DNA from: Sinohyriopsis cumingii | Lineage: Eukaryota > Mollusca > Bivalvia > Unionida > Unionidae | NCBI GenBank assembly: GCA_028554795.2 | Contig: CM068838.1 | Coordinates: forward strand, 94,963,974 to 95,027,973 | Direction: 5' to 3' | Length of the DNA: 64,000 nucleotides | The notes under the pieces: generated by a model | What the model saw: the letters and a program-made list of their open reading frames with translations, nothing else | Databases searched by the model: none | Told to the model about the DNA's origin: nothing | Translations under genes and position numbers: made by a program | In this document: positions 1-64,000 of the stretch, piece after piece | Position numbering within the stretch: position 1 is the first letter of the stretch | Layout of the letters: each line of letters begins with the position of its first letter

Positions 1-26
1 TGAAGAAAGGAAACATCTTGCTTTAA

Positions 27-1850
27 ATAATAATAATAATAATAATAATGAGGACTTTGTATAGCGCATAATCTTTAGAAGCTCTAAGCGCTTTACAACA
101 TTAGACAACACCTATAAGATAAAAAAAAATATCATGATATGATTACAAAAACAAACACAATGAAATTAGAAAACATTAATAAACATGCTGAGAATATTTA
201 AGGTAGGAAACATTATTAGACCTTTAAGTTTATTCTTGCAGTCACAATAAGTGAGTTTTAGAGCCCTTTTGAATGTGATCACTGTGTCTTTGTGTCTAAG
301 TTCAGTGTGCAATTCATTCCACGTTGCTTTTCCCTAGTATGAAAAAAGAACGCTGTCCATATAACATTGTTTTCATAGTGGGAATAATGAGTTTACGATT
401 GTCAGAAGAGGAGCGTAAGTATCATGCTGATGTGTACCCATGGGTGAGGTCGGATAGGTATGTTGGACTAGAGTCCCACAGTGACACGTAGCACAGAGAA
501 CAAATTTTGTGTTTGATTCTGGATCGAATGGATAGCCAGTGTAGGGTATCGAGCAGCGGGGAGGTGTGCTCTGATCGTGGTACTCTAAGTATAATCCGAG
601 CAGCTGAACTTTATGAAGTTTCTGGAGCAGATATTGCGATGAACCAGACGGAGCTGAGTTATAATAGTCCAGTCTTGAAAGTACTAATGGACACACGTGT
701 TTTAGTGGTATCAACTGAAAGATATTTGCGAATTGAGCTGATGCGTCTCAGCTCAAGATATGCAGCCTTGCATATGTTCATGACATGTTGGTGCAATGTA
801 AGAGTACTGTTCAGAGTAAGACCTAGGTTTCATATTGATTGTGTGAATTTAACGTTGGTGTTGCCGATATTCATTGTTTGAGTTGGTAAAGGATGTGAAT
901 GAGAAAGTCTTTTTGTTGTAATCAGAATGGTCTCAGTTTTATCATTGTTCATCTGCAGCTTGTTACATGTCATCCATGATTTCACATCAGAAATGCAACT
1001 CTCTACATCTTGGATGGTAGCATCAACTTCAGTTGGGTGGCTAGATTTGAATATTTGGGTGTCGTCAGAGTACAATTGGTGAGACACTGGATGAGGATCT
1101 ATGACACTTGAGGGCGACTGAGTGCACAGAATGAAGAGCACAGTTCCAAGAACAGACCCCTGTGGAACACCACAACATAGATCAACTGGGCTGGAGTGTA
1201 TTCCATTTGCAGATACAATTTGTGTCCTGTTGACCAAGTATGACATGAACCACAGTAAGGCTGTATCATGAATGCCAAATACATGCTGGAGACGGTGAAG
1301 TAATATATCATGGTCTATTGTGTCAAATGCTGTAGACAAATCAAGGAGGATGAGGACTGTAATCTTTCCGCTATCCAACGCAGAGAGAATGTCATTAACT
1401 ACTTTTAGAAGAGTAGTTTCAGTACTGTGGCAAGGACGATATGCAGATATGTGGATTGTACATTGCTAAAATGACTGTTTAAATTTAGATGAGATACAAG
1501 CTGGGATAGAACAACCTTTTCTAAGATTTGTTTTATACGAATGGGAGATTAGAAACTGGGCAGTAGTTCTTTAAATCGTTATGGTCTAGTGTTGGTTTCT
1601 TCAGCAGAGGCTTTAGAATGGCAGTTTTGAAAAATGATGAGAGAGAGGTATAACATCAGTTAGTGAAGGCAATACTGGATCTAAGCACTCAATCAGCAGT
1701 GATGTTGGAATTGGATAAAGTTCACTTGACTTTGGTGCACTCTTCATCAGGATTGTACATACGAAATCCATAGAGACAGGTTCAAATGCTGCTAATATTT
1801 GCCACCCAAATTCGGTATCCCAACTGTATGGTGACGACGATGACGATGCT
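27..1850 (-). mobile_element. CR1/L2-type non-LTR retrotransposon, 5'-truncated, inactive
   Basis: Read on the minus strand this is the reverse-transcriptase half and 3' end of a LINE. The longest open stretch (1378 down to 830) carries LDLSTAFDTIDHDILLHRL (RT motif A), GVPQGSVLGTVLF (motif B region) and YSDDTQIF (the Y-x-D-D active site, with Ser at x). Upstream, near 1500-1800, broken frames still resemble the region before motif A. The C-terminal part lies in another frame at 714-373 (SRLDYYNSAPSGSSQYLLQK). The 3' end is an (ATT)n tail, visible as (AAT)n at 27-50 on the plus strand. Stops and frameshifts separate the blocks, so it is dead. The same family recurs at 52175-53047 in opposite orientation. 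The clade is judged from motifs only. Confidence 0.85.
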
Positions 1851-1894
1851 GAATAATTACTGATTAATTGTTTTACCGTTCAGTCTGCTTAGTT

Positions 1895-2770
1895 GGTTCC
1901 AGAGGAAAAGTCATGGAAACGACTACGGTTGGAATTTGTTGAAGAGATACAACGCAGTTGTGTTGAATAAGGACACGGTCGATTGTGGAATATTAAAAAC
2001 GATTATAAGGATATTATCTCGGTTGATATAGGTGCATGTTATCCTGGCACTTTTCTTGGAATGGGAGTATATTGTAAATGCTTTGAGACATTTGGACACC
2101 CAACACAGAGTTGCGATAAACTGACCTTCACCAAATTTTGACTTGACTGGATTTGATTGTATTGAGTCATTCGAATTTTCACTGAAAAACCTTCGTGTGA
2201 TTGTCGTTGTTTGCTTTGGAAAACATTTTAGCGCACACGGCTGGGCTCCAATATTTGTATTACGATATAATCTTGATGTAAAAATAGTGATATCGTTAAT
2301 TGTAAGTGAAACAATTATATCATATTGTCCGCAGAAACATGTTTGGTTATCAGAACAAAATAAATATTCTGATGATGAAAATGCTGATATAACTGATTTT
2401 GAGAAATCATGGCAGAAATATAATTGGCAAATTTACGCAAGGATGATAATATGATCATACACGGCATTATACAAGATTAATTATAGATGATGCTGAACTC
2501 GATTTTATAACTAATGATACAACGTAGAGAAATATGTTAATAAGTCGAAGTAATGTTAATTTATCGGACGGAACTAAATTAGGTACAGTTGTGAGTTGCA
2601 CGTTTGGTAAGTCACCGCAGTTTACTCATAAGATCTTCAATGCTCGGGCATGTTTCGATAAATTTATTATCGATGATAAACAGATTTCCTGATGCCGATG
2701 TTAGAGTCGCCACAGATTCATTTTATATCAATCAAAAATACAGGATTGCTAGAATAACTACCTATCGACG
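1895..2770 (+). pseudogene. Family-B DNA polymerase remnant (N-terminal part missing)
   Basis: A protein-primed-type family-B polymerase would copy the element's DNA. About 2001-2066 reads through DIISVDIGACYPGTFLGMG, matching motif A of PolB (Asp followed by a Tyr-Pro-containing loop). A frameshift then leads to 2143-2454, which contains WFGKHF-like and WAP-like segments (seen here as CFGKHFSAHGWAP) followed by a 'vWLSEQ' strand. About 2691-2763 reads DADVRVATDSFYIN, in the place of the motif C D-T-D-S signature (here A-T-D-S). At least three frame changes and several stops separate these blocks. Exonuclease motifs are not seen; the sequence to the left is a LINE. The helicase remnant follows without a clear intergenic gap, suggesting one original polyprotein. 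Confidence 0.65.
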
Positions 2771-2884
2771 CTAATGCATCATGGGGCGAATTGAGAATAA
2801 AATAAAAAAACATACTTAGTTATTGTGATACTGCCGACGTTGAAATGAAGAATATTTATTTTAAAAAATAATCAAATATCAAAA

Positions 2885-3905
2885 TTGTTTTCAGCACCAT
2901 CGGTATATGATCCTGAGACCAGATGTAAGGCTGTTTATCTCAATGGACCGGGAAGTTCTGGTTAAACAACACCTGTGATCGAATTATTTCTTGGACTTGA
3001 TATAATTGTGTTAACCCCTACACATAGCCTCGGCATAGAAATGAACAAACGAGGTGTTAAATATCATACTTATCATAGCTTCTTCTGATGGAAGGGAGAT
3101 ACAAAGATTCCTGACTGAATGGGTGAAAAATATATTCCAAAGATTTTTATGGGATGAAATATCTATCTATCTATCTATCTATCTTTCTGTCTATCTATCT
3201 ATCTATCTATAAAGATAGATAGATATATAGTTTCGCTAGAGACACTAAAAATATTTCTTGTTTGTTTGTTGACAAAACATACTGCTGTTATCATGTGTGG
3301 CGATCATAGTCAACCGCCACCATCTGTTAAATTGTCTCCATATGAATGGCTGAAAAGTTTGTGGATTATTATGAGATAACTGGTGATCATTGAGCGCTTG
3401 ATCCAGAATTAAGAATGCTTAAGAAATTAATCCGACTACAGCCAAATAAACTTCAGTGTGAAATAATGCACGAAATAATTTCAGAAACTCCTATGAACAA
3501 CTTTTGGAATTTAGATGATTTGATAGTTGCAAGCTGTACGATAGTTCGTGACTTTAACAATAATTATTTCTGTTACATAAAGTAACATTTGAAAATCTAC
3601 ACCTTCCATTTGTGTTATCGCGCAGCAAATACTGGACGGCAAAAATATCGACGTTGAAATTCCAGGTTGTGGTAGTAAACAAAATCTTATGTTAAATGAT
3701 ATTGTTTTAATTCAGTGTTTCTGAGAGAGCGTTTACGATGGACAAACATCCGTGCACGTTAAGGTATGCTAAAACGATTCATTCGTCACAAGGATTAACT
3801 ATTTCGGATATTAATATTCGGATTGTCGACGATCGAATTGAATGGTCAAATTTAGTTTATCTAGAAGTTACTACATTCAGAAGAATAATTCAGTTCGGAG
3901 GGTTA
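2885..3905 (+). pseudogene. SF1 (Pif1/RecD-like) helicase remnant
   Basis: An NTP-dependent DNA helicase continues from the PolB remnant. The P-loop strand VYLNGPGSSG sits at about 2933-2962, but the next codon, where the invariant lysine belongs, is TAA (2963-2965), followed by TT. Next comes IIVLTPTHSLGIEMNKRGVK (about 3002-3061), fitting motif Ia, then TYHSFF. A (TATC)n array interrupts the gene at 3165-3235. Beyond it MCGDHSQPPP (about 3293-3322) fits motif III (G-D-x-x-Q-x-P). IHSSQGLTISD (about 3777-3809) fits motif V/VI of SF1 helicases, and WSNLVYLE follows. Multiple stops and frameshifts remain. Assignment to SF1 is firm on motif order; the subfamily is not. Confidence 0.72.
3165..3235 (+). 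repeat. (TATC)n microsatellite inside the helicase remnant
   Basis: An imperfect TATC array with two variant units, followed by a short reverse-complement stretch (AGATAGATAGATA). It splits the helicase between the motif II region and motif III, so it arose or expanded after the gene lost function. Confidence 0.95.
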
Positions 3906-3985
3906 TCATAGACACCAAAGAAAATAACAAACAAAGTCAGGAAATCAACGATAATTTAGTAAAATAAAAATTTGTTATAAACAGT

Positions 3986-4195
3986 ATGACACCCAACCCC
4001 CCACAAAATAAGCGCAATTTTGACCTCGATGCTGAATTTATGATGACATTAAAGCAAAAGCAGAATAATCATTGTGCGAGTTGTACCACAATAATGTTGT
4101 GGCACTATTCAAATAATAATCGAAGACAATTTACCGCAGATAGACCTAATAGTTGTCTTGGTCATATACGCGTAACTGTGATGCTGTCCTGACGT
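3986..4195 (+). pseudogene. HNH-type nuclease domain remnant at the C-terminal end of the polymerase-helicase block
   Basis: A 68-residue open stretch directly follows the helicase remnant in the same direction. It shows a CxxC pair (Cys30, Cys33), a spacer ending in DRPNSCLGH (residues 52-60), then a strand IRVTVMLS. This is the layout of HNH/endonuclease-VII-like zinc nucleases: CxxC, then D-R-x-N...G-H, then a strand, then a second CxxC. The second CxxC falls just past the TGA at about 4190 and is not visible, so the zinc site is probably lost. A possible role is cleavage of DNA during replication or resolution, but that is inference. The link to the helicase is by adjacency and direction; a frame change separates them. 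Confidence 0.55.
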
Positions 4196-4239
4196 CGAGC
4201 CCATTCACAAAAGTGAACGCTGTGGTAATTGTGTGTCTT

Positions 4240-5230
4240 AAGGAATTACTTGTAATTGCTCACGTACAATTCCACGCTGAGGAGCAGATGACTCTAGTAC
4301 ATTGGTCTGTGGATCTTACCACACTGGAAATTTTATGTGTCGTCACAGTCCAAATATGATCAATTGATCTGTTTTTACCACCTTCAAGTTCACCATGTTC
4401 TTATAAATATCATACATTCACGTCACCTAGGTGTTGTTCTGAGAATGAATCATGCCACTGTATTGGTATATGTTTCTTTTTGTGATTACAGTGGTAGGTT
4501 TCATAGAAATTTCACGAGTAATTTCATAATTTAACGCAGCTATTACACTTGGTAGTCTTGCAAACCATTCACAAGATCACTTGTCTTTCTGAATTATTTC
4601 CTTTGCATACTGATATTGAACCAATCTCTCAGCAAGTGTTCGATTAAATTGTCCAACAATTGCCTGATTGCGATGAATTACGGTATGTCCTCGTCTGATT
4701 CTGACGTTATGTTTTTTAATCAGAGACGATACTGCACCTAGACTTTCCTTACCAGGATCAACCTGTAGTAACTAGCTATCTTAGACCACCACGTTGATAT
4801 ATTCGTTCAAACGCAGATGGAACTTCAGTTGCTTCTTTACTTGATAGTGGTTCTGCTTCTTTATATCTACTTTTAACGTTAACGACAGTCAACGCGTATT
4901 TGTATATGCGTGATTGACGTCTACCAATTTCAAGAATATCGTGTGGTAAAAACAAAATATCTTCTTGATGAGCTTTATTGGGAATGCTGACATCAATATG
5001 TGCGTAAGGTGGTGGTATATATTGTGCCATATTGCCAGTCTGCTAACCAATTTTCAGCAGCAGAATGTGTGATATTTGCTGCATCAGCGGGTTTACAAAT
5101 CGCTGCATTACCCCTCCAATATCATCTTGGGCTATAAAAAAATCGATTCCATAATAAACATCGGCACTAGTTTACTTTTCATCGCAGATTTTAGTAGGAA
5201 GCTAGCAAGGTTTTCTCTGAGAGATTAATT
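4240..5230 (-). pseudogene. Retroviral-type (RVE, DDE) integrase remnant
   Basis: The order below is on the minus strand. An N-terminal helical piece (frame around 5130-5040) is followed by the open stretch 5030-4776, with QYIPPPYAHIDVSIPNKAHQ, then EDILFLPHD (first catalytic Asp) and KYALTVVNVKSRYKEAEPL (RVE core strand). After a frameshift, VDPGKESLGAVSSLIKK (about 4763 downward) gives the second Asp. FNRTLAERL (about 4650) follows the position where the catalytic Glu belongs; here that residue is Gly in IVGQFNRT. The C-terminal portion at about 4440-4240 (GELEGGKNRS, then QRGIVREQLQVIP) looks like the small SH3/chromo-like tail of this integrase group. It points toward the HNH gene. Stops and frameshifts plus the Glu loss make it inactive. 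Confidence 0.75.
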
Positions 5231-5249
5231 TTTATGGAATTTAAAGACT

Positions 5250-5629
5250 TTAACGTTTTATCAACTTCACATCTGTAATATGTCGTTGTTGTAAATTTTT
5301 ATTTTTATGCACGATATCATGAACGCAGCACGCTTGGTCAATCGCATTTTTTGGATACTCTCCAGGTCTTGGTTGAATTTTCTCGTCAAGTCGGATATCA
5401 TGTCGGGTTCCAGGACAACAATAATTATATCCAGGAAGATGTTTTTCTCCTGTGAAATTAGCCCATGGAGCTTCTGGTAATTTTTGCAGTGAAGCATGGA
5501 TATCACCACCAGACACTTTTTGTCCGGAGATAAAGCTATATTTGCTTGTACGACATTGTCATTCACTTGTCTGTAAGTACGCGCTTTTTTATTTTTTTGT
5601 GCTCTGCATCGAACATAAAATAAACCCAT
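5250..5629 (-). pseudogene. Phospholipase-A2-like protein with N-terminal Cys-containing segment
   Basis: The start is ATG at 5629 (MGLFYVRCRAQKNKKARTY...). The frame shifts near 5516, and the PLA2-like block runs 5516-5250. It contains LPGYNYCCPGTRHDIRL, in the place of the PLA2 calcium-loop segment (Y-x-x-x-G-P-G-T in this group; one Gly is Cys here), then AIDQACCVHDIVHK with the catalytic His-Asp pair, and RHITDVKLI with the distal Asp. This is the VP1u/PLA2-like fold seen in parvoviral minor capsid proteins and in PLA2-like proteins of adintovirus-type elements. In those systems it acts on membranes during entry; no such role is claimed for this broken copy. It lies just upstream of the integrase on the same strand. 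The N-terminal segment keeps one Cys of an apparent zinc pair. Confidence 0.65.
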
Positions 5630-5652
5630 ATTATTTATTATATTTCTACAAC

Positions 5653-6335
5653 ATGGATATCATTGATTTCTCATCGCGCGAAAGCAGGAGCCAGGCAAGC
5701 ATCATCCAGCGCTAACAATTTATATCAGAGCAATTAGCATAGGTCCATCTGGGTCTGTAAGACGCAATTGCTGCTTAATCTGATAATGAGATAGCTCACG
5801 AGATAACTTATATTTAGTTGCACCATCTGTAGATGATCAGATGCTACGATGGACTTAACTATTTTAATAAAAATGTGAAATTATTAGACAAGGATGGTAA
5901 TGATATTTATTTTATCACCGGTATTGATGAAGCCCTATCTGTAGATGATCTCGATAGATTTATTAATAATCTCGTAGTATACGATGATGTAATGCTGAAA
6001 AAAAAAATCAAATCATGCTCGGATATTTTATCAATGCAGGCACAAAACACAAACAGGATTTGTTACGCAGCGATATACACAAATACCTAAAGTGATCCTC
6101 AATAACGCCAATATTTTATTTGTTTAATAGAATTTATACACATACTCTGCGAAACATTCATCAGACTTGGTGTTCAAGGGATATGGATATGATTAATTAA
6201 AAAAATTTCTTTTCACGTTCGCATGCTACCCAACACGGATTTATCACAATACATTTACATGATCATCGATCGCAATATCGTGTATATCTTGATAAAAATA
6301 TTCGGTTAAGAGAAAGCAGCAGGGCAGGTGATGAT
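5653..6335 (+). pseudogene. FtsK/A32-type genome-packaging ATPase remnant
   Basis: The start is ATG at 5653 (MDIIDFSSRESRS). The segment IYIRAISIGPSGS at about 5717-5756 is the strand and first half of a Walker A loop. One base appears missing at about 5757, so the Lys-Thr codons fall out of frame, and a TAG follows shortly after. The open stretch 5833-6090 carries DKDGNDIYFITGIDEALSVD and then NNLVVYDDVML, a Walker B strand (Asp51/Asp52 of that stretch). Downstream the frame shifts again at about 6040-6100 but still shows VILNNANILF-like and C-terminal beta segments to about 6330. Packaging ATPases of this type are found in Polintons, adintoviruses and many dsDNA viruses. Divergent from the PLA2 gene by about 25 bp. 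Confidence 0.68.
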
Positions 6336-6339
6336 TAAA

Positions 6340-7480
6340 ATTTAGTGTCAGGGTAAATAAACAAACACGAATAAAATTTGAAAACACAAGTGTAAAAATT
6401 AAGTAACAAAATGAGCTAACTGAAGTAGAAAAATCTCGGTCGGTTAGAGGCTTCGGTTTGGCGTTACTGACCTTGTATTTTTAATTCACGTAGAAAGCTT
6501 TATTTTCGCAAATGGACCCTTCTAAAATGGTCTGTTCACCCTCTCTGCTGCAGAAGCGGTTATTATTCCATATGTAGGATAACTTTCATACAAGTTTATT
6601 TATATTCAATTTTCTCATGCTGAATGTTTATCACATTTTCCGGTGCACTCGTGCACATTAAGGAAATTCGGTTTTAGACTGACATAACATTTACAAGCTT
6701 GCTTAGTATATCAGTTATGTTTCTAACGATTACTGAAATTAGAAATTATTTCCAAACAGTGGGAACCATGTCCACAGTCACGATGTAAGCCAAGTAACTG
6801 AAATGATTTATGATTTTTTAACTGAAAATATTATTTGCGTTATTCTACGCCAAATACCAGCAATTATGTGAGCCTCAACCATTTGTAAATTATTTTATTT
6901 TTGTGCTCCATAAATGTAATATTTTTATGGGTATGGTATTCATCTGAAAGGAAACTAGAGGAGAGTGGGAAAATATCTTTGCATCAGAAAATGATTGTGT
7001 TTGAACCAGTGTTGTGAAGTGATTGTTATTCCATAGTTATATAGAATATATTTTTATACATGTTTGTTTATGCTACAAATTTTAAGACTTAATTTTTATC
7101 AGATTTTCCCAATGACTCCTCCAACTGTTTTTGGACTGACACAAAATTTTACCTGCCTACTAAATAAATGATTTTTTTTAGCAATTACTGAAATTAAAAA
7201 CTACACATTTTGTTTCCAAACAGTGGGAAACATGTCTCAAGGTCAGGCTGGAAGCTAAAGTAACTGAATTGATTTATGGTGTATTAATTGTAATGGATAA
7301 TAGTATTATTCCTACCCCCGAACCAGAAAAAATAAATATAAACAAGTTTGTTCAATTTATTTATCTAAATACTGCATATTTATTTCAATGGCATATTTCT
7401 TTATTTCATTAAATGTAAACCTCAACTTTACAAACTTACTGGTTTTAACAACAGAAAATCATAAATATAATAACATTTAC
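6340..7480. repeat. Non-coding AT-rich stretch with an imperfect direct duplication
   Basis: About 6620-6830 and 7090-7290 are related in direct orientation. Both contain ATTACTGAAATTA followed by a TTTCCAAACAGTGGGAA block and a GTAACTGAA-TGATTTATG block, with many differences elsewhere. Spacing is about 470 bp. No convincing reading frame is seen here. Confidence 0.6.
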
Positions 7481-7555
7481 AGATGAAAATCTTTTATTCA
7501 AAGGACATCCTTCTTGAATGTAAGTACGACTGCTATGACTACTATCAAAATACAG

Positions 7556-7609
7556 CTACTACTACTACTACTATTACTAATAATAATAATAACAGCATTA
7601 ATAATAATG
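7556..7609 (+). repeat. (ACT)n/(AAT)n trinucleotide repeat
   Basis: Imperfect ACT units followed by AAT units. A short frame through it is not considered coding. Confidence 0.9.
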
Positions 7610-7929
7610 CTAAACGAATCTTCACCTACCTATTTTGTCTAGGGGAAACAAACATGGGGAGGATCGCACTAAGCATAAAAAATATCAAGCATACACGAAA
7701 ATCAGACCAAAACAATTCTGAAATAAATAAAGTTTGGAATGTAACATGGCATAATGGATGATGCAAGAATTTATGATACAAAACAGGAATTATTTCATAC
7801 ATAATAAACCGAGTTGTTCTTTTTATATAATGTTCATACAAATATGTTTCTGGCTCCATCCCTACAAAAACTGATTATATGGAAGCCTCAGGTTCTGTAT
7901 ATCATTATCGACTAAATATGAGTCCTTAT

Positions 7930-8900
7930 GAGACTTTATATCAGATATGACAATTTGGTGAATGGTCTAAAACACTTCAAATGCTGCCATAAATTGCCCA
8001 CAATCAATTCAACTTCAAATTTCATCGACATCAAAATCTCACAGACATTGTATGTAAAAGTCCATATGGGCATCCACATAATCATGTTAATGTTCCAGTC
8101 TCTGCCATAACCCAGTAATTTGTAGAGTGTTGTATTTTTATAAAGTCAAATGGTAGATGTTGCAGATGCCATTGGGAAGTTTCATATTTCACCAATGAAT
8201 CCCCGCAATCTATCACTGCAAGAAAAGAGTTTGATAATTTTTCAAGAACAGATATTAAATGACTTCTACAAAATGTGCGTGAGCTAATTAAAACAAAGTC
8301 ATATCTTAACTTTCATGTTCCTTCTAACTTATCCGATGATGACTATTTCTACCTTTTTGGGCTTGAAAATGAATCAATTCCCCTTACGGACTAAGATTAA
8401 ATCATGGTTCAAGAGAACAACTTGATGAAATAGCACAAATTGTACTTAAAGATGGATGCATCCACTTGGAAACTGAAGGAACTTCCAAGGATATCACTTG
8501 ATTACCTGAGTGACATCACTGTGGCCATTTATCAAGTTAAACAGGCTCCAAAGTATACAAATGAGCATTTCGCTGAGGAGGGGCAGTATGAGGTTATGGC
8601 ATGCATGGATTTGCCAGGTCTTTTATATGAAGTATTCCATGGACTCCATCATGCATGGATTTGCCAGGTCTTTTATATGAAGTATTCCATGGACTCCATC
8701 AAAGGATGGTTTTGTATCAGCAATGCTGGTGCAAGGGGTGTTGGGTGTTGTGCCCAAGTATCTAGTTTTCTATGGTTTATTGGCTGAAAAAGGTGGATAA
8801 CTGATGAGCTGGCAAAGAAATCATCACTAGTTATTCATCTTAAAGATGCATCATCTAGTCCAGAATGTGAATATGACAACGGGGACTCAACTGAGTTGTT
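7930..8900 (+). pseudogene. SWIM-type zinc-finger transposon protein remnant
   Basis: About 8280-8400 reads SDDDYFYLFGLENESIPLT. The open stretch 8440-8787 reads DITVAIYQVKQAPKYTNEHF, AEEGQYEV, then GWFCISNAGARGVGCCAQVSSFLWFIG. The last block has the shape of a SWIM finger (CxC...CxH) in proteins of invertebrate DNA transposons, with the second Cys changed to Ser and the His to Gln, so zinc binding is probably lost. An exact 50-bp tandem duplication (8601-8700) interrupts the domain in frame only by chance. Stops at about 8395 and 8788 break it further. The transposon superfamily is not determined; no terminal repeats were found. Confidence 0.5.
8601..8700 (+). repeat. Exact 50-bp tandem duplication
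   Basis: Unit 1 is 8601-8650 and unit 2 is 8651-8700; they are identical, starting ATGCATGGATTTGCCAGG. Identity against a decayed background means the duplication is recent, or is an assembly artefact. Confidence 0.95.
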
Positions 8901-9880
8901 TTTCTACACTGTGAACACTACTTTCATAAGTATTAATCTGGCTCATTTAATATTTATATGACAAATAATAATTTTGTTTAATTAAATTGTCATCCATATC
9001 ACGATGTTTCCATTATTATGGCATCTTATTTGTATGATATTATGGCTGAGAGAATGGTAATACATAACAATTGTCAGATTAAGGCCTTCCAGGACCATCA
9101 TCACTGAAAATATTATAGTACCCCACTCCCATTACTAAATGTGAAATTTAAAAAACAAATATCAGAAACTAAAAAAGCTGAAAAATACTAGTTTTGCACC
9201 ATTCCAAATCAAAATACTCGTACATGCAGATTGAAATGGTCATATATAATTCATTCAATTTATATCATCGGTAATTAATTATAATTGTTTTCTTGTGTCC
9301 CTGTTGTGCTAGTGCCCTAATCATGTGCTTTGCATTCTTAATAGATAATCTGGCAAAATACATACCACATTCATATAAATACAAAAATGTATATTTTTAA
9401 GACATACGCATTATGAATGTTACTTTTTATGTTGACCTGAATAGTTTATTTGTAATGCTTTCTATTCTCTCTTTGATGATTTTGCAGTCATTGCCAGTCA
9501 TTGCAAGTTCTTTCTGGTCACCTCCGAGTGTCTCTAAGAAGGGGTCCAAGGTCAAATACATTAAAAAAGTGACAATTACATTAACAGTTGCTCATCTCAA
9601 CCGTACAGACGACAGGAGTGTATCACCCCTAGGTCATGTTGTGGGTGGATGAGTGGGGACGTTACAATGATCAGGATTTGCTGTTAGTTTTCCTTAACTG
9701 CTACCGTTAGGTAATATATGTTCAGTGAGTGCATTTCTTTTATCAGTTGTTTCGTCGTCTCTTGCTTGCATATATTTTCATTTTAACACTTCTCTGAACC
9801 TCCAGTTATATAGAAAGCCTTACCGCGAGATATTATCATGATTCTGGCGTAGGAATACGGATAAGCATGTCGGCCTACAT
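8901..9880. other. No recognisable feature
   Basis: AT-rich sequence with only short chance frames, such as 9413-9652 on the plus strand (79 codons), which shows no motif I know. Confidence 0.6.
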
Positions 9881-9883
9881 GTA

Positions 9884-10012
9884 TAGTATACACAGGGGCT
9901 AGTATCGTTGCGTACAATTTACCTGTCATTTGTGTACCATATAATAACTACATACAGTACATGTATGACAGGTAAATTGTAAGCAACAACACGAGCCCCT
10001 TTGATAGTATAC
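9884..10012. repeat. Hairpin-forming inverted repeat (small MITE-like unit)
   Basis: The arms are 9884-9929 and 9965-10012. The left arm ends ACAATTTACCTGTCAT; the right arm begins with its exact complement, ATGACAGGTAAATTGT. Further out, AGGGGCTAGT pairs with ACGAGCCCCT and GTATAC lies at both ends. The loop is about 35 nt. This would fold into a stem of about 45 bp with a few mismatches. It could be a miniature transposon or a hairpin transcript. Confidence 0.7.
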
Positions 10013-10229
10013 AGTACCTGAAATATTTAAGTTTGCCTTCGAAACCACTGTCAAATTATAATAGTCAACGTAATAATGGGACTAGCTTTACTTAACGGTA
10101 TATATGAGTAGATATTCATATAACGTTATTTCATGAGCTTAAATTTTTCAATACGTATTTGAATTTCTTCATTGACCCATCGAAGGCCCCAGTATTTAGT
10201 CACTACAAAGAATTTGATATAGACCTACA

Positions 10230-10232
<3 letters not shown>

Positions 10233-10266
<34 letters not shown>
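10233..10266 (+). repeat. (GA)n microsatellite
   Basis: About 17 uninterrupted GA units. Confidence 0.97.
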
Positions 10267-10269
<3 letters not shown>

Positions 10270-10800
10270 TATATAGTTACTTTGTTATGTATATTTGATT
10301 TAATTATATCTGATTTAATTGTTTGTAAGTTTTACAAATCTTTTTATCTTTTTAAAATTTCGTTGTATGTCAAAATAATATTTGCTTAGAACTCATAGTT
10401 TTTTTTTTCAGAACATAGTTTGACCTTGATGGTTCATTTTAATAAACACCAATTGTTGACCTATCTGCTGACTTTGATTCAAAATTAGTAGCAGCCACGC
10501 AAATAAGTTCTAGTTTTATTTTAAAATGATTGGATGTTGTCGAGGTCATGATGGGACTACATGGTTTAAGATGTGAACAAGTTTTTATTTTATTTCGGGG
10601 AGTAAAATGATTGTGTTTTCCTCAGGCTCATGTTAGGCGTACGTGATATAAACACGATTACGTGACAAACACCCCTTTCGATTTCGCATCTTTGGGATTT
10701 TCGAAACTGTTTTTTAGAATTGGATATAACCTTTGTTTTGAAGACATATGCTTTTACACTGGAAAGTGTTGTGTCGTTTGGAGTTATTTCAAAAGTATTA

Positions 10801-10978
10801 ATTCTTTTTCTACTGGAGATATAGTGTGCTCATACGAAATTCTTGAAAGAGGACATCTCTTATATAAAATAATTCGGATTGCCAAAATAATTCTTTTTCT
10901 ACTGGAGATATAGTGTGCTCATACGAAATTCTTGAAAGAGGACATCTCTTATATAAAATAATTCGGATTGCCAAAACT
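10801..10978 (+). repeat. Near-exact 89-bp tandem duplication
   Basis: Unit 1 is 10801-10889 and unit 2 is 10890-10978, each beginning ATTCTTTTTCTACTGGAG. They differ only at the last few bases. No function is evident. Confidence 0.93.
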
Positions 10979-12307
10979 TGAGTGATATTTCTAGTTTCTA
11001 CAAAGTTATGTAGACTTAACACACGACAGTTTACAACATACGTCATCGTTTTCTATCTTGGATTCTTCGTCGGGACTCGAAATCATTAGAATATTTTATT
11101 ATTAGGACTTCTTAAATTTTATTCATGGATTATTCTTGGATTCTTTTAAGATTTGATTCTTAAAAGTTATTTTTTATTTTTACAGTATTTTTCAAAGGAA
11201 ATAGATTATTATGTTTTTCAAAACTTGTTGTTGTCATTCTTTCTTGTGTTACTGTTTATTCAAGCCATGGAAAATGCATTCATTCTATAAAGCCACGAAT
11301 TTTACACGATGTTAATCACCATCTTTGCAGACTATATGTGCTGGCAAATGTCATTTTCAAAACGATTAATAAAATGCTTTTGTTGCCATTTGTTCTCATT
11401 ATAGGTATATGTTCTTTATAAACGTATACGTCCTCATTCCACAGACAACTGTATGCAGTTAATGTAATGCAGTATTCCCGCGTTGTTTCAAAAATAGACG
11501 TAAAAGGTCTAGAGAGTACAATGGCTATAGTCTGTTTCTTTCCTTTATTTTCCAATTCTATTACTTCTGAAACATATTTCACATTTTTCAGAAGTTGATT
11601 AAACGTGCTGAACAAATAGTGTTTTTTTTTTCTCTTATTAATGTCTATATTATATCTTTACTGATGAATATGTAGTTTATAAATATATTATAGTTTGACC
11701 ATAACCTCAAGGGGCGTGGAAGACAATTTTTTCTTTTTCTTCTAAAGATAGAAAGTGTGTGTGTGTGTGTGTGTGTGTGCTTGCGTGCGTATGTTGTATA
11801 ACATCCATGAAAATATAAAGACAAAAGTATATAAATACCTAACGAACACTTGTTATTTCCATTGAAGGTAACAAACCCATGTATTCGATGAACACGCGAA
11901 CTTACAGGCCACTTTTATCGCCTCCTTTACAATCGTATTCAATAATGTCTTACAATCACTTAAATAATTCCATAATATTAAACATCATTCAATAATATTA
12001 AACAACAGTTTAGTATTTTATGTCGTATTTTAGACACAATTTTTCAATTGACGTATAAGTTTGATCTTCTATTTTTGTCTACGATCGATCATTTTGGAAT
12101 AGGTTTAGGACGAAAACTTTATTTATAGAGCTTTATAAACCAATACAGTTATATAAATGCCTATTGTAAATCTGAAAATGAGTGAATGGCCCATGGTAAA
12201 GCAGTATCTATGATAAGTAAATGGAAAAGATCACAACTTATATTGTCTTGTTTATAATATGTTGACATTCTGTAACTATGGCAAGGGACACGGGAACACA
12301 AAACTGG
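10979..12307. other. Non-coding stretch with a (GT)n tract
   Basis: Contains (GT)n at about 11753-11780. A 99-codon minus-strand frame at 11615-11316 has no recognisable motif and I do not call it a gene. Nothing else stands out. Confidence 0.6.
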
Positions 12308-13357
12308 TGTCAGAAATAAATATCGACCACCTCATATGTACAGCATACATCATATAAGGACATTCGGAGAGTGGGCAGAAAATGGCCCGTATTCAATATA
12401 GTCTTTTCCCTGTAGCAGCTATAGTCGGCGTTCTACCTATATTATTGTTGTATGGAGATCCGAGAGACAGATTGTTAACTAAAACAAAAACATTGATTGG
12501 GAAAAATTAAGAGAAAGTTAAAACTTAAAATCATATCAACAGAAGCACAATAATAATAAAATTAACATAAGAGTACCAGTGGGACTTAACTTAAGGCTAT
12601 GAATTAAAAAATTTAACAAAATCACTCGTTAAATGAAACGTTAAATTAACAAAAAGCACAAAATGAGTATAATAAAAGCGTAATCAGTCAACAAATGACC
12701 AATCAAGTAAGGGGGATTTTGGCAACCGAAATCCAGGAACCAGGGACCAGCAGGGAGAATAAGAAAGATCAGTCCACAAGCAGAAGACAAAATAAAAAAA
12801 TAAAAAAAAAAAAATAAAAAACGCAGGACAAGGAAATTACAGGAAACAAGTAGAAGAAAAACAACACAAAGATCACGAAAAGAAAGCAACATCATAGCAG
12901 GAAAAGTGGGTAAAAAGGGGAAAGGAGCAGACATAACGAAGATTAGAACAGAAGAAGGACAAACAACGACTACGTATGAAACAACGTTCTACGGCGAAAA
13001 TGCAGATCTAAAGAAAGGGAAAATAAGCATACTCTTCTGGAAAGTAGGAAACCAAAACGGAATCGCCACCTGACACATTTAAAAAAAACGCCCAAAACAC
13101 TAACCAAGAGAAAATAAATTGCATCTTCCAATAAAAGAACATCAACGCCCAAACCTGAATAATACCCCCTCCCCCGCGACCATGAAGGAAACACAAGAAT
13201 ATATAGCACATATCCAGTATATCACACATGTAACTCGTACACAGCGACGGGCTATGGGTAAATCGCTCCCGAGGCAACGATTAAGACCCAAGCGAATTTT
13301 GGCGCCCCAAGACCTCTGGCGCTCGGGACAGCCGCCCCGTCCCCCAGTTAGTACGTT
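12308..13357 (+). repeat. Left arm of a ~1 kb inverted repeat
   Basis: This arm matches the reverse complement of 15964-16984 over its whole length, with scattered differences and small indels. The outer end begins TGTCAGAAATAAAT. The inner end is a GC-rich block (GACAGCCGCCCCGTCCCCCA) ending TAGTACGTT. Within the arm a lysine/arginine-rich frame followed by KIRTEEGQT and LFWKVGNQ is recognisable in both arms, so the repeat may carry a decayed small basic protein of unknown family. Confidence 0.88.
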
Positions 13358-13989
13358 ACTGCTTGTACATCTATAACCAGCATGTAGTGGTATAGTACTA
13401 AACAAAGAAGTGAAAGAACGCAATAAGTGAGAGAACGCACATTACTTAGAAGAGGGAGGGGGCAATGTCGAGCACTTAAAATAAGGGAACGCAGAAAATT
13501 ATAAGTGAACGTCGTTTCCACAGCACCGCACCGTTGCCTGTACACACGATTCTATTGTCAGTAGTGTACGACAATTGCTGTCTGAGGTCTTTAAAGCTTT
13601 ATATCAAATTCATGGAAACGTTTGAATAGGCTTTTATAACTTTATCAGTCTGTGTATTGGAAAGATAAAAGCGTGTTGCATTCAGGACTTTATTTCTTGT
13701 GGCGACTCACGTAAACAATCAACAAAGCTGATCCCTAAACGCGCATGCTTATTATAAGTTGGAGAAAGAATGAACATATGATGTAGATTTATAGTCCATT
13801 TTAATGATACAACATTTCCCTTGGTTTGACAAATTAAAAAATGTTGTATTTTGAAAGTAACGTATATAACTAGGCAACGAAATCTAAATACGTCTGTAGA
13901 AATAGCTTTGTTCAATGATAAAGATTTGACATGAAACAGTATATCACATGATGACAATGTATACGTAAGTAATGAAGCACATCACTGAA
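13358..13989. other. Left part of the inverted-repeat spacer, no gene recognised
   Basis: Minus-strand frames of 65-93 codons occur here but show no motif. The sequence is unlike the flanking arms. Confidence 0.55.
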
Positions 13990-14940
13990 GCACTCTTTGC
14001 AGATAACTGTGCCCTCGTGGCCCATAAGGGACTCACCTACTGGTAATCTTGGACAGTTTCTCTGAAGCCTTCAATCTATTTGGACTCACAATTAGCCTAG
14101 GAAAGACAGAAGTCCTCATCCAGCCCGCCCGAAACACAGTATCCTTCAGAACCCTGCATCACCATTGGAAAGAGACAGCTGAATAATGTGGACAGTTTCA
14201 AAAACATAGGCAGCACAATATCCAGCGATGGCCCCCTGGATAAAGAGATCGCTGCGAAGATTCAAAAAGCCAGTCAAGCACTGGGACGACTCCATGCAAG
14301 GTCTTTCAGCACAAGGACATACGCCTGTCAACAAATATGAAGATGTACAATGCAGTTGTCCTTATGCCTCTCTTGAATAGCTCTAAAACCTGGACTGTCT
14401 ACTGAAGGTATATCAGTCAGTTGGAACAAATCCACCAGCGCTCACTGAGATCCGTCATGCTGATCAGGTGCCAGGATCGAATCACCAACCAGGAAGTCCT
14501 TGATAGAGCCAACACAACAAGCATCGAAGCCTAACTAAGCAAGGCCCAGCTTCGTTGGACTGTCCCTGCTATTCGCATAGATCAAAACAGAATCCCAAAG
14601 CAGATGTTCTTTGTCGAGTAAGCCCAAGGCAACTGAAACCAAGACCGCCCTCGCAATTGGTGCAAAGACAATCTCAAGACGCACATCGAATGGGTAGAAC
14701 GTCAACCCCAACAGCTCGAGCTCGCTGCCTGAGACAGAAGTCACTGGTAAGCCCTGACCAGAAAAGCCTATTCCACCTTCTAGATTGAAAGCTGCCAGCG
14801 TTTTGCTGCAGCTCTTGAGAAACGTCACAGAGCTATGTCCCAGCTAACCCCATCCTCCGGTGACCCATGCCGCACCTGCAACCGCCTGTGTGCATCGTAA
14901 TTAGGACTCCGGAGCCACATGCACGTTCCAGTAAATGGGG
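13990..14940 (+). mobile_element. Non-LTR retrotransposon 3' fragment with C-terminal C2H2-like finger
   Basis: Plus-strand frames read ALFADNCALVAHKG (RT active-site region, with Asn in place of the second Asp), then GKRQLNNVDSFKNIGSTISS, KEIAAKIQKASQALGRLHAR, and further on segments typical of LINE C-terminal domains. The end, about 14866-14920, reads PCRTCNRLCAS followed by a stop and SHMHV, in the place of a C-x2-C...H-x-H zinc finger. Stops and frameshifts are frequent. The same family lies in opposite orientation at 15300-15965. The clade is uncertain. Confidence 0.75.
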
Positions 14941-15222
14941 TCACATCTGACTATTATCCAATGTTTTATTAAGTAACCTTCGATTTCGGCAGTAAACACC
15001 ACCATCCCTAGTTTGTACAGAATATGAACTGCCGTTGTGAACTGTTATAACTTTGGTGGATTTCCATACTTTGCCAAATTGAACTCTTATAGAGAACTGA
15101 ACAGAAACTTTAGTGTAAATATTTAGACGCCCAGGAGTGGTGTTTTTGTGGAACGGCGGAGTCTGTTGACAACTGACAAGTACATGACAAGCATGATGAT
15201 TGTTTAGGGTATAGGAAAACAA
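14941..15222 (-). mobile_element. Ty3/gypsy-type pol C-terminal fragment
   Basis: A 93-codon open stretch on the minus strand. Its second half reads VQFGKVWKSTKVITVHNG, then SYSVQTRDGGVYCRNRRLLN. This is the small beta-barrel at the C-terminal end of the integrase in gypsy-like retroelements (V-x-x...W-x-P-A-x-V, S-Y-x-V-x-T-x-D-G, Y-R-R-N-R-R). The catalytic core is absent, no LTR is seen, and the fragment sits directly against the LINE fragment at 13990-14940. Confidence 0.65.
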
Positions 15223-15299
15223 TGTTAGTGGTTATCCCAGATGAGTATGAACAGCATTATTAACGTATTAAATATGTTTTTGAGATTGCTTAGTCTTCT

Positions 15300-15965
15300 T
15301 GGTAGTCTCTCGAGCCGAGGAGGACAAGTTGTGCGATCTCATCGACGGTGGACGTGCATGCGGTTCCGGTTTCCTAATTCCGATGCACACAGGCGGTTCC
15401 AAGTGGGGCATGGGACATCGATGGTTGGGGTTAGGTGGGACACGGCTCTGAAACGTTTCTCAAGAGATGCAGCAAAACGCTGGCGGCGGTCAATCTAGAA
15501 GGTGCAATTGGCTTTTCTGGTCAGGACTAGCCAGTGAATTCTGTCTCAGGCAGCGAGCTCGAGCTGTTGGGTTTGAAGGTCTGGCCATATGATGGGGATC
15601 TTAAGATTTTCTTTTTACCTCTTGCGAGGGCGGTCTTGGTTTCAGTTGCCCTGGGCTAGCTCGACAAAGAACAGCTAATTTAGGATTCTGTTTTGATCAA
15701 TGCGGATAACATGGCCAGTCCAACGAAGCTGGGCCTGGATTAGTTAGGCTTCGATGCTTGTTGTGTTGGTTCTATCAAGAACTTCCTGGTTTGTGATTCG
15801 GTTCTGCCACCTGATCCGCATAATGGATCTCAGTGAGCGCTGGTGGATTTGTTCCAACTGACTGATATACCTTCAGTAGACTGTCCATACAAGAGAGCTA
15901 GACGCATGAGGACAACTGCATTATACATATTCAGCTTTGTTGAGAGGCGTATGTCCTTATGCTGA
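15300..15965 (-). mobile_element. Inverted second copy of the zinc-finger LINE fragment
   Basis: Reverse complement matches 14285-14920 of the plus-strand copy, including the region encoding the C-terminal finger (about 15390, here C-P-T-W, so one Cys is lost). Its 5' truncation point at about 15965 coincides with the inner end of the right inverted-repeat arm, so one inserted next to or into the other. Not coding any more. Confidence 0.75.
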
Positions 15966-16984
15966 ACGTACTAAAGGGGGGAAGGGGCGGCTACCCCGGG
16001 CACCAGAGGTCTTGGAGCACCAAAACTCGCTGCGGTCTTAATCGTCGCCCCGGGAACCACTTACCCATAGCCCTTCGCTGTGTACGAGTTCTATGTGCGC
16101 TATACCTGATATGTGGATATGTGCTTTAGATTCCTGTGTTTCCTTCGTGGTCGCGAAGGAGGGGGTAAATTCAGGTTTGGGCGTTGATGTTTTTTTAATT
16201 GGAAGAGGCAATTTATGTTCTGCTGGTTAGGGTTTGGGGCGTTTATTTTAAATGTGGCGGGTGGCTATTTCTTTTTGGTTTCCTACTTTCCAGAATAGTG
16301 TGCTTCTTTTTCCGCTCTTTAGTATTACATTTTCGCTTGGGAACGTTGTTTCACACGCAGGCTTAGTTTGTCCTTCTTCTGTTCTAATTTTCGCTAATTC
16401 TGCTACTTTCCCTTTTTTACACACTTGTCCTGCTGTGATATTGCTTTCTTTTCGTGATCTTTGTTTTTTTTTCTACTTGTTTCCTGTATTTTCCCTTGTC
16501 CTGCGTTCTTGTTGTATTCTGCTTGTGGACATCTTTCTTATTCTCCCTGCTGGTCCCATGTTCCTGGATTTTGGTTACCAATATCCCCCTTACCTGATTG
16601 GTCATTTGTTGACTGATTTCACTTGTATTATACTCATTTTGTGCTTTTTGTTAATTTAACGTTTCATTTTGCGAGTGATTTTGTAATATGTTGTCATTAA
16701 GTTAAGTCCTACTGGTACCCTTATGTTAATTTTATTATTATTGTTCTTCTGTTCATATGATTTTAAGTTTTAACATTCTTTTTATTTTTCCCAATCAATG
16801 TTTTTGTTTAAGTCAACAAGCTGTCTCTCTGATCTCCATACAACAATAATATAGGTAAAACGCCGACTATAGCTGATACAGGGAAAGGACTATATTGAAT
16901 AAGGGTCATTTTCTGCCCACTCTCTTAATGTCCTTATATAATGTATGCTGTACATATGAGGTGGTCGACATTTATTTCTGACAT
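15964..16984 (-). repeat. Right arm of the ~1 kb inverted repeat
   Basis: Reverse complement of 12308-13357. The outer end is TTATTTCTGACA at 16984 and the inner end is AACGTACTA at 15964-15972. A 135-codon plus-strand frame at 16252-16659 is hydrophobic and is the antisense of the basic frame described in the left arm; I do not treat it as a gene. Confidence 0.88.
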
Positions 16985-17476
16985 TAGTTATGTGTAATAA
17001 TATATGAGACTCGCTGCAAATATTGCCATTAAACTATATTCTTTTCTGGAAGAAGTTGCCTGTACTCGTAGTCATAAAAACAGTCCGCATTTTGGTAGTT
17101 TATCATTTCTACCCGTAATTAGTTTCCTCATAATTTACCTTGAGATGTTTTTTGGGTCATTTTATTGAGATATTTGGAATTCATGCTTGCGTGCAATTAG
17201 ATTCAAGTTCAATATTGATTTGTTGATTATAATCTTTGAAATGATGATAACTTTCATAGGTGATAACCATTTCAAGCAATGAACTGGTGATGTATTTTGA
17301 ATTTCATACGTATTTTAACTGTTGCAATCGGGATATTTATAGAAATCGAAATAACTGGGATTATACCATTCAAAGAAAACTCATATGACATCAAAATATA
17401 CTAGAGGGAATGGATGTTAGGTTTTCAGATTATTCAATAAAAAGTCATGAAGACAGGTGTTAAAAAGTCTATATTT
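16985..17476. other. No recognisable feature
   Basis: AT-rich, with only short chance frames. Confidence 0.55.
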
Positions 17477-19275
17477 AACAGAATAAGTACCAAGCTTATA
17501 CAAGGCTGAATGTTAGCATGTAAGTATGTGCTTTAATTTAATTTTATTGGAGTAAAAAAAGAATGTATTTAATCCATTCACAGCTTGAATTTGTAAGAAA
17601 CTATTATAATTCCCCGAAAATCAATTTTGCGCTTAGCGTATACACGGTGCTTCTGGATATGCATTAACTAACTTTGCGATTTGTCTATTAGGTACATTAT
17701 TAATTTAAGCTTGCATTGATACAAAAACTAGTTTTCTTTAACCAACCTTTAAGGCTGTCTGCAGTTTACTTAGGAAAATAAGCATTTTTGCTGACGGATA
17801 AAATAATCCACAAATTCTTTATAGAACTGAATGTCGATTCCAGGCTTAATAAATATGGATTGAAATGTGTTAAGTTTCATGTCCATTTAGTATACGAAGA
17901 TGATTTGAAGTGTAGACTTGATACAAAATATTTGTCTATTTAATTTCAAAACTTATTGCTTAATGCAGTATGATTTCCACTGTAACATGGGTAGCAATAA
18001 AACATTTCCAGTGTCTCTTGTATCGTATCGCCTTGTTGAAAATATTGTAACCAAGCAAACTGTAAAGTAAACCCGCATATACCACCCGCCATTCGAGCAT
18101 CCACTTTAGTATGTCATTAAGCTAAAACCCAGCGACACCTGGCCGTGTCAAGGGGAGGGAATTGTCAAGGGTTATTGTTCTTTTTCTATTTTAAATAAAC
18201 AAAAAAATTATGTTCATCTTTCATTTGGCTGGATTTGTGTGGTAGAAGGATAATATTTATAACATAGTGTCGTAGGAGGAAATGATTTCGTCTCTGGAAG
18301 TAGCTGCATGTTCTCATCAAACAGTCTGCAATTCAGACGCTGTATAATTTCAACCCGTATGTAGTTTTCTTATACAAGAGAGAAATAAATCTTGGTGTCA
18401 TGTTATTTATCATTTTGGGATGCATGTTAGACACGATGGCCCGTGATTTCATAAATTTTCTAAGCAATGAGCAACTGATGCATTTCAGTCTCATATGTAT
18501 TATACGTTCATACGTGGTGCTTCCATGTGAAAACAATATACAAGAAATATTTGTCTATCCATCCTGATAAAGAACGTGTTTCTAGATAAAGCTTTGTTAC
18601 TATTCCTATAATTTAGTTTAGTAACATCATATATTCCATGTAATTCATCATTGGTAGTATTTACATCAATAGAACTGATAGCCATCATCAAGATACTTTT
18701 TATGAAGGAAACAATGTGTGCATTTTATAAAGATTGTTTCATATGTATATTGTGTTTACATCTCATGGATACCTCCGCGCGCGTTGCTAACCGATGCTAA
18801 ATTAGTAATGCTAATCATTTAATTAATTTTCTGAAATTGCATTTCCATTTTATTGTAGCATTAAATCATCAAAGCTATTTTGCAATTGTTCCAATTGTAT
18901 TAGCTACAATGGTAATTCAGATAGTTTAATGTATAGCACAATTGATGAAAACGAACTAAGACCTCACGATACATCGATTTAACTTCCCTTGGCTCTCACG
19001 GTGGATGTTCACCATATACGAATTTACATTTGTAAGGTCACCTGTAAATCTATGCATTTTGTCTCCTTTAATTACTGTTACTTTCTATTTGTATACTACT
19101 GATTGTACCCTTCTTAATAAGTTGAGGAAACAAAGATATAAATAAATAAATTCTTAAAACTGAGGTTTCACGTTTTTTTACATAACTTTCAAACATTTTT
19201 ATCATTGTCTCATTCATTCAGCTAAGCAAAATGCCTGCTTTATGTTCCAAATGTGTATTTATCCTTGACCTTCAT

Positions 19276-19330
19276 GTATGTATGTATGTATGTATGTATG
19301 TATGTATGTATGTATGTATGTATGTATGAA
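19276..19330 (+). repeat. (TATG)n microsatellite
   Basis: About 13 TATG units, then degenerate units to about 19350. Confidence 0.95.
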
Positions 19331-21371
19331 TGTGTGTATGTATCTATGTATATATGTAGGTAAACAAATGGATTGGTATTAAGGCGAATAATCTGCCCTA
19401 CATTTATCTTGTACGGGTATAGGCATGCATTCGGTTACAAAAGGCACTGTCTTAACTCGTACTCACATTGTTATGTCGTATATGTTTGTATCCAACTCTA
19501 CAGTGTATGATACGTTGATGATCATACATATTAGGACTCTCAACTCTCAAACGATCATATCAAATCATTACACTTATTTAGGTTTACTTTATGGTAGTGT
19601 GTGTATGTGTGTTTGTGTGTGTGTGAATAATGTAGTCAGAACCTCTCTTGAGATAGTTGTATATGGACATGTTTCTGGCGTGAATTAACTCAGGAATGCT
19701 TTGCGTAATCTAGATGTAATGTTTCTTAATCTATTTGAGGTTTTATACACCACGTTCCCTATTGTTCACAAAACATGGTGCATTTCTAGCACTTTTATAG
19801 TGAAAAGTTATAGCGCAAACATAACAATATTATTTGCTAAATGTTGGGGACATGGAGACTGAAGAATGTTAGTGTGTTTTTTAATTATCTTAGAAGCATC
19901 AGCGTAATCTATAGTGCTTACAAGATACACATTTTACAGAGGATACAGTTTAATGTATTAGAGCACAGATGGGTTATGCATGTGTTGTAAATTGATGCAG
20001 ATTCAACTCTCAAGGAGTTTGTAATTCATTTAATAACAACTTTCTGTATGATATAAAATAATGTAAAAAGGATACGGATGGTAATGTGGTAGTAATATAT
20101 AATCTAATTGGTGAAAGGAACTTGACTTTAATTTTACAATATTATAAATGATATATACGAATGTGAAAATGAGTCTGTAATTATATGTGTGGACATTGAT
20201 TTGGCTCAAGATCCAGAATTAGGTTCATATAATTATAGAAATGAAAATAAACCTAATGCTAGAAATGCACTATTACATATAAAAGACACTTTTGGTCTTG
20301 TGGATCAATTTAGAATACTAAATGAATGATTAAAGATATATACATGGAGAATAAAAAGTCCTCTAAAACAAGCAAAACTGGATTTCTTTCATGTGTCAGA
20401 ATCACTTATGGCAAATGTAGGAAAAGTGACAATTGAACCACGTTATAGGTCTGACCATTCCATGGTAACATAGTATCTGAGTTCAAATAATTTCAATAGA
20501 GGTAAAGGTTTGTGAAAATTTGATAACAGGTTACTGTTTGATTAAAACTATATTGATTAAATAAAAAATTGCATAGCAAAAAATGAAAATTACAACATGC
20601 TGCAATTGATTATAGAAATATTGTCAATGTATTGCATACAGGTCAAAGCTGACTATATGAGATTCGTTAGTTCCAGATACATTGCTGACGGGAATCATTG
20701 GAAATACTATTTCCTATGCTTCAGATAAAAAGAAATGTAAGTTAAAACAGGATATAAAACTAATGCAGCAAACACAATCTATAGAGAATGGTACCATAGG
20801 ATCATATGACTCACAAGTATTGGAGTCTATAAAGGAGCTTGAAAATTTGAAGAAAAAAAGCTTCGAGGAAGAATGATTAGATCAAAAGTAAAATGGATAT
20901 AAGAAAGTGAGAAGCCAACCAGATACTTTGCCACCTAGAAAACAGTAACTGTGTGATACAACAATCACAACTAATTACAGATGACAATGAAATTATTAGT
21001 GGTCAAATCGATATACTAGGGAAAGTAAAATATTATTTTAATAACATATATAATGCAGAAAACGAGAAAGAGGATATAGACGTAGAAGACCTTCTAAAAA
21101 ACACTCAAATGTCTTGACTTAGCCAATGAGCATTCTTTAAGAATAGAAGTGAAAGTTACCCAGACAGAAGCATTGGATTGTTAACAAGCTATGAAAAATA
21201 GGAAGAACCCGTGATCATATGATTTCACAGCTGAAGTTTTTTAAATCTGGATTGACATTGGGGTATTTACAGTTAAAATAATCATTGAAGCTTACCAGAC
21301 TGGATCATTTTCACTGTTTTGAGACAAGATAGTATAACTTGCATACCCAAAGAGAATAAATCTAAGCAGTA

Positions 21372-21501
21372 CCTGAGGAATTGGCTTCCAGTGTCTCTAC
21401 ATAATGTTGTACATAAACTATCATCAGGATGTATTGCCTGAGGAATTGGCTTCCAGTGTCTCTACATAATGTTGTACATAAACTATCATCAGGATGTATT
21501 G
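21372..21501 (+). repeat. Exact 65-bp tandem duplication inside LINE copy A
   Basis: Unit 1 is 21372-21436 and unit 2 is 21437-21501, beginning CCTGAGGAATTGGCTTCC. Copy B has a single unit at this place, so it post-dates the segmental duplication. Confidence 0.93.
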
Positions 21502-23351
21502 CCAAAATAATTAGGTCAGTACTGAATGAAATAATTTCTGACGATCAAACTGATTTGAAAAAGGAAGATACATTGGTGAAGATACAAGGATTGCATATGA
21601 TATTATGCACATTACAGAAGATTTACAAATAGTTTATTTCTTTTGATTAATTTTGAAAAATCATTAGATTCTATTTCATGTATATGTATTCCTAATGTTC
21701 TTACTTTTTAAAATTTCGAGCCACGTATAAGGCACTGGGCTAAAAAAATCATTTGAATATCTCATTGGCAATTTCACAAAATGGTTTTCTTTCAGAATTG
21801 TTCAAAATTTCCCGAAGTTGTCGGGAGGGCCATCCAATATACCCATATCTCTTCTTATTATGTGCAGAAATATTGTCCATACTATTAAAGAATAATAAAA
21901 AGTAAAGGTATTAACTTAAAGGAAACATAATATTTACTGTGACAGTTTGCAGATGACACTATTTTAATTCTTGATGGCTCTTTTGAATCCTTGGAATCCT
22001 CTGTTGAAATATTGCGCTTCTTTGCGAGGGTTTCGGGACAGAAACTGAACATTGCCAAAGCAAAAGCATTTTGGATACTAAGCAAGAAGTACAATGCAGA
22101 AGCATTTCATCACAGTTTAAAGTTACAGTGGGTGACTGAATTTACATGAATGAGCATGCAGATTCTTCTGGATTTGATATAATGGTATAAAAAAAAATTA
22201 AAAATAAAACAGAAATGATTAAAACTTGTTTAAACATTGGAAAAAGCAATTCTTAACACCGGCTGGTAAAATGACAGTTCTGAAATCCTTAATTATTCTA
22301 AAGTTTAATCGTTTGTTCATCTCATTGCCACATCCTCTGCAAACTTTAATCAGATAATTAAATTAATGATTTTAAAACTTTTATATGGAAATGAAAAGCG
22401 AATAAGTTATGATTCAAACTTTTTTTTAAAAGTGGTATGGCGATGATGGATATTGATAAAATTGTATTAGCTTTCAAAAGAACGTTGATTTCTAGAATTC
22501 TTCTACCTCACAGAAAATTGAATAATTTATTTGAATATGAATTATGCGTGATTAGAAACCTGTTCGTACTAGGAGATACAAATGTGATTACTTTATCCAA
22601 AAAAGCAACAGATGCTTTTTGGCGTGATGTTTTACTGGCATGGAAGCTGTTACTAGAGAAATTTATACCACGAACAGGGGAATATGTTATTAAAACAAGT
22701 TTATGGATGAACATCAATATAAGGGTGAACAGGGAATCCATTTTCTATAAGCAATGGTTTGAACATAATGTCATCGAAGTTGGTGATATGCTTAATAAGT
22801 AGAGACCTATGATCGACTTTGAAAGATTTAAAGCTATATATGGTCTAAATACAATGGAATAATTCAGTGGGAAAAGTCCTTGTGTAAAAGGTAACAGTTA
22901 GATAAATGAACACTGGTCAGACCATGTATCCATTTCCATTTAGAAATTGTATTTCATAGGAATAAAGGATGTAAAGACTATTATGATTTATTTTAAATAA
23001 AAGATGTGTGAAACAAACTCATAAAAATAAATGGAATTACATTTTTAATCTGAATATGGATATATAGTCTGACAATTATGCTAAAGCTTTTAAAATAACA
23101 AGAAACTCAAAATTACAATGGTTTCAATTTATATTACTCATATAATTTTACCAATGAATTCTTTTTTGTATAAAATAAAATTGTCCAGCACTGATAAATG
23201 TACTTTGTGTAAACATGACCCGGTAACATTACTCCATTTGTTTTGAGAAAATAATGTGAAAATCAAGCTGTGGAATGAAGTGATTCTTTGGATTTAGAAT
23301 AAAGTGAATAAAGATAATGTGCCAAGTGCTAAATCTGTTATATTAAGATAT

Positions 23352-23613
23352 ACAAATAGAAAGAGTGGCCGAGGGGTCTAAAGCTCTCTCCGTTACGGAT
23401 CACGGCCATCTCACCTGTCTGTGCCGGTTCGAGTCTCTGATTCAGCCAATGTGGGTATGTGAGAAAGCTTGCCAGTAGCTTCTCGTGGGTCGTGGTTCTT
23501 TCCGGGGGTTTCCCTTGGTTCTTCATCTACTATTAATACTGGCCGCCATGTATAGACTATCGTGTGCTGAAAAATGGCATTAAACCCCACAACAACAACA
23601 ACAACAACAACAA
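23352..23613 (+). mobile_element. tRNA-derived SINE with (CAA)n tail
   Basis: The head GTGGCCGAGGGGTCTAAAGC resembles a tRNA A box (Leu/Ser type) and GGTTCGAGTC is a B box at about 23427-23436. A body of about 130 bp follows, ending GGCATTAAACCCCA and then (CAA)n. Flanks share ACAAATAGA on both sides (about 23350 and 23611), a likely target-site duplication. Copy B has the uninterrupted site (around 57955), so the SINE inserted into copy A after the segmental duplication. The tail motif recalls SINEs common in molluscs, from memory only. Confidence 0.82.
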
Positions 23614-23666
23614 ATAGAGATGAAAATTATGAACAAATTATTTACTTGCTTTGTTTTCGCCAAATG

Positions 23667-23668
<2 letters not shown>

Positions 23669-23753
<85 letters not shown>
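23669..23753 (+). repeat. (AT)n(GT)n compound microsatellite
   Basis: AT units to about 23720, then GT units to 23753. Absent at the matching place in copy B. Confidence 0.97.
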
Positions 23754-23758
<5 letters not shown>

Positions 23759-24767
23759 TGAAAGGGGATATACCTAAATTGGATGGTTTGAACGTTTTTA
23801 TTAAAGATCACTATAATCTGAAAAAAATATATTGATAAAAAATCTGAAGGGAAAGAAGAATTTATGTTGATATGGGAACATTGGGAACCATTATTCCACA
23901 GTAACTAGAATGATGTGTTTAACTAAAATACATGTTCAATGGCGCAAATTGATAATGTACAATGTGTGACCTAGATGCTGTGTATTTATAATTGTCAAAA
24001 AAGAGAGTGTGTAATCCATGAATGTGTGCACGTATCGTTGCATGTGTGTGTATGTATGTTTTTTTCTTCTTCTACACTATATATATTGTCCCTAGGCTAT
24101 ATCAGGTGTAAGATAACGAACGGTTGGTTCCCCAACCCAATAATCAAACTATTATGGGGACAATTAAAAGAAAGAATAAAATAATTGTTAAATTTGTCTT
24201 ATTATTTTCTACTGAATACTTTTTTTCGGGATGGATTTAGTTTGAGAGATTCGTATATAAATTAGTTCTTTCAAATTGCTTCATGATGTCATTTGCAAGA
24301 ATGTTTTGCATTTTCCTGAGGTTACATATTCAAACATTTGCTATTTAATGCATACTTTGTTTGATGGTCTGTGAAGCTTAACTGTGTAAATGTGAAATAT
24401 TTCTATGCGCATTTGTGTTGTGTTATATATGTGCACCCACGGGCAGGTTTGTTGAAGGTGAAACTTGCACAGATCTTTTCACGAGCAATGACAAGACACG
24501 ATACATTTCGAGTACAAACTGGCCGACTCACAACATTACACTTGGTGTACAAATTTGGACGACAGATAGCTTATCATAGATGAAGCATTGTTTCATTAAG
24601 GATCCGTAGTAGTAACATAATTTATGGTGATTGTGGCAGTAATACGATTAATAGCAATCTACACTTATGTATAAAACAGACGATGTATGAACGGACTAAT
24701 AGTATTAGAACCAGTAACATTTGCAACGATCATAATACTATCTCATGACTCATTATAGCGCAATCAG

Positions 24768-24870
24768 GGAGCCGCGGTAGCTCAACTGGTAAGATGTCGG
24801 CCTGCTAATCAAAATGTCTGAGGTTCAGTACCCGTCTGCACCAGTCCTGGGCGGGAACATGAATTTGTCA
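24768..24870 (+). mobile_element. tRNA-like SINE head, copy A
   Basis: GGTAGCTCAACTGGTAAGA fits an A box and GAGGTTCAGTACCCG a B box, spaced as in a tRNA. The tRNA fold is not kept and the sequence continues into a non-tRNA body, so this is a SINE or tRNA relic, not a tRNA gene. The same unit lies at 59188 in copy B with more damage. Confidence 0.6.
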
Positions 24871-25349
24871 TTGGAAATGGTATTTAGTTTTAATGTCATA
24901 TGCATGATATTGATAATAATATTGTTATTACATCCACATAAATTTGTCTTACTCTTATCCTCTCACAGTCGAGAATAACAATAATCAAGATCTTCCCAAT
25001 ATATCTGCGAGTATTAAATAATAAACACTAAAGGCTTAGTGAAATTTCAATTTATTAAAATAATGTCCGAAAAGAAGAGGCAAATAAGTAGCATCGGTGA
25101 AATGGAGTCGGATCTACGACTTATGGGAAAATCTTTGACTTACAAAAGTATTTTGGACAACATGACATTGCGATTGAATTGTGATTGAGTTTGTAATGCT
25201 TGAGCCCTGCTATACGTTTTACATTCGGCAAATATATTACAGTGATTCTTGGTAAGTTCTACTCTGCTGAATTAAATAACATTACATGGTACAGGTGTGA
25301 CATGAACAAAATCGCTTATGTTACCAAATGCTACCAAGGTCTAGGTTGC

Positions 25350-25804
25350 TTACGTTTTGCAGACACTACTATATTGAGTATACGGTGGACAGCACTTTGC
25401 CTATGTTTTGCTCTCCAGATCTATGTAAAACCAATATTTGATGCTAAAAAAAAATTATTATATCTGTGAGAACCGCACGGATGCTCTGGATGACATGTTT
25501 TTTCATCTTCAGCCGAGTAACTAGGTTCATTACAATACTCCCATGTGCTTCCAGAGGAACAAGTCAGGCGATTTTTGTGGTAATCAGTGTTAAACATGCA
25601 CATGTCACTGCAGCAATATTCCCAGTTATTACTGCCATCTATATAGCACCAGCTGTAATTTTTACCGTGAAATCCGCACTCCGTGCCAGTCCGACATTTT
25701 GTGTTACCAGCGGTATACATGTCGCGAAACGGTCTTTCTGTTGGAATGACGTGACAATGAAGAAACAGCACTATGCCAGTAGATGCAATATATAGTCCAT
25801 GATG
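25350..25804 (-). pseudogene. Cysteine-rich secreted-type exon, copy A, broken at 3' end
   Basis: A minus-strand exon begins after a splice-acceptor-like tract (pyrimidine-rich, ...TTTTTAG then CATCATGG) at 25804. It first encodes a hydrophobic stretch (LYIASTGIVLFLHCHVIP), then one complete module with TECGFHGKNYSWCYID and NNWEYCC, followed by LTCSSG and HPCGSH. Compared with copy B (59851-60303), a frameshift near 25455 abolishes the second module's WCY motif, and a TAG replaces a Trp codon further on. The shifted frame still shows AKCCPP and a stop at 25350-25352. The first half remains open, so a truncated product is possible. The function is not known to me; the pattern (CG-x-HG-x-x-Y-x-WCY ... 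W-x-x-CC) looks like an extracellular disulfide-rich module. Confidence 0.6.
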
Positions 25805-25949
25805 CTAAAAATAATTAGAATAAAAAAAAAATAATTAGCCATTATTTCTTTTAAAAACTAATATAAAAATTAATCTTACCCAATCGATTATTTTCATGAC
25901 AAATATTTATTTCACGTGTCAAAATTAACACATTGAAAGCAAACGTATA

Positions 25950-26269
25950 TATGTATATATGTATGCATGTATGTATGTATGTATGTATGTATGTATGTAT
26001 GTATGTATGTATGCATGTATGTAGGTAGGTAGGTAGGTAGGTAGGTCGGTAGGTAGGTAGGTAGGTAGGTAGGTAGGTATATATATGTATGTATGGATGG
26101 ATGTATGGATGTACGTATGCATGTATGTATGTATGTAGGTAGGTAGGTAGGTAGATAGGTACGTACGTACGTACGTTCGTAAGTATGTATGTATGTCTGT
26201 GCGTGCGTGCGTGCGTGTGTGTGTATATGTATGTATGTATGCATGTATGTACGTACTTACGTATGTATG

Positions 26270-26303
<34 letters not shown>

Positions 26304-26310
26304 TGTATGG
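25950..26310 (+). repeat. Long compound tetranucleotide array, (TATG)n/(TAGG)n/(TACG)n
   Basis: About 360 bp of TATG units with blocks of TAGG, TACG and TGCG variants. Long minus-strand frames rich in Tyr, Thr, His and Ile run through it; these are repeat artefacts. It sits at the same place as the (TATC)n array at 60476 in copy B. Confidence 0.97.
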
Positions 26311-26629
26311 CAATAGTGTTTTGGTAACGTAGAACATTTTCCAATAATACTACAGTTACATTACAATCTTGCAATTATGTGGAGCGCAAAATTACTAATA
26401 AAGTTAACCGGGTGACATGAGAAACTAAAGAAAAGATATTGAAAGAGATATGTATAAGAGAAAACAACTAACTTTATTTAGCTACATTGGTGCAATCATC
26501 CTTGTAAGTAGGCAAAAATATCTACATAAAACGATATTGTAAAACAAAATGATATTCGTCTTCTATTTTTTAGCTTTTACCACATAACATACATAGAGAA
26601 TAAAAAGTTGATTTTGTTATGCATACATT

Positions 26630-27370
26630 TGTTCTCTTTTTTGAAATGCTGAAAAGACGTATTGTGGAAGTGGAGATATTAAAACATGGCTATTTCTAAA
26701 CTTTGTGCTCAGCCTATGTTCCTTATCAATTGTACTTGAATATTCAAACCCTGAACGTTCATGGGCATAAGTTAACAGACTTGTGATCATAGCATCAAAC
26801 GTTTGAAAGCTTCTGACACGGAAAATTTGCCTAACGTATTTTGAATAATTCTCACCGTATGTAGAGATTTATTTGCTTAAAAAGCGACCTATGCTTTGTT
26901 TTCGGCACTATATTTTTAAGGGTGAAATACAATCCCTCGTATGTATAGCCCAATACAGCTTGGATGTGTCTACCCTAATAATACGACTTTTCATTCCTTC
27001 TTAACAATAGACCTTTTCTGACTACAATAATATTAGTTTTATTTAAATTAATACACATTTCTGTTTTCATAACATGTATTCAGATTATTAATGTACCTTT
27101 GCAAAGAACCCACCTTATTAGCAGTTTGCATCCTCATCAGAATAAAGGAGCTAAATAAGGGCACATATTTCTTGTGCAATAAATATACCATTATGACAAT
27201 GTTGTCAGAGGTCTGATGCTAAATCTTTTATGCAAAGATTGAACAGAAGAGGGTTAATACGTAGCCTTGTCTGTTGTCAAAATTACAGTTGAATACTTCT
27301 GTATCTTGTCCATTCATTGATATCATCAGCGAAGAGAATATCTCCTCACATCGGTGTTTTGTACTGAAAA
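26630..27370 (-). mobile_element. LINE RT C-terminal fragment
   Basis: Read on the minus strand, broken frames give GYVLTLFCSIFA (in place of the RT motif B region), SLQRYINNLNT, then ANKSLHTVRIIQNTLGKFSV, SEAFKRFDAMITSLLTYA and GFEYSSTIDKEHRLSTKF. This is the RT thumb and post-RT region of a non-LTR element common in invertebrates. It is multiply interrupted. A related fragment lies at 28010-28340 and a matching one in copy B at 60640-61660. Confidence 0.6.
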
Positions 27371-27675
27371 TATCTGGTATGAAACTCTTTTTAAAACGTA
27401 ATCAGAAATAGTTGATCTTCTATGTGGCTTTTAAAACATAACACACACACAGGTTTGTTTTGGGGTGGGTTAGTGCAATTTTGCTGTTCTACCTCTATAG
27501 CTAAATTATGACAGGAACAACGGAATCTGATTATTGGGATTGTAGATGGGTGGGTACATTAGACGTTGTATAAAACAGAACGGAAAAAGCGTCCTCAAAG
27601 TGATTATGCAAAGGCCTTGTGTGATTTATTTACGGCAGATTTCCGATACTGAATTAAAATGACTTTAAAATATCG

Positions 27676-27890
27676 CCTGAAATTTACCAAAATTACCTTC
27701 TCATCTCCTACAACCAAGCATAGCCAGATCAATATCTTAATACTATGAATTCATCTTTTGAAACCCATGTAACTTTAAACATTGTCTGAAATTAAACAAA
27801 AATACTTTCTCATCTCAGACAAACAACTATAGTAGTTCCACATCTTATTAGAATCTTTTGAAACCGTTGTAACTTTATCTGACTCGTCAA
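27676..27890 (+). repeat. Imperfect ~105-bp tandem duplication
   Basis: CTGAAATTTACCAAAATTACC...GAAACCCATGTAACTTTA and CTGAAATTAAACAAAAATAC...GAAACCGTTGTAACTTTA follow one another. Copy B has one unit. Confidence 0.7.
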
Positions 27891-28009
27891 TATATCATTC
27901 TCTTGGATGTGGGCTATTACCCATTCGAATCAACCTAATCCTATAATTAATACACGTACAATACTAGTTAAAACAAAGAGGTTTCCTACTTTATTCTTCA
28001 ATAGTTAGA

Positions 28010-28340
28010 AAGGAGTATGTATATTAGAACCCATAATGAACTTTGTCAACTGTACGTGACTATTATTGTCCCCAAATTGCAGTGGCATAGATTAATACAC
28101 GTGTGATCATAGTATCGAAATATGACCAATTGATTTTAAATAATACTCACTGCATGTAGATAATTGTTTGCTTGAATTACAAGGTCATGCTTTGCTTGCG
28201 GCCAAGGACGTACAGGGAACAAATGTAATCTCGTGTATTTATGCCCAGAATTAGTTTTGTTTTGTTTAACCTTTCATTATTACTTGTCAAAACTCCTCAC
28301 AAAATGCGCCGTTTCTAAATATAGCACTTTTAGGTTGATG
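28010..28340 (-). mobile_element. Second fragment of the 26630 LINE family
   Basis: On the minus strand, ALALQAN-like and ITRVLIY-like pieces correspond to the region around 26740-26950. It lies inside a block of about 900 bp (28007-28907) that copy B lacks, where B joins TTAGAA straight to TATGTGTGATG. Confidence 0.45.
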
Positions 28341-28344
28341 TGGA

Positions 28345-28900
28345 GCACAATATTAAAAATAAATTGAACACAGTGAGATATCAAAGGAAAGACAAAAAAT
28401 AGAAATATATGTAGACGATGGTAAAAAACCAGCACAATATAAATACATAGTTGTGATCAATCTCATAGCTAGAAAAACAGTAAACAGAATAAAAAGAATC
28501 AATATACTTACGCGTATAACTGATCTGTTCTGTGGAATGCTTAAAATACGTATTGTGCAATCTAAGATATTGAGAACACTTGCCAACAGCTCCTTTCCAA
28601 ACCACGATCTGTACTTCCTATCAGTGTCCTCTGATATATATATCGAAAAACAATCACGCAACCAGGAAGTGAAATAAAGAAGTGTGGAGCTTAGTTCTAT
28701 GTAACCTAGGTTAGGTAAATAACACTGAACGAGTTAATCGCTGATGCGAAAATTCCAGCTTGTTGTTCGACACTACGTGACCTCTCTGAAACACGTAGAA
28801 AGCTGTGCCTACTAATTTGTCTAGCTCTAGTAACTTCTGTCTGTATTTTGCTTTCTCTCCTTCTCTCTCACTCTGTCTATCTGTCTGTCCTTCTCTCTCT
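28345..28900. other. Non-coding part of the A-only block
   Basis: Overlapping frames of 74-102 codons on both strands have no motif. A CT-rich tract lies at about 28850-28900. Confidence 0.5.
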
Positions 28901-29041
28901 TAGCTATAAATATGTGTGATGCAGTAAATGTTACTTAGTTGCCATGCCTGATTATATTAGATTTGTTCGCACATCACGATGACATAATAAGTCACTTCAA
29001 GCTGGACAACTAACTGGTCAGCTTTCATTGGAAGTTCAATG

Positions 29042-29240
29042 CAGAGCCTCAGTTGGCAGAGTGGTCATGGGCTCTCGCATTTACAGATTACTGACATCTC
29101 AGCTCTGTTCGGAAGGGTTCGAGTCTCAGAACGACACATGCGAGGTAATTTAAATTAAATGGAAATGGTTAGGGCAAAGGTACGATTAATTGACCGGAGA
29201 GCCAAAGCACATCCACAAACACACGACATATATCTTAATA
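29042..29240 (+). mobile_element. tRNA-derived SINE
   Basis: CAGTTGGCAGAGTGGTCATG fits an A box and GGGTTCGAGTCTC a B box about 65 bp later. Sequence after the B box is not tRNA-like. The similarity between copies A and B ends inside this SINE. Confidence 0.6.
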
Positions 29241-29249
29241 ACACATAAA

Positions 29250-34090
<4,841 letters not shown>

Positions 34091-36174
34091 TTTATACTTA
34101 CAATCATCTGACACATTTACCAATGTAAGTTTTCTATTTCTTTATTAAATTTCTTATCATTTTCATCACACTAATTAACAAACAACATATTTGTATTTCC
34201 TCCTTTAGTAACCTTCAGAAACACTAATCTGGTGAGTGAAGTCATATGGTCTTAGTGTTAAATCACATGGGGTATTACTTTGTTTTTTAGTACTAATAGT
34301 GATGAACGGGAAGTGTTGATTCTATGCTGTTACGGTTTATCAGTGCTTACTTATACGAAGATTAATTCTTGTTACATGATAATATGTAATATTGATGTGC
34401 CCACAGTCAACATGCATATATTTTTTCTCACTGAAGTGGAATCTCATCTCCACAAGGAATAAACTGTTATACGGGTTGGGATAGGAGGGAGTGGTAGGTT
34501 ATAATTACATATATTAATTCTCTACAAATCCTGTACAACATTGCCAGATTAGTCTGGGTCATTCTTTTGGTTGTGGAGTTTGAAATAAACAAAAAAGCAG
34601 GTAGTTGGACTCACGTAAGACTTGTGATATGTACCACTGCTTTGTCATCTAGACCCCGTTTGACAAAAATATATATGCGAGATGTCTTTGTTGGCATGAC
34701 TATTTTGTTTTGCTTATACATACATAGGCATACTAATATCTTTTAGATATTTAGTTACAAACTATGCAGTTTTACAAGACCCTGTATCTTTATTAGCTTT
34801 AGGAATCAAAAACCAAATGTAATCAACGGTTCAATAGTTTGCATCTGTGAATTCTCGCAGTCATTGCAAAATGAATTATCATATAAAACAAATTCAACAA
34901 ACAACTCATGTTATGATGGTATAGTCTTCATTATAATGCATCTATCACCATGGTATAGTCTTCATTATAATGCATCTATCACCAAGTGTCATATTTTTAT
35001 TTATAACTATATGCATTCATTATGCAAACCCGCTTATTGTCATGAGGTTAATGCACAAACTTATCTGAATCCAGTATAATGTGAAATGTAGGTCACATTG
35101 ACTTTAATTGTAAGGATTGGTACTAATGGCGATATATTAGCTCATCTTAAATAATACTGACCAAATTGAGAGGCAAAAATAACACTAACAAGTATTTGAA
35201 GCATGTTTTATGAAACTAAATTGACCTACTTTTATAATGGTGATCAAATACTTATAAAGATGAATTCAGTTACAAAACCTCATGATTCCTGATATAACAG
35301 TATGCAAAGAAAATGCCCAAATCCCAGTCGAATGCCGTCTTATTGAAGAACTTCTGACTTAATAATGTCTATATTCAAAATGAGCCCCCTTATCACAATA
35401 CCTTCATTCACTCCAACATTTACATCTTTTGCCGAAGAAAACATATGTCATGATTTAGAAGCCAATCTTCGGAAGTTATTGCATTTCGCCTCAACAAACA
35501 CGTTTCATCAACGGCTATAAAAGGTGAGGGTAATATGTCAGCAAATGATCTCAGTAAAAAGAGACACGATTTTGTGCTTTTCAGAAACCGAAATGCGTAG
35601 AAAGTAACAACACGCGCCATACGCAAGAGTAAATCAAGAAAACAAGCGATAACTTGGTTGAAACAACATTAATATTATTTATCTATTAAATTAATGATCC
35701 CAACAATAAACCACTGGCATCACCCTCTGTGACACTCTTTCCTGAATTTATGTATAACGATTATAAATCTCTTGGCAACAGAAAATCGGGATATGTAGTT
35801 TCTCGCAGTTATGGGGCTAAAGAAATAAAACATCGATCTACATAAATGTTATTATCGTGTTGATGAAATCCGCTGATCTGATGACACCATGGAAATAAAT
35901 TGAAATTATAAGCATTAAATGATCTGGGTTGGGGATTTTACCTAATCACTCACAAAGTTAACATAAAGTAATTCGGACTTTTGTTTACTTTCAGTGATTA
36001 GGTACAATTTTGCTCATCGACAAATACCCAACCATGATCATTTAATCCTGCATTAACAACATGAATGCAGATTGTTTATGAAACTATGTTGACGTTATAC
36101 TTACCCATACGTTAGGGAAGTGCAACACACATATATACACCATGAGTATACCTATGTAAAGAGTTGACATTTCC
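34091..36174. other. No recognisable gene; one exact 34-bp tandem duplication
   Basis: 34917-34950 and 34951-34984 are identical (TGGTATAGTCTTCATTATAA...). A 68-codon minus-strand frame at 35626-35420 has no motif. Confidence 0.65.
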
Positions 36175-36630
36175 AGCAAATGTTGGCATGGGTTTCATTA
36201 GGTATAACATATTTAGATAAAGGTGTCCTCAGTTTGTATTGATACATTATTATCTAGTGTTTATAATGTGTGTAGTAAACTTGTATACAAGCACCTGTTA
36301 CCTCGGATCTTAGAAAATGTATATCAAAATAGGAGCTCACAATTAATGTAAATATTGATGCATCAAGCACGTGGATAAAAAAATGTAATGTTCCCATTTT
36401 TCTAGCAAATGGTGGCATGGGTTTCATTAGGTATAACATATTTAGATAAAGGTGTCCTCAGTTTGTATTGATACATTATTATCTAGTGTTTATAACTGGG
36501 TAGTAAAGTTGTATGCATGCACCTGTTACCTCGAATCTTAGAAAATGTATATCAAAATAGGTGCCCATCATTTATAAAAATATTGATGTATTAAGCTTGT
36601 GGGTAAGAAAATTTCATGTTCCCATTTTTG
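36175..36630 (+). repeat. 229-bp tandem duplication, imperfect
   Basis: Units are 36175-36403 and 36404-about 36630. Both start AGCAAATG-TGGCATGGGTTT and end in a TTCCCATTTTT block, with point differences, so it is older than the exact 34-89 bp duplications. Confidence 0.9.
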
Positions 36631-37347
<717 letters not shown>

Positions 37348-37559
37348 TAATATTTATACAAATGGGAATTAACCATAATTTCCAGCAGAGAAACATACAA
37401 TACCCCTGCTCTTCAGACTGCTTTGTATTTGATTCATTAAGATGCATCAATACAACATGCTCATCGGTGTAGAGTCAAAATAAAAGATAGAATGTTGCAA
37501 TATTTGGCCAAAGAGATGTAGTACCGTCTGATTATATGAATAATTCTTGCTAAAAATCA

Positions 37560-38050
37560 TATTAATTTGATGGTTTAAGCCTTTTCACCAAATCCGATCT
37601 AAACTGGATCAGAAATACTGTTTGGCAAGTCATGAGGAGCTGTGCAAATCTGATACAAGGTCTCTTCATTACCATAGCTTAATCCCACTAATAATAATCA
37701 TCAGTGTGAATCTCGGAAATATAAACCTATGGGCCCAATATTAAAATAAGATGCGAAATACAGTTTCATGTGGTTATCACCTCATGAAACAGAATGCATA
37801 TTGAATCAAGATCTCATTGATAGAAGCTTATGTGGTAACCAACAACATAAGATGGAAAACCACTTCATTAATATGAATGGATAACCAACCTTGGCAAAGG
37901 TGTAGGGGATTTAAATGATATTAGATTATATGGCTGGAACATTTATCTGAAGCTGGTTAACAAAGTCGCTTAGACGTATATACGATCACGTCATGAATAG
38001 TCTTGGATTTTGCTCAATATTGAATTTATCCAAGATGTTTTTATCGGCTC
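37560..38050 (+). repeat. Old dispersed repeat, copy 1
   Basis: Shares blocks in order with 51250-51790: CAGTTTCATG-GGTTA--ACCTCATG, AGATCTCATTGA, and CTTGGATTTTGC followed by ATATT and TTATCCAAGAT-type sequence. The last block reads LGFCSILNLSKM in one frame and LGFCEILDLSKI in the other copy, so the source may have been coding. Confidence 0.6.
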
Positions 38051-38396
38051 AAATCCCCTTGTTTTAGTAAAACTTCAATCAGAAATATGGAATACAGTTT
38101 TTTAATAATTTTGTAATGGATTTGATCAAACGTACTTAATAGGTATATCACCTAAGGATGACACAAGGGAACACGTTTGAACAAGATTCATGCATATCAA
38201 TAATACAACCGTGCATCTGAGTTACTGACGTTTCTAAAACAACAGGGACTCCTTTCCTGAGACAAACAATAGTTTGTTCTAATGTTGCAAATATGATGTA
38301 TGATCAGAATGTATCATGTGAGAAGCGTATCGTCTCAATTGTTCCATAAGGCATACATGCACGACAAGATCTATGTCACTAATGTCTTTAATTAGA

Positions 38397-38902
38397 TCAA
38401 GCATTAATGCGTGAAATCGTTTTCAGTCTATGATGTTGCTGGTGAGCGATGGCTGACAAATCCTTTGGCCTCACTAATGCTTTTTGTTCATTATTGCCAG
38501 CATGAATCGATTCTGCTTGTGTTCCTAATAGATCAGCAAGGTCGTTAGTGTCACTCATTCCACCAATTTTATTTGCTTTGTTTCGTTTATGTTGTGTTTT
38601 CGATGCTAACTCAACAATTAATGGCGCAACACGTCGTTGATGTCTTTGTTGTTCCTCGTGTACACGTTGTGGTTTCAACTAATATGCACGTTATTGTACC
38701 TAAATTTATGTTGTCCTCACCGTTTGTGTTGTGTTTGCACTGGTATTACTGGCATAACTGGTTCAGATATGCAGTTTGCTATATAGCCATACATTTTCGC
38801 CTTTTCAAGAGTATATGTTCCTATATGTATTAAACGTTTACCCAAAATGATTCCACAAATCACCGATGAATTTGTGTTTCCAGTAAACTCACTAAATACC
38901 AT
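38397..38902 (-). pseudogene. Unidentified two-frame coding relic
   Basis: On the minus strand 38902-38717 reads MVFSEFTGNTNSSVICGIIL and continues to a stop. 38678-38397 then gives a 93-codon frame rich in Gln/His/Arg at the start, with SDTNDLADLLGTQAESIHAG later. The frames are adjacent and use codons in a coding-like way. I do not recognise either protein. It lies downstream of two other eroded minus-strand frames (39790-39500 and 40481-40180), so all may belong to one element. Confidence 0.35.
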
Positions 38903-39496
38903 TTTAGACCAGTTTATACGTTTTTGTCATGTGTCTTTTAGAGTTACATTTCATAGGTACTCTCTGTCAAAGAATTGTATAAACCTATCGTTTCCTTTAT
39001 ATTAAATACATGTACTCAGGTTTCAATTGTTGTATAAAGCGTTATCCGATGCTGATTTATGTAGATCGTATATTATTTCAAAACAGTGAGTTTGGTTCAT
39101 CGTATGCTGCACTAGCGAAGTGCTACGATGGGACAACCGATATTCCTCAAGCGCACAGACGATATAAGGCTACATGGATCATGTATACATTACCCCACGT
39201 AGAGCAAAATGGTACAATATGAGACGTCTTGTCAACGAGCAGTCTCCTTTAACGACTCTCGATCTCCAGCTGTAGAGTCTACTTATGATCTTTTAATAGC
39301 AATGTTATAGACCAATACGTTATATATACCCAAAACAAAAAGCCAATTAAATCTCTTTTTAACCAAATGGAGTTAATTTACTGCCTGCCATAAAATGCGT
39401 AATATCATCGGTTTCATTGTACTTCGTCCTAGAACACATTTATCCAAAAATCAAAATGTCTATTGATTAATCTTCATTCTAATAAGTTACACGTAA

Positions 39497-39790
39497 ACTT
39501 TAAGATCTTTCTTTTAAAGCATCAGGATAAAAACCAACACAATCAGCAAGGAACCTTTGACTTTGTAATCCAAATAATGCAATTGTCTCAGCACGTTTAC
39601 TGATTTCTTTGTTGTGAAGGAATGTCTTGGGTGATAATGTGTTGTCCAGACATTTTGTGGCAAACAGGGGAAGACTTTTAAACTTCTTGAACCCTGTCAC
39701 TAAAGGATTATTTGCTTTTGCAGTCTTAGCAATCATGCCTTCAGAAATCACGCCGGTAATCCTACTGGATGTGTCGTATTCCAGTAAAGG
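39497..39790 (-). pseudogene. Unidentified minus-strand frame, 83+ codons
   Basis: The open stretch from ATG 39751 to the stop at about 39500 includes GFKKFKSLPLFATKCLDN and KRAETIALFGLQSQRFLAD. The frame can be extended upstream of the ATG to about 39790. No motif is recognised. Composition is protein-like, unlike the repeat-driven frames elsewhere. Confidence 0.35.
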
Positions 39791-40179
39791 GAATTATATT
39801 CTCGATTCTTTCATAAATACTATATCCACAGTTACTCCTTGTGTTCTGCTTCTTTCACTTTGTTCGCTAATGACTAAGTCCAAACCGTTTTAAACTGGTG
39901 ATCACTTTCTAGTGCCACAAGCATTGACGTTAAACACCTGGATGAAGTCCTGGTGAGCTCGATGGAAATCGTGTGAGAGAGTCGCGACTTTAGGGGAAGC
40001 TACACAGTCATAACGTTGCCTATGCTATTCTGGTTCACTGTTTCGTATGCGCCCTGGGTTGCACTCCAGTATACGAATAGTGGACTGCAACGCAGGGGTC
40101 ATACGAGCACGGATCCAGACAATACCTATGCTCGAAGTATCCACGATGTCATCCCTAATCCGAAGCACTGGATATTAAA

Positions 40180-40481
40180 TACATTCTGATCGATTTATGT
40201 GAATCCGAGCACTGACATCACCTTCAGTTTAGCCGTGCTAAATTTATCAAACTCGACGACGTAATCAATATTTGTGAGTAATCCTTCTTGATCAACAAGC
40301 TGTCGAATTTTAGCACACTGTTTTTCACAGGCTATCAGCTGCAGGTTAACCAAACTAATCCCAATTAATTTCAATGTCCAATACTAGCTTATTCAACTAT
40401 TAACCTAACCATATCAAATCCATTCACTATAAAGTACTGACCCTTTGGCTTTACGGTTTTCGGAGTTTCTGTCCCTGCCAT
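40180..40481 (-). pseudogene. Three-copy coding-like repeat, copy 1
   Basis: From an ATG at 40479-40481 the minus strand reads MAGTETPKTVKPKGQYFIVN, then GFDMVRLIVE and a stop. In another frame it continues NLQLIACEKQCAKIRQLVDQ, then NIDYVVEFDKFSTAKLKVMS. Related copies are at 43030-43460 (plus strand) and 63220-63480 (minus strand). All three carry a stop at the same place after the I-V-E/I-I-E. Protein family unknown to me. Confidence 0.5.
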
Positions 40482-40519
40482 ATTGCTTTGAATTGAACAT
40501 TTCTTAACCTTTTATTCTG

Positions 40520-40523
<4 letters not shown>

Positions 40524-40568
<45 letters not shown>
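40524..40568 (+). repeat. (ATT)n microsatellite
   Basis: About 15 ATT units. Confidence 0.97.
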
Positions 40569-43029
<2,461 letters not shown>

Positions 43030-43460
43030 CAATTCAAAACAAAATCGCAGCCACGTTTTCACGGAAAGCCCGAAATCAAAAGGGTCAGTACTTGATAGTT
43101 AATGCGTCTGGAATGGTAGGGTTAATAATTGAATGAGCTGTTATTTAACATTGAAAATAAATTGGGATTAGTTTGGTTTGCCTGCAGCTGATACCCTTTG
43201 AAAAACATAAGTGCTAAAATTAGAGCGATTGTTGATCAACAAGCATTAATGGCACTGTTGACTACGTCTACGATATAGACACATTTAGCACGGCTACGTT
43301 GAAGGTGATGTCAGTGCTCGGTCAGGATATTTATCAGAGCGGGTCAGTAAACAGAAATCGAGAAAATATTTGGAATGCTACCCAATGTTTCGGTGCTAAT
43401 TGTTTTATAGTTAGAAGAGAATAAATCAATATTGACATTGATAAGTTTCAAAATGCATTA
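43030..43460 (+). pseudogene. Three-copy coding-like repeat, copy 2
   Basis: Plus-strand counterpart of 40481-40180: KGQYLIVNASGMVGLIIE then a stop, then LVCLQLIPFEKH and VDYVYDIDTFSTATLKVMSV in another frame. It extends further to QCFGANCFIVRRE at about 43385-43423. Copy 1 also has QCFG after its homologous part, so the parent sequence was longer than the shared core. Confidence 0.5.
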
Positions 43461-44149
43461 TGTTAATAGCAGACCTTGACTATAAAAATGTGATTCTGAT
43501 AATGGTATCATTTATTTTGACAATAGTTGTATTTGTTAGCTGTATTCCTCTATGACAAACAGCTCTGTAGTTGGAGAACAGATACGATTGATTAAGACAT
43601 TTGATCCAGGTCTCGCATAATGACCTTGCAATATATATTACATTTTGATATAAAAATTCATGGCATTATCTCAAAGGCGTTAAAGAAAAATGAGAAAATG
43701 AGGAAAAGGATGAGCTAAAATGATCAGTGACCTTGATATTATTTTGACTGGTGTGAAGGCAGAAGTATTGTCAGTAAAAAGCTGACATATAATATTGACC
43801 CCCCAATTCGAGTATCGTATTTGGTATAGCATAGAGCTTTAGATAACTATACAATTTATGTTCAGTTACATCACATGATCTCACAATGGCTCTTTATTCG
43901 CACTACCAACACAAAGATTAAAGATAGCATCAAAATATCGGCCACTGATATTGCTCTTGGAGACTGGATAGAAAAACATCATGCATAAATGGTGGTATAT
44001 ATTTAACTTAAGCTTCTTTCATTTATTCCAAATTTCTTGACAATATAGGAGCGATAAGGAAAGCATTTATTGAACATTTAGAGTTTTTAATTTGTAGAAT
44101 GCTAATATCTAAAATTGTATTTATTGGTTTTAAAATGCAACAAATAGTC
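43461..44149. other. No recognisable feature
   Basis: AT-rich, short chance frames only. Confidence 0.5.
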
Positions 44150-45330
44150 CAAACATTTGGGAGCATGTCTGTCCGTATTTTGAATGTATATAGCCACAAC
44201 CAGAAGTCTGCATTTATTTAGAGTTGGCTGTGCCGGTTTATGATAGGTGCTTGTGAAAACATCCATAGTTCTCAAAGCGCACTCTTGTATTTGTTCAAGT
44301 TTAGCATTGTTTATGTCACTGCGGAAATTCCATGGCTAAGGAACCGAAATTGTAATTTGAGCGGATAAATATACTTAAGATTGTCAGTTATTTTTTGAGT
44401 GTAGTTATCTCAAGACCGATATAAGCCTTGAACCTTTCCTGCAGAAATTTGTTACATTTGTATCAAATTGTGGTTAACAGTCAAAGTAAGTTCCTAATAG
44501 TTGAAATATTTCTACACAATTAATGAATGAACTGTTCATATTTCTTTCAGGCTTTGTACTCAATAACTTTTAATTGAAAACTAGTGCATGAATCTTTTCA
44601 AGGTTGGCGTTCATTCTATTATAGTGAAATAGTCAATCAGAATGTTTGACTCTGCTTCAAATGTGTTAACAAATCCGATGAGGAAAAAGAGAAAGTGTAT
44701 CATCTGCATAGTTATATAACAAGTCACGTCTAACAAATGCAAGATGTGGTTGATAAAAACATTAGAAAGTAGTGGTCCATGGATCATCTCCCGTGGAACA
44801 CCTTTTCAAAGTTTAGACTAACTACTGAAGACACATGTAACTTAATTTGCTTTTGATGATTTTACAGATAGCTCAATGAGAGCCCCGCTGAGTCATCAGA
44901 CATACCATAAGCCCTTAACGTGCAAACGCAAATATCATAATGGAGATAGCCAAAAGCTTTGGATAAATTCATCAGGACTGCAGGTATACATTTGTTCTCA
45001 TCAAAAGCCCTCCTCCAGTCTTCAAGCAAACATAAAAGAGTGGACTTGCAGTAATGATCTTTGAAGAAAGTTGCTAAAATTGTTGTAAAAAAATAATGCT
45101 AACTGGTTTCAACTGGTATCTCAAACAGCTTCGATATTATGGGCAAAATGTACAGGGGTTCATAATTTCTTGTATCAAGAAGATTGTTCTTTTTGAAAAT
45201 CGTAACTATTTGAGCTTCATTCAGACAATCAGGAAAACTCTTTTATTGATCCCCTCCTGTAGCTTTTTTAAAATAAATTGTAACTTCATTGTTATGTTAT
45301 AGACTTCATCATGGTTATCCGGTTTAAATT
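44150..45330 (-). mobile_element. Non-LTR retrotransposon RT fragment
   Basis: Minus-strand broken frames from about 45330 down: ILPIISKLFEIPVE (fingers), LLCLLEDWRRAFDENKC, IPAVLMNLSKAFGYLHYD (RT motif A, with Gly in place of the usual Asp/Cys), CVCTLRAYGMSDDSAGLSL, then FEKVFHG (motif B region), and NYADDTLSLF-like (about 44700, active site, by shifting frame). It ends in FCGNI- and LNKYKSAL-like C-terminal segments at about 44300. Dense stops show an old inactive copy. Confidence 0.65.
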
Positions 45331-45764
45331 AAAAAATTGTATCCATGTTACTATTGATCTTAATAGCCTTGGTACTCATGGGTTAGAGGGTAAATAGGAA
45401 TATCTTTACCAATTTCTAATGACACATTTATTTTAAAAATATTGAAGATTTCACATATTTATCTGTCGTTATTTACAATTGTTATAACTTGTGAGTACGA
45501 TCTTATCATATCCAACCGAACATTTTTGTGACAAATATGGCGTAATAGTAGATCAGAAGGTCCTACATTTATGCCCCACTGCATATTACTCTAAATGTAT
45601 TTGCTTTCTATAGTTTTTCCTTGCTGTTTGTTACTGATCTGTTCTGAGTGTATATTATAAGCAACATATGTTTAGTATGTATTGCTTTCTTTAGTTCTCT
45701 TTTCAAGAAGGGTAATGTTCTTTATGTTAGTGTATATGTTTTACTGGAGCAAGTTTGTCTATTA

Positions 45765-45802
<38 letters not shown>

Positions 45803-46099
45803 TCTCCTGGCTGCAGAATGCACGGTGTCTCTTAAATGAGTAAAGACCAAATAATGTAAATCACTGATAGCAGTAGTGACATTTCATGTATTTATGCATT
45901 GGCCAAGTTTATTTAAACATCCATACTGATAACATATAGGTTTTTAAATTAAGAATGTCACATCAAAAATATCACATAAAGTTTGCATTTTGTAGATACA
46001 GTTCATACAGTTTCATTGTGCGTGTAGGGACGCCTGAATGATTAAATGTCATTATCACGCCATCGTTGGAAGTATGATATTCTTTAATAAGTCCATCAT

Positions 46100-46202
<103 letters not shown>

Positions 46203-46561
46203 ATAATATGCATTGATGACGTGAAATATACATGCATGTATACTTTATATACTATGCATACAAGCTGCGCAATTCAGTGTCAGTGTTTTTAGTCAGTGCA
46301 TTACCAGCGATTTTGTCAACTGAGTTAACCTTAATTTATTCTATAATTTGACGTTTTGTTTACAATGGTGTTTTTGTACTTGGTACAGTCTACAGAAGTT
46401 TTATAAAATCGACCAGGCATAATCTTAGTTGAAACTAATGGATATATTGTGAATCTGATTGCAATATTGCAGCATGCAAATATTACCGGACACACCTGTA
46501 TACTGTTTAGACACCGGTATTTGGTAATAGCCATGTCTAGCACAAAGTTCAAACTGTCCAT

Positions 46562-46685
46562 AGAACAGAAGTTTGAGTAGCTACAATGTCATAGCCTCAA
46601 TGTGTCCATGAAGTAGGGCAATAAGACAGAAGGTTGAGTAGCTACAATGTCATAGCCTCAATGTGTCCATGATGTAAGGGAGTAG
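46562..46685 (+). repeat. ~62-bp tandem duplication
   Basis: AGAACAGAAGTTTGAGTAGC and AGACAGAAGGTTGAGTAGC start the two units. Both contain the run ending CAATGTGTCCATGA. Confidence 0.9.
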
Positions 46686-47082
46686 GGGTACTAATATTTG
46701 TCCTAGGGTTGTCATATTTCACGTCAATTTACAAGTTGCCAAACATAGGATTTTATCTGGAAATATTCTGTACATTCCTCAAAAATAACGCCTTTGCCCA
46801 TATTAGCTCAACGGTTGTGAGATGTGCCCCCCCCCCCAAAAAAAAAAGAAATGTATACTTTTCTAAAATACAGATATCTGCAATTAAGTATGCAAATTAG
46901 GAACATATATATCGCCTCAGATGAGTTCCGAGCCAATGGAAATAGATTTTCGTTACATTATGTACAAATAATTTCTAATTTCTTTAGTAATTTGAACGTA
47001 TTTTTCATTTTGACCCAGAACTTAACTTCGCAGTGAATTAAAATATTTCTTTATTAGCAAATGCATCACGTTCTTTATTTTG

Positions 47083-47232
47083 GACAGTATTTAGGTATTA
47101 TTTGGGTAGTATATGGTCAGTATTTGGGTAGTATTTGAGAAGTATTTGGTGTATTTGGGCCGTATTTGGGCAGTATTTGTGTATATTTGGGCAGTATTGG
47201 GTGTATTTGGATATTATTTGGGTTTATTTGAT
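47083..47232 (+). repeat. Degenerate GTATTTGGG minisatellite
   Basis: About a dozen variants of (GTATTTGGG-CA/TA) over about 150 bp, units 9-14 bp. Strand-asymmetric, with G and T on the plus strand. Confidence 0.85.
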
Positions 47233-48587
47233 TAAACCGTTCAACCCGAGAAATACCGTTAAATCAGAAGTGTACAAAATGCACAACAATGTGATCAGAT
47301 AAAATTGTCGACAGATATTTGGAGGGTTTAATTAAAGGATCTATATCAGCCACGAATGTGCCAGTAAATATCATTACAGATATGAGGCTGATTTATCGGC
47401 TAAGTCTTCGTTTAATGAAAACAGGGAGTATCAAAGCTAGTAACTGTCATCCTTGATAATTTGACTAATAACTATTTTTAGTTAAACATTTCAGACTTTA
47501 CACTATATACTCAGTGTGTATATTGCCATTTGTGTTAAGTTTCTGAATGTCTTCGTTTTTAAATTTTTATTTTCTCCTGTTACACATGTTGGCTTATCTT
47601 GTCATGTTGTCTATCTCGGTAATATTGTAAAGGTGCATAACATGTCACAGACTCCGAATCATTGCTATGAGAACAGTGGTAAACATGACATGTGCCACGA
47701 AAAATGAACTTCTTTTTCCAATTCGCAATAGAATTATTAGGTAATAATGTGTAAAATATAGATTTTGTATTATTGTTATATAATTCTTGTGCAGATTTAC
47801 TAAATGTACTTTTTGAGGTACTAATTCCAACGTTTGTTTAAAGGTTTATACAAACTGGGGGTTTAGTGGGATTTGTCATCAGTATATAAGGTGTAGTGAT
47901 ATGCTTGTAGGAAAACAGCTCGGTAGCTTACTAACTAGTCATGCCGCAATTTAATATGAGCTAATTTTAAAATTTATTTGTATTTGTTTAGTTTTATTTT
48001 TCTGTTCTGTATATAGTTTAGGAGCTTTAGGTAATATTTTGGACTTGTACATATTTATTTAAGGTTTTATTTTAGCACAAAATAATAGTTTTTGAAGAAA
48101 TGTAATGTGCTTACCTCTATTCTAAATTATTCACAAGCAAACTACATATAGTGATATCATTTGTTATAAGAACTCGACTATAATGTCAAGTGAGTGTTGT
48201 CTTCACATACCAACACTTTTATTTTGTATGTATTTATTTTTTGTATTTATAAATCTAACTGGATGCTGAAGAAGTTGTATTATGCTGCATTAGACCAGTT
48301 ATTTTCTTAAAGTATAGATCCAAAAATGTTCTTAGGGATATAGAAGACCTACGTCAGGGGGTGTTTTTTTATCCATGTTATTTTGATATTCGCAATCCAA
48401 TTTAATCATTACCTAATCGTGTACTTCATACACATAATTCCAACACTCTCAGAAAATGCTCAGATATCAAAGTCATCGTGTTATCTTCACTGACATGATA
48501 TTCTAACTTCAAGTCAATAGTACTTGATTAATCTAGCAATAAAAAAGCATACTTTATTGACATTTTTCTTTTATGATTTAGCAGTTG

Positions 48588-48746
48588 TCTAAGTCCTAGG
48601 TGGGCAACCTAGTTTTTAATGTAGCCAAAGGTGAGGTGAATAAGAAGTGAAATACATCATACCACTCCAACACTGAGCCAAACTTCCATAGCCAGTTTGA
48701 CACTTGTGGCAATTGGCGGGAGGATTGCCCACCCTGGGTCTAAGCC
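48588..48746. mobile_element. hAT-type MITE, ~143 bp
   Basis: The left end CTAGGTGGGCAACC at 48596 and the right end GGATTGCCCACCCTGG up to 48738 are inverted repeats of the CAGGGGTGGGCAA type typical of hAT elements. Flanks TCTAAGTC (48588-48595) and TCTAAGCC (48739-48746) form an 8-bp target duplication with one mismatch, the length hAT transposases make. There is no coding content. Confidence 0.72.
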
Positions 48747-50578
48747 GGTGTAATAATTGTCCTCACCAACCTGAAGCCCAATTTAATGTCATTTATATCA
48801 ATACTCTTCATAAATGTATTATATGATATAGCTGAAGTGTAAAGTCAAGCAAGTGTTACCTTTGCAGGGTTTACATTTTAATTATTACAATCAAATCATA
48901 TAGTTTTTCTGTAGCAAATTGTGTTGCAACTGAATCCAAAATAGTAAATTTCATTCAGTTTTCATTCCCCAAAATAGATATTAATACAATCATGAATTAA
49001 TTGTATGGTATTAAAACATACGGTGATCTCATATGATATTGTAATATACAGACCTGTACCTCAATACAACGATTATATATTAACTTTACATTATATCAAG
49101 ACTGTCGTCATTATGAACTCCAACGTAATAAATGATCATAATGTGTTATGGTTATAAAAAAATCAAGGTTAAGTTTAACTCCCTTCTCCCCACATTAGTC
49201 AGTTGTTATGAAGCATACTCATTTTATTTAATAGTTGAAACTTCAGCAGAAGAAAGAGGTTTCTACATCCATGAAACTATACTAACAAATTCATTTTCTT
49301 CAGAGCAGATTTCCGATACTTATTATTGAAAAAACTCACCTTTTAAAGTGAGTGTTTTGTTATTGTTTGGTTTGGCCTTTTATGGTACATCAATGCTAGT
49401 AGGTTATTTAATGCCAGTGCAGTTGAAGTAAAGTGCCTTGCCCAAGGACACAAAATGGTTTGTTAACCAAGGCTGGTCCTAAGGTAGAATTTGAGCCAAC
49501 ATTATGTCACAAGTTCAGCTCCCCACCGTATAGTAGAATACCGGTATACTATATGAACAAGAAAGAGAGGTGGGTAATGCATGTTGCATGTAAAAAAGTG
49601 ATGGAATTTTTGTTTGCGTCATATTTTAATCATACAACATGAAACATTTTCTATAATTTAAGAGGTACCAGATCAAGTTAAGAAAAAGCATATATTCCGT
49701 TTGCTGGGAATGTACCAAAATGTATGTAATTATTTAATTGTTTGGTAGGAAGCTTACTTTGTTTTTGATTTTTTTCAACTTCAATACCTAATTTTTAACA
49801 TCCTGTCGAAAATCTGTAAGGTTTTGGCTATGAAACGACAACTTTTGATGTATGTAGGGACGTTTTTGACTATAGCGTTTGATTTTTGTGGTTTTGCTAG
49901 TTGCAGTATTGTTGTTTTATTATTATCCATTTCAGAAATTTAATGAAAGCAGAGTACACAGCTCCATAAATGAAATTTAAGGGAAGATATTATAAAATTA
50001 TGTTACACTGCAAATATCAATTGTTTGAAAATAATACTAGATTGTTGATCATGTGTATATTCAATTCTGGTAACTCATATTCCATCCAATATCTATATAT
50101 TAAGCTGTCTTTTCATACAGCTGTTTCACATTTAGATACATGTCCAATTTAAAATAATCAAATTATCAATGCAGGTGTTTATATTATTACTAGTATTGTG
50201 TTAGCATTATGATAATATTTACAGGCATGATAAGTATATCATAATGTTTAAATAATGTTTTGTGTTACAACATAAAATATCTTCAATGAAACAAATTGTT
50301 CACTGGCAAATTGGCAGTAGAGGTATTCATTGACTGATGTCGCATAAACTGTTTTACAATAATTCATATATGATGCATCTCATTAATGATGATAATGGCG
50401 AGGACGAGGAGGATTAATACTAATGCAGTTATCTTCATCAATAATGTATGTCTCGCTAAAATAAACTTTTAAAAATATTTTGTAATTGTGAATTTGTTAT
50501 ATTAATTGTAATCCCTGTGGGATTTGTGATATAAAAAAGCTCTAATGATTTCTCCTGCATGTATTAAAAGGCAACTAA
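48747..50578. other. No gene; possible old interspersed repeat at 49380-49560
   Basis: At about 49430-49510 the run AAGTGCCTTGCCCAAGGACACAAAA and GAATTTGAGCCAACAT-type sequence (split here for length) resembles a repeat common in animal genomes. The ends are not clear. The rest is AT-rich non-coding. Confidence 0.4.
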
Positions 50579-50770
50579 CGGGGGCAGGATCTGCGGTGAA
50601 TCGATGGTTAGTATTCTAGAATCCTGATACAAATGTTGTGTGTTCAAATTCTGTTATTAAATCAACCAGGGTTGCCTACTGCAGTCTACCCTTGCTTTAC
50701 TTCATTTCCATCAGTTCTCAGTAACCAGCTCGTTTCGCTGTACCATAAAAAACACAGTCCATATTGATTT
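50579..50770 (+). mobile_element. tRNA-derived SINE, degraded
   Basis: GAATCGATGGTTAGTATTCT fits an A-box region and TGTGTTCAAATTCTG a B box about 55 bp later, as in a tRNA head. The body runs to about 50770. Not a functional tRNA: the stems are poor. Confidence 0.45.
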
Positions 50771-51249
50771 TATATATTTTATGAAATCCTGACAAAAGGA
50801 ATAAATTAAGCATGATTAATATGCCAAGGTTTCACATGTAATCAGACTCTTCCAAGCTTTCAAAGATATGAGTCTATTTATCAAATGTTTATCAAATTCA
50901 CATGAAAATGTATCTCTTGTTCATTAACAAGTACATTCTATGTTTTGATCATATAAGCATTTCTGCTACATTATATCGAAATAATCTTCTTGTCAGAAAT
51001 AGAGTCCCTATAGTACTTGCAGGGTTAGCCACTCAGATGCAGAATTATAGTATTAATGTGCATGAATATTTATTACAGTATTGTTTTTGTGCTATATCTT
51101 GATGAGATGAAAATATTTAACAAGTCTGATAAAATTCATGCAAAATAGTTTCAAGAGCAGTAGCAAGCATGGCTAGTGAGATGTAGGACCACCACATTAT
51201 ATGCATCGGTCTTGCTTATAACCTTGGTCATACAACATGTTCATGGATT

Positions 51250-51790
51250 AAACATAAAATTGAACACGTGAGACCTAAATTAGATGATAAACACTGTTGT
51301 GCAAATGATAATAAACTCTGCCAATCAGATGCACGGTCACTTCATTAATATGCCTTTATTTCACTCATATTAAGCATCACTGTGATGACTGTTTATTGAA
51401 GCCCAATGGCCAAGTTTGATCAAATTTAAATAGCAATGCAGTTTCATGAGGTTAAAACCTCATGCATTTGTGTGCATGTTCACCTCTTAATCTAGATCTC
51501 ATTGACATAAGCCACTTTTCTAAGTTTAGTAAAATCTGCACCACATGAATAAATATTGTATATGTGGTGGTAACATGCTCAGTCAGATAAAAGATCACCT
51601 TATTATTTGTATTAATTGATAACACTCATCAAAAGTTTTGGAGAACTTAATGATTTTAATCTATATTGTGGAAGCATGGCTTTTAAACTGGTCAATACGA
51701 TCAACTAATCTGATAGAGGATCACCTCATGTATAAACTTGGATTTTGCGAAATATTAGATTTGTCCAAGATTGTGATATAAGCAAAAACC
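51250..51790 (+). repeat. Old dispersed repeat, copy 2
   Basis: Counterpart of 37560-38050, same orientation. See the blocks named there. Confidence 0.55.
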
Positions 51791-52174
51791 CAAGGGTAAC
51801 AAACATTGGATCAGAGCAATGGATGCCATGGTAGCAAATTTGTGACTGTTAAAAGATAGTAGAGGATGCGAAATAAATAGCACACGCTGCACCATTACAT
51901 AAACCAACATAGCCTTTAAGCCAGTTTCGGTAAAATCTAAGCAACGATGATGTTAAGTCAAATTAATACATTATGTATTCCCACATTACCTCTACCCCTT
52001 TGAACATATATGGAATTGTCTTAAGCTTTTAATTAGTGGATATTTCCCTTCATGAACATTGTAGGTGAAACTCTCAGAATTAAACTAATGAATTCATAGC
52101 TGTAGAAACAAAAACCTTTTTATTGGGCCGCATACATCAATGTCACCATTTTATGCTAGATTAAAATAAAGATT

Positions 52175-53047
52175 CCATATATATTCTGATTACAACACAA
52201 ACACTTTCTCATTCACATCCTTTACCTCACACAATCAGTACGAAACCTAGGTGTTACTGCTCTCACACTGCACCAACATGCCATAAAGATATGCAAGGCT
52301 GCATATCTTGAGCTGAGACGCATCAGCTCCATTCGCAAATATCTTTCAGTTGATGTCACTAAAACACTTGTGTGTTAATTATTACTTTCAATACTGGGCT
52401 ATTGTAACTCAGTTCTGTCTGGTTCATCTCAATATCTACTCCAAAAACTTCAAAAAGTTAGAAACACAGCTGCTCAAATCATACTTAGAGTACTACAATC
52501 AGAGTTCACCTCCCCGCTCCTCTGTACCCTACACTGGCTCTCCATTCAATCCAGAATCAAGCACAAAATTTGTTCTCTCTGCTACGTTTCATTGACTGAC
52601 TCCAGTCCAACATACCTATCCGACCTCACCTATGTGTACACACCAGCAAGATACGTACGCTCCTCTTCTGACAATTGTATACTCGTTATTCCCACTATGA
52701 AAACAAAGTCATATGGACAGTGTTCTTTTGCCAGGGCCCAGGGTCAAGCAATGTGGAATGAATTGCCCACTGAATGTAGACACAAAAACACAGTGAACCA
52801 TTCTACAGTGCTCTTAAAACTCACTTATGTCGACTACAAGACCAAACTAAAAGACCTAACAATATTTCCTACCTTAAATATTTTCAGTATTTTTTTTTTT
52901 TTCTGTTTTCTAATTTAATAGTGTTTGTTTTTGTAATCATATCATTTTGTACGTTTTATGTTATATGAGTTGTCTAATGTTGTAAAGAGTTTAGAACTTA
53001 TAAGGATTATGCGGTATACAAAGGCTTCATTAGTATTATTATTATTA
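52175..53047 (+). mobile_element. CR1/L2-type LINE 3' end, second copy
   Basis: Same family as 27-1850, here on the plus strand and truncated after the RT active site. Frames read TLSHSHPLPH (matching LSHSHPLPTQ in the first copy), SPTYLSDLTYVYTPARYVRS, then NCILVIPTMKTKSYGQCSFA and AQGQAMWNELPTEC, the classic C-terminal domain of CR1/L2/Crack-type elements. The 3' UTR (GATTATGCGGTATACAAAGG) matches the first copy's GATTATGCGCTATACAAAGT, followed by (ATT)n. Frameshifts are present. Confidence 0.85.
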
Positions 53048-54085
53048 ACAAGCTATGGATCTACACAAAATTTCGTTTTAAAATACTATTACCCTCTCCC
53101 TTATGATAAAACTATTTTTTTTTAAAAGATAATCTTGGCTAACTACCGTCCTATTCACGTAATGTTGTTTCAAAACCTCTAGACAACCCATCCTCCTCTC
53201 CTTCATTTCTTTCTTAACTCTTTCACAACTCACCCACGTATCCTAAAAATATTCCACAAAATGAAACAACCAGCACCATAATGTATTATCCAGTATCTCA
53301 GTATTTTGTGATAATTCTCTTCTTTCTTTGTTCGCATTTTGTGTGATTTAGGTTGAAACGTGTAGTAAAACAAACTGTCATTGAGTGAAATGTAGGTCGT
53401 ACGAATTTGCTACGCTAAACCGGCATTGATTGAGATGTAGGCTGTTGCATTTTAAACAACAAATTGGCATTAAATGAGATTTAATCTGCAACATTTAGGT
53501 AAAACAAATTGCCTTTTAGTAACACTTAGGCTGTATTAATTAATGAGAATTAGCTGTAGCATTTAGTGATTTTTAGGTACTCACTACTCTATCTACACGA
53601 CATGCCTTAGCACCTGCAGCCTTCATACAATCATACAATATGATGAAGCATCGAAATCGCCAAATGCTAATTATTTTCACTGCGTACGATTTCGTCTGCA
53701 ATAGTAGACGAAAAGCAACATGAATAAATGCAGCAGCTTGAAATAAGAAGCGTTGCAAAAGACAGCCTTACTAAAGGTGACAATAAAGCAAAGCAATCTC
53801 TGGGGGAAACTTTAAGTTGCTTTTCTATAAATTAAAGGTTCAAGGTGGACAGTTGCTTTTTTACCTTGAACAGACTACGGTTGATTCAGTTATGCTCTTG
53901 CCTCTAAATCATTTTGGTCCTTTGAGTTTAATAATAGGAACTCTGTAAGCTAGTCAAATATTTTATAATTTTCCACTTGCGTATTATTATGTACTTTAAA
54001 CCATAGCATGTTATACAATATGTACGACATTTTATTAAAATATCTGCAAACATGTATTACTGTATTTACGTCTTTATTTGTTTGT
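53048..54085. other. No recognisable feature
   Basis: Non-coding. A weak repeated phrase TTGAGTGAAATGTAGG / TTGAGATGTAGGCTG / AAATGAGATTTAATCTG occurs at about 53380-53560. Confidence 0.5.
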
Positions 54086-54934
54086 AACAGAATAAGTACT
54101 AAGCTTATACAGGCCAATTGTTAACATGTAAGCACGTGATTTAGTTTAATTTTATTGGAATGTAAAGGAATGGACTCTTTCTTAACATTTGTAAGAAACA
54201 ATTACAATACCCCGAACATCGATTTTGCAATAAGCGTACGCACGGTGCCTCTGGATAAGCATGAAGTAACCTTGATTTCCGTCACGTACCAACCGCCATA
54301 CGAGCATCATCGGTAGTAATCAGTATGCTAAAACCTGGTGACACCTGGAAGTGACAAGGGGAGGAAACGGGCAAGAGTTATTGTTCTTTTTATATTTGAA
54401 ACGGACGGGAAAATAATATGTTCATGTTTCATTAGGCTGGTAGAAGGATAATATTTATAACATAGTGTGGTTGTGGAACACATTCGCAGGAGAAAATGAT
54501 TTCGTCTCTGGAAGTAGCTGCATGTACTCATCAAACAGTCTGCAGTTCAGACGTTGAATATTTTCACCCGTATGTAGTTTCCTTTTACAAGACAGCGATG
54601 CATATTGATTTTCTTTTAGTTAACATTATAGGATGCATGTTTGCATGCAATTAGATTTATTATCCAATTTTTATTTGTTGACTATTCCCTTACCCATGAT
54701 GACCCGTAAATTCATAAATCTTTTAAGCAATGAACAACTGGTGCATTTCAATTTCATATGTACTGCAACTGTTGCTTCCATGTGGAAAAAATATACAACA
54801 AACTTTTGTCTATCGATCCTGATAAAGAACTTATTTCTAGATAAAGCTTTGTTACTATTCTTATAATTAAGTTTAGTAACATCATATATTACATGTAATT
54901 CATCATTGGTAGTATTTACATCATCACAGCCAAG

Positions 54935-57900
54935 TTATCGATCTACCTACTCCATGGTAACATTGTATTTCAATTCAAATACTTTCATCTGAGGAAAAAT
55001 CCTGTGGAAATTTAATAAGTTTACTGTCTGATAAAAACAATATTGATGAGATAATAAACTGCATTCAAAGATTAAAATTACAACATGCTGCGTTTGATCA
55101 TAATTGAAACATTGGGAATGTATTGAAGTCAGACATAAGGTGACTATATCAGATTCGTTATTTCTCAAGATATTGCTGATTGCAATCCGAGGAAAAGCGA
55201 TTTCTTATGCTTAAGACAAGAAGAAATGAAAATTAAAACAGGGAAAAAAACCTACGCAGTAAAGACAATCCATAGAGAATGTTCCAATCGACCTTATGAT
55301 TCAGAAATATTGTTGTCTAAAACGAAGAAGCTTGAAAATTTGAGAAAAGAAAAGCTTCCAGCAAGAATTATTAGACCCAGAGCTAAATGGATAGGAGAGG
55401 GAGAGAAACCAGCCAGGTACATTTGACACCTAGAAGAAAGAAGCTATGTGAATAGAACAATCACAAAATTAATTACAGATAACAATGAAATTATTAGCGG
55501 TCAATTTGATATTTTAGGGAAAGTAAAATATTAGTAATAAAACTTCTGTAATGAGGAAAATGAGGTAGCGGATGTACACTTGAAGGACCGTATAATAAAT
55601 TTAGGGAGTTAGAAAAAGATGTCTTTAAGATTAGAATGAAAAGTTAAACAGACATAAGTTTTGGATTGTTTAAAAAGTATGCAAAAGAGCAAAAGCCCGG
55701 GATCAGATGCTTTCACAGCTGAATTTTGTAACATCTTCTGGATTGACATAGGAGTATTTATTGTTAGAATAATCTATGTAGCATACGAAATTGGATCATT
55801 TTCATCAGGTTTAGGATAAGATATTATAACTTGCATGCCAAAAAGGAATAAACATACGAAATTGGATCATTTCCATCATGTTTAGGACAAGATATTATAA
55901 CTTGCATGCCAAAAAGGAATAAACATACGAAACTGGATCATTTCCATCACGTTTAGGACAAGATATTATAACTTGCATGCCCAAAGGGAATAAACCTAAG
56001 CAGTACCTGAGAAACTGGCGTCCCAATTCTCTACTTAATATTATACATAAACTAGCATCAGGATGTAATGCAAAAAGCGTTTAGTCAGTACTGAATGAAA
56101 TAATATCTGAGGATCAAATTGGTTTTATAAAATGAAGACACATTGGTGAAAATACAAGGATTGTACATGATATTATGCCCATTACAGAAGATTTACAAAT
56201 TCCGGGTGTATTAATATTAATTGATTTTGGGAAAGCATTTGCTTCTATTTCATGGAAATTAATCGTAATATTGATATTTTTTAAATTTCAAAATAGATAT
56301 AAGGCACTGGGCTAAAACTTTTAATTTCAATATCTCATCGGCAGTTTCACAACATGGCTTTCCTTTAGAATGTTTCAAAATTTCCAGAGGTTGTCGGGAT
56401 GGTGATTAAATATTCCCATTTCGCTTTTTATCATGTGAATGAATATTGTCAGTACGTTTAAGGAATTGTAAAAAAATTAAAGTTATCAGGTCAAAGGAAA
56501 CAGAATATTTACTGTCACAGCTTTCAGATGGAACTACTTTAATTCTTGGTGGCTCTTTTGAATCCTTGGAATCCTCTGTTGAAGTATTAAGCTTCTATGC
56601 AGGTATTTCAGGACTGAAATTGAACATTGCCTAAACAAAAGCATTTTGGATAGGAAGCAACAAGTACAGTGCATAAATATTTTATCACAGATTAAAGTTA
56701 CAGTGGGTGTCTGAATTTACATCACTGGGCTTAAAGTGTCCTGTTGATATGGATTTAATGGTAAAAAGTAATTTTGAAAATAAAACAGAAATGATCATAT
56801 CGTGTTTATAAACATTGGGAAAAGCTATTCTTAACACCGATTGGTAAAATAACACTTTTACAAACCTTAATTATTCCAACGCTTATTAATTTTTTCATCT
56901 CATTACAAAACCCTCAGCAAAATGTTATCAGAGAATTAAACGAATCATTTTTCACTTTTATATGGAAATCAAAAGTGAACAAAGTTAACAGGGAGGTTAC
57001 GATTCAAACATTTTCTAATGGAGGCTTTGGCGATGATAGATATTGATACATTTATATTACCGTTGAAAAGAACATGGATTATTAGAATTCTTTTACCTGA
57101 TAGAAAATTGGTCAATTTATTTGAATATAAAATACGCGATATTAGAAACATATTCCCACTAGGAGATGAAAATGTGATTACTTCATCCAAAAAGGCAAAT
57201 CATGCTTTTTGACATGATGCTTCACTGGTATGGAAGATGTTCCTAGAGAAAACTATTCCCAAGACAGGGAAGATGTTATGAGAACAAGTTTATGGATGAA
57301 CTCTCTTATAAGGGTGAACAAGGTACCCATTTTCTATCAGCAATGGTTTGAACATAATGTAATCTATATTAAATATATGCTTACAGATCGGGAAACTACG
57401 GTCGGCTTTGAAAGATTTAAAGCTGGATAAAGTCTCAATACTATTTTCCTTGCCTTTGACGGAATAATTCAGTGTGTAAAGTCATTATGTTAATAGTTAC
57501 AGTTACGTAAATCAACACTGGTCAGAACATTTATCCCTTTCCATTTATAAATTGTGTTTACAACAATAAAGGATGTAAAGACTGTAACAATTTACTTTGA
57601 AAAAGAGATGTTAAACCAACTAGCGAAAATAAATAGAATGAAATATTAAGCTGTTTATGGACATATGGCCTAACATATATACCAAAGTTTTAAAAATAAC
57701 AAGAAACTTAAAATTGCAATGGTTTCAAGTTTGTATTACTCATAGAATTTTACCAATGGTATCTTTTTTCGATATAAAAAAATTGTCCAGCACTGATAAA
57801 TGTACTTTTTGTAAAAATGTCCCTGAAACAAACCTGTATTTGTTTTGGGAATTTTAAGTGATAATCAAGCTGCGCAATTAAGTGATCCTTTGGATTCAAA

Positions 57901-58440
57901 ATAAAATGAATACAGATTCTGTGCCAAGTGCAAAAACTGTTATATTAAGATATACCAATATTGTTTGAATTTCTGAACAGAATGTTTACTTTTGCTTTCT
58001 TATTCAAATACCACATCTATATAATTGAAATGAAAGGGGATATACCTATGTTGGATAGTTTGAACGTTTTTATTAAAGATTACTATAATCTGGAAAACAT
58101 ATATTGCAATAAAATCTGAAGGGAAAGAAGAATTTATGTTGATTTGGGAACAGTGGAAACCATTATACCACTGTAACTAGGATGGTGTGTTTAACTAAAA
58201 TATATGTTTAATGGCGCAATGTTTTAATGTACAGTGTCACCTAGTTGCTTCATAATTAACAATTACAGATTATGTAATGCATGGATGTGCGTACGTATGC
58301 TGGCATGTGTGTATGAATGTTTTTTTTCTTCTCCCACACGATATGTATTGTCCCTAGGCTATATAACTTGTAAATTGACCCTGGTTATCCGACCCAATAA
58401 ACAACTTATTACGGGAACAATTAAAAAAGAATAAAATAAT
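54935..58440 (+). mobile_element. L1/Tx1-type LINE, copy B, eroded
   Basis: Starts within the S-x-H-type endonuclease end (YRSTYSMVT) and continues as in copy A. RT active site region reads QLSDGTTLILGGS (56518-56556), so the F-A-D-D of copy A is L-S-D-G here (56521-56532), losing the second Asp. The thumb is at 57018-57430 and the zinc-knuckle-like region at 57790-57850 (DKCTFCKNVPETNLYLFW). Frameshifts and stops throughout. Confidence 0.8.
55782..55994 (+). repeat. 71-bp unit repeated three times
   Basis: Units 55782-55852, 55853-55923 and 55924-55994, beginning CATACGAAA. Units 2 and 3 are closest to each other. Copy A has one unit (about 21293-21362), so the expansion occurred in copy B. 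Confidence 0.93.
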
Positions 58441-59187
58441 TCTTAGATTTGTCTTATTTTTTTCTACTGTATACTTTTTATTTGGGTGGAGTAAGTTAGA
58501 GAGATCCATGGTATTGATTAGTTCTTTCAAATTACCTCATGATGTCATTTTTCAAGAATGTTCATTATCATATGGTTACTTTTTCGAACATTTGTGTTTA
58601 ATGCATACTTTGTTTGATGGCATGTGACGCTTAAATGTGTAAAGGTGAACGCTTTTGATGCGCATTTGCGTCGTGTTATACTTGAAACTTGCACTGATCA
58701 TTTCACAAGCAATAGACAAGACACGATTCAGTCCGAGCACATAATGGCCGACCCACAATAGTACACATCGAGTACAAACTGCCAGACTTACAAAATTATA
58801 CTCTGTATACAAATTTGGATGCCGATATCTTAGATGATGATAGATGAAGTATAAATCCATGAGCAAAACGGCTCCAGTTTTGCAGGAATTAATGAGCAAT
58901 ATCCACATAAACAAAATTACAATATTTAATCAATACAACATGATTTATACCTGACAAGCTGATTAACGTAACAGCTGAATAATTCGTTATGTCGCGTAAG
59001 GCTTGACTTATTCAGTAGTAGTAACAGACGTAATGGAGATGGTGGCAGTAATGTGATTAGCACCAATAATTGTTCTTATTGTTGTAAAAACAGGAGACGA
59101 CTGATGAATGGTCTAATAGAATTATAACCAGAAACATTTGCTATGATCATAGTACTAGCTCATGACTCATTATAGCGCAATCAAGGT

Positions 59188-59290
59188 GCCAAGGTAACTC
59201 AACTATTAAGTTGTCGGAGTCGTAATCCAAAGGTGCCAGGTTCAGTACCCGTCGACATCAGTCCTAGTCGGGTACATGAATTTGTCATTG
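59188..59290 (+). mobile_element. tRNA-like SINE head, copy B
   Basis: Counterpart of 24768. The B box GGTTCAGTACCCG is intact; the A-box region is more degraded than in copy A. Confidence 0.5.
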
Positions 59291-59850
59291 GAAATTATAT
59301 TTAGTTTTAATATCATATGCATGATATTTATAATAACATTATTATCTATATCTAAATAAATTTGTCTTACTCTTGTCCTCTTCGACATTATCATCAACAT
59401 GCCTGCCGAGAATAACAATATTCAAGATCGTCCAAATGTATATATGTGGTTATTAAATAATAAAAACTCTAGGCTTAGTGAAATTGCAATTTATTAAACT
59501 TCCATCCAAACAGAAGAGGCAAATAAGTAGTATCGGTTAGCTAGAGACTGATCTACGAATTATGGGGAAATCTGTGACTTCCGGAAGTCTTTTGGACAAC
59601 ATGATATTACGATTGAATTTTGATTGATTTTTCTTTGGATCAAATTTCTATAAGTATCACTAACATCTTTGAAGTTTAATAAAGGCAGAGTTTGTAATGC
59701 TTGAACCCTGCTGTACTTTTTATATTGGGCAAATATATTACAGTAATTCTTGGTAGGTTCTGCGCTGCTGAATTAACTAACATTACACAGTACAGATGCA
59801 ATATGAAGAAAATCGCCTATGTTACCAAATGCTACCAAGGTCTGTGCTGC

Positions 59851-60303
59851 TTACATTATGCAGCCCTTAGCACTGGGAGGAGTAAACGGTGGACAACATT
59901 TTGCCCATTTCTTGCTCTTCAGCTCTGTGTAACACCAATATGTTGCGGAGTGCTTAGAATATCTGTGAGAACCACACGGATGCTTTGGATCACAACTTTG
60001 TTCATTTTCAGCCGAATAACTAGGTTCATTACAAAATTCCCATGTGTTTCCAGAGGTGCAAGTCAAGCGACTTATATGGTAATTATCGTGAAATGAGCAC
60101 TGTCCACTGCAGCAATATTCCCAATTATTACTGTCATCTATGTAACACCACCTGTAGTTTTGTCCGTGAAATCCGCACTCCATGCCAGTCCGACAGTTAG
60201 TGTTACCTGCGGTATACAAGTAGCGAAACGCAGTTTCTGTTTGAATAACGTGGAGTGAACAAGCAGCACTTTGGCAAGTAGATGTATAATATAGTGCATG
60301 ATG
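59851..60303 (-). CDS. Cysteine-rich secreted-type protein, terminal exon, copy B (open)
   Basis: A minus-strand exon, open from 60303 to the stop at 59851-59853. A pyrimidine-rich tract ending ...TTAG precedes CATCATGC at 60303, the same acceptor position as in copy A; an alternative AG lies at 60314-60315. The mature region has two modules. Module 1: MECGFHGQNYRWCYID, NNWEYCC, a further Cys pair, LTCTSG. Module 2: HPCGSHRYSKHSATYWCYTE, KKWAKCCPP, ending GC near the C terminus. The shared pattern is CG-x-HG/SH...Y-x-WCY...W-x-x-CC, so likely disulfide-bonded and extracellular. No upstream exon or signal peptide was located. The family is not named here; function unknown. It is the only gene in the window with conserved residues and no break, which suggests recent constraint. 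Confidence 0.6.
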   Translation of the reverse strand, partial: HHALYYTSTCQSAACSLHVIQTETAFRYLYTAGNTNCRTGMECGFHGQNYRWCYIDDSNNWEYCCSGQCSFHDNYHISRLTCTSGNTWEFCNEPSYSAENEQSCDPKHPCGSHRYSKHSATYWCYTELKSKKWAKCCPPFTPPSAKGCIM

Positions 60304-60475
60304 CTAACAACACCTAGAATAGAAAAAAATAACAAATCATTATTTCTTTTCAAACCTAATTAAAACATTATCCTCAATAAATCAATTATTTACATGACAA
60401 TGTTTTTGGCACGTGTCTAAATTAACTGTACTGGGCAATGGAAAATTTGGATGGCCCTATTGAAAACAGAACGTA

Positions 60476-60513
60476 TATCTATCTATCTATCTGTCTATCT
60501 ATCTATCTGTCTG

Positions 60514-60597
<84 letters not shown>

Positions 60598-60620
60598 TCT
60601 ACCTATCTATCTATCTATAT
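60476..60620 (+). repeat. (TATC)n/(TGTC)n array
   Basis: About 36 units of TATC with runs of TGTC. Same locus as the (TATG)n array at 25950 in copy A, but with a different motif. Confidence 0.97.
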
Positions 60621-60639
60621 AGTCAGATACAGGTTTGAC

Positions 60640-61660
60640 ACTAGTAATACGACTTGTAATTCCTACTCAAAAATTCACCGTTTCTGACTACAATAATTTT
60701 AGTTTTATTTAAATTGATATATGATCCTCTCTGTTTTCACAAATTACACCTCTGCAAAGAACCCACCTTATCAGCGGTTTGCAATCTCATAAGAATATAA
60801 GAGAACAATAATGACACATATTTTTCGCTTAATAAACATACCATTATGACAATCTTGTTTGAGGTCTGATAATATATCACGTATACATAGATTCAACAGA
60901 AGAGGTAATACGCAGCGTTACCTGCTGTCAAAACTACAATTAAAGAATTATGCATCTTATTGATTCAGCAGCACGCATGAACGTCCGCGTTAACATCGAA
61001 TTTACAACTTTCAACAGCGTTCCACCTATACTTTCGTTTACTAAGCAAGTCAGTAATTTTACATGGTCAGTAGAGTTAAGTTCTTTGAAATGTCTACAAC
61101 ATAACCAGAGGAACTATTTATATTGTACCCAAGTATTTCTGATTCATTGCGTGAAGCGAAAAATATTATATTTCTTGATAAGTGTTTGCGGAATAAAGCT
61201 TGTTCCTTTTCAGTTAAATTAGTATCTTCACGCGACTGAATGAGGCGTTGTTTTTAAATAGTGGTCAACTTGTTTTCAGATCTCATTGAGATAGTTACTG
61301 TTGTAATTATCATGGTCATCTGAGAAGTCATTTTGTGTAATGGGATGTTAAAACTTTCTTCGGTATTAGCAAAGTGTCCAGTATCAAAAGTTGTATTAAG
61401 TAATTTATGGAAATAGAACATTTGAAGTCGTGTTTTTTATTAATTAATCTATTATTCCATCCGATCTACCAAGCTTTCCTAATTTTCTTTTCTGATAAGT
61501 GTGAGAACGTCAGCTTTGGAGATGAATTATTTGCATCTCAAATATTTGTTTACCCGTGGAATTCTGAAAAGACGCAATGTGGAAGTTGATATAGTATGAC
61601 AAGGTTCTTTGACATCATCAGCGAGGAGAAGTTCTCCTCACATCGGTGATTTTTACTGAA
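60640..61660 (-). mobile_element. LINE fragment, copy B counterpart of 26630
   Basis: 60640-60950 matches 26970-27330. A short block near 61560-61600 (GAAAAGACGCAATGTGGAAG) matches about 26650 of copy A (GAAAAGACGTATTGTGGAAG), separated here by 600 bp of other sequence, so the fragment is rearranged. Confidence 0.5.
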
Positions 61661-62402
61661 CATTTCTGTTATGGAACTTTTCAAACTGTACACAAAAAGA
61701 CACAGTAAAAAAAATGATATTGACCTTCTACGTGACTTTTAAAAAATAACATATAAGCAAGGTGTTTTCGGGGTGGGTTAGTAAACATTTGCTGTTTTAC
61801 CTATATAGCTAAATTATGAGAGGAGCAATTGAATCTGCTTTTGGGGTTTTGTAGATGGTTGATACATTAGTGGTTCTATAAAACTGCGTGGAAAAAATAT
61901 CCTCACATTGACTATGCATACGACTTTGTGTGATTTATTTACGGTTGATTTCCGATACTGAATTAAATTGACTTTAATATATCGTCTGAAATATACCAAA
62001 AATACCTTCTCGTCTCCTACAACCAAGCCTAGCCATATCCATATCTTAATAATATGTATTCATCTTTTGAAACCCATGTAACTTTATCCGACTCGTCAAT
62101 TTCTTTTCATAATATAAGTCTCTTGGATGTGGGCTATCACCCATTCTAATCAACCTAATCCTTAATTAATACATGTACAATACTAGTTAAAACAAAGAGG
62201 TATCCTACTTTATTCTTCTATAGTTAGAATATGTGTGATGCAGTTAAAGTAACTTAGTTGCCCTGCCTGATCGTATTTGATTTACGTGCACATCCCTATG
62301 ACATGATGAGTCACTTCTAGCTGGACAACCAACTGGATTGCTTTCATTGGAAGTTATGTGCATGGCTTCGAATGGTAGTATGGTCAAAGGCTCTCGCATT
62401 TT

Positions 62403-63219
62403 CATCATACATTAATGTAAGAAATATTTGCTAAGTGAGAAATAAACTCCTGATTGTTTTAGTATATTTATACAATTGGTACTATATATCAGAAGTGAAC
62501 TAACCGTAAGTTACAGCTGAGATGTATACATTACCCCATTATCCGTATAATGCTTTGTGTGTTATTCGTTAAGATGCATCAATACATCACGCTCATCGGT
62601 GTAGAGTCAAAATACTTGGATGGGGCAATAATTTGCCAATAAGATAAACTATTATCCCATTAATTGCGTATACAAATAACTTGATCATTAATGACTTTCT
62701 TACAAAGCATGTTATATTGTAATAGTTTGTGACAACATAAACAGTGCAATGTGATCAATTATATCAAATTATGAGATAAATGTCAGCATTATTGCAAGAT
62801 TGGATCCTTCATGATTTAGGCTTCACACACGCTACTCCAACTACATTGAATTCAACAACGCTGTTGTTGCTGTTTGTGTTTTTGTGTGTGTGTGTAAAAT
62901 TCATCATGTGAAATAAAAACAAATATATCAATGAAATGACTCATGTATCATTTGAAGCAGTATTTAGTTCATTAATAATATAATATGACAAGTCAACATA
63001 GTCGTGTTGTCCACGTGTAAGTTTATGTCGTCACTGAACACTGATATATCATATCATTGTATCATCGTTGAAGCATATTAATGAAAATCATAAATTCCTA
63101 GGTTAAAGTTACATTATATTTGTATTCTCAACTTTGCTTACTTTTTTTAAAACCACTAAATATTTTTTAGATTGTTAAGTAACCGTATTTTCTGTTTACT
63201 GATGCTGTCTAATAATTAT
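62403..63219. other. No recognisable gene
   Basis: A short block at 62565-62612 (GATGCATCAATAC then GCTCATCGGTGTAGAGTC) repeats 37441-37480. Otherwise AT-rich. Confidence 0.55.
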
Positions 63220-63480
63220 CCTGACTGAGCACTGACATCATCTTCAAGTAATCCGTGTTAAATTTATCAATACTGTTAACGTAGTCAACCGTGTCAGTAA
63301 TTCTTCTTGATCAGTTAATTTTAGCACAACGTTTTACACAAGGTGTCAGCTGCAGGCTAACCAAAATAATGTCAATTTATTTTCAATTTTAAAATAACAG
63401 CTTATTCAACTATTAACCTAAATATGCCAAATCCATTCACTACAATGTTCTGACTCTTTGGCTTTCAGGTTTGTGGGGCG
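63220..63480 (-). pseudogene. Three-copy coding-like repeat, copy 3
   Basis: Most eroded of the three. Nucleotide match to 40200-40480 is clear (GCACTGACATCA, GTCAGCTGCAGG, CTTATTCAACTATTAACCT), and the GTTGAATAAGCT stop context is retained. Confidence 0.5.
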
Positions 63481-64000
63481 GATGTGGCTTCTATTTTGTT
63501 TAGAATTGAACTTTTCTTACCCTTACAAATATTTTTCCTCAGTCTACATTTTCTTGATCTGTCTATATATTTAAGAACAATAGTTTTCATATATCTCACT
63601 GTTGTCTGTGGTTCTATTAATTTGGTCATTTTATTTGATTTTGTTTATCCCATGCATTTGTTCAACATATACACAAAGAAATATATATTTTTCACACAGA
63701 CTCCCTTTTCCCGAGTTTGTTTTTAATGATTTTTCAAATATTTTCTAATTTATAATGTATAAGATGTTGGATTATTTAATCATCCCTCCGTCATTATTTT
63801 ATGAGTTTCGCTGCGGAGGTAATGTAACTTCCCTCCATATATGAACAGGATTATTTCTTTGTCAAAAGTATCTATCATACTGTCCTTTAAATCTACCTAG
63901 TTAAACATATACCACATGTCAATATACAAATATGTCTGAGCGACCTGCATTCGATCCATTATATTCAAATTTGCATGTGCCTACATTTGTAAGTTAGATT
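63481..64000. other. No recognisable feature
   Basis: An 80-codon frame at 63484-63726 is hydrophobic and AT-driven; not called. Confidence 0.5.

What the first reader, a model, noticed from the sequence alone, without database searches (positions are those of the whole stretch)
1880..6335. Fossil of a PolB-helicase-HNH / integrase / PLA2 / packaging-ATPase element
Six gene remnants of a virus-like self-synthesising transposon lie together with a clear strand layout. PolB, RVE integrase and FtsK/A32-type ATPase are known to co-occur in Polintons and adintovirus-type elements. A helicase plus HNH nuclease joined to PolB, with a PLA2-like gene beside the integrase, is a less usual set and may mark a distinct lineage. 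Seen: the motifs. Inferred: one element.
Basis: partly seen in the sequence, partly recalled or inferred. Interest (0 to 1): 0.86.

Follow-up and report, generated by a model that had tools for sequence, protein, structure and literature searches.

The report
Polinton-like element with helicase-fused polymerase
A decayed virus-like mobile element, present in many copies in this animal-sized genome, appears to copy its DNA with a polymerase fused to a helicase and a nuclease, a design described so far mainly from viruses of protists and algae.

Summary
Window ~1840-6552 is the right-hand part of one 18.65 kb inserted copy (G000:C15:94951874-94970525) of a dispersed family: 40 places for one DNA segment, 150 scored integrase places, both lower bounds. 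A LINE splits the window copy. PolB, helicase and HNH are one protein: overlapping uninterrupted ORFs of other copies and of other organisms run PolB palm - SF1 helicase - HNH, behind an OTU-like stretch (by motif only). Motif C reads ATDS, not DTDS, and there is little room for an exonuclease: the published signature of the 'Tlr1-like helicase' (pPolB-S1H). Beside it lie an animal-Polinton-kind integrase, a PLA2/zinc-ribbon gene and an A32-type ATPase; a double-jelly-roll capsid gene, a viral cysteine protease and a phage-fibre-like gene lie left of the window. Ends are AGCAGCAG...CTGCTGCT with ~220 bp inverted repeats and 5-bp target duplications (32 of 35 bases in 7 copies; 45 of 210 between unlike copies), not the 6 bp of Mavericks. 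Named relatives: mussel, sea slugs, a fungus. IMG/VR gave only a distant phage helicase. Best called a new variant: a Polinton-type integrating virus with a Tlr1-type replicase. Mobility is inferred, not shown.

The parts
1..25 (+). End of the left part of the broken replicase gene, cut by the LINE (approximate)
   Evidence: Sequence across window base 1 continues, by eye, the PolB-containing ORF of another copy; boundary approximate, inferred
26..1840 (-). LINE retrotransposon inserted into the element (not part of it; approximate bounds)
   Evidence: RVT_1 7.6e-20 at 833-1465; copies c8, c14 and c16 run from left-flank sequence into window ~1840 with only about 30-50 bases between
1857..2770 (+). 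PolB palm region, broken; motif A Asp at 2025-2027, motif C reads ATDS (2709-2720)
   Evidence: tblastn with P0125 and a natural ORF of another copy; motif C across copies; coordinates counted
2849..3908 (+). PIF1/RecD-like superfamily 1 helicase, broken; interrupted by an (ATCT)n tract about 3166-3223
   Evidence: AAA_19 1.7e-6 in another copy; PIF1-type helicase chains E 0.004-0.03 with profile A3
3968..4220 (+). C-terminal HNH (endonuclease VII-like) domain of the same protein
   Evidence: 4004-4189; one ORF with the helicase in L018:5169-5834; homologue P0125 751-830 endonuclease VII 1.5e-12
4205..5142 (-). Retrovirus-type (rve) integrase gene, broken
   Evidence: E 1.6e-76; uninterrupted ORF of another copy rve 9.9e-8
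5253..5628 (-). PLA2-like gene, with an N-terminal DUF5679 zinc ribbon in another copy; broken; upper bound approximate
   Evidence: Phospholip_A2_4 4e-7 in the window; DUF5679 4.9e-11 and PLA2 2.1e-12 in L011:4327-5088. The further tblastn hit up to 5833 lies antisense to the ATPase gene and is not counted
5653..6335 (+). A32/FtsK-type packaging ATPase gene, broken (bounds approximate)
   Evidence: 5667-6296, E 2.3e-44; Pox_A32 1.8e-11 in L011:4598-5560
6336..6552 (.). Right terminal inverted repeat (inner bound approximate)
   Evidence: matches L029:1902-2116 on the opposite strand, 71% over 240 columns; end shared by 6 of 9 other copies
6553..6557 (.). 5-bp target-site duplication, right copy (GAAGC; left copy GAAGT)

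Best explanation
It is the right part of an old, broken copy of a self-synthesising, virus-like element of the Polinton / polinton-like-virus assemblage. The replicase is one protein: OTU-like - protein-primed PolB palm - SF1 helicase - HNH. Inferred life cycle: the palm starts, protein-primed, at the repeated AGC trinucleotides at both ends and copies the linear DNA with its own helicase unwinding ahead, without an exonuclease; the A32 ATPase packages DNA into double-jelly-roll capsids matured by the cysteine protease; the fibre-like protein and PLA2 help entry; the rve integrase inserts the DNA with a 5-bp stagger. Shown: gene content, order, ends, 5-bp duplication, fusion, dispersal, decay pattern. 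Inferred: protein priming, packaging, infection, mobility.
For: Same order in sampled copies. PolB and helicase in one 507-aa ORF, helicase and HNH in one 222-aa ORF. 57 homologous proteins: motif C found in 41 of 57, 38 ATDS and 0 DTDS; 29 of 57 have motif C and Walker A in one protein; order OTU - motif A - motif C - Walker A - HNH in every protein listed, with 140-162 aa from the OTU-like His to motif A in the 9 of 57 with both. Capsid piece DJR-like 3.4e-8. Protease piece to S273R 8.1e-5. Fibre piece to tail fibre 1e-5. Inverted repeats and 5-bp duplication in 7 copies, 32 of 35 bases, 4 of 7 exact. Codon-position skew between subfamilies, much flatter within the family. Literature signature: PMC11071308 section 10.
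Against: Palm identity rests on motifs, position and the literature: no PolB Pfam model matched the natural ORF or P0125, P0128, P0139, and PDB searches returned only helicase-type chains. The OTU-like stretch is a motif match of mine; Pfam gave no OTU hit. No penton / minor capsid gene was identified. No particle, transcript or free viral genome was seen; IMG/VR gave a 12-residue chance match and a distant phage helicase.
Confidence: 0.85

Rival explanations
1. An ordinary animal Polinton/Maverick or adintovirus with a conventional exonuclease-bearing pPolB, its genes merely blurred by decay.
For: Integrase, A32 ATPase, protease, DJR capsid, PLA2 and AG...CT ends are all typical. L030 shows the same integrase kind (61% identity) beside a conventional pPolB, DNA_pol_B_2 2.1e-15, motif C DTDS.
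Against: The replicase homologues are fused to SF1 helicase and HNH, lack DTDS (0 of 41 with the motif) and leave little room for an exonuclease. The duplication is 5 bp, not 6 (PMC8097293, passages).
Confidence: 0.08
2. A true Tlr1-like polinton-like virus whose capsid and ATPase genes also belong to that clade, with animals as one more host group, rather than a Polinton that exchanged its replicase.
For: Replicase architecture equals the published Tlr1-like helicase with C-terminal HNH; Tlr1 itself has an rve integrase (PMC11071308, passages and section 10).
Against: The integrase of a conventional Polinton (L030) falls in a 16-member clade (support 0.88, midpoint-rooted tree) with P0045, whose contig length equals that of a fused-replicase hit; the host integrase is in another clade. 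This speaks for exchange of the replicase between elements sharing an integrase kind. Capsid and ATPase trees were not made.
Confidence: 0.35
3. A chance cluster of remnants of unrelated transposons.
For: The window copy alone is badly broken and contains a LINE.
Against: Nine sampled copies are co-linear over what they keep, and seven copies with both ends have target duplications; the order of the replicase domains recurs in proteins of other species.
Confidence: 0.01
4. A domesticated host locus kept for a host function.
For: None seen; transcription was not examined.
Against: 6 in-frame stops over 297 projected codons of the window integrase plus frame changes between pieces; no third-position excess within the family.
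Confidence: 0.02

Closest known systems
Tlr1-like helicase (pPolB-S1H) of PLVs, Tlr1 of Tetrahymena and transpovirons
   Same: vOTU - palm - SF1 helicase order, first Asp of motif C missing, no exonuclease, C-terminal HNH or GIY-YIG nuclease (PMC11071308, section 10 and passages read)
   Different: Described there from PLVs, a ciliate element and giant-virus satellites; here in a 2.9 Gb genome with named relatives in molluscs, beside an animal-Polinton-like integrase and a PLA2 gene. OTU only by motif here
Animal Polintons / Mavericks
   Same: rve integrase, A32 ATPase, cysteine protease, DJR capsid, inverted repeats starting AG; PLA2 gene as in insect Mavericks (PMC5803895, passages)
   Different: Replicase is the helicase fusion; target duplication 5 bp rather than 6 (PMC8097293, passages)
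Adintoviruses
   Same: PolB with an OTU-like stretch, rve integrase, adenain/Ulp1-like protease (definition: PMC11071296 section 16, read; the protease is recalled)
   Different: No chromodomain model hit in the integrase ORF; capsid not compared with adintovirus hexon
OmPLV of Oxyrrhis marina (PMC12721341: abstract and part 2 of Results read)
   Same: SF1 helicase and pPolB in one protein, endogenised and fragmented
   Different: There the helicase is N-terminal and the exonuclease is complete; here the helicase follows the palm and an HNH follows it
HNH-helicase fusions of cryptophyte and other PLVs (PMC12220804, passages)
   Same: HNH units fused to helicases, in one cluster next to an rve integrase
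   Different: There the HNH is reported N-terminal; here it is C-terminal

Membership tests
Polinton/Maverick | Protein-primed PolB gene | tested here: inconclusive
   Palm motifs A and C present but ATDS, fused to a helicase; no PolB Pfam hit
Polinton/Maverick | Retrovirus-type integrase | tested here: met
   rve 9.9e-8 in a natural ORF; window E 1.6e-76 to homologue P0001
Polinton/Maverick | FtsK/A32 packaging ATPase, cysteine protease, DJR capsid | tested here: met
   Pox_A32 1.8e-11; S273R 8.1e-5, one of two protease pieces tested for families had no Pfam hit and neither did the other; DJR-like 3.4e-8; all in other copies, matched in the window copy's own flank or body
Polinton/Maverick | Minor capsid (penton) gene | tested here: inconclusive
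   Unassigned conserved gene left of the window; no family hit for the piece tested
Polinton/Maverick | Terminal inverted repeats with AG ends | tested here: met
   AGCAGCAG...CTGCTGCT, about 220 bp; the window copy's own last base is A
Polinton/Maverick | 6-bp target-site duplication | tested here: not met
   5 bp: 4 of 7 copies exact, 3 of 7 with one mismatch, 32 of 35 bases; unlike-copy control 45 of 210; a sixth base matches in 3 of 7 on one side and 2 of 7 on the other
Tlr1-like PLV replicase (pPolB-S1H) | vOTU, palm and SF1 helicase in one protein without exonuclease | tested here: inconclusive
   Palm motifs and helicase in one protein in 29 of 57; OTU-like motif and spacing by pattern only; no Pfam OTU or PolB hit
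Tlr1-like PLV replicase (pPolB-S1H) | First Asp of motif C DTD missing | tested here: met
   0 of 41 homologues with the motif read DTDS; host rows 5 of 7 ATDS, 0 of 7 DTDS
Tlr1-like PLV replicase (pPolB-S1H) | C-terminal HNH or GIY-YIG | tested here: met
   L018:5169-5834; P0125 endonuclease VII/HNH; 7 of 57 with motif C, Walker A and HNH by the looser pattern
Tlr1-like PLV replicase (pPolB-S1H) | Capsid and ATPase of the PLV clade | not tested
   no reference sequences at hand
Adintovirus | Hexon recognisable by BLASTp to adintoviruses | not tested
   no reference set at hand
Adintovirus | Integrase with C-terminal chromodomain | tested here: not met
   Pfam found only rve in the 317-aa ORF at E up to 0.1

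The most novel reading that the evidence does not exclude
A separate lineage of integrating animal DNA viruses, present in several molluscs and reaching a glomeromycete fungus, that uses a Tlr1-type polymerase-helicase-HNH fusion in place of the usual Polinton polymerase, pairs it with a shared integrase pool by module exchange, and integrates with a 5-bp rather than 6-bp stagger.
Probability: 0.55. Interest if true: 0.7.

Novelty: new variant of a known kind. Interest (0 to 1): 0.6.

Why it matters
In the papers read, the polymerase-helicase fusion is described for protist and algal polinton-like viruses, Tlr1 and transpovirons. Finding it in high copy number in an animal-sized genome, beside an integrase that elsewhere sits next to a conventional polymerase, gives a direct case for replicase exchange between Polintons and PLVs. 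It also makes a question testable: copies with both ends allow the 5-bp stagger and the trinucleotide termini to be compared with replicase type across many genomes.

Tried and rejected
Viral-contig scans with the window integrase piece, the HNH piece, alignments A3, A1, A7, A8, A5 and the PolB-helicase ORF (8 of 8 scans) gave only L001 (a 12-residue chance match in a phage) and L031 (a distant phage helicase); both dropped. PLA2 against the large protein set gave nothing. PDB searches gave what I take for chance hits for the PLA2 piece (21) and alignment A2 (61) and none for A1 and the integrase ORF (60, 70). Rejected: unrelated-transposon cluster, domesticated gene, conventional Maverick (see rivals). 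A 6-bp duplication was rejected: the sixth base matches in 3 of 7 copies on one side and 2 of 7 on the other (my first count by eye had 1 of 7). Host identity was not established: two tries with a mollusc haemocyanin model (accession recalled) did not complete. Co-occurrence of integrase and fused replicase outside this genome rests on equal contig lengths in two lists (4860, 14105, 29170), not on reading those contigs; only the best 120 of 4228 integrase hits were listed.
Full report
Observation. The window lies in a 2.9 Gb genome (G000, 1138 contigs). Of ten pieces given to Pfam, nine from the element and one from the LINE, two pass their cut-offs: the PLA2 piece 5253-5558 (-) at 4e-7 and the LINE reverse transcriptase 833-1465 (-) at 7.6e-20; rve reaches only 0.16. 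Seven uninterrupted homologues from other organisms, given to tblastn against the whole 64 kb window, match only between 1893 and 5142, in order; the same queries gave no hit in 20 shuffled windows.

One element. Window 4000-5000 has 42 matches in the genome at 40 places, the window included; most cover the whole segment, at 78-82% identity (lower bound, 40 of 8439 candidates scored). Two of them, on C181 and C2, score alike and may be one locus. Nine copies were fetched from the top of that list, so HNH and integrase are present in them by construction. Beyond that segment, the PolB part matches in 7 of 9 (in one only 127 bp), the helicase part in 9 of 9, the PLA2 part in 9 of 9, the ATPase part in 7 of 9, and the match stops at the same place (window 6551-6553) in 6 of 9. 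Some sequence left of the LINE matches in all nine, in one only 373 bp, and part of this may be other repeats. The left end of the window copy is G000:C15:94951874, so the copy spans 18,652 bases including insertions. The protein search with the integrase piece lists 150 scored places of 30,798 candidates; many lie in open frames of up to 350 aa, so not every copy or relative is as broken as the window's.

Ends. The termini read AGCAGCAG...CTGCTGCT (the window copy ends in A) with inverted repeats of about 215-240 bp. Seven copies with both ends were read: window GAAGT/GAAGC, two sampled copies CATCA/CATCA and TGTGA/TGTGA, and four found by pairing repeat hits: TTTCT/TTTCT, TGCTG/TGCGG, ACCTA/ACCTC, GTTTC/GTTTC. 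That is 32 of 35 matching bases, 4 of 7 exact; left and right flanks of unlike copies match in 45 of 210. In the TTTCT copy the left terminus is itself decayed and was placed by alignment. One of the four sits in a LINE whose flanks resemble, by eye, the LINE at window ~400-460, so these families nest in each other. Mavericks of vertebrates have 6-bp duplications (PMC8097293, passages). The trinucleotide repeat at the ends would suit start-and-jump-back protein-primed replication; that is an inference from general knowledge.

Replicase. In L011 (a copy of another subfamily) one 507-aa ORF holds PolB motifs A and C and the helicase Walker A; in L018 one 222-aa ORF holds the last helicase motifs and the HNH with its stop. 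These are natural ORFs, unaltered. The PolB-helicase ORF finds 57 proteins (only the 7999 candidates sharing most words were scored). Names given: Sinanodonta woodiana, Elysia crispata, Elysia marginata, Diversispora epigaea, and Thiodiazotropha MAGs, which I read as lucinid host DNA (inference). 41 of 57 hold motif C by my pattern: 38 ATDS, one each VTDS, TTDS, STDS, none DTDS; 29 of 57 hold motif C and Walker A together; three also hold the HNH by a strict pattern and seven by a looser one. Where an OTU-like His and motif A are both found (9 proteins), they are 140-162 residues apart, little room for an exonuclease. In the window the motif is ATDS; across the host rows that reach it, it is ATDS in 5 of 7, PTDS and a decayed form in the others. 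PMC11071308 section 10 (read) describes this for Tlr1-like helicases, including C-terminal GIY-YIG or HNH, and argues that such a polymerase can still be active. P0125 matches a Dda-like helicase (8.3e-13) and endonuclease VII (1.5e-12) in PHROGs and AAA_30 (6.3e-13) in Pfam. Against: no PolB and no OTU model matched, and PDB searches found only helicase-type chains.

Other genes. Natural ORFs of other copies: integrase rve 9.9e-8, ATPase Pox_A32 1.8e-11, DUF5679 4.9e-11 plus PLA2 2.1e-12 in one ORF, and a separate HNH_3/NUMOD1 homing-endonuclease ORF 5.4e-12. Left of the window: capsid piece DJR-like 3.4e-8, protease piece to S273R 8.1e-5 (that S273R is an African swine fever virus protein is recalled; neither protease piece had a Pfam hit), fibre piece to phage tail fibre 1e-5; the window copy's own left part matches these pieces. 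In the integrase ORF the acidic residues are D69, D132 and E167, 34 residues between the last two; that these are the catalytic ones is inferred.

Module exchange. The integrase ORF has 4228 homologues, 120 listed. In prokaryote genome records one relative was found, L030, a 5.1 kb contig in a bacterial MAG that I read as eukaryotic DNA: the same integrase kind (61%), convergent with a conventional pPolB with DTDS and DNA_pol_B_2 2.1e-15. In a midpoint-rooted tree of 119 integrases (117 of the 120 listed, three shorter than 300 aa dropped, plus host and L030), L030 falls in a 16-member clade with P0045, support 0.88, the host outside it; P0045's contig length, 29,170, equals that of the fused-replicase hit P0149. 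This points to exchange of the replicase, but on one conventional example and on contig lengths.

History. Between the two host subfamilies the integrase differences are skewed to third codon positions (window 67, 41, 88; c13 50, 31, 89); within the family they show no third-position excess over the first and a mild second-position deficit, 1952, 1614 and 1994 over the pairs counted. So the subfamilies diverged while the gene was under selection, then this family spread and decayed nearly neutrally. The two inverted repeats differ by K2P 0.274 in the window copy, 0.167 and 0.195 in two others; no host rate is known, so no years are given.

What is in print. Searches listed no report of this fusion in an animal; the key paper on the fusion (Krupovic 2016) and the adintovirus paper were not held, so a mention there cannot be excluded. 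PLA2 in Polintons is in print (PMC4642659, PMC5803895, passages), as are phage-like fibres, free HNH_3 genes and N-terminal HNH-helicase fusions in PLVs (PMC12220804, passages).

Mechanism. Shown: content, order, fusion, ends, 5-bp duplication, dispersal, decay. Inferred from the families: protein-primed copying with helicase-assisted strand displacement, packaging by the ATPase, capsid maturation, membrane passage by PLA2, insertion by the integrase. The HNH could be a parasitic homing domain, as PMC11071308 suggests for such domains, or an end-processing nuclease; not tested.

Noticed in passing
L018:6942-7469 (+): A free HNH_3/NUMOD1 homing-endonuclease ORF next to a copy of the element (5.4e-12); a similar piece, by eye, lies in L025.
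   Followed up: partly
L029 about 1901-2130; L021 about 2496-2725: The left inverted repeat of the window copy seems to end in an inverted copy of its own first bases, so each repeat may be flanked by a short inverted repeat.
   Followed up: no
L011:1002-5583 and 8249-9997: Two copies of the element, apparently of different subfamilies, lie close together on C2; L018 also holds a second, inverted copy.
   Followed up: partly
window 8600-8701, 10799-10976, 21372-21503: Exact two-copy tandem duplications of 50, 89 and 65 bases (100% identical): recent, or assembly artefacts.
   Followed up: no
window 52379-52918 (+): Another fragment resembling, by eye, the LINE that interrupts the element at 26-1840.
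   Followed up: no
window 59851-60303 (-): A 150-aa cysteine-rich open frame, possibly an exon of a secreted host protein; no Pfam hit.
   Followed up: partly
L018:6608-6865 (+) and L030:4699-4995 (-): Similar small cysteine-rich proteins near the replicase in this family and in the conventional Polinton contig; similarity seen by eye only, Pfam gave at best DZR_2 0.067.
   Followed up: partly
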